Assembly (NCBI GenBank): GCA_017484135.1
Contig: JAFUTQ010000070.1
Location: 1 to 64,000, forward strand
Length of the DNA stretch: 64,000 nt
Direction: 5' to 3'
Source: Lachnospiraceae bacterium
Lineage (GTDB): Bacteria > Bacillota > Clostridia > Lachnospirales > Lachnospiraceae
Under the pieces are notes generated by a model. It made no database searches. It was not told the origin of the DNA and saw only the letters and a list, made by a program, of their open reading frames with translations. This document shows, in pieces, positions 1-64,000 of the stretch. Numbering within the stretch: position 1 is the stretch's first letter; each line of letters opens with the position of its first letter. A program made the position numbers and the translations under genes.

Positions 1-198
1 AATCTCCTGGGGTATCATGCGGACGTACACATGGGCAGTCCAACCTGCATAAACCGAACGGCTGCGAATGGAGGGCTGGCTGACTGGCTTTACTACGGAC
101 GCCAATGGGTCCAAGGAGAACACCGTCACACCAATGCCCACTCATTATACAGCTTAAGCAACGGAATGGTTAGTCCTTTCTGGCTGAAAGGTATCTAA
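1..198 (+). CDS. 3' end of an unidentified gene (partial)
   Basis: Frame 1 is open from the first base of the window for 65 codons to a TAA at 196-198. The stretch is rich in Gly, Asn, His, Tyr and Trp and ends SPFWLKGI. I do not recognise the family. The composition resembles the C-terminus of a surface or phage structural protein, but this is only an impression. It ends about 30 bp before the next ORF. It could be a chance open frame, though the length without a stop up to the window edge favours a real gene end. Confidence 0.35.
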   Translation, partial: NLLGYHADVHMGSPTCINRTAANGGLADWLYYGRQWVQGEHRHTNAHSLYSLSNGMVSPFWLKGI

Positions 199-229
199 CC
201 ACCACAAATACATTATAGGAGGAATACAG

Positions 230-541
230 GTGGGCTGGTCCAATCCATGTTTTGAAATATGGATGTATGCATATTTCGGATCCATGCCGGTAATTCGGGA
301 TTCTTGGTCTTGCTGTTCTGATTTTGGACGAGTATATGAAAACAAGACTGGACAGACGTATTCCAAAGCCGATGAACAGATGTATGGAAAACTCTGCAAA
401 GCTGGTGACGAGGAAAAAGCAATTCAGATAGCACAGGAGAAGCTGGAGCAGTGTAAAAGAGAAGGCAAAATAAAGCCATCAGAGATGTGCCCCTGTACGA
501 CGGTGCATGAACTGGTGGGAGAGCTGAAAAGAAAAATATAA
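230..541 (+). pseudogene. RloB-family abortive infection protein, C-terminal fragment
   Basis: A 103-residue ORF begins with a GTG that has an AGGAGG seven bases upstream. It opens with SNPCFEIWMYAYFG and ends in TTVHELVGELKRK. These resemble the C-terminal part of RloB proteins (SNPCFELWLLLHF and a TTVH..V..L tail), the partner of the RloA AAA ATPase in restriction/abortive-infection loci. The N-terminal half of the family is missing and the preceding bases belong to an unrelated frame, so I read it as a truncated gene that has kept a usable start. No RloA-like ATPase is present nearby. Whether the stub is translated is unknown. Confidence 0.55.
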
Positions 542-675
542 ATTGTATTAATTGAAAAAGCTGCTTACGGGGGCAAAAGAAGAAAGCACATTAAATTTTT
601 ACCGGAACGCCGGGTACAACAGCTCGGATAAGACTGCGTTTATTCAATGGATCGACAGGTAGGAGGGAAAACGAT

Positions 676-1272
676 ATGACAAAAGTATATTTTGTGCGTC
701 ATGCTCAGCCGGAGCATGCATGGGAGGAAGATCGAACAAGACCTTTGACGGCAGAAGGGAAAAAAGACTCAGAGATAGTATTGGAGTTTTTCAAAGGAAA
801 CAATGTGGATGTATTTTACTGTAGTCCGTATAAACGGAGTATAGATACGATTGCCGATACGGCAGCGTTTTTCGGTAAAGAAATATATACGGATGAGCGT
901 TTAAGAGAACGAGAAAAGGGAACAAATGGTAATCACTATGGGATGTTTGAGAAACGCTGGGCGGATCATAATTATCACGAGGATGGCGGCGAATCTCTTG
1001 CAATGGTGCAGAGCCGCAATATAGAAGCCCTCAGCCGGATTTTAGCCGAGAATGAAAATAAATCAATCGTTGTTGGAACGCATGGAACTGCACTCAGCAC
1101 GATACTAAATTTTTATGATGACAGCTTTGGGTGTGAGGATTTTCTGAGGATCATTGACTGGATGCCATATATTGTAGAATTAGATTTTGAGGGAGATAAG
1201 CTCATCGGAAAATATGAGCACTGTTATGTGGAAAAAGAATTCAAAGGAAACGAGCGTGCAGATAAGAAATAA
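676..1272 (+). CDS. Histidine phosphatase superfamily protein
   Basis: A 198-residue cytosolic protein. The N-terminal FVRHAQPEH carries the RH signature of the histidine phosphatase (phosphoglycerate-mutase-like) superfamily, in which that histidine is phosphorylated. Later VVGTHGTALS supplies the second catalytic histidine, and SPYKRSIDT is the conserved Arg-containing segment that holds phosphate. Length and motif order fit the small phosphatase branch rather than glycolytic mutases. The substrate cannot be told. The start has AGGAGG nine bases upstream. It is followed by the promoter and operator of the MerR-type gene, so it is probably a transcript of its own. Confidence 0.85.
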   Translation: MTKVYFVRHAQPEHAWEEDRTRPLTAEGKKDSEIVLEFFKGNNVDVFYCSPYKRSIDTIADTAAFFGKEIYTDERLREREKGTNGNHYGMFEKRWADHNYHEDGGESLAMVQSRNIEALSRILAENENKSIVVGTHGTALSTILNFYDDSFGCEDFLRIIDWMPYIVELDFEGDKLIGKYEHCYVEKEFKGNERADKK

Positions 1273-1291
1273 AATAATTGTAAATTTGTAC

Positions 1292-1325
1292 TTGACCCTG
1301 CCCTTAGGGCAGGGCTTTTCATATT
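1292..1325 (+). promoter_or_regulatory. MerR-type promoter with palindromic operator
   Basis: A -35-like TTGACC at 1292-1297 runs into the perfect inverted repeat CCCTGCCC-TTA-GGGCAGGG (1296-1314), followed by TTTTCATATTC where a -10 would lie. MerR-family regulators bind such dyads inside promoters with an over-long (19-20 bp) spacer, and a MerR gene starts 50 bp downstream, so autoregulation is likely. The GC stem followed by CTTTT could also act as a weak terminator for the upstream phosphatase gene. Confidence 0.6.
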
Positions 1326-1375
1326 CATATAGAAAGCTGCAGCTTCTGCAATCGATCAGAAAGGAAGATGTTCAT

Positions 1376-2563
1376 ATGAGTACAAAGAAAGATTATTTTA
1401 CCAGTGGGGAATTAGCAAAAATGTCGGGAGTATCCTATAAGACGATTCGATATTATGTGGAAAAAGGATTACTCCGGCCGGAAAAAATGACGGAGAGCGG
1501 TTATAAATTATTTGGGGAAAGCAGCGTTCGTGACTTAGAGAAAATCATAATGTTGAAATATCTGGATTTTGACTTAAATGAGATAAAACGGATGCTGCAT
1601 GAGGGAAATGAAAAGCTATCCTTTGAAAAGCAGGAGCAATTACTCAAGGAAAAAATGGTACATCTTGATGAGGTACAAAAAGTAGTCAGAGAAATAAGAC
1701 AGCTTTCCGGAGATGATCAGTGGGAAAAAATGCTGGAAATCATGCAAATGTCATCCAGAAAAGAGGAGATTCAAAAGCAGTATATTCAAAGCGATAATTT
1801 AGAGTCGCGAATTAATATTCATGCCTATAGTACCTCGAAGGAAAGCTGGTATGAGTGGCTGTTTCAGAAATTCGAATTGGCAGAGGGGATGAAGGTGCTT
1901 GATGTAGGGTGTGGAAATGCGGCAGTATGGGCAGCTATGTATGCACAGATACCAAGCGGCGTAAACGTTATGCTGCTCGATGGCTCGGCGGCAATGCTTG
2001 CGGCTGCAAGGGAAAATCTTATGCCCTATAAAAATGACTTTGAGAAGCGAAATATAAAATTTACATATCGGGAGATGAATGCCTGCGAGCTTTCTTTGAA
2101 AGGGGCGTATCATAGGATCATGGCCAATCACATGTTGTATCATATTCCCGACCAGGACAGAGTCGTTCTGTTAAAAACAATGGCGGGGCTGCTGGAGGAT
2201 GGCGGAAGATTTTTGGCCTCCACAGTAGGACGCAATCATATGAGAGAAATTTTTGAACTCATGGCAACATTTGATCAGCAGGCGGGAGCACCGGTATGGA
2301 TGTCGGAGGGATTTTGCCTTGAAAACGGGCAAGACCAGTTGATACCGTATTTTTCCCATGTAAAGGTTTTCGAGCAGAAGAATGATTTGCTTGTGCCAAA
2401 TCCCATGGCGGTGTACAATTATCTCAGATCATTGCCGGGGGACATTCATCAAATAACAGTAAAAAATGAGTCACGGCTAAAGAAATATTTACGGGAAATC
2501 ATTTCAGAAGAAAAGCCGTTATTTATTCAAAAGAAGACAGGAGTTTTTCTTGCATGGAATTAG
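1376..2563 (+). CDS. MerR-family regulator fused to a SAM-dependent methyltransferase
   Basis: A 395-residue protein read from the ATG at 1376 (AGGAAG upstream). An in-frame ATG 189 bases earlier would overlap the phosphatase gene and lacks conserved sequence. Residues about 8-75 form a MerR winged helix (SGELAKMSGVSYKTIRYYVEKGLL), followed by a coiled linker to about 140. From about residue 173, VLDVGCGNAAVW is the SAM-binding motif I of a class I methyltransferase. MerR sensors normally end in an effector-binding domain; here an enzyme takes that place. A plausible role is ligand- or methylation-coupled control of its own promoter, but the substrate is unknown. Confidence 0.85.
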   Translation: MSTKKDYFTSGELAKMSGVSYKTIRYYVEKGLLRPEKMTESGYKLFGESSVRDLEKIIMLKYLDFDLNEIKRMLHEGNEKLSFEKQEQLLKEKMVHLDEVQKVVREIRQLSGDDQWEKMLEIMQMSSRKEEIQKQYIQSDNLESRINIHAYSTSKESWYEWLFQKFELAEGMKVLDVGCGNAAVWAAMYAQIPSGVNVMLLDGSAAMLAAARENLMPYKNDFEKRNIKFTYREMNACELSLKGAYHRIMANHMLYHIPDQDRVVLLKTMAGLLEDGGRFLASTVGRNHMREIFELMATFDQQAGAPVWMSEGFCLENGQDQLIPYFSHVKVFEQKNDLLVPNPMAVYNYLRSLPGDIHQITVKNESRLKKYLREIISEEKPLFIQKKTGVFLAWN

Positions 2564-2732
2564 GGGCAAAAGATATTGTTGGACATTCCATATCAAACTA
2601 ATATTAATATTGAAATGAATAAATATTCATGTTGGCTTAAGCTAATAATTTTGCAGTCCGAGGTGTAAAAAACAGTATAACGTTTATAAAAACAGATCGA
2701 AGAATAAAACTGATGAAACAGAGGAATAAGAT

Positions 2733-3758
2733 ATGAAACAGAAAGATAAGAAGATACAAATCAGAAACAGTACGGTTGATTTTCTCGTGTTTACAAAAGA
2801 CGCTCACGAGGAAGGAATCGAAGTCCGTGTACAGGATGGTACGGTATGGCTGACACAAAAGGCTATTTCCGAATTATTTGATATTGACAGAAGTGTTGTA
2901 AATAAGCATTTGAAGAACATATATGAAAGCGGCGAATTGGACAAAAATTCAACTTATGCAAAATTTGCACAAGTTGCCGACAATGGTAAGACCTATCAAT
3001 ACAAGTTTTATTCTTTACCGGCAATCATCGCCGTTGGATATCGCACCAATTCCGAAAGAGCAACTCAATTCCGTCAATGGGCGACAAAAATACTCGATAC
3101 CTTTACAAGACAGGGATATGTTCTTGATAAGGACAGGTTGATTAACGGGCAGATATTTGACGAGGACTACTTTGATCACTTGATTTCCGAGATTCAGGAA
3201 ATCAGAGCGAGCGAGAGACGGTTTTATCAAAAGATTACCGATATTTATGCTACTGCCGTAGATTACTCTTTAGATAGTCAGATTACAAAGGATTTCTTTG
3301 CAACAGTACAAAATAAGATGCACTATGCCGTTCACGGAAATACTGCGGCAGAAATCATCGTTGGCAGGGCAGATCACACGAAAGAACACATGGGTCTGAC
3401 AGTATGGAAGGGCGCTCCCAAAGGAAAAATTGTCAAAGCAGATGTATCAATAGCGAAGAATTATTTATCGTCCGATGAAATGCAGGAATTAAATGAAATT
3501 GTCACAATGTATCTTGACTATGCTACCCGACAGGCTCGCAGACACATTCCAATGACGATGGCGGATTGGGCTTCAAAGCTGGACGCTTTTTTGCGTTTTA
3601 ATGACGCAGAGATATTGGAAGATAAAGGCAAGGTTACTGCTGCCATAGCGAAAGCATTTGCTGAAAGTGAATTTGAAAAATACAGAGTTATTCAAGATCG
3701 TTTATATCAAAGTGATTTTGATAGGTTAATGTCAGAAACAGAAAATAATAATGGATAA
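2733..3758 (+). CDS. RhuM-family protein
   Basis: 341 residues. The segment VWLTQKAISELFDIDRSVVNKHLKNIYESGELDKNS, followed by YRTNSERATQFRQWATKIL, is typical of the RhuM family, named from a Salmonella pathogenicity-island gene and common on mobile elements. The N-terminal part looks like a DNA-binding helix-turn-helix. The biochemical function is not established. It stands alone with 170 bp of AT-rich DNA upstream, and the response regulator starts 90 bp downstream. Its presence next to an RloB remnant suggests the left end of the window is accessory DNA. Confidence 0.85.
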   Translation: MKQKDKKIQIRNSTVDFLVFTKDAHEEGIEVRVQDGTVWLTQKAISELFDIDRSVVNKHLKNIYESGELDKNSTYAKFAQVADNGKTYQYKFYSLPAIIAVGYRTNSERATQFRQWATKILDTFTRQGYVLDKDRLINGQIFDEDYFDHLISEIQEIRASERRFYQKITDIYATAVDYSLDSQITKDFFATVQNKMHYAVHGNTAAEIIVGRADHTKEHMGLTVWKGAPKGKIVKADVSIAKNYLSSDEMQELNEIVTMYLDYATRQARRHIPMTMADWASKLDAFLRFNDAEILEDKGKVTAAIAKAFAESEFEKYRVIQDRLYQSDFDRLMSETENNNG

Positions 3759-3850
3759 ATACAACGCCCTATCCACACCATTTGGTCGGTTGCCTGCCTT
3801 ATGGTACACCTAAAACACAGGGCTTTCAAAGACGAATTTGTGAGGAAGAT

Positions 3851-4552
3851 ATGATACAGACAGCGGTATGTGATGACGAAAAAAGAGTGCTTGATGAAAT
3901 TTGTAATAAGGTGCAGAATGCATTTGCGGACATTAACTGTCCGGCAGAGATTTTCAAAACGTACAAGCCGTTTGAATTGGTCGAGCATATTAAGAAAAAC
4001 ACGATAGATGTACTGTTTCTGGATATTGATATGCCGAGCCTGAGCGGAATGGACATTGCGCAGTTTTTGATGGACAGCGGCGCCAATACCTTACTTGTGT
4101 TTGTGACGAGCCATGACGCGCTTGTGTATCAGTCGTTTCGGTATCATCCCTTTGGGTTTATCCGAAAAAGCTATTTTGACGAAGAAATCGGCTCCGTCGT
4201 TAAGAGCGTTGTGGGCGAGTGGCAAAAAAGAAATGAACACTTCGGCTTCAAGACCAACGAGGGCTTTTTCAAGGTTCCGTTTGCGGATATCCTTTACTTT
4301 GAGTCGGAGTCCAACTACATCAATTTATATTGTATTGACAATCAATTCAAATTCCGCAGAACGATTACCTCACTTGAAAATGAGCTTTCAGCAAAAGGTT
4401 TTATCAGAACGCACAAAGGCTTTCTTGTCAATCAGCAGCATATTTTCGCTATAAAAGGCGACGATATTAAGTTGAGCAACAATCAGCTTTTGCCGATTGG
4501 CAGGACGAACCGCGAGAGCGTTAAGAAAAAGATATTGAGGTACATGAGATGA
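3851..4552 (+). CDS. LytTR-family response regulator
   Basis: 233 residues from the ATG at 3851 (GAGGAAG six bases upstream; an in-frame ATG at 3782 would add a non-conserved leader). The receiver domain has the acidic pair DDE near residue 7 and the phospho-acceptor in LFLDIDMPSLSG (about residue 56). The C-terminal LytTR DNA-binding domain runs from about 135 to the end (ESNYINLYC, RTHKGFLVNQ). The stop overlaps the kinase start by four bases, so the two are translationally coupled. The exporter genes that follow are the obvious regulon. Codons ending in C or G are more frequent here than in flanking genes, which suggests the 3.8-8.9 kb block was acquired together. Confidence 0.9.
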   Translation: MIQTAVCDDEKRVLDEICNKVQNAFADINCPAEIFKTYKPFELVEHIKKNTIDVLFLDIDMPSLSGMDIAQFLMDSGANTLLVFVTSHDALVYQSFRYHPFGFIRKSYFDEEIGSVVKSVVGEWQKRNEHFGFKTNEGFFKVPFADILYFESESNYINLYCIDNQFKFRRTITSLENELSAKGFIRTHKGFLVNQQHIFAIKGDDIKLSNNQLLPIGRTNRESVKKKILRYMR

Positions 4553-5274
4553 GCAGATACAGTAAGCTGAAAGAGGACTACGAAAAGCTTGAAAAGGACT
4601 ATACCGCCGAGGTGGCGAAGAATCTCGACCTGCAATATCAGTATGACGCCTTGCAGGCAGAGTATCAGAACAGCCGCAATCAGCAGCAGGAAATTGAACG
4701 TCTGCATGAAAACACACGCAGTCTCAAGCATGATATGAAGAACCATATTCTGGTTATCGCCTCACACCTCAATAGCGGTGAGATTGACGAGGCGAAGGAC
4801 TATCTGTCTGTTGTGCTCGACAACCTCAACCGCGTGTATTCGTACATTCAAACAGGCAACTCTGTGCTGAATTATATCATTAACTCAAAGCTCGAATATG
4901 CACAGCAGAATGGTATTCAGTTTAAGGCAGAAATCGAAAACTTGCCTTTTGCCAAAATGGGCAGCGTGGATTTTTCGGCGGTGCTGAGCAACGCGCTCGA
5001 CAATGCCGTTGAAGCGAGTATGCACGCGGCTGAGAAATTTATCTATGTGTCCATTCAGAAAAAGCGCGGCTACGACACCGTTACGGTTAAAAATAAAATT
5101 GACCAATCCGTACTTGAAACAAATCCCGATTTGCGATCCACAAAGGCAGAGAGCGAAACGCACGGCTACGGTGTAAAGCAAATTAAAGCCATTACCGAAA
5201 AATATGACGGAATGGTTGATATCTACGAGGAGAACGGAATGTTTTGTATTAATATTATGATTCCGTCGGAATAG
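4549..5274 (+). CDS. GHKL sensor kinase without a membrane domain
   Basis: 241 residues. The first 50 are a charged coiled coil, then SLKHDMKNH (His61) is the phospho-acceptor segment of AgrC/CitA-like kinases, and SVDFSAVLSNALDNAVEAS is the N box of a GHKL ATPase; HGYGVKQIK is the G box. Related kinases carry six or more N-terminal membrane helices and these are entirely absent. It may sense a cytosolic signal, work through an exporter subunit, or be a natural truncation. It overlaps the regulator gene by ATGA and ends at a strong terminator. Confidence 0.88.
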   Translation: MSRYSKLKEDYEKLEKDYTAEVAKNLDLQYQYDALQAEYQNSRNQQQEIERLHENTRSLKHDMKNHILVIASHLNSGEIDEAKDYLSVVLDNLNRVYSYIQTGNSVLNYIINSKLEYAQQNGIQFKAEIENLPFAKMGSVDFSAVLSNALDNAVEASMHAAEKFIYVSIQKKRGYDTVTVKNKIDQSVLETNPDLRSTKAESETHGYGVKQIKAITEKYDGMVDIYEENGMFCINIMIPSE

Positions 5275-5277
5275 TTG

Positions 5278-5310
5278 ACAGCGCCGCAGCGAATGCTGCG
5301 GCGCTGTTTG
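5278..5310 (+). terminator. Rho-independent terminator after the kinase gene
   Basis: A perfect 13-bp stem (ACAGCGCCGCAGC / GCTGCGGCGCTGT) with a four-base GAAT loop sits four bases after the kinase stop and is followed by TTGT. It separates the two-component transcript from the exporter genes, although the short T tract may allow read-through. Confidence 0.75.
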
Positions 5311-5388
5311 TCACAGATTTGGGGCAGCTTATCCCACGCGCATTGATTTTTAACGAAATCGTTGTAAAATAAAAATCAGGTGAAGCAA

Positions 5389-6354
5389 ATGATTGTCATG
5401 AAAAACGTAACCAAAGCCTTTCCAAGCGGTATTACCGCCGTAAATGATATTTCGCTGCATATCGCAAAGGGCGAAACAGTCGGGTTGATTGGTGCGAACG
5501 GCGCAGGCAAAACAACGCTGATTAAGCTGATATGCGGTCTGTACCTGCCGACGAGCGGTTACATTAGAGTATTCGGCGAAAATCCCTTCGACAGAAAAAC
5601 GAAAGCATCAAACATCGGCATGGTGACAGGTCAGGTAATCACCGACGGCTACAACTATCACTTTGGGCATGGCAGTTCCTTGTTGCAGGACGATTTGTCG
5701 TTGGATTTGAATATGGAGTTGATTAAAAATATTTACCGGATTTCCACCGATTTATACAGGCAGCGTCTGAAAAAGCTCCTGCCTAAATTCGATTTACAGG
5801 AACAGCTTCATTACCGCGTCAGCCAGCTTTCGCTCGGTCAGCGAATGAAAGCCGAGGTTGCGGCAGTACTGCTCTTTCAACCGGATTTGCTGATACTGGA
5901 CGAGCCGTTTATCGGAATTGATGTGGTGGCAAAGGAAACCATACGCAAAATTTTGCAAGAGATTGTCAGCAAGCGGGAAATCACCGTCATTCTTACCACG
6001 CACAATGTAGAGGAGCTTGAAAAAATCTGTGACAGAGTTGTGTTGATCGACAGCGGCAAACTCGTGTATAACGGCAGCTTCGACAGGCTGAAAAAGTCGC
6101 ATATCGGACTAAACTGTATGCGGCTTCAATTTCAGGACACGCCGCCTGATTTGCAGGACTTTCCAATTGAGCGATACCAGATCGACAACAATATGCTTAC
6201 GCTCTACTATGACAACAGCGTGGTCAGCTCAAAGGACATTTCAGATTACCTGCTTTCTCACGGAAAAGTGAGTGATATATTAATTCAAAAACCTACCGTA
6301 GAAGAAATCATCAGGGAGCTTTACAAGGAGGGCAACAATGGAAGCGATAATTGA
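5389..6354 (+). CDS. ABC transporter ATP-binding protein
   Basis: 321 residues. I choose ATG 5389 because AGGTGA lies five bases upstream; a GTG at 5380 would overlap that site. The Walker A is GANGAGKT (about residue 39), the signature LSLGQRMK and the Walker B LLILDEPFIGID, followed by the H-loop TTH. The roughly 80-residue C-terminal extension is typical of ABC-2-type export ATPases. It overlaps the next ATPase gene by 17 bases. Two different ATPases beside two permeases suggest a hetero-tetrameric exporter, or that this ATPase has a separate partner. Confidence 0.88.
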   Translation: MIVMKNVTKAFPSGITAVNDISLHIAKGETVGLIGANGAGKTTLIKLICGLYLPTSGYIRVFGENPFDRKTKASNIGMVTGQVITDGYNYHFGHGSSLLQDDLSLDLNMELIKNIYRISTDLYRQRLKKLLPKFDLQEQLHYRVSQLSLGQRMKAEVAAVLLFQPDLLILDEPFIGIDVVAKETIRKILQEIVSKREITVILTTHNVEELEKICDRVVLIDSGKLVYNGSFDRLKKSHIGLNCMRLQFQDTPPDLQDFPIERYQIDNNMLTLYYDNSVVSSKDISDYLLSHGKVSDILIQKPTVEEIIRELYKEGNNGSDN

Positions 6355-7336
6355 TGTAAACAACCTGTGCAAGACGTTTAAAATTCACAAGCGCGGCACA
6401 GGCTTTAAGGGCGCGGTGAAGAATATTTTTCATCCAATCTACGAGTATAAAAAAGCAGTCAACGACGTAAGCTTTTCGATTGAAGAGGGGGAAATGGTCG
6501 GCTTTATCGGACCCAACGGCGCGGGAAAATCCACCACCGTCAAAATGCTTTCCGGCATTCTCTATCCCGACAGCGGCGATATCACCGTAGCGGGTTATGT
6601 TCCGCACAAGCAGCGCAAGGAATATGTAGCAAATATCGGCGTGGTGTTCGGTCAGAAGTCGCAGATTTCATGGGATTTATCGCCGCTCGACAGCTACGAG
6701 GTTATCAAGCATATTTATAAAATCCCCGATAAAAAGTATAAAGAAAATTTAGAGCGTTTTACGGAGCTGCTCGATATGGGCAAGTTTATTAACCAGCCTG
6801 TCCGTCAGCTTTCTCTCGGTCAGCGTATGCGCGCGGATATTGCCGCCGCGCTTCTGCACTCACCGAAGATTGTATTTTTTGACGAACCGACCATAGGTAT
6901 TGACGTCGTCGGAAAGGACAAAATCCGCAAATTTATCAAAACGCTCAACCGAACCGACAACATCACGATGATTTTCACCACACACGATATGCAGGATATC
7001 GAAAAGACCTGCGAACGCCTGATTATCATTGATGATGGCAAAAAGCTCTATGACGGCAGCTTGGAAAACGTGAAGAAGGGCTATGTTTCCTCGCGTATCA
7101 TCGAAGCGGAGTTTGAGAGCCTGCCGATTACGCTTGATTTGCCGGACACAGAGATTACCGATGTGGAGAACAACGCCATGAAAAAGCTGATTTCATTCAA
7201 TACGGATGAAGTCAGCGTGAACGATTTGATGACGGCGTTGATGAACACGCACAACATCAAGGATGTGAGTATCCGTGAGCCTGAGATAGACGCGATTATC
7301 CGCGACATCTACGAGGGCAAAATCGTGATGAACTGA
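6338..7336 (+). CDS. ABC-2 exporter ATP-binding protein
   Basis: 332 residues with an N-terminal region before the Walker A that includes FKGAVKNIFHPIYEYKKAV, characteristic of the COG4586-type ATPases that work with paired COG4587/COG3694 permeases. Walker A GPNGAGKST, signature LSLGQRMR, Walker B IVFFDEPTIGID, H-loop TTH are all intact. It starts inside the end of the preceding ATPase gene, and a permease gene follows within 8 bases, so this is one operon. The substrate is unknown; the family includes drug and viologen exporters. Confidence 0.88.
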   Translation: MEAIIDVNNLCKTFKIHKRGTGFKGAVKNIFHPIYEYKKAVNDVSFSIEEGEMVGFIGPNGAGKSTTVKMLSGILYPDSGDITVAGYVPHKQRKEYVANIGVVFGQKSQISWDLSPLDSYEVIKHIYKIPDKKYKENLERFTELLDMGKFINQPVRQLSLGQRMRADIAAALLHSPKIVFFDEPTIGIDVVGKDKIRKFIKTLNRTDNITMIFTTHDMQDIEKTCERLIIIDDGKKLYDGSLENVKKGYVSSRIIEAEFESLPITLDLPDTEITDVENNAMKKLISFNTDEVSVNDLMTALMNTHNIKDVSIREPEIDAIIRDIYEGKIVMN

Positions 7337-7343
7337 GGTGACT

Positions 7344-8132
7344 ATGAGTACATATCTTCAATTTGCGGTCATCAAATTCCGCAACAAAACGGCGTACCGC
7401 TTTGATTATCTGCTTGGCATCTTAAACACGCTGCTTTCGTTCGTGGTGTACTGGAGCATTTACAAGGCGCTTTACAGCGGGGCGAGCGAGGTAGACGGCG
7501 TGACCTTTTCAATGGTCACCACCAACTTTATCATCTCGCTCGGATTAAGCTCCGCTTTCCATAAAAACGAAATGTTTTTGCAGGACAAAATCAAGCAGGG
7601 CACGATTGCCAACGAGCTGTTAAAGCCCGTGAATTTTAAGCTGAGAATGTTGTTTGAGGACGTCGGCGAGGGTGCGTTTAATGTGGTGTTTCATTTTCTG
7701 CCGACGGTGGTCATTGCCGGGTTCTTTGCAAATCTCAGCGCACCGTCAAGTGTTTTGAATGTTTTGCTCTGCCTTGTCAGCGTGATACTCGGTTATATCG
7801 TCCTCTGGCAAATTAGCTTCATTGTGCAAAGCTGGTCGTTTTGGCTGTTCAGTGTTTGGGGCTTCATTACGATAAAAAACGTTTTTGTCAATATCCTGGC
7901 GGGCGCGTATATTCCGATGTGGTTTATGCCCGACTGGCTGAGAAGTGTCATTCGGTTCACGCCGTTTGATTCTATTTATTTCATGCCTGTTCAGCTTTAT
8001 CTCGGCGAATTGCAGGGCTGGGACATTCTGATAAACTTTGCAAGACAGCTCCTATGGATTGTGATTCTCTACGGAATCGGCGAGTTTAGTTGGCGCAAGG
8101 GTATTAAAAAGCTTGTGGTGCAGGGAGGTTAA
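7344..8132 (+). CDS. ABC-2 type permease (first of pair)
   Basis: 262 residues from ATG 7344, with GAGGTG just upstream; an in-frame GTG at 7338 lies inside that ribosome-binding site and is less likely. About six membrane helices are visible, with the charged N-terminal segment FAVIKFRNKTAYRFDYLLG typical of COG4587 permeases. It lies eight bases after the ATPase gene and three before its partner permease. It would form half of the membrane channel of the exporter. Confidence 0.85.
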   Translation: MSTYLQFAVIKFRNKTAYRFDYLLGILNTLLSFVVYWSIYKALYSGASEVDGVTFSMVTTNFIISLGLSSAFHKNEMFLQDKIKQGTIANELLKPVNFKLRMLFEDVGEGAFNVVFHFLPTVVIAGFFANLSAPSSVLNVLLCLVSVILGYIVLWQISFIVQSWSFWLFSVWGFITIKNVFVNILAGAYIPMWFMPDWLRSVIRFTPFDSIYFMPVQLYLGELQGWDILINFARQLLWIVILYGIGEFSWRKGIKKLVVQGG

Positions 8133-8135
8133 GCG

Positions 8136-8942
8136 ATGAAGGATATTATTTTACTGTTCTTTGCCTATGCAAAAACCGGACTGAAAACCCGTTTCCAATA
8201 TAAGCTTGATTCGGTTATTGCCACCTTGGCTGTTTTCCTGCGGGAAGCAGCGGGTATTATCGCAATGTACCTCGCCCTGCTGAAATTCGACACCATTAAC
8301 AATTGGAACATTGACGAGCTGCTGTTCCTGTTCAGCTTGATTTTCATTACCTATGGCATTTTCATTGTGTTCTTTATGGCGCTGCGCGACTTCTCCGATT
8401 GGATTAAGCACGGCGACTTTGACCGTGTGATGCTGCGCCCGCGCGGACTGCTGACGCAGCTTGTCCTTTGCGGAGCGGATTGGCTGGCGGCGTTCGGTCA
8501 CGGCGCGCTCGGAATTATTCTGTTTATTAGCTCTGCAAACCGGGTAGGAATTCAGTGGAATTTCGGCATGGCGATATATTACATCGTTATCGTGATTGGC
8601 GGCGTGCTGATTCAAGGTGCGGTGTTCCTGTTCTTCTCCGCTATCAGTTTTTATGTGGTAGAAACGAATAGTCTAAAAGAGATTTTTTACTGGAACATGC
8701 GCAAATTTGCAATCTACCCGCTGAGTATCTATAACAAGTTCATTCAGTCCATCTTGATTTTTGTCGTACCGTTTGCGTTCGTCAATTACTTTCCCGCACA
8801 GTTTTTCCTGCGCAAGGCGGATATGGCGGCATACCCCGAATGGCTGATGTATATCTCTCCGGTTGTCGGTGTAGGGCTGTATGTTCTTGCCTATGTGTTC
8901 TGGAGATTTAGCTTGAGGTATTATAAGAGTACGGGAAATTGA
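8136..8942 (+). CDS. ABC-2 type permease (second of pair)
   Basis: 268 residues, about six membrane helices. The cytosolic segment ALRDFSDWIKHGDFDRVMLRPRG is characteristic of the COG3694 permease family, in which an amphipathic helix contacts the ATPase. GGAGG in the end of the preceding gene serves as ribosome-binding site. It is the last gene of the exporter operon; about 120 bp without an obvious terminator follow before the cupin gene. Confidence 0.85.
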   Translation: MKDIILLFFAYAKTGLKTRFQYKLDSVIATLAVFLREAAGIIAMYLALLKFDTINNWNIDELLFLFSLIFITYGIFIVFFMALRDFSDWIKHGDFDRVMLRPRGLLTQLVLCGADWLAAFGHGALGIILFISSANRVGIQWNFGMAIYYIVIVIGGVLIQGAVFLFFSAISFYVVETNSLKEIFYWNMRKFAIYPLSIYNKFIQSILIFVVPFAFVNYFPAQFFLRKADMAAYPEWLMYISPVVGVGLYVLAYVFWRFSLRYYKSTGN

Positions 8943-9062
8943 TTTTAAGGAACCGGAAACCATACACCGCATTACGGCGGGCAGCGTTGTATGATTGATT
9001 CGCACATTTTCACCGTCGTTTCATATCATAAATCATAGTAAAAATATGACAGAGGTTATGAT

Positions 9063-9485
9063 ATGTACATGGATCACAGTGAATCGCAAAAGGATTATAG
9101 CGGCAAGCCATATGTGGCAGATGTCGCACAAAAAGCCGCGCAAAACACCAACTATCGAACGGCTCTCTGGACGGGCTGCTACGCGCAAATGACACTTATG
9201 TGTATTCCGGTTGGCTCGGATATCGGTCTGGAAGTCCACAACGAAACGGATCAGATCATTCGGGTCGAGCTGGGAATGGGGCTGGTAAAAATGGGAAAAA
9301 GTGAGCGGTATCTGGATTTTCAGGAGAACGTTTGCGGAGGGGATACCATTTTTGTTCCGGCAGGCACATGGCATAATGTGATCAATATCGGCAGAAATCC
9401 TTTGAAGGTTTCTTCCATTTATGCACCGCCCCATCATCCGGCAGGAACGGTGCAGCACACAAAGCAAGATGCAGAGAATCAATAG
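9063..9485 (+). CDS. Cupin-domain protein
   Basis: 140 residues. The central segment GSDIGLEVHNETDQIIRVELGMG followed by GDTIFVPAGTWHNVINIG matches the two cupin motifs, with His residues positioned to bind a metal. It resembles small stand-alone cupins annotated as mannose-6-phosphate isomerase-like or stress-related proteins; the ligand is not predictable. The ribosome-binding site is weak (GAGGTTATGAT). It seems to be a single gene between the exporter operon and the DUF3800 gene. Confidence 0.8.
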   Translation: MYMDHSESQKDYSGKPYVADVAQKAAQNTNYRTALWTGCYAQMTLMCIPVGSDIGLEVHNETDQIIRVELGMGLVKMGKSERYLDFQENVCGGDTIFVPAGTWHNVINIGRNPLKVSSIYAPPHHPAGTVQHTKQDAENQ

Positions 9486-9582
9486 AGCGGGAAATCCGGT
9501 TTATAAATTTTCCTTTTTTCTGAATTTGAGAAAATGATTGCAAGTTATGCATAGATATGGTATGATTTAAGAACAATAAAAG

Positions 9583-9656
9583 CTGTAATGCATTACAGTT
9601 TTTGGTCTGGGCGAAAGCTCTTTGGACCACCGTGGGCGGGAAGAATTTCCCGCCAT
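9583..9656 (+). ncRNA. Structured leader upstream of the DUF3800 gene (candidate RNA motif)
   Basis: Three consecutive foldable elements lie between the cupin and DUF3800 genes: the perfect palindrome CTGTAATGCATTACAG (9583-9598) followed by T5; a hairpin in which TGGTC (9603-9607) pairs with GACCA around a GGGC-GAAA-GCTC inner stem capped by a GNRA tetraloop; and GGCGGGAA-GAAT-TTCCCGCC. The gene start is about 20 bases further on. Several conserved RNA motifs named DUF3800-I and onward are known to lie beside genes of this family. I cannot say which, if any, this one is. Confidence 0.5.
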
Positions 9657-9678
9657 TTCTTATATAGGGGAAATACAC

Positions 9679-10353
9679 ATGAAAGAACTAAGTGTTTTTA
9701 TTGATGAATCAGGAGACTTTGGAGAAGTGAAAAAGCATCCTGCGTACTATTTGGTAACGTTTGTTTTCCACAATCAAGATGATAATATAGACCGGCAAGT
9801 TGCAAAATTGGAGGAGAGTATAAAAAAAGCCGGATTTGATGTGGAGTATATACATACCGGGCCGGTAATTCGCAGAGAGGACGTCTTTGCAAGATATTCA
9901 ATTGATGAAAGAAGAAAATTAATATATAAGATGCTAAACTTTGTCAATGTGTGTCCCATTTCGTATCTGACAGTTGCTGTAGATAGAAAAGAAGCAGTAG
10001 ATAAGGTTGCTTTGTCGGGGAAATTGGTCAGGATAATTAATACTGCAATGAATGCACATCGAAATTTTTTTGCGAATTTTGATAAAATTGTTGTGTATTA
10101 TGATAACGGGCAGAATGAACTTAGCGCAATTTTAAATGCTGTATTTTCAACACAATTTACGAACGTTGAATTTAGAAAGGCTGAGCCACAACGATATAGG
10201 CTGTTGCAGGCGGCGGATTTTATTTGTTCTATGGAATTGCTAAAGATTAAGAGAAACGAGAAGCGTTTGAGTAAATCAGAAACGCAATTCTTTTATAAGC
10301 CACAGGAACTAAAGAAAACCTTTCTAAAGAGCATTGAGAAAAAGAAATTATAA
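9679..10353 (+). CDS. DUF3800 domain protein
   Basis: 224 residues from ATG 9679 (AGGGGAAA upstream). The N-terminal SVFIDESGDFG is the hallmark of DUF3800, an RNase-H-like fold predicted to be a nuclease; further acidic residues in VVYYDNGQNEL and LLQAADFICS complete the likely active site. Such genes are frequent in phage-defence and mobile regions, but the activity of this family is not established. The gene is AT-rich compared with the exporter block. It ends convergent with the minus-strand gene at 10411. Confidence 0.82.
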   Translation: MKELSVFIDESGDFGEVKKHPAYYLVTFVFHNQDDNIDRQVAKLEESIKKAGFDVEYIHTGPVIRREDVFARYSIDERRKLIYKMLNFVNVCPISYLTVAVDRKEAVDKVALSGKLVRIINTAMNAHRNFFANFDKIVVYYDNGQNELSAILNAVFSTQFTNVEFRKAEPQRYRLLQAADFICSMELLKIKRNEKRLSKSETQFFYKPQELKKTFLKSIEKKKL

Positions 10354-10410
10354 AATTGAAATACCTTTTTGTATAAAAATCCACTATTTATGCAGCTTTA
10401 TAGGTTCATG

Positions 10411-10878
10411 TCATGCTGCAGCTTTCCGCTCCGGCCGCTCGCTCCCCAATTTACATTCACTTTCCTGCGTCAAAAGATTCACGACCTCAATTTTTTCCGG
10501 CCTGTCATTCTCCTTCATATTCAGAGAAACGGAAAATCCATAAATTCCATCGCTGAATGTAAAGACGTGTGCACCGTCTTCTTTGGTCCGGACGGTGACC
10601 TCAGCGCGGCAGACGTGCATGCCCGGAAATTTAATCTTTCCAATGACATCTTTTTCGATCAACGTCTGGATTTCCTCCTCCACAACATACTGTTTCTCAT
10701 AAGAAGGATTTCCGGTATTTCTGTTCTCTTTTACCAGATCCATGTAATAAAGCTTCAAGCTGTCAATGCACATAGAGTTGCAGACAACTGTCTGAAAAAG
10801 ATCTGAAACCAGCATATACAACGCATACTCGTACTGATATGTCTTTTCCATAGGGTTCTTGTAATTGATTTTTAACAT
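10411..10878 (-). CDS. Hypothetical protein
   Basis: 155 residues. Three in-frame ATGs exist; the one at 10878 is chosen because GGAGGA lies eight bases upstream, inside the two longer alternatives. No transmembrane segment or signal peptide is visible. The sequence is mixed alpha/beta with a run of hydrophobic and aromatic residues (FTFSDGIYGFSVSLNM) and a charged C-terminus ending RPERKAAA. I do not recognise the family. It runs opposite to its neighbours and has a bidirectional hairpin about 190 bp upstream. Confidence 0.6.
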   Translation of the reverse strand: MLKINYKNPMEKTYQYEYALYMLVSDLFQTVVCNSMCIDSLKLYYMDLVKENRNTGNPSYEKQYVVEEEIQTLIEKDVIGKIKFPGMHVCRAEVTVRTKEDGAHVFTFSDGIYGFSVSLNMKENDRPEKIEVVNLLTQESECKLGSERPERKAAA

Positions 10879-11065
10879 AAGCATTTCCTCCATTTCTGAT
10901 ATTCAAACAATTTTTGTTTCTAAAATTTCCTCCTTCACTCATCCTTGGCACGCTGCTGCCGTACAGTCCGGCAGGTCCCGGCGAGTGCTTCCCCGGATAG
11001 GATTTCCTCCTTTGAGTTTCGGAGCGATATGAACTTTTCAAGGTGCAGAATAACACAACAAAAAA

Positions 11066-11135
11066 ACCGATATTTAGATACTGATGAGATTTGGGCATAA
11101 ACATTCCCTCATCTCATAATCCTCTAAATATCGGT
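11066..11135. terminator. Long bidirectional hairpin in a 660-bp gap
   Basis: ACCGATATTTAGA (11066-11078) pairs perfectly with TCTAAATATCGGT (11123-11135), and an inner GATGAG/CTCATC adds six pairs. An A7 tract precedes the left arm and T-rich sequence (CCTAATTTTTTTG) follows the right, so it could stop transcription in either direction. Apart from this and the remnant at 11227-11382, I see nothing coding between 10879 and 11542. Confidence 0.5.
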
Positions 11136-11226
11136 TTCCTAATTTTTTTGTTTTTCACAGCTTCTGTAACTGTGTTTACCAAGATACCACCTTTCTCTGA
11201 AAGTGTCAAGCGAAATTTTTAATTAA

Positions 11227-11382
11227 AACCTCCCCGAAAAATCACATAATTTTAATGATAAAATTTCAGATTTAAGTATCGATTATTTTAATGATATTAT
11301 TCAAGAAATCTCTGAAAAAATCAATGAATTTAACTCTGGTTATGATCCAGACAATCCATATTATGTACCTGGTGCATATTAA
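11227..11382 (+). pseudogene. Remnant of an AT-rich gene
   Basis: A frame without an ATG is open for about 51 codons and ends YVPGAY with TAA at 11380. The reading (FNDIIQEISEKINEF, then PDNPYYVPGAY) has protein-like composition and looks like the 3' end of a gene whose start is gone. The family is not recognised. Confidence 0.3.
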
Positions 11383-11542
11383 TGGGAGGGACTTACAATA
11401 AAGATTATATGGATTTACCGCTGATTCATTGTTGTGATTCATTGAGAAAGTAACTTTTTCAATTGTTTTCTGAAAGTTTCTCCCTTGAATTTTCACATCG
11501 TTTGTCTTATGCTAGGAAGAGAAAATATTGGAGGACAAAAGA

Positions 11543-13369
11543 TTGAAGAAGAAAAGAACAGGCTTGATTGTTGCCGTCATCCTGCTGCTGTTGCTGGTTG
11601 CGGTCATTCTTGCAGGGACAAAGGCGATACAAAAGTATGTACCGTCCAGTGAACGGCAGAACCTGTATGAATATTACGGCTTGGCATATGAGGATGAACT
11701 GATAAATGAGCAGCAGATGGCAATCGTGATGAACGAAAGAATTCTCGACGTATCCGCACGTTACATGGACGGAGAAGTGTATGTGGATTATGACACCGTA
11801 CACGATCTGCTGAATGATCGGTTTTATTGGGACGCCAATGAAAATCTGCTGCTGTATACCCTGCCGGACAACCTGATTACCGTTCCGTCCGGCGGCAACC
11901 GCTACCAGATCGGAAAAGAAAATCAGACGGCGGATTACACGATTGTCCGAAACGACAGCAATACCATGTATATGGCGCTGGATTTTGTCCAAAGGCATAC
12001 CAATTTTACCTATGAGGTCTATGAGTCGCCCAATCGTGTGCTGATTACCAGTGAGTGGGGAGAGGCAGACACGGCTGCGGTGAAACGAAAGACTGAGCTT
12101 CGCGTAAAGGGCGGGATCAAGAGCCCGATTCTGCGCGAGGTGGAAAAGGAAGAGATCGTGGATGTGCTGGATATCGGCGAGAAATGGTCAAAGGTGTACA
12201 CCGAAGACGGATATGTGGGCTATGTCAAAAATAAGTGTCTCGGCAAGACGGTAAGCGTGACCCGGAGCAATGAATTTGAGGAGCCTGAGTATACACATAT
12301 TACCAAGGATTTTACCATAGAGATGGCATGGCATCAGGTGACTACCGCGGATGCCAATAACAAGGTGGCAAATGTGCTGCAGAATACCAAGGGTATCAAT
12401 GTGATATCACCCACGTGGTTTTATCTGACGGGAAACAGCGGCGAGATCGGCTCCCTTGCATCCATGGATTATGTGAATTATTGTCATCAGCAGGGCATCG
12501 AGGTGTGGGCGCTGGTCAGCAATCTGACGGACAACACCACGACCGAGGATACCACCTATGTGATGACGCACACCTCCGCCCGGCAGAATCTGGAAAATCA
12601 ATTGATCTCACAGGCGATCCAGTATAATCTGGACGGAATCAATCTGGACTTTGAGGCACTCTCCTCTGAGGTGGGGGACGGGTATATTCAGTTTATCCGG
12701 GAGTTTTCCTTAAAATGCGCGAATAACGGAATTGTCCTGTCGGTGGACAACTATGTACCGACGGAGTACACCGCATTTTATAATCGGAGAGAACAGGCAA
12801 ATTTTGCAGATTATATTGTAATCATGGCGTATGACGAGCATTACGGCGTCGATTCCGGCGTGGGCTCGGTGGCCTCCATCGGCTGGGTGACCGAGGGTGT
12901 GGAGAATACACTGCTGGAGGTACCGGCGGATCAGACCATTCTGGGCTGCCCGTTCTATACCAGATTGTGGTCACTGACTCCCGAGACACAGGACACCACA
13001 GAACCGGAAGGGGAGCAGGATGCGCAGGAGCCGGACGACGGATCGGATGATTCGGATGAGGCTTCGGAAGAGACGGACCAGGCGACGGATGTGCAGTATG
13101 TGATCGGATTTGAAAATCTCGGAATGGAGACCGCCAAAAAGCGGCTGGAGATCAATGGAGCCGACTATGCGTGGAGCGAGGAATACGGGCAAAATTACGG
13201 CGAATTTGTCAATGATGGCGTGATTTATCAGGTATGGCTGGAGGACGCAGAATCCATTGCCCGCAAGCTGGATTTGATGAAAAGTAAGCAGCTGGCAGGC
13301 TGTTCCTTCTGGAAGCTGGGCTTTGAGACGGACAGTATTTGGGATACCATTATCAAATATACGGATTAA
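11543..13369 (+). CDS. GH18 glycosidase with copper-amine-oxidase-like N domain and SH3 domain
   Basis: 608 residues. The TTG at 11543 is preferred because GGAGG lies eight bases upstream; an in-frame TTG at 11528 precedes that site. A short basic N-terminus and one membrane helix (LIVAVILLLLLVAVILAG) anchor or export it. A domain to about residue 165 resembles a copper amine oxidase N domain; a bacterial SH3 domain follows (about 180-240). The GH18 barrel carries DGINLDFE with the catalytic Glu. About 35 residues rich in Asp and Glu interrupt the barrel after PFYTRLWS. It resembles spore-cortex lytic enzymes of the YaaH/YdhD type. It ends at a strong hairpin. Confidence 0.85.
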   Translation: MKKKRTGLIVAVILLLLLVAVILAGTKAIQKYVPSSERQNLYEYYGLAYEDELINEQQMAIVMNERILDVSARYMDGEVYVDYDTVHDLLNDRFYWDANENLLLYTLPDNLITVPSGGNRYQIGKENQTADYTIVRNDSNTMYMALDFVQRHTNFTYEVYESPNRVLITSEWGEADTAAVKRKTELRVKGGIKSPILREVEKEEIVDVLDIGEKWSKVYTEDGYVGYVKNKCLGKTVSVTRSNEFEEPEYTHITKDFTIEMAWHQVTTADANNKVANVLQNTKGINVISPTWFYLTGNSGEIGSLASMDYVNYCHQQGIEVWALVSNLTDNTTTEDTTYVMTHTSARQNLENQLISQAIQYNLDGINLDFEALSSEVGDGYIQFIREFSLKCANNGIVLSVDNYVPTEYTAFYNRREQANFADYIVIMAYDEHYGVDSGVGSVASIGWVTEGVENTLLEVPADQTILGCPFYTRLWSLTPETQDTTEPEGEQDAQEPDDGSDDSDEASEETDQATDVQYVIGFENLGMETAKKRLEINGADYAWSEEYGQNYGEFVNDGVIYQVWLEDAESIARKLDLMKSKQLAGCSFWKLGFETDSIWDTIIKYTD

Positions 13370-13374
13370 ACGAA

Positions 13375-13412
13375 ATGATTTGAGGGGCATGACCTCTTGT
13401 CCCTCAAATCAT
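13375..13412 (+). terminator. Terminator-like hairpin, short form of the dispersed repeat
   Basis: ATGATTTGAGGG (13375-13386) pairs perfectly with CCCTCAAATCAT (13401-13412), six bases after the GH18 stop. The arms and the loop bases GCATGACCT match the outer stem and 3' shoulder of the larger elements at 15864 and 43052, so this looks like a version that has lost the three inner hairpins and may act as a terminator. Confidence 0.55.
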
Positions 13413-13507
13413 GAAATTAAGCAAGTATGATTTTCCTGTTTTTTTCATATACATTATTGTAGCGTAGCCGCTACAAATGATTCATTGAGGAAAGCAGGTT
13501 ATTTTTT

Positions 13508-14203
13508 GTGAAAAAAAGATTAGAGCTGTATATGGCGATCGTGTTACTGGCAGCGGCCGCAATTCTGTCCAAAAAGGGTGCGGCTGCCGTGAGCAATATG
13601 AAGGTGGAGCAGACCAAGTATCTGATTGTGCTGGATGCCGGACATGGCGGAAGTGATCCGGGCAAGATCGGGATACATGGAGAAAAGGAGAAGGACATTA
13701 ATCTGCAGATCGTAGAGAAAATCAAGGTGCTGCTGGAGCAGAACGATGTGACGGTTGTCCTGACAAGGGACAGCGATGTGAGTCTGGCAGATGCGGGGGC
13801 CTCGAACCAGAAGGTCTGTGATATGCGAAACCGGGTGGCTCTGATAGAAAAGACGCAGCCGCAGCTGGTGGTAAGCATTCATCAGAACAGCTATACACAG
13901 GAGTCGATCCGGGGCGCACAGTGCTTCTATTATGCGCAGTCTGCGGAGGGAAAACAGATTGCAGAGATCCTGCAGGAAAACATGAAAACCTATCTCGACC
14001 CGGAAAACCACAGGGAGGCAAAGGCAAATGAGAGCTATTACCTGCTGAAAAAAACCGCATCGCCGACGGTGATCGTGGAATGCGGTTTTTTGAGCAATGA
14101 CGCGGAGGCAACGCTGTTGTCCTCTGAGGAATATCAGAATCAGGTGGCATGGGCGGTTTATATGGGGATCATGCAGTGTCTGAACAAGGTCACTCCTCGA
14201 TGA
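13508..14203 (+). CDS. cwlD: N-acetylmuramoyl-L-alanine amidase, CwlD-like
   Basis: 231 residues from a GTG. One N-terminal hydrophobic segment (MAIVLLAAAAIL) serves as signal or anchor. The Amidase_3 motifs are complete: VLDAGHGGSDPG (zinc His), a Glu in the segment that follows (GEKEKDINL), SIHQNS (second His) and TVIVECGFLSN (catalytic Glu). Length and single-domain layout fit CwlD, which makes muramic-delta-lactam in the spore cortex. Pairing with a spore-type GH18 enzyme upstream supports this but does not prove it. The gene ends four bases from the convergent lipoprotein gene, without a terminator between. Confidence 0.8.
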   Translation: MKKRLELYMAIVLLAAAAILSKKGAAAVSNMKVEQTKYLIVLDAGHGGSDPGKIGIHGEKEKDINLQIVEKIKVLLEQNDVTVVLTRDSDVSLADAGASNQKVCDMRNRVALIEKTQPQLVVSIHQNSYTQESIRGAQCFYYAQSAEGKQIAEILQENMKTYLDPENHREAKANESYYLLKKTASPTVIVECGFLSNDAEATLLSSEEYQNQVAWAVYMGIMQCLNKVTPR

Positions 14204-14207
14204 CAGG

Positions 14208-15782
14208 TTATCCGGCTATGGGAAGGTTTTCAAACACCTCGGCAGCCTCCTGTCCGGAATCCAGAATCACGAAATCTACCATATAGAGGTAATAGGTGCT
14301 TCCGTCCGAGGTGGTAAATCTGACCCAGTGCTTGTTGTCTGTGGCAAGAAAACGAACCGGACCATCCTCAGGCGAAAGCTCTACAGAGGATGAGTGTTTG
14401 CTGGCCTCGGTATATGCGGAAAAAGACTGCATGATATTGTGGGTTTGCATTTCCTCCGACAGACGGGAGCTGTCAATTTCGTACCAGTCTTCCTGTATCA
14501 GGGAAATTTCGTCGTGTTTCACTTCATAGGTGGCAGATACGTCGAGGGTCATCAGCAGATTCATCGGCGTAGGACAGGAGACGGTTCCGTCCCCTGTCCA
14601 GTAAAAGCTGGCGCTGCTGACAAGCTCCGGTACATATCCCATGTATTCCAGGTCAAAGTCCTTGTAGCGGAAAAAGTAGGTTACGGGGTCGTCACTCGGA
14701 CCATTATCTAAGATGGCAAGCTCGATATAATCATCCGAGGTGTCTAAATCGATGAGATAATATTCCATATGATAGGTGGCGCCATCCGTGAGCCAGCAGT
14801 CATCTGAATTGAACAGATGAGAATAGTCCTCTCCGTTCACAGTCAGGGTAGCGTAGACATAGCCGTCAGTTTCATCATAGTACGCATCATAATAGATCTC
14901 GTCCATGTCTCCGTTGTTGTCGATGTCAGCGGAGAGTGTCGTGCCGAAACAGCCCACCATCTCAAAGGGACCGGTATATTTGTAATCCGGTTTCAGACTG
15001 TCTAGCTTTTGATAGGGCACGGTAAACGAAAGAGGATTGAATTCATCGTAGGTCAGTACATTATTGTTGGCAAAGAAGGTAATCCCGGCATTGGTGACAT
15101 ACCAGCAGCCCTCTGCCAGCACATAGTCATTTACAATTTCGGCACATTCGTCCGGCTCGTACAGCAGTCTGTCCTGATAACGGGGAGAAGCTAACAGGTT
15201 CAGAATATAGGAGCGGGCGCTGTCGTGCAGCTTGTCCGGGTCGGAGGCAATGCTGTCCAGCGTGAGCACTTCGCCGGTCAGGGCATCAAATGTGACACCC
15301 ATGTAACGGAAACTGTTATTGTTATCACCTTCATATGTGAAGCAGTCTCCGCCAAAAGAAATGATCTGTCCGTCTGTGCGTTTCGTATAGTAAGAGCATT
15401 CATAGATCAGATATTGATCCGCAGCCTCGGCAAGACGGGTATCCTGATTGTCGGAAAAATAGGAATTGATCTTTTCTGCGACCTGTGGATGTGCAGGATA
15501 TTTGACAACAGGGCGTAAATAGTTAAAGAAAAAGGTTTCCTCATCATTTTCATTGGTTTCACTTTTGCTGAAGGCTTCGTAAGAAATCTCGAGAGCGGTA
15601 TCCGCCTCCTCCGGCTCAACGGCATTCACATTCGGTTCGGTGGGAGCATCAATCTCTGTTGCGTCGTCCATGGGCTGCGTAACAGAAGTTCTTTGACCGG
15701 AAGCAGGGGTATCGTTTAATCCGCAGCCCGTCAGAGTTAAGATGCCGAAAGTCAAAATGAATGATAAGAAGGTATGTTTCAT
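14208..15782 (-). CDS. Lipoprotein with DUF3298/RsiV-like domain
   Basis: 524 residues from the ATG at 15782, preceded by AAGGAG on the minus strand; the frame continues 189 bases upstream without conserved sequence. The lipobox LTGC places the lipidated Cys at residue 20. An acidic Thr-rich linker follows. The middle (VVKYPAHPQVAEKINSYF and GVTFDALTGEVLTLDS) matches the DUF3298 family seen in RsiV, an anti-sigma factor that binds lysozyme. The C-terminal half is repetitive, Tyr/Asp-rich and unrecognised. There is no anti-sigma helix, so it is probably an extracellular binding protein. Confidence 0.7.
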   Translation of the reverse strand: MKHTFLSFILTFGILTLTGCGLNDTPASGQRTSVTQPMDDATEIDAPTEPNVNAVEPEEADTALEISYEAFSKSETNENDEETFFFNYLRPVVKYPAHPQVAEKINSYFSDNQDTRLAEAADQYLIYECSYYTKRTDGQIISFGGDCFTYEGDNNNSFRYMGVTFDALTGEVLTLDSIASDPDKLHDSARSYILNLLASPRYQDRLLYEPDECAEIVNDYVLAEGCWYVTNAGITFFANNNVLTYDEFNPLSFTVPYQKLDSLKPDYKYTGPFEMVGCFGTTLSADIDNNGDMDEIYYDAYYDETDGYVYATLTVNGEDYSHLFNSDDCWLTDGATYHMEYYLIDLDTSDDYIELAILDNGPSDDPVTYFFRYKDFDLEYMGYVPELVSSASFYWTGDGTVSCPTPMNLLMTLDVSATYEVKHDEISLIQEDWYEIDSSRLSEEMQTHNIMQSFSAYTEASKHSSSVELSPEDGPVRFLATDNKHWVRFTTSDGSTYYLYMVDFVILDSGQEAAEVFENLPIAG

Positions 15783-15863
15783 AGGGTTGATCTCCTTAAT
15801 CGTTACTTGTTTTTCATAGAGTTTACCACAAATATTTGCAAAAAAAAATAGAAACGTATATAA

Positions 15864-16010
15864 TGATTTAAGGATCAAAAGGTTCACATCGTGAAACGAT
15901 GTGAACCCTTTGCACAAAAAATCGGATCGGAAAGCCAGCTTTCCGAGACGATTTCTTGTACAAAGAGTCAATGCCGACTACGTCGGCATGACCTTTTGAC
16001 CCTTAGATCA
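15864..16010. repeat. Multi-hairpin dispersed repeat, copy 1
   Basis: About 147 bp between the divergent lipoprotein gene and metG. Outer arms 15864-15883 and 15991-16010 pair over 18 of 20 bases. Inside are three stems: GGTTCACATCGT-GAA-ACGATGTGAACC (15881-15907), a long stem from CTTTG at 15908 to CAAAG at 15965 with an inner CGGAAAG/CTTTCCG, and ATGCCGAC-TAC-GTCGGCAT (15971-15989). A second copy is at 43052-43198 and short derivatives at 13375 and 40474. It is not a tRNA. The metG start lies 53 bp downstream, so a role in the metG leader is possible. Confidence 0.75.
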
Positions 16011-16062
16011 TATAATCGGAAAAAAGGCTTTTTCGAAATAAAGGAAACACAGGAGAGACACA

Positions 16063-18066
16063 ATGAGCAGCAAAGGCAAATTTTACATGACAACAGCGAT
16101 TGCCTATACATCCGGCAAGCCGCATATCGGGAATACCTATGAGATTGTACTGGCAGATGCGATTGCCCGCTATAAAAGACAGGAGGGCTATGAGGTTTAT
16201 TTTCAGACCGGAACGGATGAGCATGGTCAGAAAATCGAGTTAAAGGCCAAAGAGGCAGGAGTTACTCCGAAGGAATATGTGGACAAGGTGGCAGGCGAGG
16301 TAAAACGGATTTGGGATCTGATGAATACGTCCTACAACAATTTTGTCCGCACCACAGATGAGGATCACGAGAAACAGGTACAAAAGATTTTTAAGAAATT
16401 GTATCAGCAGGGTGATATCTACAAAGGAGCCTATGAGGGACTCTATTGTACCCCCTGTGAATCCTTCTGGACGGAGTCCCAGCTGGTGGACGGAAAGTGT
16501 CCGGATTGCGGACGGGAGGTGCAGCCCGCAAAAGAGGAGGCATACTTTTTTAAGATGAGCAAGTATGCAGACCGCTTGATTGAGCATATCAATACCCACC
16601 CGGAATTTATTCAGCCGGTATCCCGCAAAAATGAGATGATGAATAATTTTCTGCTGCCGGGTCTTCAGGATCTGTGTGTATCCCGCACCTCCTTTACATG
16701 GGGCATTCCGGTGGATTTTGATGACAAGCATGTGGTATATGTGTGGCTGGATGCCTTGTCAAACTACATTACCAAGATGGGCTATGACGGAGATGGAAAT
16801 CATTCTGATCTTTATAAGAAAAACTGGCCGGCAGACCTGCATCTGATCGGAAAGGATATCATACGCTTTCACACCATTTACTGGCCTATTTTTCTAATGG
16901 CACTCGGGGAGCCGCTGCCCAAGCAGGTTTTTGGACATCCCTGGCTCTTGCAGGGTGGTGAGAAAATGAGCAAGTCAAAGGGAAATGTCATCTATGCAGA
17001 TGATATGGCAGACTTGTTCGGCGTCGATGCTACCCGGTACTTTGTGCTCCATGAGATGCCGTTTGACAATGATGGGATCATCACATGGGAGCTGGTGGTA
17101 GAGCGGTTCAATTCAGACCTTGCCAATATTCTCGGAAATCTGGTAAGTCGCACGATCTCAATGAGCAATAAATATTTTGGCGGTGTGGTAAAGAGCACCG
17201 GTGTGACGGAGCCGGTAGATGAGGATCTGAAAGCAGTCGTGACCGGCGCAAGAGATAAGGCGACAGCCAAAATGGATGAACTCCGTGTGGCGGATGCCAT
17301 CACAGAGGTATTTCAGGTGTTCCGCCGCTGCAATAAGTATATCGACGAGACAGAGCCCTGGATTTTGGCAAAGGATGAGGCAAAGGCAGACCGACTCAGT
17401 GAGGTTTTATACAATCTGACCGAGTCGATCGTAATCGGTGCCAGTCTGCTCCACAGTTTCCTGCCGGAGACTTCGGAGAAAATATTGGAACAGCTGAATG
17501 CGACCGAACGGGCCTTTGACGATCTGAATCGGTTCGGACTGTATGAAAGCGGGACAAAAGTGGCAGAAAAAGCGGACATCCTGTTTGCGCGTCTGGATAT
17601 CAAGGAAGTAATGCCAAAGGTAGAAGAAATTCGGGCGGCTCAGAAGGCAGAATTCGAGGCGGAGCAGAGAGCGCTTGGTTTGCGTATGCCGGAAGAGGAT
17701 TCGGCAAAGGAAGAGTCAGTCATCGATCTTGAGGCAAAGGATGAGATTACCTTTGACGACTTCATGAAAATGCAGTTTCAGGTGGGAGAGATCATCGAAT
17801 GCAAGGCGGTGGAGAAATCGAAAAAGCTCCTTTGCTCACAGGTTCGTATCGGAAGTCAGGTAAAACAGATTGTCTCCGGCATCCGTAAAGAATATTCTCC
17901 TGAGGAGATGGTGGGCAAGAAGGTTATGGTGCTGGTAAATCTAAAGCCTGCCAAACTGGCGGGTGTGTTATCGGAGGGCATGCTGTTGTGCGCGGAGGAT
18001 GAGAACGGGACATTGTCGTTAATCGTGCCGGAAAAGGACATGCCTGCCGGAGCAGAAATTTGTTGA
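16063..18066 (+). CDS. metG: Methionyl-tRNA synthetase
   Basis: 667 residues, full length for the class I enzyme with a C-terminal tRNA-binding domain. The HIGH motif is PHIGNTYE (about residue 25), the KMSKS loop is GEKMSKSKGN (about 308), and the zinc knuckle CTPC...CPDC lies near residue 130-150. From about residue 560 the EMAP/Arc1-like domain (FMKMQFQVGEIIECKAV) binds and dimerises. The ribosome-binding site is AGGAGAG. The reading frame ends 11 bases before the tatD start, the conserved metG-tatD order of Firmicutes. Confidence 0.97.
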   Translation: MSSKGKFYMTTAIAYTSGKPHIGNTYEIVLADAIARYKRQEGYEVYFQTGTDEHGQKIELKAKEAGVTPKEYVDKVAGEVKRIWDLMNTSYNNFVRTTDEDHEKQVQKIFKKLYQQGDIYKGAYEGLYCTPCESFWTESQLVDGKCPDCGREVQPAKEEAYFFKMSKYADRLIEHINTHPEFIQPVSRKNEMMNNFLLPGLQDLCVSRTSFTWGIPVDFDDKHVVYVWLDALSNYITKMGYDGDGNHSDLYKKNWPADLHLIGKDIIRFHTIYWPIFLMALGEPLPKQVFGHPWLLQGGEKMSKSKGNVIYADDMADLFGVDATRYFVLHEMPFDNDGIITWELVVERFNSDLANILGNLVSRTISMSNKYFGGVVKSTGVTEPVDEDLKAVVTGARDKATAKMDELRVADAITEVFQVFRRCNKYIDETEPWILAKDEAKADRLSEVLYNLTESIVIGASLLHSFLPETSEKILEQLNATERAFDDLNRFGLYESGTKVAEKADILFARLDIKEVMPKVEEIRAAQKAEFEAEQRALGLRMPEEDSAKEESVIDLEAKDEITFDDFMKMQFQVGEIIECKAVEKSKKLLCSQVRIGSQVKQIVSGIRKEYSPEEMVGKKVMVLVNLKPAKLAGVLSEGMLLCAEDENGTLSLIVPEKDMPAGAEIC

Positions 18067-18077
18067 TGGAGAAAGCC

Positions 18078-18863
18078 ATGATCTTTGAAACACATGCACA
18101 TTATGATGACGAAAGCTATCAGGAGGACCGGGATACCCTGCTTGCGGCGATGCCGCAGCAGGGTATCTGCCGTGTCGTAAATGTGGGCGCAGCCTTTGCG
18201 GGGTGTGTGGACAGCATAGGGCTGGCGGAAAAATATGAACACGTCTATGCAGCAATCGGCATCCATCCGGGCAATATTGAGGACTGGAATGAAAACGTCT
18301 GTAGCTGGCTTAAGAAGCATGCGGCATGGAAAAAAACGGTAGCCATCGGTGAAATTGGTCTCGATTATCACTGGGAGAAGGAGGAGACCGTGCGGCAGAG
18401 ACAGCAGGAGGTATTTGAAGCTCAGCTTGTGCTGGCGCGCGAAGTTGGACTGCCGGTGATCATACACTCCCGGGAAGCCGCAGAGGACACCCTCCGGCTG
18501 ATGAAGGAGCAGCATGCGGAGCAGATCGGCGGAGTCGTGCACTGCTATTCCTATTCGAAGGAGCTTGCGGAGGAATTTGTGAAAATGGGCTTCTATATCG
18601 GAGTCGGTGGAGTGATTACCTTTAAGAATGCGCGCAAGCTGAAGGATACGGTAGCGGCGCTCGGACTTTCTCATATTGTGCTGGAAACAGACTGTCCTTA
18701 TATGGCGCCTGAGCCATACCGGGGCAGTCGAAACGTATCCACGAATATTTCCTATGTGGCAGCGGCCATAGCGGAGCTGCTGGGCTGTTCGGTGCAGCAG
18801 GTGGAGCAGGAGACGATGGAAAATGCATTTCGGTTGTTTCCCCGTGCCATGAAAAGTACCTAA
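18078..18863 (+). CDS. tatD: TatD-family metal-dependent hydrolase (DNase)
   Basis: 261 residues. I take ATG 18078 (MIFETHAHYDD) because GGAG lies six bases upstream; in-frame TTG/ATG codons at 18060-18066 overlap the metG stop. HAHYDD is the first metal motif, GEIGLDYHW holds the metal-bridging Glu, and further ligands are in VIIHSREA, VHCYSYS and LETDCPYMAPEPYRG. TatD proteins are 3'-5' DNases acting on damaged DNA, or phosphoesterases of unknown substrate. Cotranscribed with metG. Confidence 0.93.
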   Translation: MIFETHAHYDDESYQEDRDTLLAAMPQQGICRVVNVGAAFAGCVDSIGLAEKYEHVYAAIGIHPGNIEDWNENVCSWLKKHAAWKKTVAIGEIGLDYHWEKEETVRQRQQEVFEAQLVLAREVGLPVIIHSREAAEDTLRLMKEQHAEQIGGVVHCYSYSKELAEEFVKMGFYIGVGGVITFKNARKLKDTVAALGLSHIVLETDCPYMAPEPYRGSRNVSTNISYVAAAIAELLGCSVQQVEQETMENAFRLFPRAMKST

Positions 18864-18891
18864 AAATGCGGATTATTTATGAAAGATTAGA

Positions 18892-18921
18892 TTGACATGA
18901 AGCGGGAATTGATAGTATAAT
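18892..18921 (+). promoter_or_regulatory. Sigma-A promoter of the chemoreceptor gene
   Basis: TTGACA (18892-18897) and TATAAT (18916-18921) are both perfect consensus hexamers with an 18-bp spacer. The 110-base leader that follows includes GCTCAA...TTGAGC with a downstream GATTTTT, which could form a weak attenuator before the start at 19042. Confidence 0.8.
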
Positions 18922-19041
18922 CACTGGTGTAGGTGTTTTTGTAGCTCAATTTGGAAGTAGTTTGTTGAGCGATTTTTAAATATGTTTCTAAAAACCAATG
19001 AATAAAGAACAGGTTACAGCTATATTAAGGAGGACAAGAGA

Positions 19042-20751
19042 ATGGCAAATCAAAATGTATCCAACAATTCACCCGGCGGAAGACTGACGGGCTTTAAATC
19101 GGTAAAGCAGACGGTAGCGCTGCTGGTACTGATCGCGATGATTGTCATTGCGGCTGCGGGTGAGATTATCTCTATTGTCATTTTCCGCGGAGATCAGGAA
19201 GAAACCATGCGGGAATGTATGACGGACGTTGCAGAGGGATATCGGAAATTATTGGATGAAAATCCAAATGTTGACCTGAAGGAAGCACTGGAGGGGGTTG
19301 AGGTTGCCGGAGTTGCGTCCAGTTACCTGATTGTTGTTGATAAGGATGGAATGGTTGTTTTCCATGGAAAGGATCCCAGCCGTGTCGGAAATGAGACAAA
19401 GAGTTCGGCATTGCAGCAGGTGGTTGCAAGACTTCAGGCAGGTGAGACGATAGATGCGGGCTCCGCCGAATACACGATTGACGGAATCACAAGATTTGCG
19501 GCCTATGCGGTGACACAGGATGAGCGGGTAGTGGCAGCCGTTATGGACAAAAAGGATGTTACAGCCGAGGTGATCGGAAACTTTGTCAAGTATTCTATTT
19601 TGATTTACGGTGTGGTTTTGATCATCATAGCAATCATTGCTTATCTCATTGTCGGAACAGTCATCAAACCGGTTCAGATTATTGAGAAGGAAATTCAGAA
19701 GGTTGCAGGCTTTGATCTGCAGTCCAATACGAGTGCGGTTGTTACAAAGATTATGCATCGGCGTGACGAGTTCGGTGAGATTACGCGTTCGGTACGTCAG
19801 ATGAAGGAGGAACTGCAGGATATTGTCGGAAAGCTTGACAGTTCTTCCATAGATTTGCATGGAAAGGCTTCCAAGCTTCAGTCCACGATGGGAGATGTGT
19901 CAGACAGTACCTCCATGAACTCTGCAACCAGTCAGGAGCTGGCTGCAAGTATGCAGGAGACAACGGCTACGACCCAGACGATTGCGGCAAATATTACCGC
20001 GATTGCAGAGACCGCTGAGGATATCAACAACCGTGCGGGTGACGGTGCAAGTACTGCAGCCGAAATTCAGAAAAAGGCAACGGCGATTGCCGCACAGGCG
20101 CAGGAGTCCGGACGTATTACCACACAGATCTTTGAAAGTGTGCGTGTAAAATCCGAAGCTGCCATTGAAGATTCCAAAGCAGTTCATCGCATCAACGAGC
20201 TGACCGAAGAGATTAATTCCATTGCAAACCAGACGAACCTGTTGGCGTTGAATGCATCCATTGAGGCTGCGCGTGCCGGAGAAGCAGGACGAGGCTTTGC
20301 AGTTGTTGCGGAGGAAATCGGAAACCTTGCAAACCAGACCGGAGATACGGTAGAGTCCATTTCCACGATTGTAAAGGATGTAAATGTGGCGGTTGATCAT
20401 ATGTCCGATTGCCTCTCTGAGATGCTGAATCTGATTGAAAATACAGTTTCCAAGGATTATGTATCATTTGAGGAAGTATCACAGCAGTACAATGATGATG
20501 CACAGTACTTTGAGGGCGCGATGGAAAACATCTCGCAGAATATCAATGATCTTTCTGCATCGATCCAGAGCATTCAGGATGCCATCAACGGAATCAATAT
20601 TACCGTGGGTGAGGCAGCAACCGGTGTTATGGACATGGCTGAAAAAACCAGCGATATTGTAAGTCTTGCCGGCGAAGCAAGTGATATCGCGGATGAGTCC
20701 TTGGGTCTGTCCCAGGAACTGAGCGGCATCGTTGGTCAGTTTACGAGATAA
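19042..20751 (+). CDS. Methyl-accepting chemotaxis protein
   Basis: 569 residues. Helix TM1 (about 25-50), an extracytoplasmic domain of about 140 residues resembling a single Cache sensor ([17 protein letters not shown]), TM2 (about 190-212), a HAMP segment ([19 protein letters not shown]) and a long cytoplasmic coiled coil. The hairpin tip reads [35 protein letters not shown], the site that binds CheA and CheW. Transcribed alone from a strong promoter. A chemoreceptor implies the organism is motile; no flagellar gene is in this window. Confidence 0.95.
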
Positions 20752-20872
20752 TTATTTCGAACCATATAAAGAAAAAAAGCGGAAAGCTGTGCTTGTTTCT
20801 TTCCAAAGGTTTTGATTTGCGGAATGGAAATGGCATGGCTTTCGTTTTTGTTTGTAGAAAGGATATGGATAT

Positions 20873-21592
20873 ATGTATCTACCAAAGGAGAGGGAAGCGT
20901 TTCACGTTCATACCTGGCGCTGCGGACATGCGGGAAATGAAAAAGATGAGGAATATATAGAGCGGGCGATTGAGCTTGGGGCAACGCGCATTGTATTTAC
21001 GGATCACGCTCCGTTTCCGGGAAATCCGTTTCCGTATCGTATGGATATGGAACTGCTTTCGGATTATGTGCATACGATGAATGAGATGAAACAAAAATAT
21101 CAGGAGCACATTGAGGTCTTAAAGGGGCTGGAAATTGAATATCTGCCGGGCTATCTGGTGTATTATGAGAAACTCAGACAGTCAGGAGATTACGATCTTT
21201 TGATGCTGGGACAGCATTTTTATCAGCGGAAGGATGGAACCTTCAGCTATGATGTGCATGATTACTCCGATGATTATGTGCATCTGTGCAAAGCGATGGC
21301 GGAAGGGATTCGTACCGGTTTTTTTGATGTTCTCTCACATCCGGATCGGGTATTCGGCAGCTGTGAGAGCTGGGAGGAGCCGATGGCGGCCGCAGCCTCC
21401 GAGGTCATTGCTGTGGCCTGTGAATATCATGTTCCGTTGGAGATCAATTATTCATCCCGACAGGCAGGCAGAGCGTTCCGGCAGGAATTCTGGGATATGG
21501 TTCCCTCCGATGCGCGGACCATTCAGGGATTGGATGCACACTGTGTCCGGGTTCTTGCGGAGGGATATCGTGCACAAACTGAAAATATTTGA
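20873..21592 (+). CDS. PHP-domain phosphoesterase, histidinol-phosphatase-like
   Basis: 239 residues. AFHVHTWRCGHA, FTDHAPFPG, LGQHFY and LSHPDRV supply the metal-binding His and Asp residues of the PHP family; the order fits the HisJ/HisK (HisPPase) group. No histidine biosynthesis gene is nearby, so the substrate may differ. GAAAGGATATGGATAT precedes the start. It is followed 66 bp later by the MATE gene, possibly one transcript. Confidence 0.85.
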   Translation: MYLPKEREAFHVHTWRCGHAGNEKDEEYIERAIELGATRIVFTDHAPFPGNPFPYRMDMELLSDYVHTMNEMKQKYQEHIEVLKGLEIEYLPGYLVYYEKLRQSGDYDLLMLGQHFYQRKDGTFSYDVHDYSDDYVHLCKAMAEGIRTGFFDVLSHPDRVFGSCESWEEPMAAAASEVIAVACEYHVPLEINYSSRQAGRAFRQEFWDMVPSDARTIQGLDAHCVRVLAEGYRAQTENI

Positions 21593-21658
21593 CGCGACCT
21601 TTGTTGACATGGTTGTGATAGCGAACTGTTCAGAATCAAAGACAGAAAGAAAATATCG

Positions 21659-23017
21659 ATGAAAAATGATCTGCTTGCCTATGTAAGAAACGGGCAGCCA
21701 CTTTCGTATGGAAAAAAATTAAAATTGGTAGCAACGCTTAGTCTGCCCGCGATCATGGCGCAATTGACCTCCATTATGATGCAGTACATTGATGCATCTA
21801 TGGTGGGAAGGCTGGGAGCGGATGCCGCAGCGTCAATCGGACTGGTGGCAACTACGACGTGGTTATTCGGCAGTCTTTCCACCTCGGTTTCCGCAGGGTT
21901 TTCGATTCAGGTGGCGCAATATGTAGGGGCAAAGGAATATGAAAAGGCCAGACGCGTACTGCATAATTCGTATCCGGTGGTGTTGATCGTGGCGGCGGTG
22001 CTGGCAGCAATCGGAATCGGAATCAGCAGGGCATTGCCCGGATGGCTGGGAGGTACTGCGGAAATACAAAGGGATGCTACATTGTATTTTCGCATTTACA
22101 GCCTTACCTTATTTGCGATGGCGTTAAACAGTCTTGCGGCCTCCATGCTTCAGTGCAGCGGCAACATGAAAATCCCCGGGCTTTTGGACTCATTGATGTG
22201 TGTGCTGGATGTCGTGTTGAACTTTCTGTTTATCTATGTGCTGAAGCTTGGCGTGTTGGGGGCGGCGCTCGGGACCGCATTGGCGGTCACAGTGGTTACA
22301 GGCTTGATGCTGTTTTTTCTGTGGAGAAGGACCCCCGTTTTACAGAGACAGAGGGGAGAGCATTATGCGTATTCCGGTGCTTATGTAAAGCGTGCCATAC
22401 GGCTTTCGCTGCCGATTGCTTTTGAGCATCTGGTGGTGTGCGGGGCTATGGTGGCAGCGACACGCATTGTAGCCCCCATCGGAATTATTGCCATTGCGGC
22501 AAATTCGTTTGCGGTCACGGCAGAGAGCCTGTGCTATATGCCGGGATATGGAATCGCAGATGCGGCAACCACACTGGTGGGGCAGAGTGTGGGGGCAGGA
22601 CGCAAGGAACTGGCCTGGTCGTTTGGGCGGATTACTGTCTGCTCCGGGATGGTTTTGATGGCGGTTATGGGAGGGCTGATGTACCTTTTGGCGCCGATTC
22701 TTATGAGTCTTTTGACCGAGAATACAGCGGTCTGTGAGCTGGGAGTCAGGGTACTTCGCATTGAGGCATTTGCGGAACCGTTGTACGGAGCATCCATTGT
22801 GTGTACCGGAGTGATGCGCGGGGCAGGAGATACACTGGTGCCAAGCGTGATGAATTTTATCAGTCTGTGGTGCGTACGGCTTCCGCTGTCCTATTTCTTG
22901 GCGGATCGCATGGGGCTGGAGGGAATCTGGCTTGCCATGTGTGCAGAGCTGTGTTTCCGGGGAACGGTCTTTCTGGTGAGACTGGTACGCAGACGATGGC
23001 TGAGAGCTGTCGAATAG
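21659..23017 (+). CDS. MATE-family efflux transporter
   Basis: 452 residues, twelve predicted membrane helices in two halves. The first half starts KKLKLVATLSLPAIMAQLTSIMMQYIDASMVGRLG, the typical MATE N-terminus with the conserved Asp, and the second half (LSLPIAFEHLVVCGAMVAATRIV) mirrors it. Such pumps expel cationic drugs or metabolites using Na+ or H+. The start follows AGAAAGAAAAT, a weak ribosome-binding site. About 40 bp later the DUF3737 gene begins, suggesting cotranscription. Confidence 0.93.
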   Translation: MKNDLLAYVRNGQPLSYGKKLKLVATLSLPAIMAQLTSIMMQYIDASMVGRLGADAAASIGLVATTTWLFGSLSTSVSAGFSIQVAQYVGAKEYEKARRVLHNSYPVVLIVAAVLAAIGIGISRALPGWLGGTAEIQRDATLYFRIYSLTLFAMALNSLAASMLQCSGNMKIPGLLDSLMCVLDVVLNFLFIYVLKLGVLGAALGTALAVTVVTGLMLFFLWRRTPVLQRQRGEHYAYSGAYVKRAIRLSLPIAFEHLVVCGAMVAATRIVAPIGIIAIAANSFAVTAESLCYMPGYGIADAATTLVGQSVGAGRKELAWSFGRITVCSGMVLMAVMGGLMYLLAPILMSLLTENTAVCELGVRVLRIEAFAEPLYGASIVCTGVMRGAGDTLVPSVMNFISLWCVRLPLSYFLADRMGLEGIWLAMCAELCFRGTVFLVRLVRRRWLRAVE

Positions 23018-23058
23018 ATTGTGAATGGAACAGAAAATAAAAAAGGAGACCCGAAACA

Positions 23059-23919
23059 ATGGAAGAAATAAGAGAACAGAGATTAACCGGCGAACGGGCA
23101 TTGTTTTCCTCAAAGGATTTGGATATCCGGTATTGTATTTTTGCAGATGGGGAGTCGCCCTTGAAGGAATGTGAGAATATCCGGGTTACGGATTCTTCCT
23201 TTCAGTGGAAATACCCCCTTTGGTATTGTAAAAATATAGAGGTAGCAAACTGTACGTTTTCCGACATGGCACGCGCCGGAATCTGGTATGTGGAAAATAT
23301 ATCCGTAAAGGACTGTCTGTATGAAGCGCCCAAGGGCTTTCGAAAGATTCAGGGGCTGAATATGGAAAATATAGATTTGCCGCAGGCGGAGGAGACGCTG
23401 TGGAAGTGCCGACAGGTTCAGATGAAAAATGTCGATGCCAGAGGAGATTATTTTGGCATGGACTGTCATGATATCAGGATTGAGGATTTCCGTCTGACCG
23501 GAAATTATTGCTTTGACGGGTGCAGCAACGTGGAGGTGCGCAATGCCAAAATGCTGTCGAAGGATGCGTTCTGGAATTGCGAAAACGTTACGGTTTATGA
23601 TTCGTATATTACAGGGGAATACTTAGGGTGGAATTCGAAAAAACTAACCTTTGTAAACTGTGTGATCGAGAGCTTGCAGGGTATGTGCTACATTGAAGAT
23701 CTTGTGATGAAAAACTGCCGGCTGTTGAACACGACACTGGCGTTTGAATATTCCACCAGGATTGACGCGGAGATCATCACCAGAATTGACAGTGTGAAAA
23801 ATCCGGCTTCCGGTGTGATTCGCAGCAGGGGAATCGATGAACTGATTCTCGAGGAGGAACGGGTGGATGTCAGCAAAACAAAGATTTTAGAAATTGGGAG
23901 GGATTCCGATGGAGTATGA
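23059..23919 (+). CDS. DUF3737 family right-handed beta-helix protein
   Basis: 286 residues with an irregular repeat of about 20 residues in which short turns alternate with C/V-rich strands (KECENIRVTDSSF, YCKNIEVANCTF, VENISVKDCLY, NCENVTVYDSYI). This is the pattern of DUF3737, a parallel beta-helix protein common in gut Firmicutes. No signal peptide is present, so it is cytosolic; the function is unknown. Strong AGGAGAC upstream. Its last 11 bases overlap the aminotransferase gene, and the same gene pair is often kept together. Confidence 0.9.
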   Translation: MEEIREQRLTGERALFSSKDLDIRYCIFADGESPLKECENIRVTDSSFQWKYPLWYCKNIEVANCTFSDMARAGIWYVENISVKDCLYEAPKGFRKIQGLNMENIDLPQAEETLWKCRQVQMKNVDARGDYFGMDCHDIRIEDFRLTGNYCFDGCSNVEVRNAKMLSKDAFWNCENVTVYDSYITGEYLGWNSKKLTFVNCVIESLQGMCYIEDLVMKNCRLLNTTLAFEYSTRIDAEIITRIDSVKNPASGVIRSRGIDELILEEERVDVSKTKILEIGRDSDGV

Positions 23920-25084
23920 TTTTGACAAAGTAATATCGCGAAGAAATACGGGGTCGTTGAAATGGGATATTGCAGAGGATGAATTGCCCTTGTGGGTGGC
24001 GGATATGGATTTTGTCACCGCTCCGGCGATCCGAACGGCGGTGGAAAAACGGGCCGCACATGGAATCTTTGGCTATTCTATCCTGCCGGAGGCATGGTAT
24101 CAGGCATATATGCAGTGGTGGGAAAAACGCCATCATTTTTCCATTGAGAGGGACTGGCTGATTTTTACCACGGGTGTGGTGCCTGCGATTTCGACCGCAG
24201 TGCGCAGACTGACTGCTCCGGCCGAAAATGTTCTTGTGCAGACGCCCTGTTACAACATCTTTTTTAATTCCATCCGAAACAATGGAAGAAATATCGTGCA
24301 GAGTCCCCTTCGCTATGAGAACGGCACCTATTCGGTCGATTGGGAGGATCTGGAAAAAAATTTATCTGATCCGCAAACCACGCTTATGATTTTGTGCAAT
24401 CCGCAAAATCCTACCGGAGTCATCTGGAATCGGGAGACGCTGCAGCGCATTGGTGAGCTTTGTCACAGGTATGGAGTCACCGTGCTTTCGGATGAAATCC
24501 ACTGTGATCTGACAGAGCCCGGGAAGGAATATATTCCGTTTGCTTCCGTGTCAGAGATCAATCGGCAGATCAGCGTTACCTGTATTTCGCCCACAAAGAC
24601 ATTTAATCTGGCCGGACTGCAGACGGCGGCGGTGGTCGTGCCGGATGAAAAGCTGCGGCACAAAATGTGGCGCGCGTTGAACACGGACGAGGTGGCGGAG
24701 CCGAATGCTTTTGCGGTGGATGCGGCGGTAGCGGCCTTTACTGAGAGTGAAGAATGGCTGGATGCGCTGCGCGCGTATCTTTGGGGGAACAAACGCTATG
24801 CAGAGGAATATCTGAAAAGAGAAGTGCCGCAAATCGGTGTGATACCCGGAGAGGCTACCTATCTGATGTGGCTGGACTGTACCGGACTTGTCGGTGATTC
24901 CAGAGCATTTTATAAATTTTTGCGCAGGGAGAAAAAAGTATTTTTGTCGGACGGAGGGCAGTTCGGGGACAACGGAAGGGGCTTTTTGCGCTTGAATGTG
25001 GCGTGTCCCAGGAGCATTTTAGAGGAAGGGCTGAAACGTTTCCGGCAGGGTGCAGAGGAATGGAAGTCTGGCAGGATCCGGTAA
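23909..25084 (+). CDS. MalY/PatB-family PLP aminotransferase (cystathionine beta-lyase type)
   Basis: 391 residues from ATG 23909, with GGGAGG six bases upstream; an in-frame TTG at 23894 precedes that site. LPLWVADMDF and FGYSIL are typical of MalY/PatB enzymes, NPQNPTGVIW and SDEIHCDL hold PLP-contact residues, and SPTKTFNLAGLQ carries the Schiff-base lysine. The family makes homocysteine or pyruvate from cystathionine or cysteine; some members regulate maltose genes. Coupled by an 11-base overlap to the DUF3737 gene. Confidence 0.92.
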   Translation: MEYDFDKVISRRNTGSLKWDIAEDELPLWVADMDFVTAPAIRTAVEKRAAHGIFGYSILPEAWYQAYMQWWEKRHHFSIERDWLIFTTGVVPAISTAVRRLTAPAENVLVQTPCYNIFFNSIRNNGRNIVQSPLRYENGTYSVDWEDLEKNLSDPQTTLMILCNPQNPTGVIWNRETLQRIGELCHRYGVTVLSDEIHCDLTEPGKEYIPFASVSEINRQISVTCISPTKTFNLAGLQTAAVVVPDEKLRHKMWRALNTDEVAEPNAFAVDAAVAAFTESEEWLDALRAYLWGNKRYAEEYLKREVPQIGVIPGEATYLMWLDCTGLVGDSRAFYKFLRREKKVFLSDGGQFGDNGRGFLRLNVACPRSILEEGLKRFRQGAEEWKSGRIR

Positions 25085-25149
25085 AAATAGGTGGATTTAC
25101 CAAGGGCTTCGTGTTATAATAAAAGTAGGAAAGGGAAGGAGGGATTCTT

Positions 25150-25440
25150 ATGAAATGTAGAAGAACAGGGCTGGTTGCAGACGTAGAAAAATATGAAATG
25201 GGACAAGGCATGGAGGACGGATTCGAGCTTTGGAGCGATGTCGTTACAAAGGGCTGGATTGTTACGGATACACTGATCAAGATTACCCGGGATAATGGCA
25301 GAATTGAGTGCCCGTATATTACCCACCGGAGAGGAAGAACCTTTATCAGCGAGGGCGACTACATCATTCAGGATGAAGACGGTACCAAGCATGTATGCGG
25401 GGAAGATAAGATTTTTCAGAGGTATGAGAAAATAGAGTGA
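25150..25440 (+). CDS. Small hypothetical protein, phage-like motif
   Basis: 96 residues, no membrane segment. GAAGGAGGGATTCTT precedes the start, and TATAAT at 25115 with a weak -35 gives its own promoter. The C-terminal half (ISEGDYIIQDEDGTKHVCGEDKIFQRYEKIE) resembles the GDWI...GE.Y.CKPDIFE.TYE segment of small phage-associated proteins. Function unknown. It ends just before a strong terminator, so it is a monocistronic unit. Confidence 0.7.
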   Translation: MKCRRTGLVADVEKYEMGQGMEDGFELWSDVVTKGWIVTDTLIKITRDNGRIECPYITHRRGRTFISEGDYIIQDEDGTKHVCGEDKIFQRYEKIE

Positions 25441-25454
25441 CGTGAAACTGAGAC

Positions 25455-25505
25455 AAGGGGTGTAGGGTCTTATTCCATCGAGTGAGACCTTACACCCCTT
25501 TTTTG
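25455..25505 (+). terminator. Strong Rho-independent terminator
   Basis: A 16-bp stem, AAGGGGTGTAGGGTCT (25455-25470) with AGACCTTACACCCCTT (25485-25500), one G-T wobble, 14-base loop, then T4. It ends the transcript of the 96-aa gene and insulates the sigma-factor operon. Confidence 0.85.
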
Positions 25506-25582
25506 AGATTGCCTGAAAAATTTTTTCATATTTTGAAGAAAAAAGTGATTTCATTCGTTATATAAGGTGAAGACATTTGTGA

Positions 25583-26140
25583 ATGGCCGTTCAACAGACG
25601 TTTCAATGCTTTGAAGAATGGGAGGTGGAGCCAATCAGTACACAGGAACAATTTGAACAGATGGTACATGATTATGAACGTCTGGTTTTTTCTGTCTGTG
25701 TAAAGCTGACGGGCGACTACTTCGTATCGGAGGATCTGACGCAGGAAACCTTTTTGTCCGCCTTCCGTCATCTGAGGGAATTTGACGGAGTCAGTCCCAA
25801 GGCATGGTTGTGCAGAATCGCCTCCAATAAGTGCATTGATTATAACCGACAGTTGGTTCGGCGAGGCGTTTTTGCCGGAGAGGAAGCGCTGCAGGAACAG
25901 GAGGGGCCGAACGGAAAGCCGGAGGAATGCTATCTGGAGCAGGAAATGAAGGAACAGCTTGTGTGCCGTTGCAGGAGGTTAAAACCTCCGTATGATGAGA
26001 TCGCCAGACTTTATTTTTGTGAGGAATATAAGGCAGAAGAGATCGCGCAGCTCAAAGGAAAAAATGTTAAGACGATCCGGACACAGGTCTATCGGGCACG
26101 GGCGATGCTGCGAAAGCTTTATGAAAAGGAGAGATACTGA
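25583..26140 (+). CDS. ECF-type RNA polymerase sigma factor
   Basis: 185 residues. Region 2 (FEQMVHDYERLVFSVCVKLTGDYFVSEDLTQETFLSAFRHL) and region 4 (PPYDEIARLYFCEEYKAEEIAQLKGKNVKTIRTQVYRARAMLRKL) are both complete; no region 3, as in group IV sigma factors. Between them is a Glu/Gly-rich linker. The next gene starts two bases after the stop and looks like its membrane-bound regulator. The two small membrane proteins downstream suggest the module responds to cell-envelope stress. Confidence 0.9.
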   Translation: MAVQQTFQCFEEWEVEPISTQEQFEQMVHDYERLVFSVCVKLTGDYFVSEDLTQETFLSAFRHLREFDGVSPKAWLCRIASNKCIDYNRQLVRRGVFAGEEALQEQEGPNGKPEECYLEQEMKEQLVCRCRRLKPPYDEIARLYFCEEYKAEEIAQLKGKNVKTIRTQVYRARAMLRKLYEKERY

Positions 26141-26141
26141 T

Positions 26142-26573
26142 ATGCGTCAGACAGAGTATTTGACAGAAGATGAACTGAATCGGCTCATGGACGAGGCAGA
26201 ACATACCGGGATGTCGTCCCCGCAGTATCTGGCGGAGGAGATTATAGCAAAATGCAGTGACAGGACACATTCGGCAGGACAAAAGCTTTTCGCCTACAGC
26301 GCGAAGGTGGTGTTTGCCATGGCTGCGTCCCTTGCATTTCTGGTGATCGCAGCGGTTCCGCAGAAGGAAAGCCAGCTGCAGACGGAGCAGCTGCAGCAGG
26401 AGCGCATGCAATGGATTGCCCAGGCCGAGGAGGAAAAACGGGTATATATGGAGAAGATACAGTCAGAGGAAGAAAAAAAGACACTGTTTGGTCAGATGAA
26501 TGAGAAGCTTGAAAGCTTTTACGGAATTGTAAATGACCGTGCGTCATCGATTATTTTTAAGGAGGGTAAATAA
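26142..26573 (+). CDS. Probable anti-sigma factor, single-pass membrane protein
   Basis: 143 residues from ATG 26142. A cytosolic acidic N-terminus (LTEDELNRLMDEAEHTGM) that could hold the sigma factor, one membrane helix (about residues 47-66, VVFAMAASLAFLVIAAV), then an extracytoplasmic coiled coil rich in Gln and Glu. I see no zinc-binding HxxxCxxC, so it is not a ZAS-type anti-sigma. The role is inferred from position and topology. Confidence 0.7.
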   Translation: MRQTEYLTEDELNRLMDEAEHTGMSSPQYLAEEIIAKCSDRTHSAGQKLFAYSAKVVFAMAASLAFLVIAAVPQKESQLQTEQLQQERMQWIAQAEEEKRVYMEKIQSEEEKKTLFGQMNEKLESFYGIVNDRASSIIFKEGK

Positions 26574-27110
26574 ATGACAAAGAAAAAAAACGGTTTTCTG
26601 ACATTTTGCTTTTCGCTGTTTCCGGGAGCAGGGGAAATGTATATGGGGTTTATGAAAATGGGTGTGAGTCTGATGGCGGTGTTTCTGGCTATTATAGGGC
26701 TCATGGAATGGTTGGAGATTCCGGCGCTTGCGTTTTTGGCAGTTCTGGTCTGGTTTTACAGTTTTTTCCATGTGCACAATCTGCGGGGGCTGGACGACGA
26801 GGAATTTTATGCGGTGGAGGATCGGTATCTGTTTTCCGCGCTGACAGAAGAAAATTCCGGACAAAAGCTTACGCAGACCTACCGGAAGGTGATTGCAATT
26901 GTATTTATCATCATTGGAGTGGTATGTCTGTGGCAGGGATGCTATAATATACTTCGGATCTTTGATCTTCCAGGGATCGTGTATGTGATCGGAAACCGGC
27001 TGATCCCGCAGTTCGTTGTGGGCATTGCAATCATTGCCCTTGGTATTTTCCTGATCCGGGGGAAAAAGCAGGAATTGTCTGATGAAGCTGACAGGGAGGA
27101 GGAAAAATAG
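26574..27110 (+). CDS. Membrane protein of the sigma-factor operon
   Basis: 178 residues, four to five membrane helices; begins immediately after the previous stop. The N-terminus FLTFCFSLFPGAGEMYMGFMKMG looks like the first turn of TM2-type proteins (PGAGxxYxG). The C-terminal tail is charged. Function unknown; likely part of the envelope-stress response unit. Confidence 0.75.
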   Translation: MTKKKNGFLTFCFSLFPGAGEMYMGFMKMGVSLMAVFLAIIGLMEWLEIPALAFLAVLVWFYSFFHVHNLRGLDDEEFYAVEDRYLFSALTEENSGQKLTQTYRKVIAIVFIIIGVVCLWQGCYNILRIFDLPGIVYVIGNRLIPQFVVGIAIIALGIFLIRGKKQELSDEADREEEK

Positions 27111-27422
27111 ATGGGAGAGGAAACAAAAAAGCTCCACACACATCGTGTGGGAACGCTGACGCTGGGAAGCAGCCTGATTTTGGGAGGAATCCTTTTTCTG
27201 GCACACATATTTGTGCCCATCGTGACCTATCGCTGGATTTTTCATGCATGGCCGTGTATTTTGATCCTGCTGGGGATTGAGATCCTGCTTGCAAACCGCA
27301 GGGAGAATCAGGAATTTGTTTACGACAAAGGAGCGGTATGCCTGATGATCTTACTGACATTTTTCAGCATGGTGATGGCTGCGGCGGACTGGGTCATGGA
27401 GATGGAACTGCATGTTGTTTAG
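27111..27422 (+). CDS. Small membrane protein, LiaI/LiaF-like transmembrane region
   Basis: 103 residues with three membrane helices (LTLGSSLILGGILFLAHIF, WIFHAWPCILILLGIEILL and LMILLTFFSMVMAAADWV). This helical layout resembles the N-terminal domain of LiaI/LiaF-like proteins that sense envelope stress. It abuts the previous gene; its stop codon is the junction with the first 45-bp tandem repeat. Confidence 0.7.
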   Translation: MGEETKKLHTHRVGTLTLGSSLILGGILFLAHIFVPIVTYRWIFHAWPCILILLGIEILLANRRENQEFVYDKGAVCLMILLTFFSMVMAAADWVMEMELHVV

Positions 27423-27542
27423 CCTTCCCCTTGAGGGGAAGGTGTCGTGGAGATGCGTGTTGTATAGCCTTCCCCTTGAGGGGAAGGTGTCGTGGAGCTA
27501 CAGTTCGTATAGCCTTCCCCTTGAGGGGAAGGTGTCAGCGAA
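27421..27542. repeat. Three 45-bp tandem repeats, each a GC-rich hairpin
   Basis: AGCCTTCCCCTTGAGGGGAA (27421-27440) recurs at 27466 and 27511, an exact 45-bp period. Each unit holds CCTTCCCC-TTGA-GGGGAAGG, an eight-base perfect stem, followed by TGTCGTGGAG (units 1 and 2) or TGTCAGCGAA (unit 3). Unit 3 is the left terminal repeat of the DUF559 element. The hairpins lie directly after the sigma-factor operon and may stop its transcript. Confidence 0.85.
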
Positions 27543-27955
27543 GCTGACGGATGAGGTGGAAATATGAATCAAAAGAGCAATCCCCTATTAAAACATAATG
27601 CTCAAAAACTTAGAAAAGAAATGACAAGGGAAGAAAAGCATTTATGGTATGATTTTTTCAAACATCTGCCAATCACGGTACATCGTCAAAAGGTAATCGG
27701 AAAATATATCGTAGATTTCTATTGTGCAAGTGCAAAAATTGCGATCGAGCTAGATGGTTCACAGCATTATGAGGAAGATGGAAAAGTAAAAGACCGAGTT
27801 AGGGATCAGTACTTAAATGATCTGGGGATAACGGTCTTACGATATTCCAATTATGATGTGAATAGAAATTTTGAGGGAGTGTGTCGGGAGATTCAGGCGT
27901 ATTTAGAACCCCTCATCAGTCAGCTGCGCTGACAGCTTCCCCCTTGGGGGAAGCC
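27512..27955. mobile_element. DUF559 unit with 45-bp terminal inverted repeats
   Basis: The left end (27512-27556) reads GCCTTCCCCTTGAGG onward to GACGGATGAGG; the right end (27911-27955) is its inverted partner, from CCTCATCAGTCAG to GGGGGAAGCC, with roughly 38 of 45 bases matching. Each end is itself a hairpin (GGGGAAGG type) followed by TGTCAGCG. The 444-bp unit carries one gene whose last codons are encoded by the right repeat. No transposase is present. I interpret it as a non-autonomous or endonuclease-associated mobile unit. Confidence 0.65.
27564..27932 (+). CDS. DUF559 (Vsr-like) endonuclease domain protein
   Basis: 122 residues. LRKEMTREEKHLWYDFFKHLP, VHRQKVIGKYIVDFYCASAKIAIELDGSQHYE and YLNDLGITVLRYSNYDV are the DUF559 pattern, a PD-(D/E)XK nuclease fold related to Vsr; the Asp in VDFYC and Glu in IELDGSQH are predicted catalytic residues. 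The last residues, PLISQLR, come from the right inverted repeat. AGGTGGAAAT precedes the start. Known mainly from repetitive, repeat-flanked copies in Firmicutes. Confidence 0.85.
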   Translation: MNQKSNPLLKHNAQKLRKEMTREEKHLWYDFFKHLPITVHRQKVIGKYIVDFYCASAKIAIELDGSQHYEEDGKVKDRVRDQYLNDLGITVLRYSNYDVNRNFEGVCREIQAYLEPLISQLR

Positions 27956-28010
27956 CAGGAGGATCTTCGATGGATCGTGCACAAATATAAACAAACATAA
28001 GGAGTATTGC

Positions 28011-28880
28011 ATGGCAACACTGGTCAATCCGCAAAATACCATAGAAATATTACAAAAATACCAATTTCATTTTCAAAAAAAATTCGGACAGAATTTTCTG
28101 ATCGATGCACATGTGTTAGATCGAATTATTGAGGCGACGCAGATCACAAAGGATGATTTTGTATTGGAAATCGGACCGGGAATCGGCACCATGACGCAGG
28201 CGTTGTGTGAGCAGGCGCGGGAGGTGGTGGCTGTGGAAATCGATAGCAATCTGATTCCGATTCTGAAGGATACCTTGCGTGCATACGACAACGTCACGGT
28301 GCTGCATCAGGATATTCTGAAGGTGGATTTTGCCGCGCTGGCAGAGGAGAAAAATGAGGGACGCCCGATCAAGGTAGTGGCAAATCTGCCCTATTATATC
28401 ACCACGCCCATTATCATGGAGTTGTTTGAGCGGCATGTTCCGATGGACAGTATTACCGTTATGGTGCAAAAAGAGGTGGCGGAAAGGATGCAGCAGGGAC
28501 CGGGCAGCAAGGACTACGGAGCATTGTCTCTGGCGGTTCAGTACTATGCCAAACCTCAAATCGTGGCAAATGTTCCGCCGAATTGTTTCATGCCGCGGCC
28601 GGGCGTGGGAAGCGCAGTGATCCATCTGGACTGCTATTCCACTCCCCCGGTCAGGGTATCGGACGAAAAGCTGATGTTTGCATTGATCCGCGCGTCCTTT
28701 AACCAGCGGAGAAAAACGCTGGCAAACGGATTGAGCCATTCGGGGCAGCTTTCGCTTTCCAAGGAGCTCATACAGGAATGCATCGAGGAGCTGGGAGTTC
28801 CGGCAAATATCCGGGGAGAGGCGTTGAGTCTGGAGCAGTTTGCCCGACTGGCGGATATCATTGGAGAGAAGGAGAAATAA
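28011..28880 (+). CDS. rsmA: 16S rRNA (A1518/A1519) dimethyltransferase RsmA/KsgA
   Basis: 289 residues. KKFGQNFLIDAHVLDRI is the family N-terminus; LEIGPGIGTMTQAL binds SAM; NLPYYITTPI is the catalytic motif IV; FMPRPGVGSAVI and ASFNQRRKTLANGL complete the C-terminal half. It dimethylates two adenines in helix 45 during small-subunit assembly. GGAGTATTGC lies before the ATG. TraX follows two bases after the stop, so the two are cotranscribed. Confidence 0.96.
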   Translation: MATLVNPQNTIEILQKYQFHFQKKFGQNFLIDAHVLDRIIEATQITKDDFVLEIGPGIGTMTQALCEQAREVVAVEIDSNLIPILKDTLRAYDNVTVLHQDILKVDFAALAEEKNEGRPIKVVANLPYYITTPIIMELFERHVPMDSITVMVQKEVAERMQQGPGSKDYGALSLAVQYYAKPQIVANVPPNCFMPRPGVGSAVIHLDCYSTPPVRVSDEKLMFALIRASFNQRRKTLANGLSHSGQLSLSKELIQECIEELGVPANIRGEALSLEQFARLADIIGEKEK

Positions 28881-28882
28881 CC

Positions 28883-29587
28883 ATGGAGCAAAAACGTTTC
28901 TTAAACAGAAATCAGTTAAAATACATTGTGATTATCGCGATGCTGATCGATCACATCGCATGGGCTTTTGTACCCATGGCATCCGTCGCGGGACAGATCA
29001 TGCACTTTGTCGGAAGACTGACCGGACCGACGATGGCATACTTTCTGGCAGAGGGCTATCTGCATACCCGGAATGTGAAAAAATATGCGACAAGGCTTGG
29101 CATCTTTGCGCTCATCTCATGGGTTCCATACAGTCTGTTTGAAGCGGGACGCTGGCCGGGGCCCTTTGGCGTAATTTACACGCTGTTTCTGGGACTTCTG
29201 GCGATCTGGATCTGGGACAAGGGCAAAATAAAAAAATGGTTAAAGGTTTTGATCATTGTATTTTTGTGCATCATATCGATCGTTGGGGACTGGCCGATTT
29301 TTGATGTGCTGTGGCCGTTGTTTCTGTTTATCTATCGGGACGAACCGAAGAAAAAGTGGCGATCCTTTTACATCATCAGTGTGGCTGCGTGTGTGCTCAG
29401 CGGAATCGGCGGGCAGCCGTTCTGGGTGGGAACGTTTGCGCTGGGAATTTTGATACCGCCCTTGATTCTGCAGTTTTGCTATAACGGAGAGAGCGGGAGC
29501 AGACATCCGTTTCATAAATGGTTTTTCTATGTGTTTTACCCGCTGCATCTTCTGGTGCTGGCGTTGATCAAGATGTATTTGGGGTAG
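28883..29587 (+). CDS. TraX family membrane protein
   Basis: 234 residues from ATG 28883, with GGAGAAATAACC upstream in the end of rsmA. Seven to eight membrane helices; LKYIVIIAMLIDHIAWAFVP with the DH pair, GRLTGPTMAYFLAEGYLHT and a final FYVFYPLHLLVLALI are typical of TraX, the F-pilin acetylase family. In Firmicutes it is chromosomal and of unknown role, probably an acyltransferase-like membrane enzyme. Confidence 0.9.
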   Translation: MEQKRFLNRNQLKYIVIIAMLIDHIAWAFVPMASVAGQIMHFVGRLTGPTMAYFLAEGYLHTRNVKKYATRLGIFALISWVPYSLFEAGRWPGPFGVIYTLFLGLLAIWIWDKGKIKKWLKVLIIVFLCIISIVGDWPIFDVLWPLFLFIYRDEPKKKWRSFYIISVAACVLSGIGGQPFWVGTFALGILIPPLILQFCYNGESGSRHPFHKWFFYVFYPLHLLVLALIKMYLG

Positions 29588-29649
29588 AGGTTGGTAAGCG
29601 GTATGTATGATGCCCGGGGCGAGAGGTCATGTTTAAGGAGGAAATTATT

Positions 29650-30078
29650 ATGAAGCATACTTTTAGAAGTAAGGTGGTCAGTCTTTCTTTGATAGGCATA
29701 TTAGCGTTTTGTATGCTGACGGGATGCGGCGCAAAAACGGATTCATTCACAGTAGAGCTGGTTGTTGATATCACAGGCGCTTACTCGGTCTACTACACAA
29801 GCTATATAGACGGGGTGCTTGCAAATTCCGGCGCGAATGCGGATTTGGATAACAATGAACTGGAGGAAGGACGTGTACTGGAATATACTTTTGTTCCCGC
29901 GCTGTTTGATGAGGGAGCAGATTTGTCCAAATTTTCTATTGACTTTTCGCCGTTTGATAACGAGAGTCAGTATGAACTTGGGCGCACCAATGCGGTAGAA
30001 TTTTCCGCTGAGTATGGAAAGACCTATCGTATTCATCTGAAGCAGGATGAAAACGGATATTACGCAGTTCCGGATTAG
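29650..30078 (+). CDS. Small lipoprotein
   Basis: 142 residues from ATG 29650 (AAGGAGGAAATT upstream). Signal peptide with lipobox MLTGC, lipidated Cys26. The mature part is acidic with predicted beta strands (AYSVYYTSYIDGVL, FSIDFSPFD, KTYRIHLKQDE). Family not recognised. It probably sits on the outer face of the membrane. About 80 bp separate it from the SpoIID gene. Confidence 0.75.
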   Translation: MKHTFRSKVVSLSLIGILAFCMLTGCGAKTDSFTVELVVDITGAYSVYYTSYIDGVLANSGANADLDNNELEEGRVLEYTFVPALFDEGADLSKFSIDFSPFDNESQYELGRTNAVEFSAEYGKTYRIHLKQDENGYYAVPD

Positions 30079-30158
30079 CAGCGGCTTTTGTTGAAGCATA
30101 TATACCGCTTCTAATCTGCCTGATTGTGCATATACATGTAATACAGGAGTGACGTAGT

Positions 30159-31046
30159 ATGAGGGAAAAGATAAAAAATCTTGTATACATTGTACTGATC
30201 TTGATCGGGCTGCCGCTGGTGGTGACGCTGCTGTTTCAGGGAAAGGAGCTTCTGCCGGAATATGAGGAGCTTAGTACGGAGCAGGACAGCGTGCAGGAGG
30301 AGGACTTGCTGCCGGTCTATGTAGGGATTCTGGCAAAACAGATGCCGGCAGATTATGAGGAGGAGGCGCTCAAGGCGCAGGCGGTTCTTGTGCGAACCAA
30401 CTATGCGTATGCCCTTGCAAACGGAAAGGAAGTGGAGAAGGGCTATACCATGGCGGAGCAGCAGGAACTGCTGGAACAGGAAAATTACAGCAGATATTAC
30501 GGGCTGCTGGAATCCTGTGTCAGACAAACCGCGGGACAGGTTCTGTGCTATCAGGGGGAATTGATCGAGTGCCCTTTTTTCTCGGTAAGTGCCGGAATGA
30601 CGCGGGGCGCACAGGGTGGACAGGAATACTTACAAAGCGTGGATTCAGGATGGGACATGACCTCGGAGGATTTTTTGCATGTCATGTTTTACGACAAGGA
30701 AGATTTTTTACAGGAATGTCTTTTGGCATATCCGGAGTGCGGGCTGACGCAGGAGAACCTGTCCGAACAATTCAGCGTAACCGACAGAGAGGACAGCGGC
30801 TATGTGAAGACCGTGCAGCTGGGAAATATCAGTGTGGACGGAGAGGAACTGCGAAATGTGTTTTCGTGGGATTCCGCCGCTTTTACTTTCCGGGAGGTAG
30901 ATGACAAAATCCGAATTGTGACCAAAGGTCTGGGGCATGGCTATGGAATGAGTCTGTATGGGGCGAATGAGCTTGCAAAGGATGGGAAAAGCTATGAGGA
31001 AATTTTGCATACGTATTTTACGGGGATAACGATTGAAAATGAATAA
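30159..31046 (+). CDS. SpoIID/LytB domain protein
   Basis: 295 residues, with one N-terminal membrane helix (VYIVLILIGLPLVVTLLF). VGILAKQMPADYEEEALKAQAVLVRTNYAYAL is the SpoIID signature with the catalytic Glu; SAGMTRGAQ and GLGHGYGMSLYGANELAKDGKSYEEILHTYF are the C-terminal motifs. SpoIID is a lytic transglycosylase acting on denuded glycan chains during engulfment. It may be SpoIID itself or a paralogue; the usual neighbour SpoIIQ is not adjacent, but a degenerate LytM protein lies at 39712. Confidence 0.88.
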   Translation: MREKIKNLVYIVLILIGLPLVVTLLFQGKELLPEYEELSTEQDSVQEEDLLPVYVGILAKQMPADYEEEALKAQAVLVRTNYAYALANGKEVEKGYTMAEQQELLEQENYSRYYGLLESCVRQTAGQVLCYQGELIECPFFSVSAGMTRGAQGGQEYLQSVDSGWDMTSEDFLHVMFYDKEDFLQECLLAYPECGLTQENLSEQFSVTDREDSGYVKTVQLGNISVDGEELRNVFSWDSAAFTFREVDDKIRIVTKGLGHGYGMSLYGANELAKDGKSYEEILHTYFTGITIENE

Positions 31047-31061
31047 AATAGCAGACTCCCT

Positions 31062-31190
31062 TTACAAGTCAGCAGATTCTTCGTCATGTTGTTCTTTCCG
31101 TTTCCAAATCAGTCCGATAAAAAGTATAATCATTCCAGCCAGTATAACAGAATCAAAAATCTGTTTGAAACAGTACACTGCTCTATTCAT
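31062..31190 (-). CDS. 42-residue putative membrane peptide
   Basis: On the minus strand an ATG at 31190 with GAGGTGAT nine bases upstream starts a 42-residue frame: a short polar N-terminus, one hydrophobic stretch (SVILAGMIILFIGLIW), then a charged KRKEQHDEESADL tail. The organisation is that of a single-pass small membrane protein, and the ribosome-binding site is good. It is convergent with the SpoIID gene and divergent from the agr regulator gene. Unknown family. Confidence 0.45.
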   Translation of the reverse strand: MNRAVYCFKQIFDSVILAGMIILFIGLIWKRKEQHDEESADL

Positions 31191-31400
31191 ACATTATCAC
31201 CTCAAAGCTGAATTTGTTCATATACAATCTGTATTGTATTCTTTCCCCGGAATTATATCAAGGATTTTCTGTGCTTTGGACAGAGAATGAAAAAATAAGA
31301 CATAAAACTGAATAGCCGTTAAAAGTTAATACGAAAGAAGTATATGACGATAAATAAGGTAACGGTAAAATTGGGAATGAAGAGTTTGGAGGAAAAACAA

Positions 31401-32135
31401 ATGATAGAGATTGCTGTTTGCGATGATGATGTGAACGAGCTTGATACTACAGCTGAAATTTTGCATGAAATTTTCAAAAGCCGGAATTTAGAATGCAATA
31501 TAAAATCTTTTCTATCTGCAAGCGAATTGTTAAAGAGTACAAAAAAAATTGATATCGGCATTTTGGACATTGCAATGAATGAAATCAATGGGATTAAACT
31601 GGGAAGAAAGCTAAAAGAAAAATTTCCGCAGGTAATTTTAATTTACACAACCAGCTATGAAGAATACTGTATGCAGGCAATCAATGATGTTCATGCATTT
31701 TCTTTTTTATGTAAGCCCTTGGACAGGCAAAAGCTGTATGAACAAATAGGACAGGCGCTTAATATGATGCCGGATGATACTCTGGAAAAGCAGTTTTATA
31801 AGGTTACAGACAGCCGGAACAAGCAATATGTATCTATCAAATTGAAATTGCAGGATATTTTATATTTTGAGTACATAAAGAGGCAGAGAAGGGTTGCGAT
31901 TGTGCTGGCAGAGGAAACCTATGAATATGAGTGCGTCTTTGAAACGCTTGTCAAAGAAATGGAGCAATATGATTTTGCGGTAAACTGCAGGGGTTATTTG
32001 GTAAACCTATGTCATATTGCAAAAATAAAGGGATATGTTCTTTATTTAGACAATGGGCAAGAGCTTCCTATTGCACAAAAACGTATGGAAGGTTTTCGAT
32101 TAAAAATAAATACTTTTTTACAAAGTAATCTATAG
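31401..32135 (+). CDS. LytTR response regulator (AgrA-like)
   Basis: 244 residues from ATG 31401, with GAGGAAAAAC upstream. Receiver: AVCDDDVNELD near residue 5 and the phospho-acceptor in IGILDIAMNEING (about residue 58). LytTR domain from about 140 (SIKLKLQDILYFEY, NCRGYLVNLCHIAKIKG). Coupled to the kinase gene 11 bases downstream. Adjacency to agrD and agrB makes it the AgrA of this locus. It is AT-rich relative to the chromosome upstream. Confidence 0.9.
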   Translation: MIEIAVCDDDVNELDTTAEILHEIFKSRNLECNIKSFLSASELLKSTKKIDIGILDIAMNEINGIKLGRKLKEKFPQVILIYTTSYEEYCMQAINDVHAFSFLCKPLDRQKLYEQIGQALNMMPDDTLEKQFYKVTDSRNKQYVSIKLKLQDILYFEYIKRQRRVAIVLAEETYEYECVFETLVKEMEQYDFAVNCRGYLVNLCHIAKIKGYVLYLDNGQELPIAQKRMEGFRLKINTFLQSNL

Positions 32136-32146
32136 GGAAATGCGAT

Positions 32147-33439
32147 ATGGATAAAATTATACTTGTATTTTGTAATGGTCTGTCATGTTTTATTATTACC
32201 GCAATTTTATTCCAGTTTATGAATGACAGATACAAAAAAACATTCAGAAAAAAATATACATATCTTTTCATTGAAATGATTATCGTATTATGTATGGCGG
32301 CTGTTAATTTGATTAGTAATTCATTATTAAATCTGGTGTCATGGAGTGTCGCCGTTGGTGCTGCTGTATATTTCTTATACTATGAGGATGCTCATAAACC
32401 ATTGCGACGAATACTGGAGTGTGAGGCATTCATGTTTTGTATGACTGTTTGTGAGTCATTGGGGGTAATTTTGTTAAGATGGTTTTTACAAACAGTCTAT
32501 GTCAAAAACCTGAATGATGATATATGGTACTGCTTAGAGGCAATATTCTCAAAAATTATTCTTGTTTTTCTATATTATATAGTCATAAGCAGGCTTATGA
32601 AAAAAAAGAATATATCGTATTCAAAAACGCAGTATTTCATTTATGTTATTATGTTGGCATACAGTCTGATAAATATGTTGATAGTTATTGAAATTTATAC
32701 ACAAGGACAAATAAGTTATTTATGTACAATAAATATGGGGTGTATTGTATTAGCAGACCTATATCTCCTGTATTTTGTAAAAATGGCAGATGAAAAAAAC
32801 TATTATGAGAATCAGGTAAAGGCACTGGAACAGCAAGCAAATATACAGTATGAATATTATCTGGCGCAGATAAAGAAATATGATCGGACAGTGCAGATAC
32901 TCCATGATGTGAAAAAGCATATCAGGGCTATTGAGGGGTTATATGAAACCGACAAAAAATATATTGCGAGTAAGTACACAAATGAAATAGGAGATTTGTT
33001 ACAACCTCTTATTCCCATGGAATATACCGGAAATCCGATTTTGAATATTCTTTTGACAGATAAAGAAATGTCTATGATGGATAAAGGAATAGAGATGGAT
33101 ATTAAAATCGACAATGTGGATTTGGATTTTATAGAGCCAATTGATGTGACTACGATTTTTGGTAATTTATTGGATAATGCGATTGAAGCGGCAGAAAAAG
33201 TAAAAGGAAAGAAATACATATACATAAAGATCAGTTCTTTTCATCAGATGGTTGTTATAAGAATTGAAAACAGCTGTACAGTTGTAAAATGGAAAAATGG
33301 ATTTCCAGTATCCGAGAAGGGAAAGAATAGAGGGCTTGGACTTTTGAATGTGCAGAGCAGTATTCAAAGGTATGATGGAAATCTAAGCTTAAAACAAGAA
33401 AATCAGAAATTTATAGCGGAGCTTTTTCTCAACTCATAA
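32147..33439 (+). CDS. GHKL histidine kinase (AgrC-like peptide sensor)
   Basis: 430 residues. Six predicted membrane helices occupy the first 210 residues, the AgrC layout for sensing a cyclic peptide. A coiled coil then leads to ILHDVKKHIRAI, the phospho-acceptor His (about residue 250). TTIFGNLLDNAIEAAE is the N box and KNRGLGLLNVQSS the G box. It follows agrA by 11 bases and precedes agrD by about 215 bp that carry a separate promoter. Confidence 0.9.
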   Translation: MDKIILVFCNGLSCFIITAILFQFMNDRYKKTFRKKYTYLFIEMIIVLCMAAVNLISNSLLNLVSWSVAVGAAVYFLYYEDAHKPLRRILECEAFMFCMTVCESLGVILLRWFLQTVYVKNLNDDIWYCLEAIFSKIILVFLYYIVISRLMKKKNISYSKTQYFIYVIMLAYSLINMLIVIEIYTQGQISYLCTINMGCIVLADLYLLYFVKMADEKNYYENQVKALEQQANIQYEYYLAQIKKYDRTVQILHDVKKHIRAIEGLYETDKKYIASKYTNEIGDLLQPLIPMEYTGNPILNILLTDKEMSMMDKGIEMDIKIDNVDLDFIEPIDVTTIFGNLLDNAIEAAEKVKGKKYIYIKISSFHQMVVIRIENSCTVVKWKNGFPVSEKGKNRGLGLLNVQSSIQRYDGNLSLKQENQKFIAELFLNS

Positions 33440-33551
33440 AAGGGCAGAGGTATCAGTTCGCAAAATGATAATGTTACATACTAAATTGAAGAAACTACAC
33501 ATAATGGCATTTCATTAGGATGTTGTTATGTGTATTTTTGTTGGGAAAATC

Positions 33552-33620
33552 TTTACTTCGTGCAAAAATCTTTTACTTGGTGCAAATCTACTCGAAATTT
33601 AGGCGATGATTGTCGATAAT
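33552..33620 (+). promoter_or_regulatory. Tandem LytTR-type repeats and promoter of agrD-agrB
   Basis: TTTACTTCGTGCAAA (33552-33566) and TTTACTTGGTGCAAA (33572-33586) differ at one base and are spaced exactly 20 bp, two helical turns, as expected for a LytTR dimer such as AgrA. A -10-like GATAAT at 33615-33620 has no good -35 (TCGAAA), which fits an activator-dependent promoter. AGGAGG then lies eight bases before the agrD start. Confidence 0.7.
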
Positions 33621-33655
33621 GTAATTATCAAAATTAAATAAGGAGGCACCTGATT

Positions 33656-33826
33656 ATGAACAAGTTAAATGTTGTGGCAATGAATGTGATTTCAAAAGCA
33701 GCGCTGTTGTGTGCAAAAAAGGAGACGCAATCAGCTTGCTTGTGTCTGGGCTATCAGCCTAAAATGCCACAGAAAGTCAAAGACTTGGCAACCAAAAGTA
33801 GTATCCGTCTATGGAAAGATTGTTAG
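33656..33826 (+). CDS. agrD: AgrD-like autoinducing peptide precursor
   Basis: 56 residues, below usual annotation cut-offs. AGGAGGCACCTGATT precedes the ATG. An amphipathic N-terminus is followed by SACLCLGY and QPKMPQKVKDL. The QPKMP segment is the conserved AgrB recognition motif of clostridial AgrD proteins. The likely thiolactone Cys is Cys28, because the second AgrD in this window has its only Cys at the same distance (six residues) before QPKMP; Cys30 is an alternative. It overlaps agrB by 16 bases. Confidence 0.85.
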   Translation: MNKLNVVAMNVISKAALLCAKKETQSACLCLGYQPKMPQKVKDLATKSSIRLWKDC

Positions 33827-34374
33827 AAAGTCTTCTGTTTCGCATGAAATCAATGAGGCTTTTGCAAGAGGATGAGGAAGATGTATATCGCTTTGGCTTG
33901 GAATGCCTGTTGTTAAAGGTAATACATTATTCGTCATATGTAGCCATTAGTTGTATTCTGCATATGACAATCTCTATACTTGTTAGCGCCATAGTTCTAA
34001 TGCCATTGCGGAGAAAGTCTGGAGGTTTTCATGCGAGGACAAGAGTGGGATGCTATTTGTTTTCTTGCACCATAGTTGTCGTGGTGTGTTTGCTGAATAA
34101 AATTATTTTTCCGTTGTGGCTATCGATTATTATTTTGCTTATGTCAAACGTTATTGTGGTTGCCCTTGCTCCGATAGAAAATGAAAATAGAATTTTAGAT
34201 CGGACAGAACGAAAAATATTTAGAAAGCAAGCGATTTTTATATTGGTTATAGCTGATGTAGCAATTATTATATCATATATGGGAAATCGGGTAGTTAGCC
34301 AATGGCTATTAAATGGCATTGCAATTGCTGCACAGTTGACTTGGCTTGGAAAGTTGCAGGTTAAGAATAACTAG
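33811..34374 (+). CDS. agrB: AgrB-like peptide-processing membrane protease
   Basis: 187 residues, four or more membrane helices. RRKSGGFHARTRVGC holds His74 and Cys81, the same H-x6-C spacing as the catalytic pair of AgrB. It cuts AgrD at its C-terminal side and forms the thiolactone. The start lies inside the last codons of agrD, so translation is coupled. No terminator is obvious after the stop; a transposase remnant begins about 120 bp later. Confidence 0.9.
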   Translation: MERLLESLLFRMKSMRLLQEDEEDVYRFGLECLLLKVIHYSSYVAISCILHMTISILVSAIVLMPLRRKSGGFHARTRVGCYLFSCTIVVVVCLLNKIIFPLWLSIIILLMSNVIVVALAPIENENRILDRTERKIFRKQAIFILVIADVAIIISYMGNRVVSQWLLNGIAIAAQLTWLGKLQVKNN

Positions 34375-34492
34375 GAGGTGATGTAAAGCGCATAGGATAT
34401 AGAAATAACATAGAAATAAAATAACTAAAACTTCCCATATCAAAAATGGACCTCGCACCTTGAAAATTCAATAATACAGGTAATGAAGTAGA

Positions 34493-34735
34493 TGCTTTAA
34501 GCAGCCAGAGCCGCTTTTGCCAGTGAATTTCGGATATATTCCGGAAGCCGACCGACAAATATCTCGATGAACATCTGAAACTGTTCTTTTGTTGGCTGGA
34601 AACATGAGCGGTCAGAGCATCGTATGAGAGACGGTGGTATTCGCTGATTAGATTGAGATAGGACTTACAGGTCTTGAAGAAAACTTCAATCTGCCATATG
34701 CCGATATTTTCGAAATGCCGATTTTCGGCTTTCTG
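34493..34735 (-). pseudogene. Remnant of a DDE transposase, 3' end
   Basis: On the minus strand one frame reads GIWQIEVFFKTCKSYLNLISEYHRLSYDALTAHVS, the C-terminal catalytic region of an IS4-like transposase. A frame change near 34590 then gives FQMFIEIFVGRLPEYIRNSL and ends AKAALAA with a stop at 34498. The upstream part is gone. The last 46 bases (34493-34538) recur inverted at 37727-37772. Confidence 0.75.
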
Positions 34736-34922
34736 AGATGTCAGATTTATAACACTTTATATATTTATCGGCATTTCTTACTATAGAGATGTAACTAGTC
34801 ATCACTATACGAAGATAGGGAATGGTTTGGATTTTTTTGGAACTTATTTAGACCTTATACTGTAGTGTCTGGATTTTTATGAAGAGATCTTTACATTAAA
34901 TCTGCAAGAAAGGTAAAAGAGG

Positions 34923-35074
34923 ATGGAAACAAAAAAACTGTAAAAAGAAAATTGCTTAAGGTGGCTCAAAAAATAGGAGAGAAGGATATTATAAGGAATA
35001 CATCCTACTGGCCACCATATTGCATGGGATTTGTACATCAGCCGAAGATGCCCAAATCCAAAAATTCGGATTGA
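34923..35074 (+). pseudogene. Second AgrD-like peptide with a frameshift in an A7 tract
   Basis: ATG at 34923 follows AAAGGTAAAAGAGG but its frame closes after six codons. One extra A in the run 34931-34937 would give a 50-residue peptide: KRKLLKVAQKIGEKDIIRNT, then SYWPPYCMGFVHQPKMPKSK and a short tail. The Cys lies six residues before QPKMP, exactly as in the intact agrD 1.1 kb upstream. In the unshifted frame a TTG at 34952 could also start a 40-residue form. It may be a decayed gene, a phase-variable or slippage-controlled gene, or a sequencing error. Confidence 0.65.
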
Positions 35075-35255
35075 AGCGTATCAAAGAAATACTGATTAAA
35101 GTGAGGCGTTGCGTACACTGGTTTATCAGTGCCACCGAAGGGAAGTGCGGTCAGTAATGAACCAACAACAAACAAGAGGCATAGAATTTCGTCAAATCCG
35201 CATAAAACTTGAATTTTGGGTTTGACAAAATAAGAGAAAGGAGATCTAAAATTAT

Positions 35256-36809
35256 ATGAAGGTATTTATGAGAAAACTGAAGAAAATAATGAACATAGCA
35301 TTATGCACAATCATGGCATTTGTTTTGCTCTTCCCCAGCAATGTTGATGCAGCTATGGCAAAATCCGATAGCCATAATACTGACGGGGCATTCGTATCGA
35401 GTGACATAGAATCTGAAATTGTGCAGAAAGAGGTTGAGACTGATTTATATAATTCTCATTCACTGGATCAATCAGACGAGGAGTCTTTTTCTGTACAAGA
35501 AGTGATTGAGGAAGGGGAAGACGAAGAGGAAGAAGGGGAAGGAGAGAACACAGATCCCAACAATGCGTATGTTGTAGAAAATGGAGATGTAGTACAAGGC
35601 GTGTTGAGCGCTACCAGTGAAATGAGATGGTATGGATTTATAGTTGACCAGTCCAGCAAGGCAACTATTTTTCTTCAGTGCGTTGATACAGTTGATGCTG
35701 ATGTGTATTTATTTGCATTAGATCAATCAACATATCAGTTAAATCTGATCGGGGGTAGCGCAACAGCAGGAGCAGGAATAAGTGAGTTCAGCACGGAGGT
35801 TTTAGATTCCGGCATATATTATATTGCGGTTAGCTCTTATGATGGAAGTGGGCAGTTTGCTTTTGCTTTTTACCTGACTCAGGATGTGACAAATGAAGTG
35901 AATGATTCTGTAAGTAATGCCACTACCGTTAGCACAAGTACTACAGTAACGGGCGTAATAGATAGTCCGTATGATTACGATTATTATTCGTTTGAAGTAA
36001 CATCTCCAATGATAATGGAGTTTACAACAAACGTTGGTAGTTATGCATTTGATTGGATCAGTGTAGATAGCAATGCCCACGTGTATAAGATTTCAACATT
36101 GAATGAATTCTATCGGTTTGAGGCAGGGAATTATTGCTTCCGAATCTATAGCACTAATGGTAACTATAATGCAAACAGCAGTTATAGTATAACGTTAAAT
36201 AAAATAGGAAATGTATCATCTAATGCAAATGCAACATATTATATGATAAATAAAATGGCACATATTGTTTTTCAGTCAGATTCTAATGGCGGAAATATGT
36301 ATGTGAATGGTCATGCAATTAATATCAATTATAACTATTATGTTAATGCGTCAAATTCAGCTGGCACGCAGATATATGATATTTCAATGACAACACCTGC
36401 TGATTTGAAAGCCAAAATATATCAAAACCAGTTCCTTTTTGACGATGCAGATACAACAATATATTATGGTATGACAATGCCGGATGCAGTATACTATAAG
36501 AACGGAAGCAGAGGTGTGGGACCTAACAATATACATGCGTTAGAATTGTCGTTATATTCCAGTACAAACTTTTATCACATCCATTGTACATGTTCAGGAG
36601 CTTATGCATCGAATAATATGTACAAAGATGTGAATTTTGTAACTGTTTTCATAAATCCTGATACTGGTACGCTGGTTGATATTGAACATATTAATTATTT
36701 TTATGAGTATGCTTCGGGGTCAAATAGCATGACATTTACGCGGCCATATAGCACACATACTAAGTATTTATATCCTTATTATAATCAAGATGAGCCAAAA
36801 ACTTGGTAA
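35256..36809 (+). CDS. Secreted protein with PPC-like domains
   Basis: 517 residues. GAAAGGAGATC lies 12 bases upstream of ATG 35256; ATG 35268 is an alternative. The signal peptide (basic start, ALCTIMAFVLLFPSNVDA) is cleavable. A very acidic linker with an unbroken Glu/Asp run follows. Two beta-sandwich units, VVQGVLSATSEMRWYGFIVD onward and TVTGVIDSPYDYDYYSFEV onward, resemble bacterial pre-peptidase C-terminal (PPC) domains. The C-terminal 200 residues are Tyr/Asn-rich and unrecognised. No protease domain is attached. Its place after the second agrD suggests quorum-controlled secretion. Confidence 0.7.
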   Translation: MKVFMRKLKKIMNIALCTIMAFVLLFPSNVDAAMAKSDSHNTDGAFVSSDIESEIVQKEVETDLYNSHSLDQSDEESFSVQEVIEEGEDEEEEGEGENTDPNNAYVVENGDVVQGVLSATSEMRWYGFIVDQSSKATIFLQCVDTVDADVYLFALDQSTYQLNLIGGSATAGAGISEFSTEVLDSGIYYIAVSSYDGSGQFAFAFYLTQDVTNEVNDSVSNATTVSTSTTVTGVIDSPYDYDYYSFEVTSPMIMEFTTNVGSYAFDWISVDSNAHVYKISTLNEFYRFEAGNYCFRIYSTNGNYNANSSYSITLNKIGNVSSNANATYYMINKMAHIVFQSDSNGGNMYVNGHAININYNYYVNASNSAGTQIYDISMTTPADLKAKIYQNQFLFDDADTTIYYGMTMPDAVYYKNGSRGVGPNNIHALELSLYSSTNFYHIHCTCSGAYASNNMYKDVNFVTVFINPDTGTLVDIEHINYFYEYASGSNSMTFTRPYSTHTKYLYPYYNQDEPKTW

Positions 36810-36856
36810 TGTTGTGTTTGGTTAATTATATGTAGTAACTTCGATAAAAGAAAATG

Positions 36857-36909
36857 GTTTTGCCGGAACACAATGCGAGATTAGAACCGCATATGGGTTC
36901 TGGCAAAAC
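36857..36909 (+). other. Nested hairpin in the leader of the 258-residue gene
   Basis: GTTTTGCCGGAAC (36857-36869) pairs with GTTCTGGCAAAAC (36897-36909) with one G-T, and the inner ATGCG (36873-36877) pairs with CGCAT (36888-36892). There is no T tract, so it is more likely a leader structure or processing site than a terminator. It ends 36 bases before the next start. Confidence 0.45.
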
Positions 36910-36945
36910 AAACTGAAATGATGCCATAAATAGGAGGCAAGTACA

Positions 36946-37722
36946 ATGAGGATTCAAAGTAGTGATAGATATTATGAGTCAATATTTTTAAAAGAAGGGT
37001 ATAAGCAAAATGAAGAAAATATGAAAAAAAATAGTGTCATGCTACAAAATATGGACGTGGATATTAAGATTTCAGATGAAGGAAGAGATAAGTTGAATTC
37101 TGAGGCCTTAAGAAAAGAAAAAGAGTTTGTAGAAGATAAACTCTTTACAACCGATAATACCAATGAAGTTTTTTTTGAACACTATAGTAATTTGGTTAAA
37201 ATAGCAAGTGAAAAACTACAAGAAATTGCGAAGGAAAGAAAATATGATGCAGAAGATGTCATGAGAGAAACTATAGATGCATATGAAAACTATTTCCATG
37301 AGATCATGGAGCAACATAAGGATGGCAGCAGAAGTGTCACCTACGATATTGCAGGGAAAAGTGATGTTACATTGGAAGAGGACTTGCAGGGGTTAAATGA
37401 AGCGTTTGAAGAAAGAGTTGATGCTTTGGGCGTATTTATTGGGATTGAGCAGCTGAATAAAAAGTTTGCGAATCCAGACGCTGCATGGTGGTTTGAAAGA
37501 ATGGGGGTTAAATACTCAAAACAAAGGCAGGAACCTGTTGTTTATGATGAGGAACGAGAGAATGAATATTTATCGAATGCACTTGAGATTATGAAAAAAA
37601 CCCAAGAGATTTTTTTGGAAACATATAACAATTCCGGTTATAAGAAAGGAATGGCATCTCAGGCATTAATGGAAGTGATGTCGAGATATGATAATTTTCA
37701 AAATTATAGCAAAAAAGGTTAG
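36946..37722 (+). CDS. Unrecognised cytosolic protein
   Basis: 258 residues, no signal or membrane segment; AGGAGGCAAGTACA is upstream. Highly charged and alpha-helical, with MDVDIKISDEGRDKLNSEAL near residue 35-55. A segment like 'ISDEGR..L' is frequent near the N-terminus of uncharacterised Lachnospiraceae proteins, often several per genome, but I cannot name the family with certainty. The end lies five bases before a transposase-tail copy. Low GC. It may belong to a group with the proteins at 37761, 38203 and 39183. Confidence 0.7.
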   Translation: MRIQSSDRYYESIFLKEGYKQNEENMKKNSVMLQNMDVDIKISDEGRDKLNSEALRKEKEFVEDKLFTTDNTNEVFFEHYSNLVKIASEKLQEIAKERKYDAEDVMRETIDAYENYFHEIMEQHKDGSRSVTYDIAGKSDVTLEEDLQGLNEAFEERVDALGVFIGIEQLNKKFANPDAAWWFERMGVKYSKQRQEPVVYDEERENEYLSNALEIMKKTQEIFLETYNNSGYKKGMASQALMEVMSRYDNFQNYSKKG

Positions 37723-37726
37723 AGAT

Positions 37727-37772
37727 TATATCCGAAATTCATTGGCAAAAGCGGCTCTGGATGCGTAAAGCA
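37727..37772 (+). mobile_element. Copy of the transposase 3' tail
   Basis: TATATCCGAAATTCA onward matches the reverse complement of 34493-34538 at about 42 of 46 positions and encodes the same YIRNSLAKAAL(A/D)A-stop. The two tails lie inverted with their stops outward, bracketing a 3.2-kb block with the second agrD, the PPC protein and the 258-residue protein. Confidence 0.7.
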
Positions 37773-38069
37773 AATAAAGCATTTAAGAATCAGAGCGAGA
37801 AATTCGAGGAACGTAATAAGAATAACAAGAAGGCTATCGAGATTCTCTCTGCCCATGCTGAAAAAGTCTCGAAGCTTTCTTCCGGCAGAGCTTCTATTGA
37901 AAAGGATGCGCAGAAAGAACTTGAGCGGGCGAAAAAGGAAGTTGCACCAGAGAATATCAGTGAGAGGCTGATAAAAGCCTCTGAGACATTTATGAAGCAG
38001 TACAGTTTGAAAGGCAGAGATGTTGGGATTAGTAGTATATTACAGGGAATCAGTGTGTTTTCTATGTGA
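37761..38069 (+). pseudogene. Truncated coiled-coil protein
   Basis: 102 residues starting with an ATG that lies inside the transposase tail and has no ribosome-binding site. The protein is Lys/Glu-rich and helical (KFEERNKNNKKAIEILSAHAEKVSKL) and ends LKGRDVGISSILQGISVFSM. I read it as the 3' part of a gene cut by the insertion event. Alternatively, translation may continue from upstream reading. The family is unknown. Confidence 0.5.
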
Positions 38070-38152
38070 TGATCGATGCACAAGGGAGGGGATTCGTATA
38101 TAGTGTCCAATAAATATGGGCAGATAAGCTATATTATCTAAACTGCTATGAG

Positions 38153-38185
38153 ATGCTTCGCAGGCGGTTATCGCATGCGGAGCAT
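38153..38185 (+). other. Hairpin in the leader of the 321-residue gene
   Basis: ATGCTTCGCA (38153-38162) pairs with TGCGGAGCAT (38176-38185) with one T-G wobble; an AAAGGAG ribosome-binding site follows within 10 bases. It may mask or stabilise the leader. Confidence 0.4.
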
Positions 38186-38202
38186 TAAGAAAGGAGAAAT
38201 GA

Positions 38203-39168
38203 ATGGAAATTTCAAATAATCAATCATGGTATATAAATCCGAATAATCGGACAGTAACATCGAATATTAAAAATACAGCGGTCAAAGATTGGAAAACTGT
38301 CAAGGAAACAATGTTTGACGAAATGGAACCTGTTGAAGATCTGATAGCGACTATAAAAATTCCTTTAAACTTAGCGGAGAGCACAAGTGTTAACAAGGTG
38401 GCTAACTCCGTCAACCTGGCAATCGGTGCGAAAATTCGTATTAATGATGGATATGTACTGACGGTAAAAACGCATGGAGTAGAATTATCTCATACAGAAG
38501 ACTATAATCCATATGATCAGAAAGCGTATTTAAAAGCAGAACAAATGTCTGGTTCACTGGCTTCCCTGCTTAGAAATGCAGGAGGGACAAGGACGAGACT
38601 CTACCATACCGAAGAGGCTGGTCAGGGGGTTATGCAGGGTATAACCAATGTATTAAGCTATTTGGGAATAGATACCGGCAAAGATTTTTATGTGAATGGT
38701 ATGAAATATTCCACAAACAGTAAGGGCTATTTTGAATCCGAAGCAACTACGGAAGCGCAGGCAGCCTATGAACGACAACAGGCAGCTAACAGGACATATG
38801 AATTTGCGGATGAAAAAACCAGAAAGCAGATTGCATATATGAGTGATTACTACCTATCCACGACGCCGGAAGATGTGAAAGACGCATGGCAGGCTACACT
38901 GGAGGAGACAGGAATTAACCCGTTCCCTAATGGGTATGCAAGCACATTGGCACAACTGTCAGTTGAGCAGGACTTCCAAACAGGGGGGAACAATAATATT
39001 TTTGGAGATACATTGGAAAGCAGTATAGCCGCAGTTGAGAGTATCCTTGAAAGAATTGATAATCCTCTGGAAGCAATGAAAGAGAGTGATTATGCAAACT
39101 TGGAAAATGAAAAGGAGTTTTACTCGGCATTATTAGAAAATTTGCAAAAATACAACTCGGATTCATAG
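38203..39168 (+). CDS. Unrecognised protein, possibly a surface- or flagella-related family
   Basis: 321 residues, no signal peptide or membrane helix. AAGGAG lies nine bases upstream. The N-terminal 110 residues look beta-rich (NQSWYINPNNRTVTSNI, KIRINDGYVLTVKTHGVEL); the middle has KDFYVNGMKYSTNSKGYFES and a helical Ala/Gln-rich region; the C-terminus is helical. I do not recognise it. It lies 15 bases before the next gene, which appears cotranscribed. Confidence 0.75.
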   Translation: MEISNNQSWYINPNNRTVTSNIKNTAVKDWKTVKETMFDEMEPVEDLIATIKIPLNLAESTSVNKVANSVNLAIGAKIRINDGYVLTVKTHGVELSHTEDYNPYDQKAYLKAEQMSGSLASLLRNAGGTRTRLYHTEEAGQGVMQGITNVLSYLGIDTGKDFYVNGMKYSTNSKGYFESEATTEAQAAYERQQAANRTYEFADEKTRKQIAYMSDYYLSTTPEDVKDAWQATLEETGINPFPNGYASTLAQLSVEQDFQTGGNNNIFGDTLESSIAAVESILERIDNPLEAMKESDYANLENEKEFYSALLENLQKYNSDS

Positions 39169-39182
39169 TATGAAGGAGTTGG

Positions 39183-39626
39183 ATGATTCGGATAGTAGAT
39201 ATTTTGGAACAGCAAAAGGCGAATCTCAAAAATATGAAAACGAACTCGCTGGAGGATATTTCAAAAAAACTGGAGCTTCTGCATGGATATGAGGATCAGA
39301 TCGCAGCGGTAAAAGAAAGCTATAACAATTCACAGATGCTTCATTCGCTGGACGAGGCGATAGAACGGGGAGAGAAAATTGCAGAGGAAGCGAAGAAGTC
39401 TGCGCCGAAGACACCGGAGGAGCGCCGGAAGGAAATGGTCGAGGAGGCAACCGGCGTAGAGCAGAGCCAGGGTATGCTGTCCGAAATGCTGGATGAACTT
39501 TCGGAGATTACAGAAGACATATCCGAAACGCCGGAAGAAAATCTTGAGGAGACATTGGAGGAGACGGAAGAAGAATTATCCGTCGAAATGCCTGACAAAT
39601 ATCAGCGGATTGATCTTCGCATATAG
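39183..39626 (+). CDS. Acidic helical protein
   Basis: 147 residues; GAAGGAG is five bases upstream. Almost entirely charged helix: Lys/Glu-rich first half (ILEQQKANLKNMKTNSLEDI) and a Glu-rich second half (ETPEENLEETLEETEEELS). No known domain. The pairing with the 321-residue protein resembles a protein and its small chaperone or partner, but that is a guess from size and spacing. Confidence 0.7.
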   Translation: MIRIVDILEQQKANLKNMKTNSLEDISKKLELLHGYEDQIAAVKESYNNSQMLHSLDEAIERGEKIAEEAKKSAPKTPEERRKEMVEEATGVEQSQGMLSEMLDELSEITEDISETPEENLEETLEETEEELSVEMPDKYQRIDLRI

Positions 39627-39711
39627 CAAAGAAAAAAGAAGGCAAAAAACTGAATAAAGTAAAAAAAACTGTCAACACTATTGGTAAATATAATCAATGG
39701 ATGGTGATAGT

Positions 39712-40467
39712 ATGAAAAAATCATTAGCGATATCCTGCGCAGTTATGCTGGCTGCAGCAGCAACAATGACCGCAATCTATGTAAAAGAAACCAATGACAA
39801 ACAGCAGCAGAAGGAATTGCAGCTTGCACAGGCAGACACGGAAAAGCAGGAGCTTAGCATACAGCAGAGCGCTGAGGCGGATGTGGATGAAGAAGTGGCA
39901 GCTGCGGACAGTGTGGTAAAACCGGAAACAACACCGGAAACAACCTGGGAGCAGGAGAACGCAGAGGAGGAGTCGGCCGAAAAGGCAGACGAGGAGCAGC
40001 CGGAGGAAACAGTGGAGACAGCAGCAGAGGCCGGAGGAAATATTGTGCTGCATTTTGGAGACGGCTCAACGATTAACTGGCCGTTGCAGGGAACGGTGCT
40101 CATGAACTACAGTATGGATCAGACCGTTTATTTTCAAACGCTGGATCAGTATAAATATAATCCGGCCGTTCTGATCGGCTGTGATGTCAATTCCCGGGTA
40201 AACAGTGCGGCAGATGGTGTGGTTACCGATATTTCCACCAATGAGGTGACGGGCTTGACCGTAACGATGGATATCGGCGACGGCTACAACCTGATCTACG
40301 GACAGCTCAAGCAGATCCCCTACGAGGTGGGAACCATGGTCACACAGGGAAGTCTGGTAGGCTTTGTGGCGGAACCTACGAAGTATTATTCGGAGGAAGG
40401 CTGCAACCTGTATTTTGCAATGGAAAAAGACGGTGTTCCGATAGATCCGGCATCGTACTTTGAATAA
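39712..40467 (+). CDS. Degenerate LytM (M23-like) protein, SpoIIQ-like
   Basis: 251 residues from ATG 39712 (GGTGAT upstream). An N-terminal membrane helix, then a long Glu/Gln/Thr-rich linker (about 30-105), then a C-terminal LytM fold: DVNSRVNSAADGVVTDI, GYNLIYGQL, VTQGSLVGFVAEPT and NLYFAMEKDGVPIDPASYF. In active M23 enzymes the HxxxD and HxH zinc ligands occur; here they read IGCDV and LYFAM, so the histidines are absent. It is therefore probably a binding protein, like SpoIIQ in some species. A terminator follows. Confidence 0.82.
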   Translation: MKKSLAISCAVMLAAAATMTAIYVKETNDKQQQKELQLAQADTEKQELSIQQSAEADVDEEVAAADSVVKPETTPETTWEQENAEEESAEKADEEQPEETVETAAEAGGNIVLHFGDGSTINWPLQGTVLMNYSMDQTVYFQTLDQYKYNPAVLIGCDVNSRVNSAADGVVTDISTNEVTGLTVTMDIGDGYNLIYGQLKQIPYEVGTMVTQGSLVGFVAEPTKYYSEEGCNLYFAMEKDGVPIDPASYFE

Positions 40468-40473
40468 AGATAA

Positions 40474-40493
40474 CATGATTTGAGTGTCAAAAG
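40474..40493. repeat. Left-arm fragment of the dispersed repeat
   Basis: CATGATTTGAGTGTCAAAAG matches the 5' outer arm of the element at 15864 and the short form at 13375. The rest of the element is missing; a different terminator hairpin follows directly. Confidence 0.45.
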
Positions 40494-40498
40494 TACAA

Positions 40499-40538
40499 TA
40501 AAAAAGGTACGCAGGATTCGTCCGGCGTACCTTTTTTT
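40499..40538. terminator. Bidirectional terminator between convergent genes
   Basis: AAAAAAGGTACGC pairs with GCGTACCTTTTTT around a GGA-TTCG-TCC tip, with T7 on the plus strand and T-rich sequence on the minus strand. It serves the LytM gene on the plus strand and the DUF4190-like gene on the minus strand. Confidence 0.85.
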
Positions 40539-40547
40539 ATTGTTTCA

Positions 40548-40793
40548 CTAAAATCCTAATTGTCCTGTGGCTCCCATATATGCGCCAACAGCAGCGTTGA
40601 TAATAACCAGCACTAATCCAATGCTGGACATAATAACACCCGCAATAGCCATTCCGCGTGCCACATTTTGTTTTAACGCCAATACCCCCATCACAAGTCC
40701 TACGATTGAAATGGGCAATCCGAATAACGGAATCAACCAGAATACCAAGCTTAATATTCCGAGTACCAATGATGCAACCGATTTCCCTTTCAT
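40548..40793 (-). CDS. DUF4190-like small membrane protein
   Basis: 81 residues from ATG 40793 (GGGAGG seven bases upstream on the minus strand). Two membrane hairpin segments with many Gly (KSVASLVLGILSLVFWLIPLFGLPISIVGLVMGVLAL and AIAGVIMSSIGLVLVIINAAVGAYMG) match the DUF4190 pattern. Function unknown; common as single genes in Firmicutes. Confidence 0.8.
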   Translation of the reverse strand: MKGKSVASLVLGILSLVFWLIPLFGLPISIVGLVMGVLALKQNVARGMAIAGVIMSSIGLVLVIINAAVGAYMGATGQLGF

Positions 40794-41137
40794 TGTTTGA
40801 ACCTCCCTATTTAAAATTGAAATTACGTTTTTATTATACTTTATAATCACATTGTTGTCAAAAATGACATCCTGAACGAACCAATCTTGTTTGCCGGAGC
40901 GATCTATGCTATAATATGACCATTCGTGGCAGTCCAGACAGACTCCAAAGAGGAAACATTTTGCACGGCGGTGCATATGATAAAGAGTCGGCAGCCACAA
41001 TTCGCAACTGATAATCAGAGAAAGAAATCAAGATACATGACCAGAGCTATTCATTTTGTCTGGGAAAGGTACTTTTGTCGGTTGCTTCAGGATAGATGAC
41101 TGGGGGTTCCCCCGGTCTACATAGTAGAGGGTATATC

Positions 41138-41470
41138 ATGCAGGAGCAGCAGATCTATACATATATGGTGCGGTGCAGAGACGGCAGCCTGTACACCGGA
41201 TGGACAAACTGTATCGAAAAAAGAATACAGCAGCATAATGCCGGAATGGGAGCAAAGTATACCCGTGCTCGCAGACCGGTGGAACTGGTTTATTTAGAAA
41301 AAGCCGAAACAAAGCAGGAGGCGATGAGCAGGGAATATCATTATAAGAGATTATCCCGCGAGGAGAAGGAGCAGCTGCTTTTATCGAAAAGCAATTGTCT
41401 GACGACCGGAGGAATGAAAAGTAACTCAGAATGCAGGAAAGAGGAAATTTATGGAAACAATCAGATTTGA
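41138..41470 (+). CDS. GIY-YIG nuclease family protein (UPF0213-like)
   Basis: 110 residues from ATG 41138 (AGAGGG upstream). The domain reads YTYMVRCRDGSLYTGWT, the YxV...LYTG form of GIY-YIG, with the catalytic Arg in EKRIQQHNAGMGAKYTRARRPVELVY and Glu in SREYHYKRLSREEKEQL. Stand-alone members of this group are of unclear cellular role. Its stop overlaps the DEAD-box helicase start by 20 bases. Confidence 0.88.
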   Translation: MQEQQIYTYMVRCRDGSLYTGWTNCIEKRIQQHNAGMGAKYTRARRPVELVYLEKAETKQEAMSREYHYKRLSREEKEQLLLSKSNCLTTGGMKSNSECRKEEIYGNNQI

Positions 41471-43043
41471 TGAGCTGGATATCAAACCACAGATCATGCG
41501 TGGCATACGGGATATGGGTTTTGAGGAAACGACGCCGATACAAAGCCAGGCGATTCCGATGGTACTGTCCGGCGTGGATGTGATCGGACAGGCGCAGACA
41601 GGTACCGGGAAAACCGCGGCATTTGGTATCCCTGTCTTACAAAAGGTAGATCCGTCCTCGCGAAAGACGCAGACATTGATTTTATCGCCGACCAGAGAGC
41701 TTGCCATACAGGTGGCGGATGAAATACGCAAGCTTGCAAAATATATGCATGGGGTCAAGGTGCTCCCGGTGTATGGTGGGCAGGATATTTCCAGGCAAAT
41801 CAAGGCGTTAAAGGGCGGTGTTCAGATCATCATCGGGACGCCCGGACGACTGATGGATCATCTCCGGAGAAGAACGATTCGCACGGATATGGTCAACACC
41901 ATTGTGCTGGATGAGGCGGACGAGATGCTGAACATGGGATTCCGGGAGGATATCGAGGACATTCTGGACTATCTTCCGCAGGAACACCAGACGGTTCTGT
42001 TTTCCGCCACGATGCCGAAACCGATTTTAGATATTACGAAAAAATATCAGCAGAATGCGGTAACTATAAAGGTGGTAAAAAAAGAACTGACGGTGGCAAA
42101 TATCGATCAGTATTACTACGATGTGAAGCGGAAAGATAAGGTAGAGGTTTTGTCCCGCTTGCTGGATTATTATAATCCGAAATTGTCGCTGGTATTTTGC
42201 AACACGAAGCGGATGGTGGACGAACTGACGGATGAGCTGGTGGGCAGAGGCTACAGCGCCGAGGCTTTGCATGGGGATTTGAAACAGGTACAGCGTGACC
42301 GGGTCATGAATCATTTCCGACAGGGAAAAACCGATATTCTGGTGGCAACGGATGTGGCTGCCAGAGGAATAGATGTAGATGATGTAGAGGCGGTGTTTAA
42401 CTATGATCTGCCTCAGGATGATGAATATTATGTACATCGTATCGGGAGAACCGGGCGCGCCGGCAGAACCGGAAAGGCATTTTCCTTTGTGAAGGGAAAG
42501 GAGGTATACAAATTAAAAGATATTCAGCGCTACTGTAAGACGCGGATTCTGGCAAGGCCCATTCCGTCCGGCGATGATGTGGCGCAGGTCAAGGCGGAAA
42601 AGATCATGGAGCAGCTTGGTCGTATTATCGACCGGGAAAATCTGGATTCCATGATTGAACTGATCGAACAGCAGATCAATGCCTCGGACTATACCGCGAT
42701 GGATTTTGCGGCGGCCTTTCTGTTAAGGGAGATGGGGCTTGACGAAGGCCCGGAGGACGGGCAGACGTTTTCTTTTGATTTCGGGGATACCGGAGCAGAG
42801 GAGGGAATGGTACGGCTGTTTATCAATATCGGGAAAAAACAGAATGTAAAGCCGGGGGATATTTTAGGTGCGATTGCCGGGGAGTCCGGCATGCCGGGCA
42901 ATCTGGTGGGAGCCATTGACATGTTTGACAAATACACCTTTGTGGAGGTGCCCAGAGAATATGGACTTGAAGTGCTGCATGCGATGAAGCATGCCAAAAT
43001 CAAGGGCAGGGAAGTCAGCGTGGAACCGGCGAATCAAAAATAG
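41451..43043 (+). CDS. DEAD-box RNA helicase with DbpA-type RNA-binding domain
   Basis: 530 residues. Motif order is complete: AQTGTGKT (I), SPTRELA (Ia), GTPGRLMDHL (Ib), LDEADEMLNMGF (II), FSATMP (III), then NTKRMVDEL, VATDVAARGIDV and RIGRTGRAGRTG (VI). A C-terminal domain from about residue 445 (RLFINIGKKQNVKPGDILGAIAGESGMPG) is the DbpA/CsdA RRM that binds structured RNA. It acts in ribosome assembly or cold adaptation. Followed by the second multi-hairpin repeat. Confidence 0.93.
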   Translation: METIRFDELDIKPQIMRGIRDMGFEETTPIQSQAIPMVLSGVDVIGQAQTGTGKTAAFGIPVLQKVDPSSRKTQTLILSPTRELAIQVADEIRKLAKYMHGVKVLPVYGGQDISRQIKALKGGVQIIIGTPGRLMDHLRRRTIRTDMVNTIVLDEADEMLNMGFREDIEDILDYLPQEHQTVLFSATMPKPILDITKKYQQNAVTIKVVKKELTVANIDQYYYDVKRKDKVEVLSRLLDYYNPKLSLVFCNTKRMVDELTDELVGRGYSAEALHGDLKQVQRDRVMNHFRQGKTDILVATDVAARGIDVDDVEAVFNYDLPQDDEYYVHRIGRTGRAGRTGKAFSFVKGKEVYKLKDIQRYCKTRILARPIPSGDDVAQVKAEKIMEQLGRIIDRENLDSMIELIEQQINASDYTAMDFAAAFLLREMGLDEGPEDGQTFSFDFGDTGAEEGMVRLFINIGKKQNVKPGDILGAIAGESGMPGNLVGAIDMFDKYTFVEVPREYGLEVLHAMKHAKIKGREVSVEPANQK

Positions 43044-43051
43044 GAAACAAG

Positions 43052-43198
43052 CGATTTGAGGGTCAGAAGGTTCACATCGTGAAACGATGTGAACCCTTTG
43101 CAGGGGGAATCGCTTTGGAAAGCGAGCTTTCCAAAACGATTCCCCCTGCAAAGAGTCAATGCCGGTTACACCGGCATGACCTTCTGCCCCTTAAATCA
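43052..43198. repeat. Multi-hairpin dispersed repeat, copy 2
   Basis: 147 bp beginning nine bases after the helicase stop. Outer arms (43052-43071 and 43179-43198) pair. The first stem, GGTTCACATCGT-GAA-ACGATGTGAACC (43069-43095), is identical to copy 1. The second (CTTTGCAGGGGGAATCG with CGATTCCCCCTGCAAAG) and third (ATGCCGGT-TAC-ACCGGCAT) differ from copy 1 by changes on both sides that keep pairing. The start of the next gene lies 42 bp downstream. This copy may terminate the helicase transcript. Confidence 0.75.
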
Positions 43199-43240
43199 CG
43201 TTCATAATTATAAAACAAATACCCAAGGGAGGAAATGACT

Positions 43241-44836
43241 ATGTTTGAATGTCCAAGTTGCGGAGGCGAGCTGAGATTTGACATATCGTCACAGAGTATG
43301 CTTTGCGCCTACTGCAAGGAAACCTATGATCCAAAGGTCATCGACAAGGATGAGGATGCACAGGAGCAGCAGGTGTTTGATGCAACCGTATTTACCTGTC
43401 CGCAGTGCGGCGGGGAAATACTCAGCACAGATAACGAAGCTACATCGTTTTGCAGCTTCTGCGGTGCGGCAACCATTTTGAGTGCGCGGATCAGTAAGGA
43501 GCGCAGACCCAATTACATTATTCCGTTTCAGATCACAAAGGAAGATTGTAAAGAGGCTTATCGCAGGATGATGAAGGGAGCAATTTTTGCACCCAAGGAA
43601 TTAAAGGATCCGGATTCCATTGATCAGTTTCGGGGAATTTATATGCCCTATTGGGTGTATTTCATGCGACAGGAAGGGGATCTGAATCTTAAGGGAAGTA
43701 AGAGCTACCGAAGCGGGAATTACAGGATCACGGAGTATTACGATGTGAGTGGCGAGCTGGATGCCTATTATAAGGGCTTGTCCTATGATGCATCTTCTTC
43801 TTTTGCAGATAATATCAGTGAAAGCATTGCACCCTATGATGTAAAGGGCATGAATCAGTTTATGCCATCCTATCTGGCAGGATTTTATGCGGATACCGCC
43901 GATGTGGAGAAGGAACTCTATCTGGAGGAGGCTACGGAAATAGCCAACGATGCCACGCTGAAAGCACTTAGGAAGGTGCCGGAATTACAAAAGGCAGGTG
44001 TCAGTCTGCCCTCCGGAAGTGCAGACCAGGTATTACATACAGAGTGCAAAAATATCGACAGCGCCGTGTTCCCGGTCTGGTTTTTATCCTACCGGAAAAA
44101 TGACCGTGTGGCTTATGCCACGGTCAACGGACAGACGGGCAAGGTGGCATCGGATCTTCCGGTGGATACTAAAAAATATCTTTTGGGCTCCCTGCTTTTG
44201 ACAGTTCCGATTTTCCTCCTGTTGAATCTGTTTTTTACGGTAACACCCAATACAGCCATGCTTTTGACCTCTTGTCTGGCATTTGCTGCGTTGGCGATTC
44301 ATATCCGGGAGCTGCGGCAGATCGGGCGGGTAGAGTTGTATCTTGACAACAAGGGCTACCGGTCAAAGATGGGAGATAGCGGAGACGCAGATACCTCTTT
44401 GTTTGAGAAGAAACAAAAACAAAAAAAACGTAAGAGGCACTCTCTGGGGCTCACGATATTTTTTGCGATTTTTATTTGCACATTTTTGGAGCCGTTTTTC
44501 GCATTCTTTTTTGTATTTACAGCTTCGGTCACATGGATTGTAAATTTGGTCTTGTTGGTAATTGCAATTGTACTGAGCGTGAGTGGATTCCGGATGAGTC
44601 GTAACATCCCGGATATCGCCACGGTACCGGGATTTCTGGGCTCGCTGGTTGCAATCATTATCATGACAGGTGTGTCCATCTGGAATCCGGTTCAGGACAG
44701 CATCTATTACGGAGCAATCATTCTCGCGTTTGTGGCAGTTGTATTCACGCTGGTCAGTCTGATCCATGCTTACAATATACAGGCAACCAGACCGCTGCCC
44801 CAGTTTAACAAAAGAGGAGGTGAGGAAAATGCATAA
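43241..44836 (+). CDS. Zinc-ribbon membrane protein
   Basis: 531 residues from ATG 43241 (GGGAGG eight bases upstream; ATG 43235 is too close). The N-terminus holds zinc ribbons: CPSCGGELRF...CAYCKETY and CPQCGGEI...CSFCGA. The middle (FRGIYMPYWVYFMRQEG, then AVFPVWFLSYRKNDRVAYATVNGQTGKV) resembles the cytosolic domain of proteins annotated as DNA-helicase PriA-like or TFIIB-like zinc-ribbon proteins. Membrane segments occur in two blocks after residue 305. It overlaps the TPM gene by 8 bases. Function unknown. Confidence 0.75.
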   Translation: MFECPSCGGELRFDISSQSMLCAYCKETYDPKVIDKDEDAQEQQVFDATVFTCPQCGGEILSTDNEATSFCSFCGAATILSARISKERRPNYIIPFQITKEDCKEAYRRMMKGAIFAPKELKDPDSIDQFRGIYMPYWVYFMRQEGDLNLKGSKSYRSGNYRITEYYDVSGELDAYYKGLSYDASSSFADNISESIAPYDVKGMNQFMPSYLAGFYADTADVEKELYLEEATEIANDATLKALRKVPELQKAGVSLPSGSADQVLHTECKNIDSAVFPVWFLSYRKNDRVAYATVNGQTGKVASDLPVDTKKYLLGSLLLTVPIFLLLNLFFTVTPNTAMLLTSCLAFAALAIHIRELRQIGRVELYLDNKGYRSKMGDSGDADTSLFEKKQKQKKRKRHSLGLTIFFAIFICTFLEPFFAFFFVFTASVTWIVNLVLLVIAIVLSVSGFRMSRNIPDIATVPGFLGSLVAIIIMTGVSIWNPVQDSIYYGAIILAFVAVVFTLVSLIHAYNIQATRPLPQFNKRGGEENA

Positions 44837-45656
44837 GCAGAATAAAAAAATAAAAAGATACATATCAGGCATTTTTCTCAGCCTGCTTTTGACCGTAGGT
44901 GTGACGCTTCCCTGCCGCGCAGAGAGTGCCTATATCAATCCGGATACAGGATACCGGGTTGTGGTGGAGGATGATGCAGAGCTTCTTTCCGAGGCAGAAT
45001 TATCCTCGCTGAGTGATGAAATGCGTCAGATTACGGAATATGGAAATGTTCTGTTTAAGACGACCAACGAGAATCCGTCCTACGGTTCCTCGGCAACGAG
45101 TCAGTATGCAAAAAGTGCATTGGAGAATGAGTTTGGAACATCAGTCAGTGCTACGATCTTTCTGATCGATATGGATCAAAGGGAAATCTATATTTACAGC
45201 ACAGGCGCAATTAACAAGATCGTTACAAAAAGCAAAGCAATCACGATTACGGATAATGTATATACCTATGCGTCCAGACAGGATTATTACGGATGTGCTT
45301 CCAATGCCTTTCACCAGATGGCCACCATTCTGGACGGCGGCCGGATTGCCCAGCCGATGAAATATGGCAGTAACCTGCTTCTGGCACTGACGCTTGCCAT
45401 GATCATCAACTATATCATTGTAAAGGCTGTTTCCAGGTCAAAGAAGCCGGATCGCAACGAATTGCTGGAGGGAGCCTTTACACAGTGTAAGGTACATAAT
45501 CCGAAGGCGGTTATGACGAGGAAAAATAAGGTTTATGATCCGCCAAGCTCATCCGGAGGAAGTAGTGGCAGCAGTAGCAGTGGCAGCAGTTTCAGCGGCG
45601 GCGGAGGTGGCGGAAGCAGTCACAGCAGCGGAAGCGGCGGAGGACATCGGTTCTGA
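44829..45656 (+). CDS. TPM-domain membrane protein with Gly/Ser-rich tail
   Basis: 275 residues from ATG 44829; AGGAGGTGAGGA upstream. Signal segment, then a TPM (YgcG-type) domain: VVEDDAELLSEAELSSLSDEMRQITEYGNVLFKTT and ATIFLIDMDQREIYIYSTG. One membrane helix near residue 185, then a Gly/Ser/His-rich tail ending GSGGGHRF as in YgcG relatives. Operon with the zinc-ribbon protein and the potassium channel; a role in membrane or lipid homeostasis is suggested by other TPM loci, but unproven here. Confidence 0.82.
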   Translation: MHKQNKKIKRYISGIFLSLLLTVGVTLPCRAESAYINPDTGYRVVVEDDAELLSEAELSSLSDEMRQITEYGNVLFKTTNENPSYGSSATSQYAKSALENEFGTSVSATIFLIDMDQREIYIYSTGAINKIVTKSKAITITDNVYTYASRQDYYGCASNAFHQMATILDGGRIAQPMKYGSNLLLALTLAMIINYIIVKAVSRSKKPDRNELLEGAFTQCKVHNPKAVMTRKNKVYDPPSSSGGSSGSSSSGSSFSGGGGGGSSHSSGSGGGHRF

Positions 45657-46618
45657 TGAAAAGTAAGAAGATCAAAAAGAGAGTGTTTGACATTATTCAG
45701 ATCGGGGAGAAAGAGGATTTGCCCAGCAGGATTTTTGACATTGGGATTGCAGTCGTGATCCTGCTGAACATCCTCTGCATGTTTTTGGATACCTTTGAGA
45801 GCCTGGCATACATCCGGCCGATATTGCACAACGTGGAGATGGTTACCATTGTCATTTTCTGCGTGGAATATATTGTGCGGATCTGGACAGCGGATCTTTT
45901 ATATCCGCAGAAAACGGCAATGCGTGCAAGAATACGGTTTCTTTATTCCTATGAAGGAATCGTAGACTTGTTGACGGTTTTGCCGTTTTTCTTTCTCAGT
46001 GGGTTTGTTGTATTTCGCATGCTTCGGGTGGTACGGATTCTTCACCTGTTTCGGATCAATTCACAATATGATTCTTTCCGTGTTATAACCACGGTACTGT
46101 ATGAAAAGAGAAATCAGCTTTTGTCCTCAATTTTTATTATTATCGTGCTGATGCTGGGCAGTTCTTTATGCATGTACAGTGCGGAGAATGCCGTCCAGCC
46201 GGAACTGTTTGCCAATGCCTTTTCCGGAATCTGGTGGTCGGTGTCCACGGTACTGACGGTAGGCTACGGGGACATCTATCCGGTAACGGTTCTCGGAAAG
46301 TGTATGGCGATTTGTATTGCGTTTCTTGGAGTAGGTGCGGTCGCAATTCCAACCGGTATCATCTCGGCGGGGTTTGTGGAACGATACACCAGAGAGACTG
46401 CTTTATCGACGGAGCACTTGGACGTGGAAGAAATCGGGGAGGTCGTTATCACAGCGGGTAGTCCCTGTTGTGACCGCTGTATTGCGGACATCTACAAGGA
46501 ATTGAACTTAAAGGTCTATCTTGTGTTTCGGGATAATATGAGCATTATCGCCACGAATGATCTGATCGTGCGGGAAAATGATCTGATGATCGTGCAGGCA
46601 GTGAATATCAAAAAATAA
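45656..46618 (+). CDS. Voltage-type K+ channel with TrkA-C-like domain
   Basis: 320 residues, start overlapping the TPM stop (ATGA context). Six membrane helices; an Arg-bearing S4-like segment (FRMLRVVRILHLFRI) and the pore SVSTVLTVGYGDIYPVT with the TVGYGD filter. The C-terminal 65 residues (KVYLVFRDNMSIIATNDLIVRENDLMIVQAVN) resemble TrkA-C/RCK ligand-binding domains. It should conduct K+ across the membrane, gated by voltage or a small ligand. Just 13 bases separate it from the ABC exporter genes. Confidence 0.93.
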   Translation: MKSKKIKKRVFDIIQIGEKEDLPSRIFDIGIAVVILLNILCMFLDTFESLAYIRPILHNVEMVTIVIFCVEYIVRIWTADLLYPQKTAMRARIRFLYSYEGIVDLLTVLPFFFLSGFVVFRMLRVVRILHLFRINSQYDSFRVITTVLYEKRNQLLSSIFIIIVLMLGSSLCMYSAENAVQPELFANAFSGIWWSVSTVLTVGYGDIYPVTVLGKCMAICIAFLGVGAVAIPTGIISAGFVERYTRETALSTEHLDVEEIGEVVITAGSPCCDRCIADIYKELNLKVYLVFRDNMSIIATNDLIVRENDLMIVQAVNIKK

Positions 46619-46631
46619 GGAGTTAAAAAAC

Positions 46632-48968
46632 ATGGCACAGATATTTAAGAATATAGGGAAATACTGGTATTTTGTGATCCTCATCTTTGTGCTGCTTCTG
46701 GCACAGGCATATGGGGATCTGTCATTGCCACAGTATACCTCAGATATCATAGATACCGGGATACAGAACAAAGGGATTGCGCATGTTCTGCCGGAGAAGC
46801 TTGTGTCAGAGGAGTATGAGTATGCGATCCTCTTTATGACAGAGGAAGAAAAGGCAGCCTTTGCAGAGAGCTATGAGCGGAGCGGAGAAATCTATCAGCG
46901 GGTAATAAAAGAAAAGAAGGAACTGGAGGAGCTGGATGATAAGCTGGTGCTTCCGATCGTCATCAATTATCAGATGGAGGCAGTGGAAGCGGACACATTT
47001 AAGAAACAGCTCTGGGAGAATGGGCAGATCAGCGATGCACTTTCCGCATACGGGGTTACGGAGGAAGCGTTCTATGAGATGTCGGTTGAGGACATCGGAA
47101 CGCTCATCCGTATGGATATCCATTCTTATGAAAAAGATATTGAGGATACAGACGGAAATGTAGCACCCACAGAGGTTATCGATATGCGTTCGCTGTACCG
47201 GACGATGGCGGATTCCGGCATCATGGACCGTACGGCTTTGGACAGCGCAAGAGCAAAATTCACGGAAATGTCGGAAACCATAGGAAGTTCCACGCTGAAA
47301 TCCATGGGGATTGCCTGGGCAGTGGAAAGAGAGGCTGAGGCAGGAATCGATATCGATCAGAAGCAGAAGGATTATCTCTGGGCGTCCTGTTTTCGCATGA
47401 TAGGTATGGCGTTTTTGATTGCGGTGGCAGTCATTCTGGTTTCCTATTTTGCGGCCGTAGTCGGAGGACGGGTCGGCAGAGATCTGCGGGAGACCGTTTT
47501 TTCAAAAGTGCTTTCCTTCTCGGGAGCGGAGATGGATCGGTTTTCCACCGCGTCGCTGATTACGAGAAATACAAATGATATCCAGCAGGTTCAGCTGGTA
47601 AGTACCTTGTTTTTAAGAATGCTTTTGTATGCGCCGATCCTTGGCATCGGCGGAGTGATTAAGGTATATCAGACCGGGGCAAATATGGGCTGGGTCATTG
47701 CACTGGCAGTGGTTGTGGTAATCGGACTGGTAGGACTCCTGATGTCTGCGACGCATAAGAAATTCCGGCTGATGCAAAAACAGGTGGATGCGATCAATCT
47801 GGTAGCGCGAGAGATGCTCACCGGAATCAGTGTGATCAGAGCCTTTGGCAGAGAAACACAAAGTGAGGAGCGGTTCGACAAGGCAAACAGAGATCTCACC
47901 GGGACGCAGCTCTTTGTAAACCGGGTCATGAGCTTTATGATGCCGGGGATGATGCTGATCATGTATATGATAAATATCCTGATCATGTGGACGGCGGCAC
48001 ACAGAATTGACGATGGCATCATGCAGGTTGGAACCATGACGGCATTTCTTACGTATGCGATGCAGATCATCATGAGCTTTCTCATGTTGTCCATGATGTC
48101 CATCATGCTTCCAAGAGCGGGGGCGGCAGCAGAGCGGATCCATGAGATCGTCACAACCGAGTCTTCCATACAGGATGCAGAGGATGCCGGAAGCATGGGC
48201 AAGGCAGAGGGTGTTGTCCGCTTTGAAAAGGTTCATTTCCGTTATCCCCATGCGGAGGAGGATGTGTTAAATGATATCAGCTTTACCGCAGAGCCGGGAA
48301 AGACAACGGCGATCATCGGAAGCACCGGCTGCGGAAAATCAACCCTGGTAAATCTGATCCCGAGGCTGTATGATGTGACCGGAGGCAGCATCACCATTGA
48401 CGGAGCAGACATCAGGGAGCTCAAGCTGAAGGAATTGAGAGCTTGTATCGGCTTTGTTCCGCAGAAGGCAGTGCTTTTTTCCGGAACGATAGCAAGCAAT
48501 CTGCGGTTTGGTAAACGTGAGGCGACCGGGGAGGAAATCGCCGAGGCGGTCGAAATTGCGCAGGCTGCGGAATTTATCGAAGCCAAGAGCGAGAAATATG
48601 AAAGCCCGATTGCAGAGGGAGGAAGCAATGTTTCCGGGGGACAGAAGCAGAGACTTGCGATCGCCCGGGCGATTGCAAAGGATCCGAAAATCTATGTCTT
48701 CGACGACAGCTTTTCTGCGTTGGATATGAAGACGGACGCGGCGCTTCGAAAGGCCATCAAAGAGAAGTCTAAAAACAGTACGGTGATCATCGTCGCACAG
48801 AGAATCAGCACGATCTTACATGCAGATCAGATTCTTGTGCTGGATGATGGTAAGATTGTTGGAATGGGAACCCATAAAGAGCTTCTCGAAAGCTGCGAGG
48901 AGTATCTGGAGATCGCAAAATCCCAGTTGTCGGAAAAAGAAATCGAGAGTACAAGGAGGGATCGGTAA
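46632..48968 (+). CDS. ABC exporter subunit, large, with degenerate ATP site
   Basis: 778 residues. N-terminal six-helix exporter domain with an unusual insertion of about 170 residues between TM1 and TM2 (charged, extracytoplasmic). NBD: Walker A GSTGCGKST, signature VSGGQKQR, Walker B IYVFDDSFSALD, in which the catalytic Glu is replaced by Asp. Together with the partner this gives one degenerate and one active site, as in TM287/288 and BmrCD. It overlaps the partner gene by one base. Confidence 0.93.
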   Translation: MAQIFKNIGKYWYFVILIFVLLLAQAYGDLSLPQYTSDIIDTGIQNKGIAHVLPEKLVSEEYEYAILFMTEEEKAAFAESYERSGEIYQRVIKEKKELEELDDKLVLPIVINYQMEAVEADTFKKQLWENGQISDALSAYGVTEEAFYEMSVEDIGTLIRMDIHSYEKDIEDTDGNVAPTEVIDMRSLYRTMADSGIMDRTALDSARAKFTEMSETIGSSTLKSMGIAWAVEREAEAGIDIDQKQKDYLWASCFRMIGMAFLIAVAVILVSYFAAVVGGRVGRDLRETVFSKVLSFSGAEMDRFSTASLITRNTNDIQQVQLVSTLFLRMLLYAPILGIGGVIKVYQTGANMGWVIALAVVVVIGLVGLLMSATHKKFRLMQKQVDAINLVAREMLTGISVIRAFGRETQSEERFDKANRDLTGTQLFVNRVMSFMMPGMMLIMYMINILIMWTAAHRIDDGIMQVGTMTAFLTYAMQIIMSFLMLSMMSIMLPRAGAAAERIHEIVTTESSIQDAEDAGSMGKAEGVVRFEKVHFRYPHAEEDVLNDISFTAEPGKTTAIIGSTGCGKSTLVNLIPRLYDVTGGSITIDGADIRELKLKELRACIGFVPQKAVLFSGTIASNLRFGKREATGEEIAEAVEIAQAAEFIEAKSEKYESPIAEGGSNVSGGQKQRLAIARAIAKDPKIYVFDDSFSALDMKTDAALRKAIKEKSKNSTVIIVAQRISTILHADQILVLDDGKIVGMGTHKELLESCEEYLEIAKSQLSEKEIESTRRDR

Positions 48969-50830
48969 TGAGTGCGAAAAACGAAGATCTGAAAAAGATT
49001 ACAAAAAGACGGATGCCTCAGGGCGGACCGCCCGGAATGATGCCCGGCGAAAAGGCAAAAAACTTTAAGGGCGCCGTAAAAGATCTGGTTAAGTATATGG
49101 GCAAAGATAAATACAAGGTGGTCATCGTTATGGTGTGCGCGGCGCTCTCTACCGTATTTACGGTTGTGGGGCCCAAGATTATGGGAAAAGCCACGACGGA
49201 GCTTGCTACCGGACTGATGAAAAAGATTTCTCAGACGGGAGGGATTGACTTCGACTATATTGCCCGAATCCTTTTGCTCACACTGGGTCTCTATCTGTTA
49301 AGCGGGGTTTTTACCTTTGTACAGGGATGGCTGATGACGGGAGTGACGCAGCGGCTCTGCTATCGGATGAGACGGGAGATTTCTGAGAAAATAAACCGTA
49401 TGCCGATGAAATACTTTGAGAGCCGTACCTATGGAGAGGTGCTTTCAAGGATCACGAATGACGTGGATACACTCGGCATGTCGCTGAATCAGAGTGTTAC
49501 AACGCTGATTACCTCTGTTGCAACACTGGTGGGCATTGCCATCATGATGCTGAGCATCTCGCCGCTGATGACGCTGATCGCGATTGTCATTCTCCCGGTT
49601 TCGGCGGCGCTGCTCGGATTTATCATGAAGCACTCGCAGAAATACTTTAAGCAGCAGCAGGAATATCTGGGACATGTCAACGGACAGGTAGAGGAGGTGT
49701 TCGGCGGACACAATATTATCAAAACCTTCAACAAGGAGGAGGAAACGCTCGAGACCTTCCGGGAAACAAACAATATCCTTTACACCACGGCAGTGAAGTC
49801 CCAGTTTTACTCAGGGCTTATGATGCCGATCATGATGTTTGTCGGAAACCTGGGTTATGCAGGGGTTGCGATCTCAGGAGGAATCCTTGCAATCAGGGGA
49901 GTCATTACGATTGGAGACATTCAGGCATTTATCCAGTATGTCAAGCAGTTTACCCAGCCCATCAGCCAGGTTGCGCAGGTGATGAATCAGATGCAGTCTA
50001 TGGCAGCAGCCGCGGAGCGTGTGTTTGAATTTCTCGGAGAGGAGGAAGAGGTTCAGATCATTGAGGATCCGGTACAGCTTCAGGAGGTTCGCGGAGAGGT
50101 CGCGTTCGATCATGTGAAGTTTGGCTATGATCCGGATAAGATCATTATTCATGACTTTTCCAGAAAGGTAGAGCCCGGGCAGACGATTGCGATCGTAGGA
50201 CCCACGGGAGCCGGCAAAACCACGATGGTTAAGTTGCTGATGCGATTTTATGACGTAAATGATGGCGCGATTACAGTGGACGGACATAACGTGAAAAGCT
50301 TCAACCGCAGGGAGCTTCGGTCTGCCTTTGGAATGGTGCTGCAGGATGCATGGCTCTTTAAGGGCTCCATCATGGAGAATATAAGATTTGGCCGTCAGGA
50401 TGCAACAGATGAGGAGGTCATTGCAGCAGCGAAAAAGGCACATGCCCATCATTTTATTTCCAGACTGCCGGAAGGCTACCGCTTTGAACTGAGCGAGGAT
50501 GCCACAAATATTTCTCAGGGACAGAGACAGCTTCTCACCATAGCCAGAGCGCTGCTTGCGGATTGCCCGATTTTGATTTTAGACGAGGCGACCTCCAGCG
50601 TAGATACGAGAACAGAGGCCAGGATCCAGCGCGGCATGTATAACCTCACGAAGGGAAGAACCAGCTTTGTGATCGCACATCGCCTCTCAACCATTCGGGA
50701 TGCGGACTGTATTCTGGTGATGAAGGACGGAGATATCGTAGAGAGCGGAACGCATGCGGAGCTTCTGGAAAAAGACGGATTCTATGCGGAGCTGTACAAC
50801 AGTCAGTTTGCGGAGGAAAATGCCGGGTAA
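48968..50830 (+). CDS. ABC exporter subunit with canonical ATP site
   Basis: 620 residues. Six-helix exporter domain after a basic, Gly/Pro-rich N-terminus (RRMPQGGPPGMMPGEKAK). NBD: Walker A GPTGAGKTT, signature ISQGQRQ (second residue altered, as in the TM288 type), Walker B ILILDEATSSVD with the catalytic Glu intact. Partner of the preceding gene; a drug or lipid exporter. Its last 11 bases overlap the Hsp70-like gene. Confidence 0.93.
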   Translation: MSAKNEDLKKITKRRMPQGGPPGMMPGEKAKNFKGAVKDLVKYMGKDKYKVVIVMVCAALSTVFTVVGPKIMGKATTELATGLMKKISQTGGIDFDYIARILLLTLGLYLLSGVFTFVQGWLMTGVTQRLCYRMRREISEKINRMPMKYFESRTYGEVLSRITNDVDTLGMSLNQSVTTLITSVATLVGIAIMMLSISPLMTLIAIVILPVSAALLGFIMKHSQKYFKQQQEYLGHVNGQVEEVFGGHNIIKTFNKEEETLETFRETNNILYTTAVKSQFYSGLMMPIMMFVGNLGYAGVAISGGILAIRGVITIGDIQAFIQYVKQFTQPISQVAQVMNQMQSMAAAAERVFEFLGEEEEVQIIEDPVQLQEVRGEVAFDHVKFGYDPDKIIIHDFSRKVEPGQTIAIVGPTGAGKTTMVKLLMRFYDVNDGAITVDGHNVKSFNRRELRSAFGMVLQDAWLFKGSIMENIRFGRQDATDEEVIAAAKKAHAHHFISRLPEGYRFELSEDATNISQGQRQLLTIARALLADCPILILDEATSSVDTRTEARIQRGMYNLTKGRTSFVIAHRLSTIRDADCILVMKDGDIVESGTHAELLEKDGFYAELYNSQFAEENAG

Positions 50831-51623
50831 TTTTATTTCCGAATTATTTCACAGGGATCTTGTGTGCGGGAGTGATGCACAGGTATTGGTTGCCAAGGGG
50901 ATTGGCTATTATGTGGGGATCAAGCAGCGTGAGGAAGGAATCGGGGAGATTGTGATGACGGATGTATGCCCGTTCTCCCTCGGAACAGGAGTGATCAGGG
51001 ACAATGATCCCAGTCTGATCATGAATGTTCTCATCAAGAGGAACAGCAAGCTCCCAAAGAGTGTCACCGAGCGTTATTTCCCGGTCAGCGCCTCGCAGGA
51101 TCGCGTGGAGTTCGACATCTATCAGGGAGAGCATTATCATGCGGAGGACAATCAGAAGCTGGGAGAGTTTGAAATACGGATTCCCCAAGGGGGTCCCATG
51201 GCGCAAAAGGAAATCAAGGTCACCATGGCGTATGATATCAATGGGATCTTGTATGTGCAGGCGGAAAACGCAGAGGGGCGAAAGGTGGATTATATCGTTG
51301 ACGGGCAGAGAGGGATGACTCCTGCACAGATCAGGGAAATGTCAAGAGCGCTTCTGGAGAAAAGCTATCTTCCCAGAGAGGCCGAGGAATGTACCTATCT
51401 TTTGGAGTGCGCAATGCATTTGTATGAGCAGGCAAATGACGATAATCGCAATTTCCTTGAGGAATGTATCGCGCAACTCGTCTACGCAAAGAGCTTAGAC
51501 GGAAATGTGCAGAGCATTAAAATTGTCCGGGAGTGTAAAAAGATGCTGGAGGCATATATGGCGGCGGATGCGGAGGATCCGTTCGAGCAGGGGGAGCATG
51601 GGGAGACAGAAATTTGGGGCTAA
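50820..51623 (+). pseudogene. Headless Hsp70 (DnaK-like) C-terminal fragment
   Basis: 267 residues if started at ATG 50820, which has GGAGGA upstream inside the exporter gene. The sequence begins where an Hsp70 ATPase domain ends (SDAQVLVAKGIGYYVGI) and continues into the substrate-binding domain (MTDVCPFSLGTGVIRDND, then LGEFEIRIPQGG and GILYVQAENAEGRK) and a helical lid. The N-terminal ATPase domain of about 330 residues is missing. It may be an inactive fragment or an ATP-independent peptide binder coupled to the exporter. I lean to a fragment joined by deletion. Confidence 0.65.
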
Positions 51624-51629
51624 AATAGG

Positions 51630-51657
51630 TTGTATTTATCCTATTTATGCGTATAAT
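51630..51657 (+). promoter_or_regulatory. Promoter of the phd/doc module
   Basis: TTGTAT (51630-51635) and TATAAT (51652-51657) with a 16-bp spacer, 30 bases before the antitoxin start. The inverted ATAGG/CCTAT around 51626-51643 could be the antitoxin operator. Confidence 0.6.
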
Positions 51658-51688
51658 ATAAGTAAAAGAAATACAGGAGGTTTGACTC

Positions 51689-51931
51689 ATGAATGTAAAC
51701 ACAAAGAATCTCGTATCTATTACCGAAGCCAATCAAAACTTCTCTCGTGTTGCCCGTATGGTCGATGAAAACGGTTCTGTTGTTATACTCAAGAACAATT
51801 CCCCGCGCTATCTTCTGATTGAGTTCGGACAGGCAGAGAAGGAACAGATTGCAGAGGACGAAGACCTGCTGGCAATTTCCAAGCGTCTGATTGAAATAAA
51901 TCGAGATGCATATGAGGTACTTGCCAAATGA
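51689..51931 (+). CDS. phd: Phd/YefM-family antitoxin
   Basis: 80 residues; AGGAGG lies upstream. VSITEANQNFSRVARMVDENGSVVILKNNSPRYLLIEF is the Phd DNA-binding beta-alpha fold; the C-terminal helix (DEDLLAISKRLIEINRDAYEVLAK) would cover the toxin active site. It overlaps the Doc-type toxin gene by four bases. Confidence 0.9.
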   Translation: MNVNTKNLVSITEANQNFSRVARMVDENGSVVILKNNSPRYLLIEFGQAEKEQIAEDEDLLAISKRLIEINRDAYEVLAK

Positions 51932-52305
51932 TCATTCTTTCTAAAGAACAAATCATCAAGCTACACGCTCAACTGATTGAAGAAACAGGTGGTTCTGACG
52001 GTATCCGTGACGAGAACCTGCTTGAATCTGCATTAGCTGCACCGTTTCAGACATTCGGAGATGAGGATGCATTTCCTTCTCTGCAGCAAAAAGCTGCACG
52101 ACTTGGTTATGGGCTTATAAAGAATCATGCCTTTGTTGATGGGAACAAACGAATCGGCACACATGTAATGCTGATATTCCTTGCATTAAATAAAATAGAG
52201 CTTGACTATGCACAGCAGGAACTATCAGATATCATTCTCAAAGTTGCCGCTGATAAATGTTCCTTTGAGGATTTAATAAAATGGATACTTGAACATCAGA
52301 TATGA
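51928..52305 (+). CDS. doc: Doc-type Fic-domain toxin
   Basis: 125 residues. KNHAFVDGNKRIG is the Fic/Doc motif HxFxDGNKR. Doc proteins phosphorylate EF-Tu on Thr382 and block translation, released when Phd is degraded. The length fits Doc. A weak terminator follows. Confidence 0.92.
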   Translation: MIILSKEQIIKLHAQLIEETGGSDGIRDENLLESALAAPFQTFGDEDAFPSLQQKAARLGYGLIKNHAFVDGNKRIGTHVMLIFLALNKIELDYAQQELSDIILKVAADKCSFEDLIKWILEHQI

Positions 52306-52307
52306 TA

Positions 52308-52333
52308 AAAGCCGTCGCATCAATGGCGGCTTT
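52308..52333 (+). terminator. Weak terminator after doc
   Basis: AAAGCCG (52308-52314) pairs with CGGCTTT (52327-52333), 12-base loop, then CAT. It is short and lacks a T tract, so termination may be partial; the next plus-strand gene is about 760 bp away. Confidence 0.4.
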
Positions 52334-52409
52334 CATAACTTCCAAGCCCTTATTGCGGGACAGGTCTAAAAGTCAGAGGGCAAGGCGGAAAGGTTTGAAA
52401 AACGAATTT

Positions 52410-52682
52410 TTAGAAAAGATCTGAATGTGAGCCTGATCGAAAAAGAAACAGTTCCAAAGCATCATCATCGACCCTGTAAACTAATAACCAGTCAGGCTCG
52501 ATATGACACTCGCGGAATCCCTTGTACTCACCGGTGAGATTGTGATCCCGATATTTTTTATCGAGTTTTTTCTGAGAGGCAAGAGTATTTACAACCACCT
52601 TTAAAAGTTCAATATTGAGACCACGTTTTCTTGCGAGTTTCAGATCTTTTTTGAATTGGTTGGAGGAGACTATTTTAAGCAT
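52410..52682 (-). CDS. yafQ: YafQ/RelE-family mRNA interferase toxin
   Basis: 90 residues from ATG 52682 (the frame extends 42 bases upstream into the antitoxin). FKKDLKLARKRGLNIELLKVVVNTL, HNLTGEYKGFRECHIEPDWLLVYRVDDDALELFLFRSGSHSDLF: the conserved His and Tyr/Arg positions of YafQ are present. It cuts mRNA on the ribosome. The gene overlaps its antitoxin by 8 bases. Confidence 0.9.
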   Translation of the reverse strand: MLKIVSSNQFKKDLKLARKRGLNIELLKVVVNTLASQKKLDKKYRDHNLTGEYKGFRECHIEPDWLLVYRVDDDALELFLFRSGSHSDLF

Positions 52683-52968
52683 CGGCAGCCACCTCGTCAT
52701 CAATTTCATTGAGAAGCTCGTCAAAAGAGTTGTACCTTGGATAAGCTTCAGGGTTGTTCTTCATCGCGTCATATTCAGCAAGGGCAGCTCTGGTTTTTGT
52801 ATTCGGAACCTGACGCTTAAGCTCGAAAGGGATGCCGTCATGGCTGACAGAAGATTTGAGAAACATCGTGATTGCAGCAGACATTGTAAGACCAAGATCA
52901 GAGAACAATGCTTCTGCAGATTGCTTTAAATCAGAGTCAACACGGACATTTATATTTGTGGTAGCCAT
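52675..52968 (-). CDS. dinJ: RelB/DinJ-family antitoxin
   Basis: 97 residues. TTNINVRVDSDLKQSAEALFSDLGLTMSAAITMFLK is the ribbon-helix-helix DNA-binding domain of RelB/DinJ; the C-terminal half wraps the toxin. AAGGAGATGATAC precedes the ATG on the minus strand. It regulates its own promoter in the 120-bp gap that follows. Confidence 0.9.
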   Translation of the reverse strand: MATTNINVRVDSDLKQSAEALFSDLGLTMSAAITMFLKSSVSHDGIPFELKRQVPNTKTRAALAEYDAMKNNPEAYPRYNSFDELLNEIDDEVAADA

Positions 52969-53092
52969 TGTATCATCTCCTTTTGCATTTATTCGATGTT
53001 ATTATAAATGATTATGCATGAAATGTCAATATATTGAATGAACATGTTTTACAATGTGCGCACAATTGGGGCTGCGTCGTAAATTGAACATT

Positions 53093-53374
53093 TCAGTATA
53101 GGAGGTACGGGATGTTTCCGCTATGCAGGAAGCTCTGTCTGGGATTCTTGGTGCATATGAGCGGGATTTTGCCAAGCATCCCCATATCAGTGAGTTTCCG
53201 AAGATCTCTCGGATCTGGAAGTACATACCGTCCCAACTGGCAAGGGAGAATAAGAAGTTTATGTACAAGGTCGTCAAAGAGGGTGCAAGGGCCCGTGAAT
53301 ATGAGGATGCTCTTCCGTGGCTGGTGGATGCCAGGCTGGTGCATGCGGACATTGCAGGCAAAAATGATACTTGA
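53093..53374 (+). pseudogene. Fragment of a DUF4143 AAA ATPase
   Basis: From 53123, MQEALSGILGAYERDFAKHP and IWKYIPSQLARENKKFMYKVVKEGARAREYEDALPWLVDARLVHAD belong to the linker and DUF4143 region of a predicted ATPase, starting in the middle and ending before the last domain. Upstream in-frame codons (RDVSA) suggest the frame continued in the parent. A different, complete DUF4143 gene lies downstream. Confidence 0.7.
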
Positions 53375-53435
53375 TTTATTCTTTTGCGTCGGCTAAAATT
53401 GAAGTATATTTAATAATAGCCGAAAAAAGGAGCCC

Positions 53436-54662
53436 ATGATGCAATATATTAAAAGAAATCTGGAACATGTAGTGAACCAGGTGACAAAAGAATATCCGGT
53501 TGTTCTTGTTACAGGTCCGAGACAGGTTGGAAAGACAACGATGCTTCAAAAACTAATGGAGGGCACTGACAGAGGATATGTGACCTTGGATGATCTGAAC
53601 GAAAGAACCGTTGCGAAAAACGATCCGGAGTTGTTTTTACAGTTGCACAAGCCTCCGGTGCTCATTGACGAGGTGCAATACGCGCCGGAGCTGTTTTCTT
53701 ATATCAAAATAAATGTGGATAAAAATCATGCGCCCGGAGCATTTTGGCTTACCGGTTCTCAGGTGTTTACGCTGATGAGAGGTGTACAGGAATCCCTGGC
53801 GGGAAGAGTGGCAGTACTTTCTTTGACTTCATTATCCCAAGCGGAAATTTGTGGCGGCGCAATGGAGCCTTTTACAATTGATATGGAGGCTCTTTCGGAA
53901 AGAAAAAAAGGCCGGGATGAGGCAGATGCAGGGGATATTTTTGAGCGGATCTACAGAGGCTCCATGCCGGCAATTGTCAGTGGCGCAAACAGCAATAGTC
54001 AGATTTTTTACAGCAGTTATTTAAGCACTTATATAGAGCGGGATGTAAAACAATTGTCCGATGCCATTGATTCATTGAAATTTTTGCAATTTATCACAGC
54101 GACAGCAGCCAGATGCGGGCAGATGTTAAATGTTGCAGAGATCGCAAGAGATGCGGATATCAACCAGGTACAGGCAAAAAATTGGCTGGGAATTTTGGAG
54201 ACGCTGGGAATCATCTTTTATCTTCATCCGTATTCGAACAATTTGTTAAAGCGTCTTGTAAAAACACCAAAATTATATTTTTATGATACCGGACTTGCCT
54301 GCTACCTGACCAAATGGAGTAGTGCGGGAACCTTGGAGAGCGGGGCGATGAATGGAGCTATCTTAGAAAATTATGTGGTTGCCGAGATTCGGAAGACGTA
54401 CTTAAATTGCGGAAAAGAACCGTATTTATATTATTATCGTGATAAGGATGCCAGGGAGATTGATCTTGTCTTAGAACATGATGGAGTGATCAATCCAATG
54501 GAGATTAAAAAGACATCGAATCCGGGAACGGAGTTGATCAAAGTGTTTGACTTGCTGGATCAGTCATCGACCCCACGTTCAAAAGGTGCAGTGATCTGTA
54601 TGAAACCGGAATTAAGTGCCATTGACAGGGACAATTATATTGTGCCGGTATGGATGATCTGA
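53436..54662 (+). CDS. AAA-family ATPase with DUF4143 domain
   Basis: 408 residues; AAAAGGAG upstream. Walker A GPRQVGKTTML (about residue 27), Walker B PPVLIDEVQYAPEL, sensor WLTGSQVF; LSTYIERDVKQLSD and a C-terminal nuclease-like DUF4143 (YYRDKDAREIDLVLEHDGVINPMEIKKTS, a PD-(D/E)xK-like arrangement D-x(n)-E-x-K). Found widely as single genes of unknown role; defence or DNA-repair has been suggested. The Walker A and nuclease residues are intact. Confidence 0.88.
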   Translation: MMQYIKRNLEHVVNQVTKEYPVVLVTGPRQVGKTTMLQKLMEGTDRGYVTLDDLNERTVAKNDPELFLQLHKPPVLIDEVQYAPELFSYIKINVDKNHAPGAFWLTGSQVFTLMRGVQESLAGRVAVLSLTSLSQAEICGGAMEPFTIDMEALSERKKGRDEADAGDIFERIYRGSMPAIVSGANSNSQIFYSSYLSTYIERDVKQLSDAIDSLKFLQFITATAARCGQMLNVAEIARDADINQVQAKNWLGILETLGIIFYLHPYSNNLLKRLVKTPKLYFYDTGLACYLTKWSSAGTLESGAMNGAILENYVVAEIRKTYLNCGKEPYLYYYRDKDAREIDLVLEHDGVINPMEIKKTSNPGTELIKVFDLLDQSSTPRSKGAVICMKPELSAIDRDNYIVPVWMI

Positions 54663-54722
54663 GTTGTTTAAATACTATATTCTGTCGTGCATTACTGAAA
54701 TATATTACAGGAAGGTAAAATT

Positions 54723-55250
54723 ATGGAAGAGTTATTTACATTCATCAAAGAGGGGCAAGTGATGATCGAGATAATGCTTATTGTTGTGACCGCGATTATT
54801 ACATTTCTTTTTGGAAGATACACCAGTTATCTGGATGACCGGAGGACAGGTATGAAGGATATAAATAATTCGTTTTACAAATTGTTTTTGAGCACTTATA
54901 AAAATGAACATCATGCGTATGCATTATTTTTTGTAGATTTGGAGTATGCTACACAAAAAGAACTTATGAAAATTTTATTAGAAAATTCAGACAGAGTTTC
55001 GCCTGCTGTGAAACTGAGAATAAATGATTTGGAGCAATGCTTTTCTGGATATTCAAAGGATATAGAAAATGGAAGAGAAATTTCAGACGAAGAAAAAAAG
55101 TACGTAGAGAATGGCTTTCATCATATTTATAACTATATTGAAAGACAATATATAAAAAATGAAAGGAAATTGTATTGCTCAATTCCCAAACGTATATTTT
55201 ATAAAATACAGGATGTTCTTATATCGTGTAGAATCTTGAAAATTATATGA
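54723..55250 (+). CDS. Hypothetical membrane-anchored protein
   Basis: 175 residues. One membrane helix (MIEIMLIVVTAIITFLFG) near the start, then a cytosolic helical domain with many Lys/Glu. GGAAGG upstream. No recognised domain. AT-rich, likely acquired with the neighbouring genes. Confidence 0.65.
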   Translation: MEELFTFIKEGQVMIEIMLIVVTAIITFLFGRYTSYLDDRRTGMKDINNSFYKLFLSTYKNEHHAYALFFVDLEYATQKELMKILLENSDRVSPAVKLRINDLEQCFSGYSKDIENGREISDEEKKYVENGFHHIYNYIERQYIKNERKLYCSIPKRIFYKIQDVLISCRILKII

Positions 55251-55296
55251 AAAACTGAAACAGGAAAGGGAAACAAATCGTTCCAAAGGGATTACA

Positions 55297-55371
55297 ATGG
55301 CAGATCAAATTTGCCGGAAATACCGTCGTGACGGTCGATTTTTTGATGAGATATTAAAGGCAGGTGAATAA
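55297..55371 (+). other. Short 24-residue frame
   Basis: The frame reads MADQICRKYRRDGRFFDEIL and ends at a TAA two bases before the next ATG; an in-frame stretch without stop extends about 40 bases upstream. It may be a leader or the tail of a lost gene. Weak evidence. Confidence 0.2.
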
Positions 55372-55372
55372 A

Positions 55373-55582
55373 ATGGAAAATCTTACCATTGAGAAGCGTC
55401 AGCTTTGTGATATACAGGGACGATTGTTTGAACTTGTATTAAAAGTCGGCACAACTTATAGTGCGGATGCAAAAACAATGAATGAGTGTTGGCTTGGCTT
55501 CCATACGCTGGATGTTGAGATGACCATTGATGATTTAAAAGAGATTTGTAAACAGAAATGTGAGCAAAGGAATTCCTTATGA
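55373..55582 (+). CDS. Small hypothetical protein
   Basis: 69 residues, ATG 55373 with GGCAGGTGAATAAA upstream. Soluble, with MTIDDLKEICKQKCEQ at the C-terminus. The family is unknown; similar short genes occur on conjugative elements. It runs convergent into the CPBP gene with a 6-bp overlap of stop regions. Confidence 0.5.
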   Translation: MENLTIEKRQLCDIQGRLFELVLKVGTTYSADAKTMNECWLGFHTLDVEMTIDDLKEICKQKCEQRNSL

Positions 55583-56257
55583 GGAATTCGCAAGCAGCAA
55601 TAGCATCAGCGCAGGTGCGTTATTCAGCACATGTATCAGGATCGGAATCGTAGCATTTTTCGTTTGTATGAGTGTCACGGAATAGATAATACCCGTTACA
55701 AACATGCCGAGATTGTAAAGCAGTTCCTGAAGCGTTATATCATGCATATGGATTGCCATAAACAGAAACGATGAAACAATAATCCGTAGGACAACGTGAA
55801 TGCGCTTCCCTTTTTCCACAGGTATAATGCGGAACATGAATTCTTCTGTGACAGGTCCCAATATTCCAAATGCGATCAACAATATCGGAAACGGAAGTAT
55901 TGCAGCGGCATCCATGACACTGCTATCATTGACGGAAACATAGTCCGGATAAAACACTGCCAGTGGAAGGCTTGCAAGAGTGCCGAGAATGATATCTGCA
56001 AGAAATGCCCCGATCAACCATAATAAATTTTTGACGGCAGAAAGCCTCCATTGCCGGATGCCTTCCTGAATGATGTCTCGAAAAGCTATGAGACCTACGA
56101 TGCCGAGAAACATATAGTTGATGGCCTGTATCCAAAGTGATAATGGTGTGTGTCGAAGAAAGCTCAGTCTGGGTGAGAGCAGAGAGACAATCACATACAC
56201 GGCTGCATAAGAGCACAAAATGATCGTTTGTCTTTTGATGGAATTCTCGTTTTTCAT
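55577..56257 (-). CDS. CPBP-family intramembrane metalloprotease
   Basis: 226 residues, seven to eight membrane helices. GPVTEEFMFRIIPVEKG carries the EExxxR motif and FLFMAIHMHDI the FxxxH segment of CPBP (Abi) proteases, related to CAAX prenyl endopeptidases. In lactic bacteria such proteins protect against or process peptide bacteriocins. Cotranscribed with the XRE-family regulator gene (20 bp apart). Confidence 0.88.
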   Translation of the reverse strand: MKNENSIKRQTIILCSYAAVYVIVSLLSPRLSFLRHTPLSLWIQAINYMFLGIVGLIAFRDIIQEGIRQWRLSAVKNLLWLIGAFLADIILGTLASLPLAVFYPDYVSVNDSSVMDAAAILPFPILLIAFGILGPVTEEFMFRIIPVEKGKRIHVVLRIIVSSFLFMAIHMHDITLQELLYNLGMFVTGIIYSVTLIQTKNATIPILIHVLNNAPALMLLLLANSS

Positions 56258-56276
56258 GTCAAATCCTTTCTAAAAT

Positions 56277-56825
56277 TTAATTGATAACTGTGACAGATGC
56301 AATAAGTAAAAAGAGTAATATCGCAAGGGAAACGAAGCCAAGCATCAGTGCAAAGAAGAGGTATTTTTTCTGGTGTTGTCTGGCGGAGTCAACCAGCATG
56401 ATCACAGCGCCCCAAAGATAGAGTGTTCCAATGATTGTGCCGATTAGCGGCACTGCAGGTATTTCCCGCAATGCAAAGATCAGTATCACCAACAGTAAGG
56501 ATGCAGCGAACAGAATCAGCGTAATGCACCGTTCGTGGTGTCTGGACTCGGCATTTATGCTGATTGCAGAAGAAATTGATTCACTCGCTTCTTGTATTGT
56601 AACGGTATCTGCCTCGTTCCTTTTACTGTGCATTAGCTCCACAAGACTGATTTCCAGTGCCTTGCTCAGGTCTTCAAGCGTCTCTATATCGGGGTAACCG
56701 TGGCCATTCTCCCATCTGCTCACAGCCTTATCGGTCACTAGGAGACGCTCGGCGAGTTCTTTTTGTGTCAGGCCGACAGCTTTTCTTTGCTGTGCGATAA
56801 AATGGCCGAATTCTATTGCGTTCAT
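56277..56825 (-). CDS. XRE-family regulator with membrane helices
   Basis: 182 residues. An N-terminal helix-turn-helix (LTQKELAERLLVTDKAVSRWENGHGYPDIETLEDLSKALEISLVEL) and three C-terminal membrane helices (HERCITLILFAASLLLVILIFAL onward), so it is a membrane-bound one-component regulator. GAGGGATAG lies before the start on the minus strand. It probably controls the CPBP protease gene or its own promoter. Confidence 0.87.
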   Translation of the reverse strand: MNAIEFGHFIAQQRKAVGLTQKELAERLLVTDKAVSRWENGHGYPDIETLEDLSKALEISLVELMHSKRNEADTVTIQEASESISSAISINAESRHHERCITLILFAASLLLVILIFALREIPAVPLIGTIIGTLYLWGAVIMLVDSARQHQKKYLFFALMLGFVSLAILLFLLIASVTVIN

Positions 56826-56997
56826 ATACTATCCCTCCTATGTTCATTAGGTTTTCTCCTGCAATCATACAACTAAAATGGAAAGAAGTGCAATGAATGG
56901 TTGATAGAGTTCTGAAAGAAAGCCACTCTATGATTCGTAGACTTAGAGAAACAACGCGCAAAAAAATATCTTTGATGAAGGAGAACTTGTCAGAGAT

Positions 56998-57024
56998 CAG
57001 TTGTTGCAAATTTTGCAACAACTG
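56998..57024. repeat. 27-bp near-perfect palindrome in a 350-bp gap
   Basis: CAGTTGTTGCAAA and TTTGCAACAACTG are perfect inverted copies with one base between. In one frame the surrounding sequence reads IFDEGELVRDQLLQILQQL, like the interior of a RhuM-family protein, with no continuation. From 56826 to 57175 I find no intact gene. Confidence 0.5.
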
Positions 57025-57175
57025 TCGCTGAAGTCATATGTCATCATGGGTATGGCTGTATGTTAGAGACCCGACACAGAAATTTAGAAGAATATATGAG
57101 GAAACATAAGGGCAAAAGCAAGGGCAGGATAATTCCATAATTAGATAGAACACGGTTTATTCACTTTCATGATTC

Positions 57176-57730
57176 TTAGTCCGCCTGTTTCTTCGGTTTA
57201 ACATTCATAATTACTGCAACAAAGTCAACAACTGCTTCTACAATCAGCGAGATTCCGGCAAAAATCCAGAGGAAGTTTGTTGCTGTAAAAGGGTTGACAA
57301 CAATAACAATACCGAGAACGATGGAGAGAATTGCGCTGACAAGCGTAATGACCGACACTGGAAGATTCTCTTTTTTTATATCAAAATAGGTCTTAGCCTT
57401 GTATATGCCGGATACGATCAATATCACACCGTAAACAACCGCCACAACAGCAAACAGTCCCATAACCCAGTTTGTCAGGAACGCGCATACACAGCCGACT
57501 GCCAATGAGATAACCGCCAATACAAGCGTGAGGATGCTCGCCTTATCAGATTCCTTTTTCTCACGGATAAAGCGGATAAGATAAACGATACCGATGGCAA
57601 GTAGAACAATACCGAAACAGGTAATGACGGCTGCGGTAAACGCCTCTGGATTAACAAGCAGAAGAATTCCAACAGTGATCTCAAACAGGATCAGGAGCAT
57701 AACAGGGATATTGTTTTTCAAGTTTTTCAT
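57176..57730 (-). CDS. DUF308 (HdeD-like) membrane protein
   Basis: 184 residues from ATG 57730 (GGAGGAAAAAG upstream on the minus strand; a longer frame to 57811 has no ribosome-binding site). Six membrane helices in three pairs, each with G and A-rich faces (MLLILFEITVGILLLVNPEAF, AVITCFGIVLLAIGIVYLI), as in HdeD/DUF308. Divergent from the TetR gene with overlapping promoters, so it is likely its target. Confidence 0.88.
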   Translation of the reverse strand: MKNLKNNIPVMLLILFEITVGILLLVNPEAFTAAVITCFGIVLLAIGIVYLIRFIREKKESDKASILTLVLAVISLAVGCVCAFLTNWVMGLFAVVAVVYGVILIVSGIYKAKTYFDIKKENLPVSVITLVSAILSIVLGIVIVVNPFTATNFLWIFAGISLIVEAVVDFVAVIMNVKPKKQAD

Positions 57731-57758
57731 TCTTTTTCCTCCAATAAAGTAGATTGGC

Positions 57759-57808
57759 TTGACTTTCAAGTCAATTTGAATTATGATCGACAAGTGTTTA
57801 ATAGTCAA
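57759..57808. promoter_or_regulatory. Face-to-face promoters with an operator dyad
   Basis: Plus strand: TTGACT (57759-57764), 17 bases, TATGAT (57782-57787) for the TetR gene. Minus strand: TTGACT (complement of AGTCAA 57803-57808), 17 bases, CATAAT (complement of ATTATG 57780-57785) for the DUF308 gene. The two -10 hexamers overlap. TTGACT-TTCA-AGTCAA (57759-57774) is an inverted repeat covering the plus -35 and downstream of the minus -10, a good repressor site. Confidence 0.7.
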
Positions 57809-57879
57809 CAATCAGTATAATACGTTGTTGTTGCAAGCTATACAAATCATCACGTTATGTCGAAATCGGAGAAAAAATT

Positions 57880-58437
57880 ATGAGCAAGGAAAACATGCGT
57901 GTAATTATCTCTAAAAGAATGATGAAAGAAGGACTTCTGCGTTGCCTTGCGCACACGAGTATTGATAAGCTTTCAATCAGTGAATTATGCCGCGAAGCGC
58001 AGGTCAATCGAGCCACATTTTATAACCACTATGAGACACCACGGGATATTCTGGTAGAAATAGGTTGGGAACATGCAAAAGAAATTAAAAAAATTTTTGA
58101 AAGAAATAAAAGATTGCCGGTTAAAGAGCGAATGACGCAGTGCTTCACTTATCTATATAACAATAAACAAGCTGTCTCTGTACTTTTCTCGGCGGGAGCT
58201 GACGGAAGATTAGCAGAAACTGTTTCAAGCATATTCATTTGGGCATGGTCGCAAATCATTGATCTAAAAAAACACCTGGATTTGAAAGATGAGACAGAAT
58301 ATAAGTTGGCCGTAACATCCTATGGGTGGGCAGCATATTTTCTGATTCGCCAATGGCTGATGGAGGATATCGATAAAACGCCGGAGGAAATTACAAATCT
58401 GTTTATCAAGCTACCCGGACGAAATATTTACGACTAA
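57880..58437 (+). CDS. TetR/AcrR-family regulator
   Basis: 185 residues; a weak ribosome-binding site (CGGAGAAAAAATT). The N-terminal helix-turn-helix reads HTSIDKLSISELCREAQVNRATFYNHYETPRDILVEI. The C-terminal ligand domain is the short DUF-type of TetR members near 180 residues. It probably represses the divergent DUF308 gene and itself; the carbamoyltransferase gene follows 76 bp later. Confidence 0.92.
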   Translation: MSKENMRVIISKRMMKEGLLRCLAHTSIDKLSISELCREAQVNRATFYNHYETPRDILVEIGWEHAKEIKKIFERNKRLPVKERMTQCFTYLYNNKQAVSVLFSAGADGRLAETVSSIFIWAWSQIIDLKKHLDLKDETEYKLAVTSYGWAAYFLIRQWLMEDIDKTPEEITNLFIKLPGRNIYD

Positions 58438-58513
58438 GAGAAAAACGGAACATGTCATTCATGAACAAATGACGTTGATCGAGTATGAGAGAAAAATTTA
58501 AGGGGAAAGCGCT

Positions 58514-59362
58514 ATGAGCAGGAATTTGATTCATATCAAGGATTTTTCAAAAGAAGAACTTTATGAAGTATTCCGATTGGCAGATCAAATTGCAGCGGAC
58601 GGTTACCGGGATAAAATATTGCAGGGAAAAACGATCGTTTTGTTTTTTCCGGAAAGCAGCATCCGCACAAGGGTGACCTTTGAAAAAGGGATTCGGCAAT
58701 TGGGAGGGGACACGATTCTTTTTCCACCCTCTGCGTTGGATAAAAGGGAGAAGCCGGAGGACGTGATTAGATATTTGGAAAACTGGGCAGATGCTGTGGT
58801 TGTGCGGCACAGTGATCTGGAATTGGTTGAGAATCTGGCGAAACATGCCAATCTTCCTGTTATCAATGCAATGACCTCCGAGAATCATCCTTGTGAAATG
58901 ATTGCGGACATGTATTCATTGTCAAAAGTTTGTCCCGATTTTATCAACAAGAAATTTCTGTTTCTGGGTGCGAACGGAAACATTGGAAAGTCCTGGAAAG
59001 AAGCAGCCGAGCTTATGGGCTTTGACCTGGAACAATGCTGTCCGGCGGGGTATGAATTAGATGGAATCCGGACATATCGCAGCTTAGATGAGGCAATAAT
59101 CGAAAAAGATATCATATGCACCGACTCCATCCCGGGAAAGGCAAAAGAAGACTTCAAGGGTTATCAGATCACACTTTCCTCTATGCAAAAAGCAAATGCA
59201 GGGGCGATCCTAAATCCCTGTCCGCCGTTTTACAGAGGAGAAGAGGTTTCGGAGGATGTAATCGCTAGTGACTATTTTGTCGGATACGCCTTCAAACGTC
59301 ATTTGCTGGAGGTACAGCAGGCAATAATTATACTCTTACAAAAGTATCAACACAAACAGTAA
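58514..59362 (+). CDS. Carbamoyltransferase-family protein of unknown substrate
   Basis: 282 residues, shorter than ornithine carbamoyltransferase (about 310). The carbamoyl-phosphate motif is SSIRTR (residues 48-53; STRTR-like), the second His motif is HPCE (125-128; normally HPxQ), and NPCPPF stands where HCLP normally binds ornithine. The fold and the first site are kept; the amino-acid site is changed. ArgF would also show DxxxSMG, which is absent. A different acceptor amine is plausible. Follows AAGGGGAAAGCG. Confidence 0.8.
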   Translation: MSRNLIHIKDFSKEELYEVFRLADQIAADGYRDKILQGKTIVLFFPESSIRTRVTFEKGIRQLGGDTILFPPSALDKREKPEDVIRYLENWADAVVVRHSDLELVENLAKHANLPVINAMTSENHPCEMIADMYSLSKVCPDFINKKFLFLGANGNIGKSWKEAAELMGFDLEQCCPAGYELDGIRTYRSLDEAIIEKDIICTDSIPGKAKEDFKGYQITLSSMQKANAGAILNPCPPFYRGEEVSEDVIASDYFVGYAFKRHLLEVQQAIIILLQKYQHKQ

Positions 59363-59558
59363 ACAGTATAAAGCGGCAGCGGATGAGTACTTGGATGCTG
59401 TTATTGCGGAATGCCCGGTTTTATTCCAAGGGTGCATGGAAAGTAAGATTTACAGACCATGCATTTTTTTATTGTAATACTGTTACAGTAAGTGTCGCAA
59501 ATAAGCGGCGCTTATGTATAATGGAGAGCGTTGAATTTGACGCTTACTATTTTGCTGC

Positions 59559-59810
59559 ATGTTGTTTTATAAAAAATTTTGTCACAAAATGTCAATTGCG
59601 ACGTTGTACTATATAGAAGTGTTTATTTTTTCGTTTCTAGAGCAGTTAAAGGATGCAATTGAGCAGTCAAAGTTGATTTTTGTTGATGACGCATCAGCCA
59701 ATATTGAAGAGAATGACGTATTTACACGGATTCTTCCAAATGGGAACGAAGAACGTTATAGGGTACTTGACAGGGGGCATTTGTGGAGCTTCTGTTTGAC
59801 ATCGGACTAA
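59559..59810 (+). pseudogene. Remnant of a small gene in a 520-bp gap
   Basis: From about 59640 the frame reads LEQLKDAIEQSKLIFVDDAS and then VFTRILPNGNEERYRVLDRGHLW before degenerating. The LPNGNEERYRVLDRG part looks like a short conserved protein segment from integrated elements. Upstream the frame is low-complexity and there is no good start. Nothing else is recognisable between 59363 and 59880. Confidence 0.35.
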
Positions 59811-59880
59811 ACGAGGACTTGATTTGTATTTTAATAAACTATAAAACTATATTAATTTTACTTTTAAGGAGTTTGATAAA

Positions 59881-61359
59881 ATGGATTGGAAAAATTTACT
59901 TTCAAAAAAAACTTTAGCTGAGAGAGAACCGGAACCAAAGGAGTGGGAAAAATATCCGATAAGTCCTTTTGAAAACGATTATAAGGCAATTATCTCAAGC
60001 GCAGCATTTAGAAGACTTCAGGATAAAACGCAGGTCTTTCCTCTTGACAAAAGTGATTTTGTCAGGACTCGACTTACACATTCTATAGAGGTATCTACAA
60101 TTGCAAAACAATTGGGAGTAATGATTACTGATAATACTACTTCCTATCGAAACGATGATTTTGACAGCAATACTATCAAAGCGGATTTGCCAACAGTTTT
60201 AGCATGTGCCGGTCTTTTACATGATTTAGGGAACCCTCCTTTTGGACATTTCGGCGAGATAGTAATTGGTGATTGGTTTAAGGAAAAATTGACAAAAAAC
60301 GAAATCAATAATACTTTTGCATATAAAGGACAACCCATATACGATATTATTAATAACAATAAGTCTGACACAAAACAAATGTATAACGACCTTTGTCATT
60401 TTGAAGGTAATGCACAATCTTTAAGAATTTTGTCAAAAATCAATAATAAGCCGGATGGATACGATGTAAATTTATCCTATGCAGTTATTAATGCTTTAAT
60501 TAAATATCCGTGTAATTCATTGGATTTTGTTAAAGATTCTCCTGATATAAAAGTACACAAACCCGGTTATTATTTGGCAGAAAAAGATGTTTTTGACGAA
60601 ATCTGCAACGCAACAGGAACCAAAAGCGGTAACAAATATTACCGTCACCCTCTTGCGTACTTAATGGAAGCAGCAGATGACATAGCGTATGCTACATCTG
60701 ATTTAGAAGATGCTCTCAAAAAAGGATTATTTAATGTTGATCAATTTATAGATTATTTTAATGATGAAATTAGAAAAATTGATGATTACACAAAAAAGAA
60801 AAAATCAAAGGAATTAATTGAAAACTTAGAAAATAGAATAAATCATTTAGAGGTTAGAAACCGCGAAAATGAAATTATTGAATTTCAAAAATGGTCAATC
60901 TTTGCCAAAGGTTGGTTGATGTATGTTGTCGTATTTAGTTTTTCAAAAAATTACAAAGCAATAATGAAAGGTGATTATGAAAGTGATTTATTCAAAGATG
61001 GATTTCACTCATATTCATTAGAAATATTAAAGGGAGCAATGTCTAAATTCGTATTCAACTCAGGTGAAATCTTAAGATTAGAACTATCTGCTAACAAAAT
61101 CATTTCTTCATTGTTAGATGACTTTGTTCCTGCAGTTATACATTGGGAAATTAACGATAAAGACTATAAGCCATCAAAGACGGATAAAAAATTAATCGAA
61201 CTGATATCGGATAATTACAGGCAAGATTATCTACATGCAAAAACAGATAACGAGCATTATAATTTGTATTTAAGATTTTTGATGGTAACAGACTTTATTA
61301 GTGGTATGACGGATTCATATGCTAAATCGTTGTATCAGAAATTAAATGGCATAGAATGA
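59881..61359 (+). CDS. dgt: dGTP triphosphohydrolase-like HD protein
   Basis: 492 residues, AAGGAGTTTG upstream. SSAAFRRLQDKTQVFPL and VRTRLTHSIEVSTIAKQLG, then ACAGLLHDLGNPPFGHFGE (HD pair) and LCHFEGNAQSLRIL with AADDIAYATSDLEDAL are the Dgt pattern; metal-binding His/Asp residues are all present. Dgt hydrolyses dGTP to deoxyguanosine and triphosphate. Some members starve phage of nucleotides. It is much more AT-rich than metG or rsmA and stands alone among remnants, consistent with recent acquisition. Confidence 0.88.
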   Translation: MDWKNLLSKKTLAEREPEPKEWEKYPISPFENDYKAIISSAAFRRLQDKTQVFPLDKSDFVRTRLTHSIEVSTIAKQLGVMITDNTTSYRNDDFDSNTIKADLPTVLACAGLLHDLGNPPFGHFGEIVIGDWFKEKLTKNEINNTFAYKGQPIYDIINNNKSDTKQMYNDLCHFEGNAQSLRILSKINNKPDGYDVNLSYAVINALIKYPCNSLDFVKDSPDIKVHKPGYYLAEKDVFDEICNATGTKSGNKYYRHPLAYLMEAADDIAYATSDLEDALKKGLFNVDQFIDYFNDEIRKIDDYTKKKKSKELIENLENRINHLEVRNRENEIIEFQKWSIFAKGWLMYVVVFSFSKNYKAIMKGDYESDLFKDGFHSYSLEILKGAMSKFVFNSGEILRLELSANKIISSLLDDFVPAVIHWEINDKDYKPSKTDKKLIELISDNYRQDYLHAKTDNEHYNLYLRFLMVTDFISGMTDSYAKSLYQKLNGIE

Positions 61360-61563
61360 TAATGAGACATAACCGCTGAGGTTGCAGCTCTTAATTATGC
61401 CGAAATAATATTACACTTAAAGAACAGACAACACAGCATGCAATGACACAAAAGGCGGTTACGGAAACAATTCGCATATGCAAGGACAGAAATCTTTTAT
61501 ACTTGCGAACGAAATTAGTTGCCGATTGGTAATCTTTTGTTGCAATATATGCAGTTAAACTAA

Positions 61564-61836
61564 TTCAACGCAAAATACAATCAACGTGATTCCCATGCCA
61601 GACAGCTCTGGCAGTATTTCTCAAGCACAGAGAATTGCGCTCTTAAGGGAGGAAAAGCCATTGAGGGCTTTGCTCCTGACTGGATAGGTGAGTTCTATGC
61701 TTATTATCAGTGGTATTACAATATGCCGAGTGCAGAAATAATTAAGAAGATTCCGGTAGACTTTCTTTTGAAGGCTTATCACGGTCTTCACGACCTGGAT
61801 CTTGATTTGGCGGTTAAAAAAGTAGGTGAGGTTTGA
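61564..61836 (+). pseudogene. 3' part of an unrecognised gene
   Basis: A frame open after TAA at 61561 reads YNQRDSHARQLWQYFSSTE, then GGKAIEGFAPDWIGEFYAYYQ and ends LHDLDLDLAVKKVGEV with TGA at 61834. The stop overlaps the ATG of the following NADAR-like frame. It is protein-like and conserved in feel but lacks a start and N-terminus. I cannot name the family. Confidence 0.45.
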
Positions 61837-61955
61837 TGAAGGTAATATGCTTTCACAATCCGAAAGAAGAACAATGGATTCATAAGTCTGCTTTACATCA
61901 CCCAGATACAAAAACAGAATTTCACAACAAGAAGAGTTCGTTTTACAACATGTAA
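61836..61955 (+). pseudogene. NADAR-like N-terminal stub
   Basis: 39 residues starting MKVICFHNPKEEQWI. The first residues resemble the start of NADAR-family proteins (ICFHNPDEENGYLSNWY), which remove ADP-ribose or act in NAD-linked defence. After about 12 codons the match stops. Probably a truncated gene. Coupled by overlap (TGATG) to the fragment before it. Confidence 0.35.
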
Positions 61956-62010
61956 CTATGGGAAGCTTTGACAGTTCCCGATATAAAGAACAAAGGAAGT
62001 GATAATTAAA

Positions 62011-62653
62011 GTGCAGATAATTATATGCGATGATGAGAAGGAAATTAGAGAATTGCTAAAAGAAAAAGTGGAAAAAAACAATCCTTATTTTTGTGACTGC
62101 CATAGAAGAATATGTTTTTCAAGCATTTGATGTAAGAGCATTTCATTATTTAGTAAAGCCTTTTACTGATGAAAAGTTTTATGAAGTTCTTGCTGATGCG
62201 GTAAAAATGTTAAACGATAGAAAGGACTTAAAAGAATCAATTGAAAAAGAAAAATATATGATGATTAACTCGAAAGGCAGTCATATCAAGGTTTTAGTAA
62301 AAAATATTACATATGCGGAAGTATTTAATCGAAAAGTAATGATTCATACACAGGACGAAAAGATAGAATACTATGGAAAACTGTCTAAATTAGAAGATTC
62401 TCTGGGAGATGATTTTTTTCGTCCACACAGAGCATATTTAATTCATTATAAATATGTAATGAAATATGATGCGACTTCGATCACAATGACAAATGGAACC
62501 GTACTTATGGCAAAAGCAAATTTTCCGGAATTTGTAAGGCAATATCTAAAATATAATCAAAGGAAAGGAACAGAAAAAATCAGGAAAAGCAGGTTCAGAA
62601 ATGTCCGGCGCAAGTATGCAGGCAGAAATACAGAAGCAAAGGGGGAAGAGTAG
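62011..62653 (+). pseudogene. LytTR response regulator broken by an internal deletion
   Basis: GTG 62011 (GGAAGTGAT upstream) starts QIIICDDEKEIRELLKEKVEK, a receiver N-terminus, but after about 25 codons the frame changes. A second frame from 62078 reads PLIFVTAIEEYVFQAFDVRAFHYLVKPF-like receiver C-terminus and a full LytTR domain (HIKVLVKNITYAEVF, FFRPHRAYLIHYKYVMKYD). The segment with the phospho-acceptor Asp is missing. The Arg/Lys-rich tail is unusual. No kinase is next to it. Confidence 0.8.
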
Positions 62654-62761
62654 ACTACTCCATATGAGGTTTTGAAACCTACAGCAATAAAGAAGGAGGG
62701 AAAAGATATGCCTGATAAAAAACATCTTCTTTGCACATACTAAACCCAAGAGGTGATAAAA

Positions 62762-64000
62762 ATGGCAAAGCAGGGAATGGAATCAATCTGGAAAGAAACG
62801 ACTGCGCTTTCGGGATTTCCGGAGCTTGACAAAGACGTCAATACAGAGGTACTTATAATCGGCGGAGGAATGGCGGGAATTCTTACCGCATATTTTTTGC
62901 AGCAGGAAGGAGTAAACTACATCCTTGTGGAAAAGGACAGGATCTGTTCGGGAACCACAGGAAACACCACCGCAAAGATTACGGTTCAGCATGGTTTGAT
63001 CTATCAAAAAATTTTGAAAGCTTCGGGCATCGAGGCTGCTCAGAAATACTTTCAGGCAAATCAGAAAGCGTTTGAAAGCTATGAACAGCTTTGCCAAAAT
63101 ATTGCATGTGATTACGAAAAAAAGGATAATTACGTGTACGCCGCGGAGGACAGACAAAAACTGGAAAACGAAATGTCTGCACTGGCTCAAATTGGCTGCA
63201 ATGCCGAATTTTGTGAAAGTATCGCTCCGCCGGTTGCAGCGGTGGGGGCAGTGAAGGTCCCAAAGCAGGCCCAGTTTGCGCCGCTGAAATTTATCGCATC
63301 GATTGTCAAAGACCTCAATATCTATGAAAATACATTTGTAAAAGAAATGATCGGAAATACGGCGGTAACCGATCGGTGCAGGATTCGTGCAGAAAAGGTG
63401 ATTGCCGCCACACATTTTCCGTTTCTGAATAAGCATGGCAGCTATTTTCTGAAGCTTTATCAGCACCGGTCCTATGTGATTGCGCTGGAAAATGCACAGA
63501 ATGTGGACGGAATGTATGTAGCGGAAAATAAAAAGGGAATGTCATTTAGGAATTACAAAGAGATGCTTTTGGTCGGTGGAGGTGGTCACCGGACCGGAAA
63601 GCAGGGAGGCAGCTGGGAAGAACTGCAATGCTTTGCAAAGCGCTATTTTCCAAATTCACGGGAAATCTCTCATTGGGCGGCACAGGATTGCATGAGTCTG
63701 GATCAAATTCCCTATATTGGCAGGTATTCTAAACATACGCCGAATCTGTATGTGGCAAGTGGGTTTAACAAGTGGGGGATGACCGGCTCTATGGTTGCGG
63801 CTATGCTTTTGTGTGATAAGATCCTGAACAGGGAAAATGACTATGCAGATATTTTTGACCCATCAAGAAGTATCTTAAAACCGCAGCTTTTGGCAAACGG
63901 TCTTGAATCAGTCAAAAATCTGCTTACCCCTGCCATACCGAGGTGTCCCCACTTGGGCTGCGCACTCAAATGGAATCCGATCGAACATTCGTGGGATTGT
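62762..64000 (+). CDS. FAD-dependent oxidoreductase with C-terminal Rieske motif (partial)
   Basis: 413 codons to the window end, no stop. AGAGGTGATAAAA precedes ATG 62762. TEVLIIGGGMAGILTAYFLQQEGVNYILVEKD is the FAD-binding Rossmann motif and GTTGNTTAKITVQHG belongs to the DadA/glycine-oxidase type. FNKWGMTGSMVAAML closes the FAD domain. From residue 400 CPHLGCALKWN and HSWDC form a Rieske-type CPHxGC...C cluster site. It is a fused oxidoreductase that passes electrons to or from a 2Fe-2S centre; the substrate is unknown. Confidence 0.9.
   Translation, partial: MAKQGMESIWKETTALSGFPELDKDVNTEVLIIGGGMAGILTAYFLQQEGVNYILVEKDRICSGTTGNTTAKITVQHGLIYQKILKASGIEAAQKYFQANQKAFESYEQLCQNIACDYEKKDNYVYAAEDRQKLENEMSALAQIGCNAEFCESIAPPVAAVGAVKVPKQAQFAPLKFIASIVKDLNIYENTFVKEMIGNTAVTDRCRIRAEKVIAATHFPFLNKHGSYFLKLYQHRSYVIALENAQNVDGMYVAENKKGMSFRNYKEMLLVGGGGHRTGKQGGSWEELQCFAKRYFPNSREISHWAAQDCMSLDQIPYIGRYSKHTPNLYVASGFNKWGMTGSMVAAMLLCDKILNRENDYADIFDPSRSILKPQLLANGLESVKNLLTPAIPRCPHLGCALKWNPIEHSWDC

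Follow-up and report, generated by a model that had tools for sequence, protein, structure and literature searches.

We conclude that agrD2, a second agrD-like frame in the 64,000-nt window (the whole stretch of DNA that was analysed), is probably a young pseudogene, what is left of a genuine, recently broken pheromone gene from the agrB-agrD class. In the history that we favor, agrD2 would have come to lie downstream of an other-class AgrB within an agr island of low GC content, selection would have kept its reading frame for most of the gene's history, and a recent lesion would have left the 5′ end one base off frame and the ribosome-binding site weakened. With its 5′ end broken and that site weakened, the gene would therefore now be a young pseudogene, from which re-initiation at TTG 34952, a rare −1 slip, or the like would yield no more than trace amounts of peptide. 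The features of the locus, in window coordinates, are as follows.

31344..32135, + strand: AgrA-like LytTR response regulator (PF00072 and PF04397; 72% identity to that of G312)
32147..33439, + strand: AgrC-like histidine kinase (PF14501; 70% identity to that of G312)
33656..33826, + strand: agrD1, intact (TIGR04223, 36.4 bits)
33811..34374, + strand: agrB1 (PF04647, E = 2.9e-31), grouping in the AgrB tree with AgrBs that have agrD in front
34442..34756, − strand: remnant of an IS4-family transposase between agrB and agrD2 (NF049925, 46.4 bits)
34906..34922, + strand: weakened ribosome-binding region, AAAGGT vs. CAGGAGGT in most relatives
34923..34943, + strand: ATG and six-codon frame, the start of agrD in relatives, here one base off frame
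34931..34937, + strand: A7 tract; the frame offset falls between ATG 34923 and TTG 34952
34952..35074, + strand: agrD2, downstream portion of the AgrD frame, intact, with 40 codons starting at TTG and then a stop (TIGR04223, 25.1 bits; homologues)
35256..36809, + strand: secreted-looking protein downstream of agrD2, gene order shared with G312 (43% identity over 406 aa; signal-like N-terminus by eye)

The host genome is a 2.55 Mb draft in 116 contigs, 83% complete. Its agr block forms an island (31047-39696) between the genes for SpoIID and an M23 peptidase, which here lie ~8.6 kb apart, separated mostly by lower-GC DNA. The same two genes are ~0.5 kb or less apart in all seven other genomes of the genus (one of the stretches compared, L125, starts within SpoIID), and no agr-gene match was found between them in any of the seven. 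AgrB matches at E ≤ 0.001 were likewise absent from these seven genomes, two of which are <90% complete. Genome G312 repeats the order regulator, kinase, agrB, and secreted protein (72, 70, 40, and 43% identity, respectively), with 56 bp between agrB and the next open reading frame (ORF), that of the secreted protein, vs. 881 bp here. A profile search with PF04647 found one AgrB in the host assembly and no second; at the locus, no second AgrC lies beside agrD2. In the related agr locus of another genome (G220, L087), agrD comes first, agrB follows at a distance of ~2.4 kb, and further frames occupy the gap.

The AgrD frame of agrD2 runs open from before TTG 34952 until the stop codon 35072-35074; its translation ends in ...SYWPPYCMGFVHQPKMPKSKNSD. 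The NCBIfam model TIGR04223 (quorum_AgrD) gave 25.1 bits for 34952-35071 and 36.4 bits for agrD1, against a cut-off of 19, confirming the AgrD-like peptide that a sequence-only reading of this DNA had proposed; neither peptide had a Pfam match at E ≤ 1. The same reading had suggested a search for homologous peptides and had held that their absence would mean chance. The 40-aa peptide was matched in 31 of 397 genomes of the family, its own included, at E ≤ 0.1, ruling out chance, and the best non-self matches had E values of 5.9e-17 and 1.7e-16. A second search, across genomes of the order, returned matches in 15 of 392, again including its own. Peptide identity to the intact AgrDs of two Lachnospiraceae genomes was 68% and 74%, and the DNA at 34911-35048 was 80.6% and 77.0% identical to that of the two best relatives. 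The claim that the spacing from Cys to QPKMP equals that in the intact agrD also held, with five residues in both when the first Cys of agrD1 is counted. The predicted ring of agrD2 is C-M-G-F-V and the predicted cut falls before HQPKMP; we placed ring size, ring position, and cleavage site by analogy with S. aureus AgrD. A Cys ring is followed by a P-x-x-P tail, and C24, P31, and P34 are invariant in an alignment of 18 sequences. The amphipathic moment of the leader was not decisive (0.40 for the TTG-started agrD2 leader, 0.51 to 0.75 for three relatives, and 0.39 for agrD1). Judged on its predicted peptide, 34952-35074 is a genuine second AgrD.

As a member of the TIGR04223 AgrDs (cyclic lactone autoinducer precursors), agrD2 shares the leader, the Cys ring, the Q-P-x-x-P tail, and an above-cut-off score but differs in its out-of-frame start, its weak ribosome-binding site, and the lack of an AgrB of its class in the assembly. 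The closest peptides (58-76% identity) belong to the agrBD pairs of Lachnospiraceae RUG11623, RUG13148, and C10, which are rumen bacteria; their agrD genes are intact, overlap agrB, and encode PKRP, whereas agrD2 has PKMP. An agr set is carried by phage phiCDHM1 (PMC3901668). Close-similarity searches of phages and plasmids returned nothing, and three scans of viral contigs confirmed no relative. A 33-bp match in one genome (G031), on the opposite strand and without a visible AgrD-like ORF, was dismissed as chance.

We fetched 20 longer stretches around the stronger agrD2 matches, two of which (L084 and L085) are near-identical. All 20 carry an AgrB on the same strand, upstream of agrD; it is adjacent to agrD in 19 and ~2.1 kb upstream in the other (L076). 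In a tree of 56 AgrBs, from which 13 loci were omitted as repeat fetches, 24 of the 26 rows with agrD behind agrB cluster together, among them the AgrBs of the closest relatives of agrD2. The two exceptions (L022 and L091) sit among rows in which agrD is in front or its place is unknown, and one row with agrD in front (L028) branches at the base of the 24. The AgrB of the window is one of six rows, all with agrD in front, that group together (support 99/96), and L091 lies next to this group (88/93). At this locus, no AgrB of the agrD-behind group lies directly upstream of agrD2: the only one is AgrB1, of the other group, and the IS4 scrap intervenes. Of the sequence marks of the class, agrD2 has WPPxC (as WPPYC) and lacks PKRP, with PKMP instead. 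Going by its relatives and their AgrBs, agrD2 is not a sister of agrD1 and belongs to a class whose members normally sit directly behind an AgrB of their own. The different class, the lack of a second AgrB in the assembly, and the intervening IS4 scrap had all been missed in the sequence-only reading.

That reading had also called one AgrB and one AgrC with two signal peptides an unusual circuit. None of the 71 other fetched loci, some of them one place fetched twice, combined one AgrB with two AgrDs (no AgrD was found in the stretch for seven and no AgrB for three), but such an arrangement has been proposed elsewhere. In C. autoethanogenum, one locus carries agrD1, agrC1, and agrB1, a separate one carries agrD2 and agrC2, the genome lacks another AgrB, and AgrB1 is proposed to process both AgrDs (PMC8748961). 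Systems 1 and 2 of that species resemble the present case in having two AgrDs and a single AgrB in the genome; they differ in that agrD2 there has its own agrC2 and a separate locus, whereas here it is broken and beside agrB1, with no adjacent second AgrC. C. botulinum is described as having two agrBD sets with different roles (PMC3673130). None of the sources we saw described an agrD neighboring an AgrB of the opposite class, which is weak evidence of absence.

Three AgrD-like peptides (L104-L106), whose short stretches hold no AgrB, were considered as orphans and set aside. Longer stretches showed an AgrB ~2.4 kb off on the other strand in two of the three (L126 and L127), an unusual layout, and no AgrB in L128. 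By eye, none of these peptides is of the agrD2 class.

A remnant of a second AgrB upstream of agrD2 was sought and is not claimed. In protein alignments, 125 of 300 shuffles and 41 of 125 control pieces scored as well. In DNA alignments, the numbers of shuffles out of 500 that did as well were 94 and 7 under strict settings and 386 and 213 under loose settings, against RUG11623 (G098) and RUG13148 (G215), respectively; one of these four comparisons (G215, strict) is suggestive. Because an upstream AgrB remnant could not be shown, the view of agrD2 as a piece of an agrBD pair rests on its class and not on a visible scar.

The IS4 scrap matches NF049925 at 46.4 bits, far under the full-length cut-off of 250, over residues 21-53 of the translated stretch only (model positions 326-358 of 449); it has no Pfam match. 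Three transposase-bearing plasmid records match the same residues. An inverted copy of one end of the scrap lies at 37724-37783, opposite 34482-34541, with 85% identity. The frames 36946-37722 and 37761-38069 meet at this second copy. Since a G312 ORF of ~250 aa matches the second frame (37% over 99 aa), one gene in 36946-38069 may be split.

The ATG at 34923-34925 opens a six-codon frame that ends with TAA at 34941-34943. From start codon to TTG codon there are 29 nt here, vs. 30 nt in the three closest relatives (L066, L067, and L110); the start region is in frame in RUG11623, RUG13148, and Lachnospiraceae C10. Of the earlier description of a start with a ribosome-binding site, out of frame by one base, the one-base offset of the ATG stands, but the site is weak, with a predicted binding energy of −4.0 kcal/mol vs. 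−10.3 to −11.8 kcal/mol in 19 of 20 relatives and −7.1 kcal/mol in the other (start codons of the relatives were picked by hand, and L084 was omitted as a near copy). TTG 34952, in frame and 8 nt behind the six-codon frame, reaches −0.9 kcal/mol. Elsewhere in the locus, the values are −5.9 kcal/mol for the AgrC kinase and −1.3 kcal/mol for agrB itself, so that a weak ribosome-binding site alone is no proof of loss. We regard agrD2 as broken, and not as an intact AgrD gene, because its ATG is off frame and its in-frame TTG has only −0.9 kcal/mol; neither codon combines an in-frame start with a ribosome-binding site. Loss by frameshift has a parallel in S. aureus, in which agr-gene frameshifts are reported in >5% of genomes and judged evolutionarily short-lived (PMC8768832), although those strike genes of the native operon and here the gene is an extra agrD of another class.

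An assembly or sequencing error in an intact agrD2 is a very unlikely source of the one-base offset. The genome is a draft (116 contigs, 83% complete), which would allow for such an error, but of the 45 A/T tracts of length ≥7 in the window, 31 fall within + strand ORFs of ≥170 aa, so the assembly does not seem generally poor at such tracts, and the ribosome-binding site differs from that of the relatives independently. The sequence-only reading had held that eight As throughout related genomes would mark a sequencing error; compared on this point, the closest relatives have interrupted A runs and an open frame, so that rule does not apply as written.

A phase-variable switch, or programmed transcriptional slippage at the A7 tract, had been offered alongside recent loss, and we now consider it highly improbable. 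The tract sits between the start and the peptide, and A runs of 7 or 8 occur within the first 36 nt in five of the 20 relatives; however, these are more distant and all have open frames, and none of the three closest relatives has an A run of >5 in that region. Slippage by bacterial RNA polymerase is reported to need runs of ≥7 T, or longer ones of A (PMC6260861), which puts A7 at or under the length needed. Nor did we find a stimulatory fold for frameshifting downstream of the tract, the predicted RNA structure being ordinary (z = −0.99; 34 of 200 shuffles as good). A conserved slippery tract with stimulators, as programmed frameshifting or phase variation would entail, is thus not what we found. 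Recent loss, also among the earlier proposals, is the most likely of these readings, in keeping with the in-frame starts of the closest relatives.

Over 32 codons, differences at codon positions 1, 2, and 3 numbered 3, 3, and 14 against G098 and 3, 2, and 16 against G215. Because differences to the relatives fall mostly at third positions, the frame appears to have been under selection for long. Changes unique to the window, relative to three relatives, comprise six synonymous and four nonsynonymous ones, two of the latter in one codon. From this pattern, we infer use of the frame up to the recent past or even to the present.

The residue before the last Pro of Q-P-x-x-P bears on continued use. 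It is Arg in 25 of 25 motif-bearing AgrDs behind AgrB (PKRP in most), a sample that is not random because many were found by likeness to agrD2, and M, L, V, E, or I in 22 of 22 AgrDs preceding AgrB; the window was excluded from these counts, and three motif-less AgrDs, one behind AgrB and two in front, were set aside. Arg also occurs in three AgrDs from a later listing, of which one was in the count before; three without a same-strand AgrB in the stretch have Met. Like the adjacent agrD1, agrD2 carries Met (PKMP), encoded by ATG, two bases different from the AGA of two relatives. Two papers name P-x-x-P as the AgrB recognition or binding site (PMC8748961 and PMC3901668). PKMP may reflect adaptation of agrD2 to the foreign AgrB1 before the gene broke, or it may be a chance change in a relaxed gene. 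A further, rather unlikely reading is that agrD2 was captured next to an other-class AgrB and changed specificity through a single class-diagnostic P-x-x-P residue, giving a two-signal, one-peptidase circuit seen just after or still before its loss. These data suggest that signal genes of agr systems can swap partners between AgrB classes in Lachnospiraceae; a single P-x-x-P residue, which in our sample is Arg in one class and always a different residue in the second, is a candidate determinant of AgrB/AgrD acceptance.

It is doubtful, in our estimate, that agrD2 still works at a low level, through re-initiation at TTG 34952 or a −1 slip on A_AAA_AAA, with AgrB1 serving two signals. The split between Arg behind AgrB and other residues in front, with PKMP on the side of AgrB1, would fit such a role, as would the P-x-x-P recognition site and the proposal of AgrB1 for both AgrDs in C. 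autoethanogenum (PMC8748961). The mostly synonymous changes and the PKMP for PKRP also fit a peptide still in use and so count against loss, as do the −4.0 kcal/mol, within the range of this locus, and the TTG-started frame, in which the ring and the recognition motif remain together with a portion of the leader. On the other side, a relaxed site could also turn to Met, the TTG is almost without a ribosome-binding site, and the downstream RNA structure is not unusual. Promoter-like sequences, 34738-34765 among them, are no commoner in the region than chance predicts (5 found vs. 6.7 expected), and in E. coli, A_AAA_AAA is far less shift-prone than A_AAA_AAG (PMC5009743). Since the gene looks recently dead, agrD2 is probably unimportant as an active circuit.

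An ancestral agrD1-agrB-agrD2 locus, with a native second AgrD behind AgrB1 that decayed separately in several genera, strikes us as remote. G312, with the same locus, has FYLVILYQPKRLRKHDVK (L086:8630-8686) just behind agrB, with Tyr at the Cys position, and the pattern [HYFN]QPK[RM] occurs only twice in the 63,998 forward codons of the window, both times in AgrDs. The G312 tail was nonetheless found after the fact, is 18 residues long, and lacks the ring Cys, and no such tail was seen in five plus ten other relatives checked; the silence of the five-relative search is weak because its pattern missed the known AgrDs of L087, L088, L089, and L091. The FYLVILYQPKRLRKHDVK of G312 may be a second AgrD that has decayed, at the corresponding position in a different genus.

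Elsewhere in the window, a DUF3800-XI RNA (Rfam RF02975, 48.3 bits) at 9603-9650 overlaps the start of the frame 9622-10353. By eye, 50754-51623 looks like a gene for the C-terminal portion of an Hsp70-like protein; it overlaps an ABC-transporter-like gene at the end of the latter.
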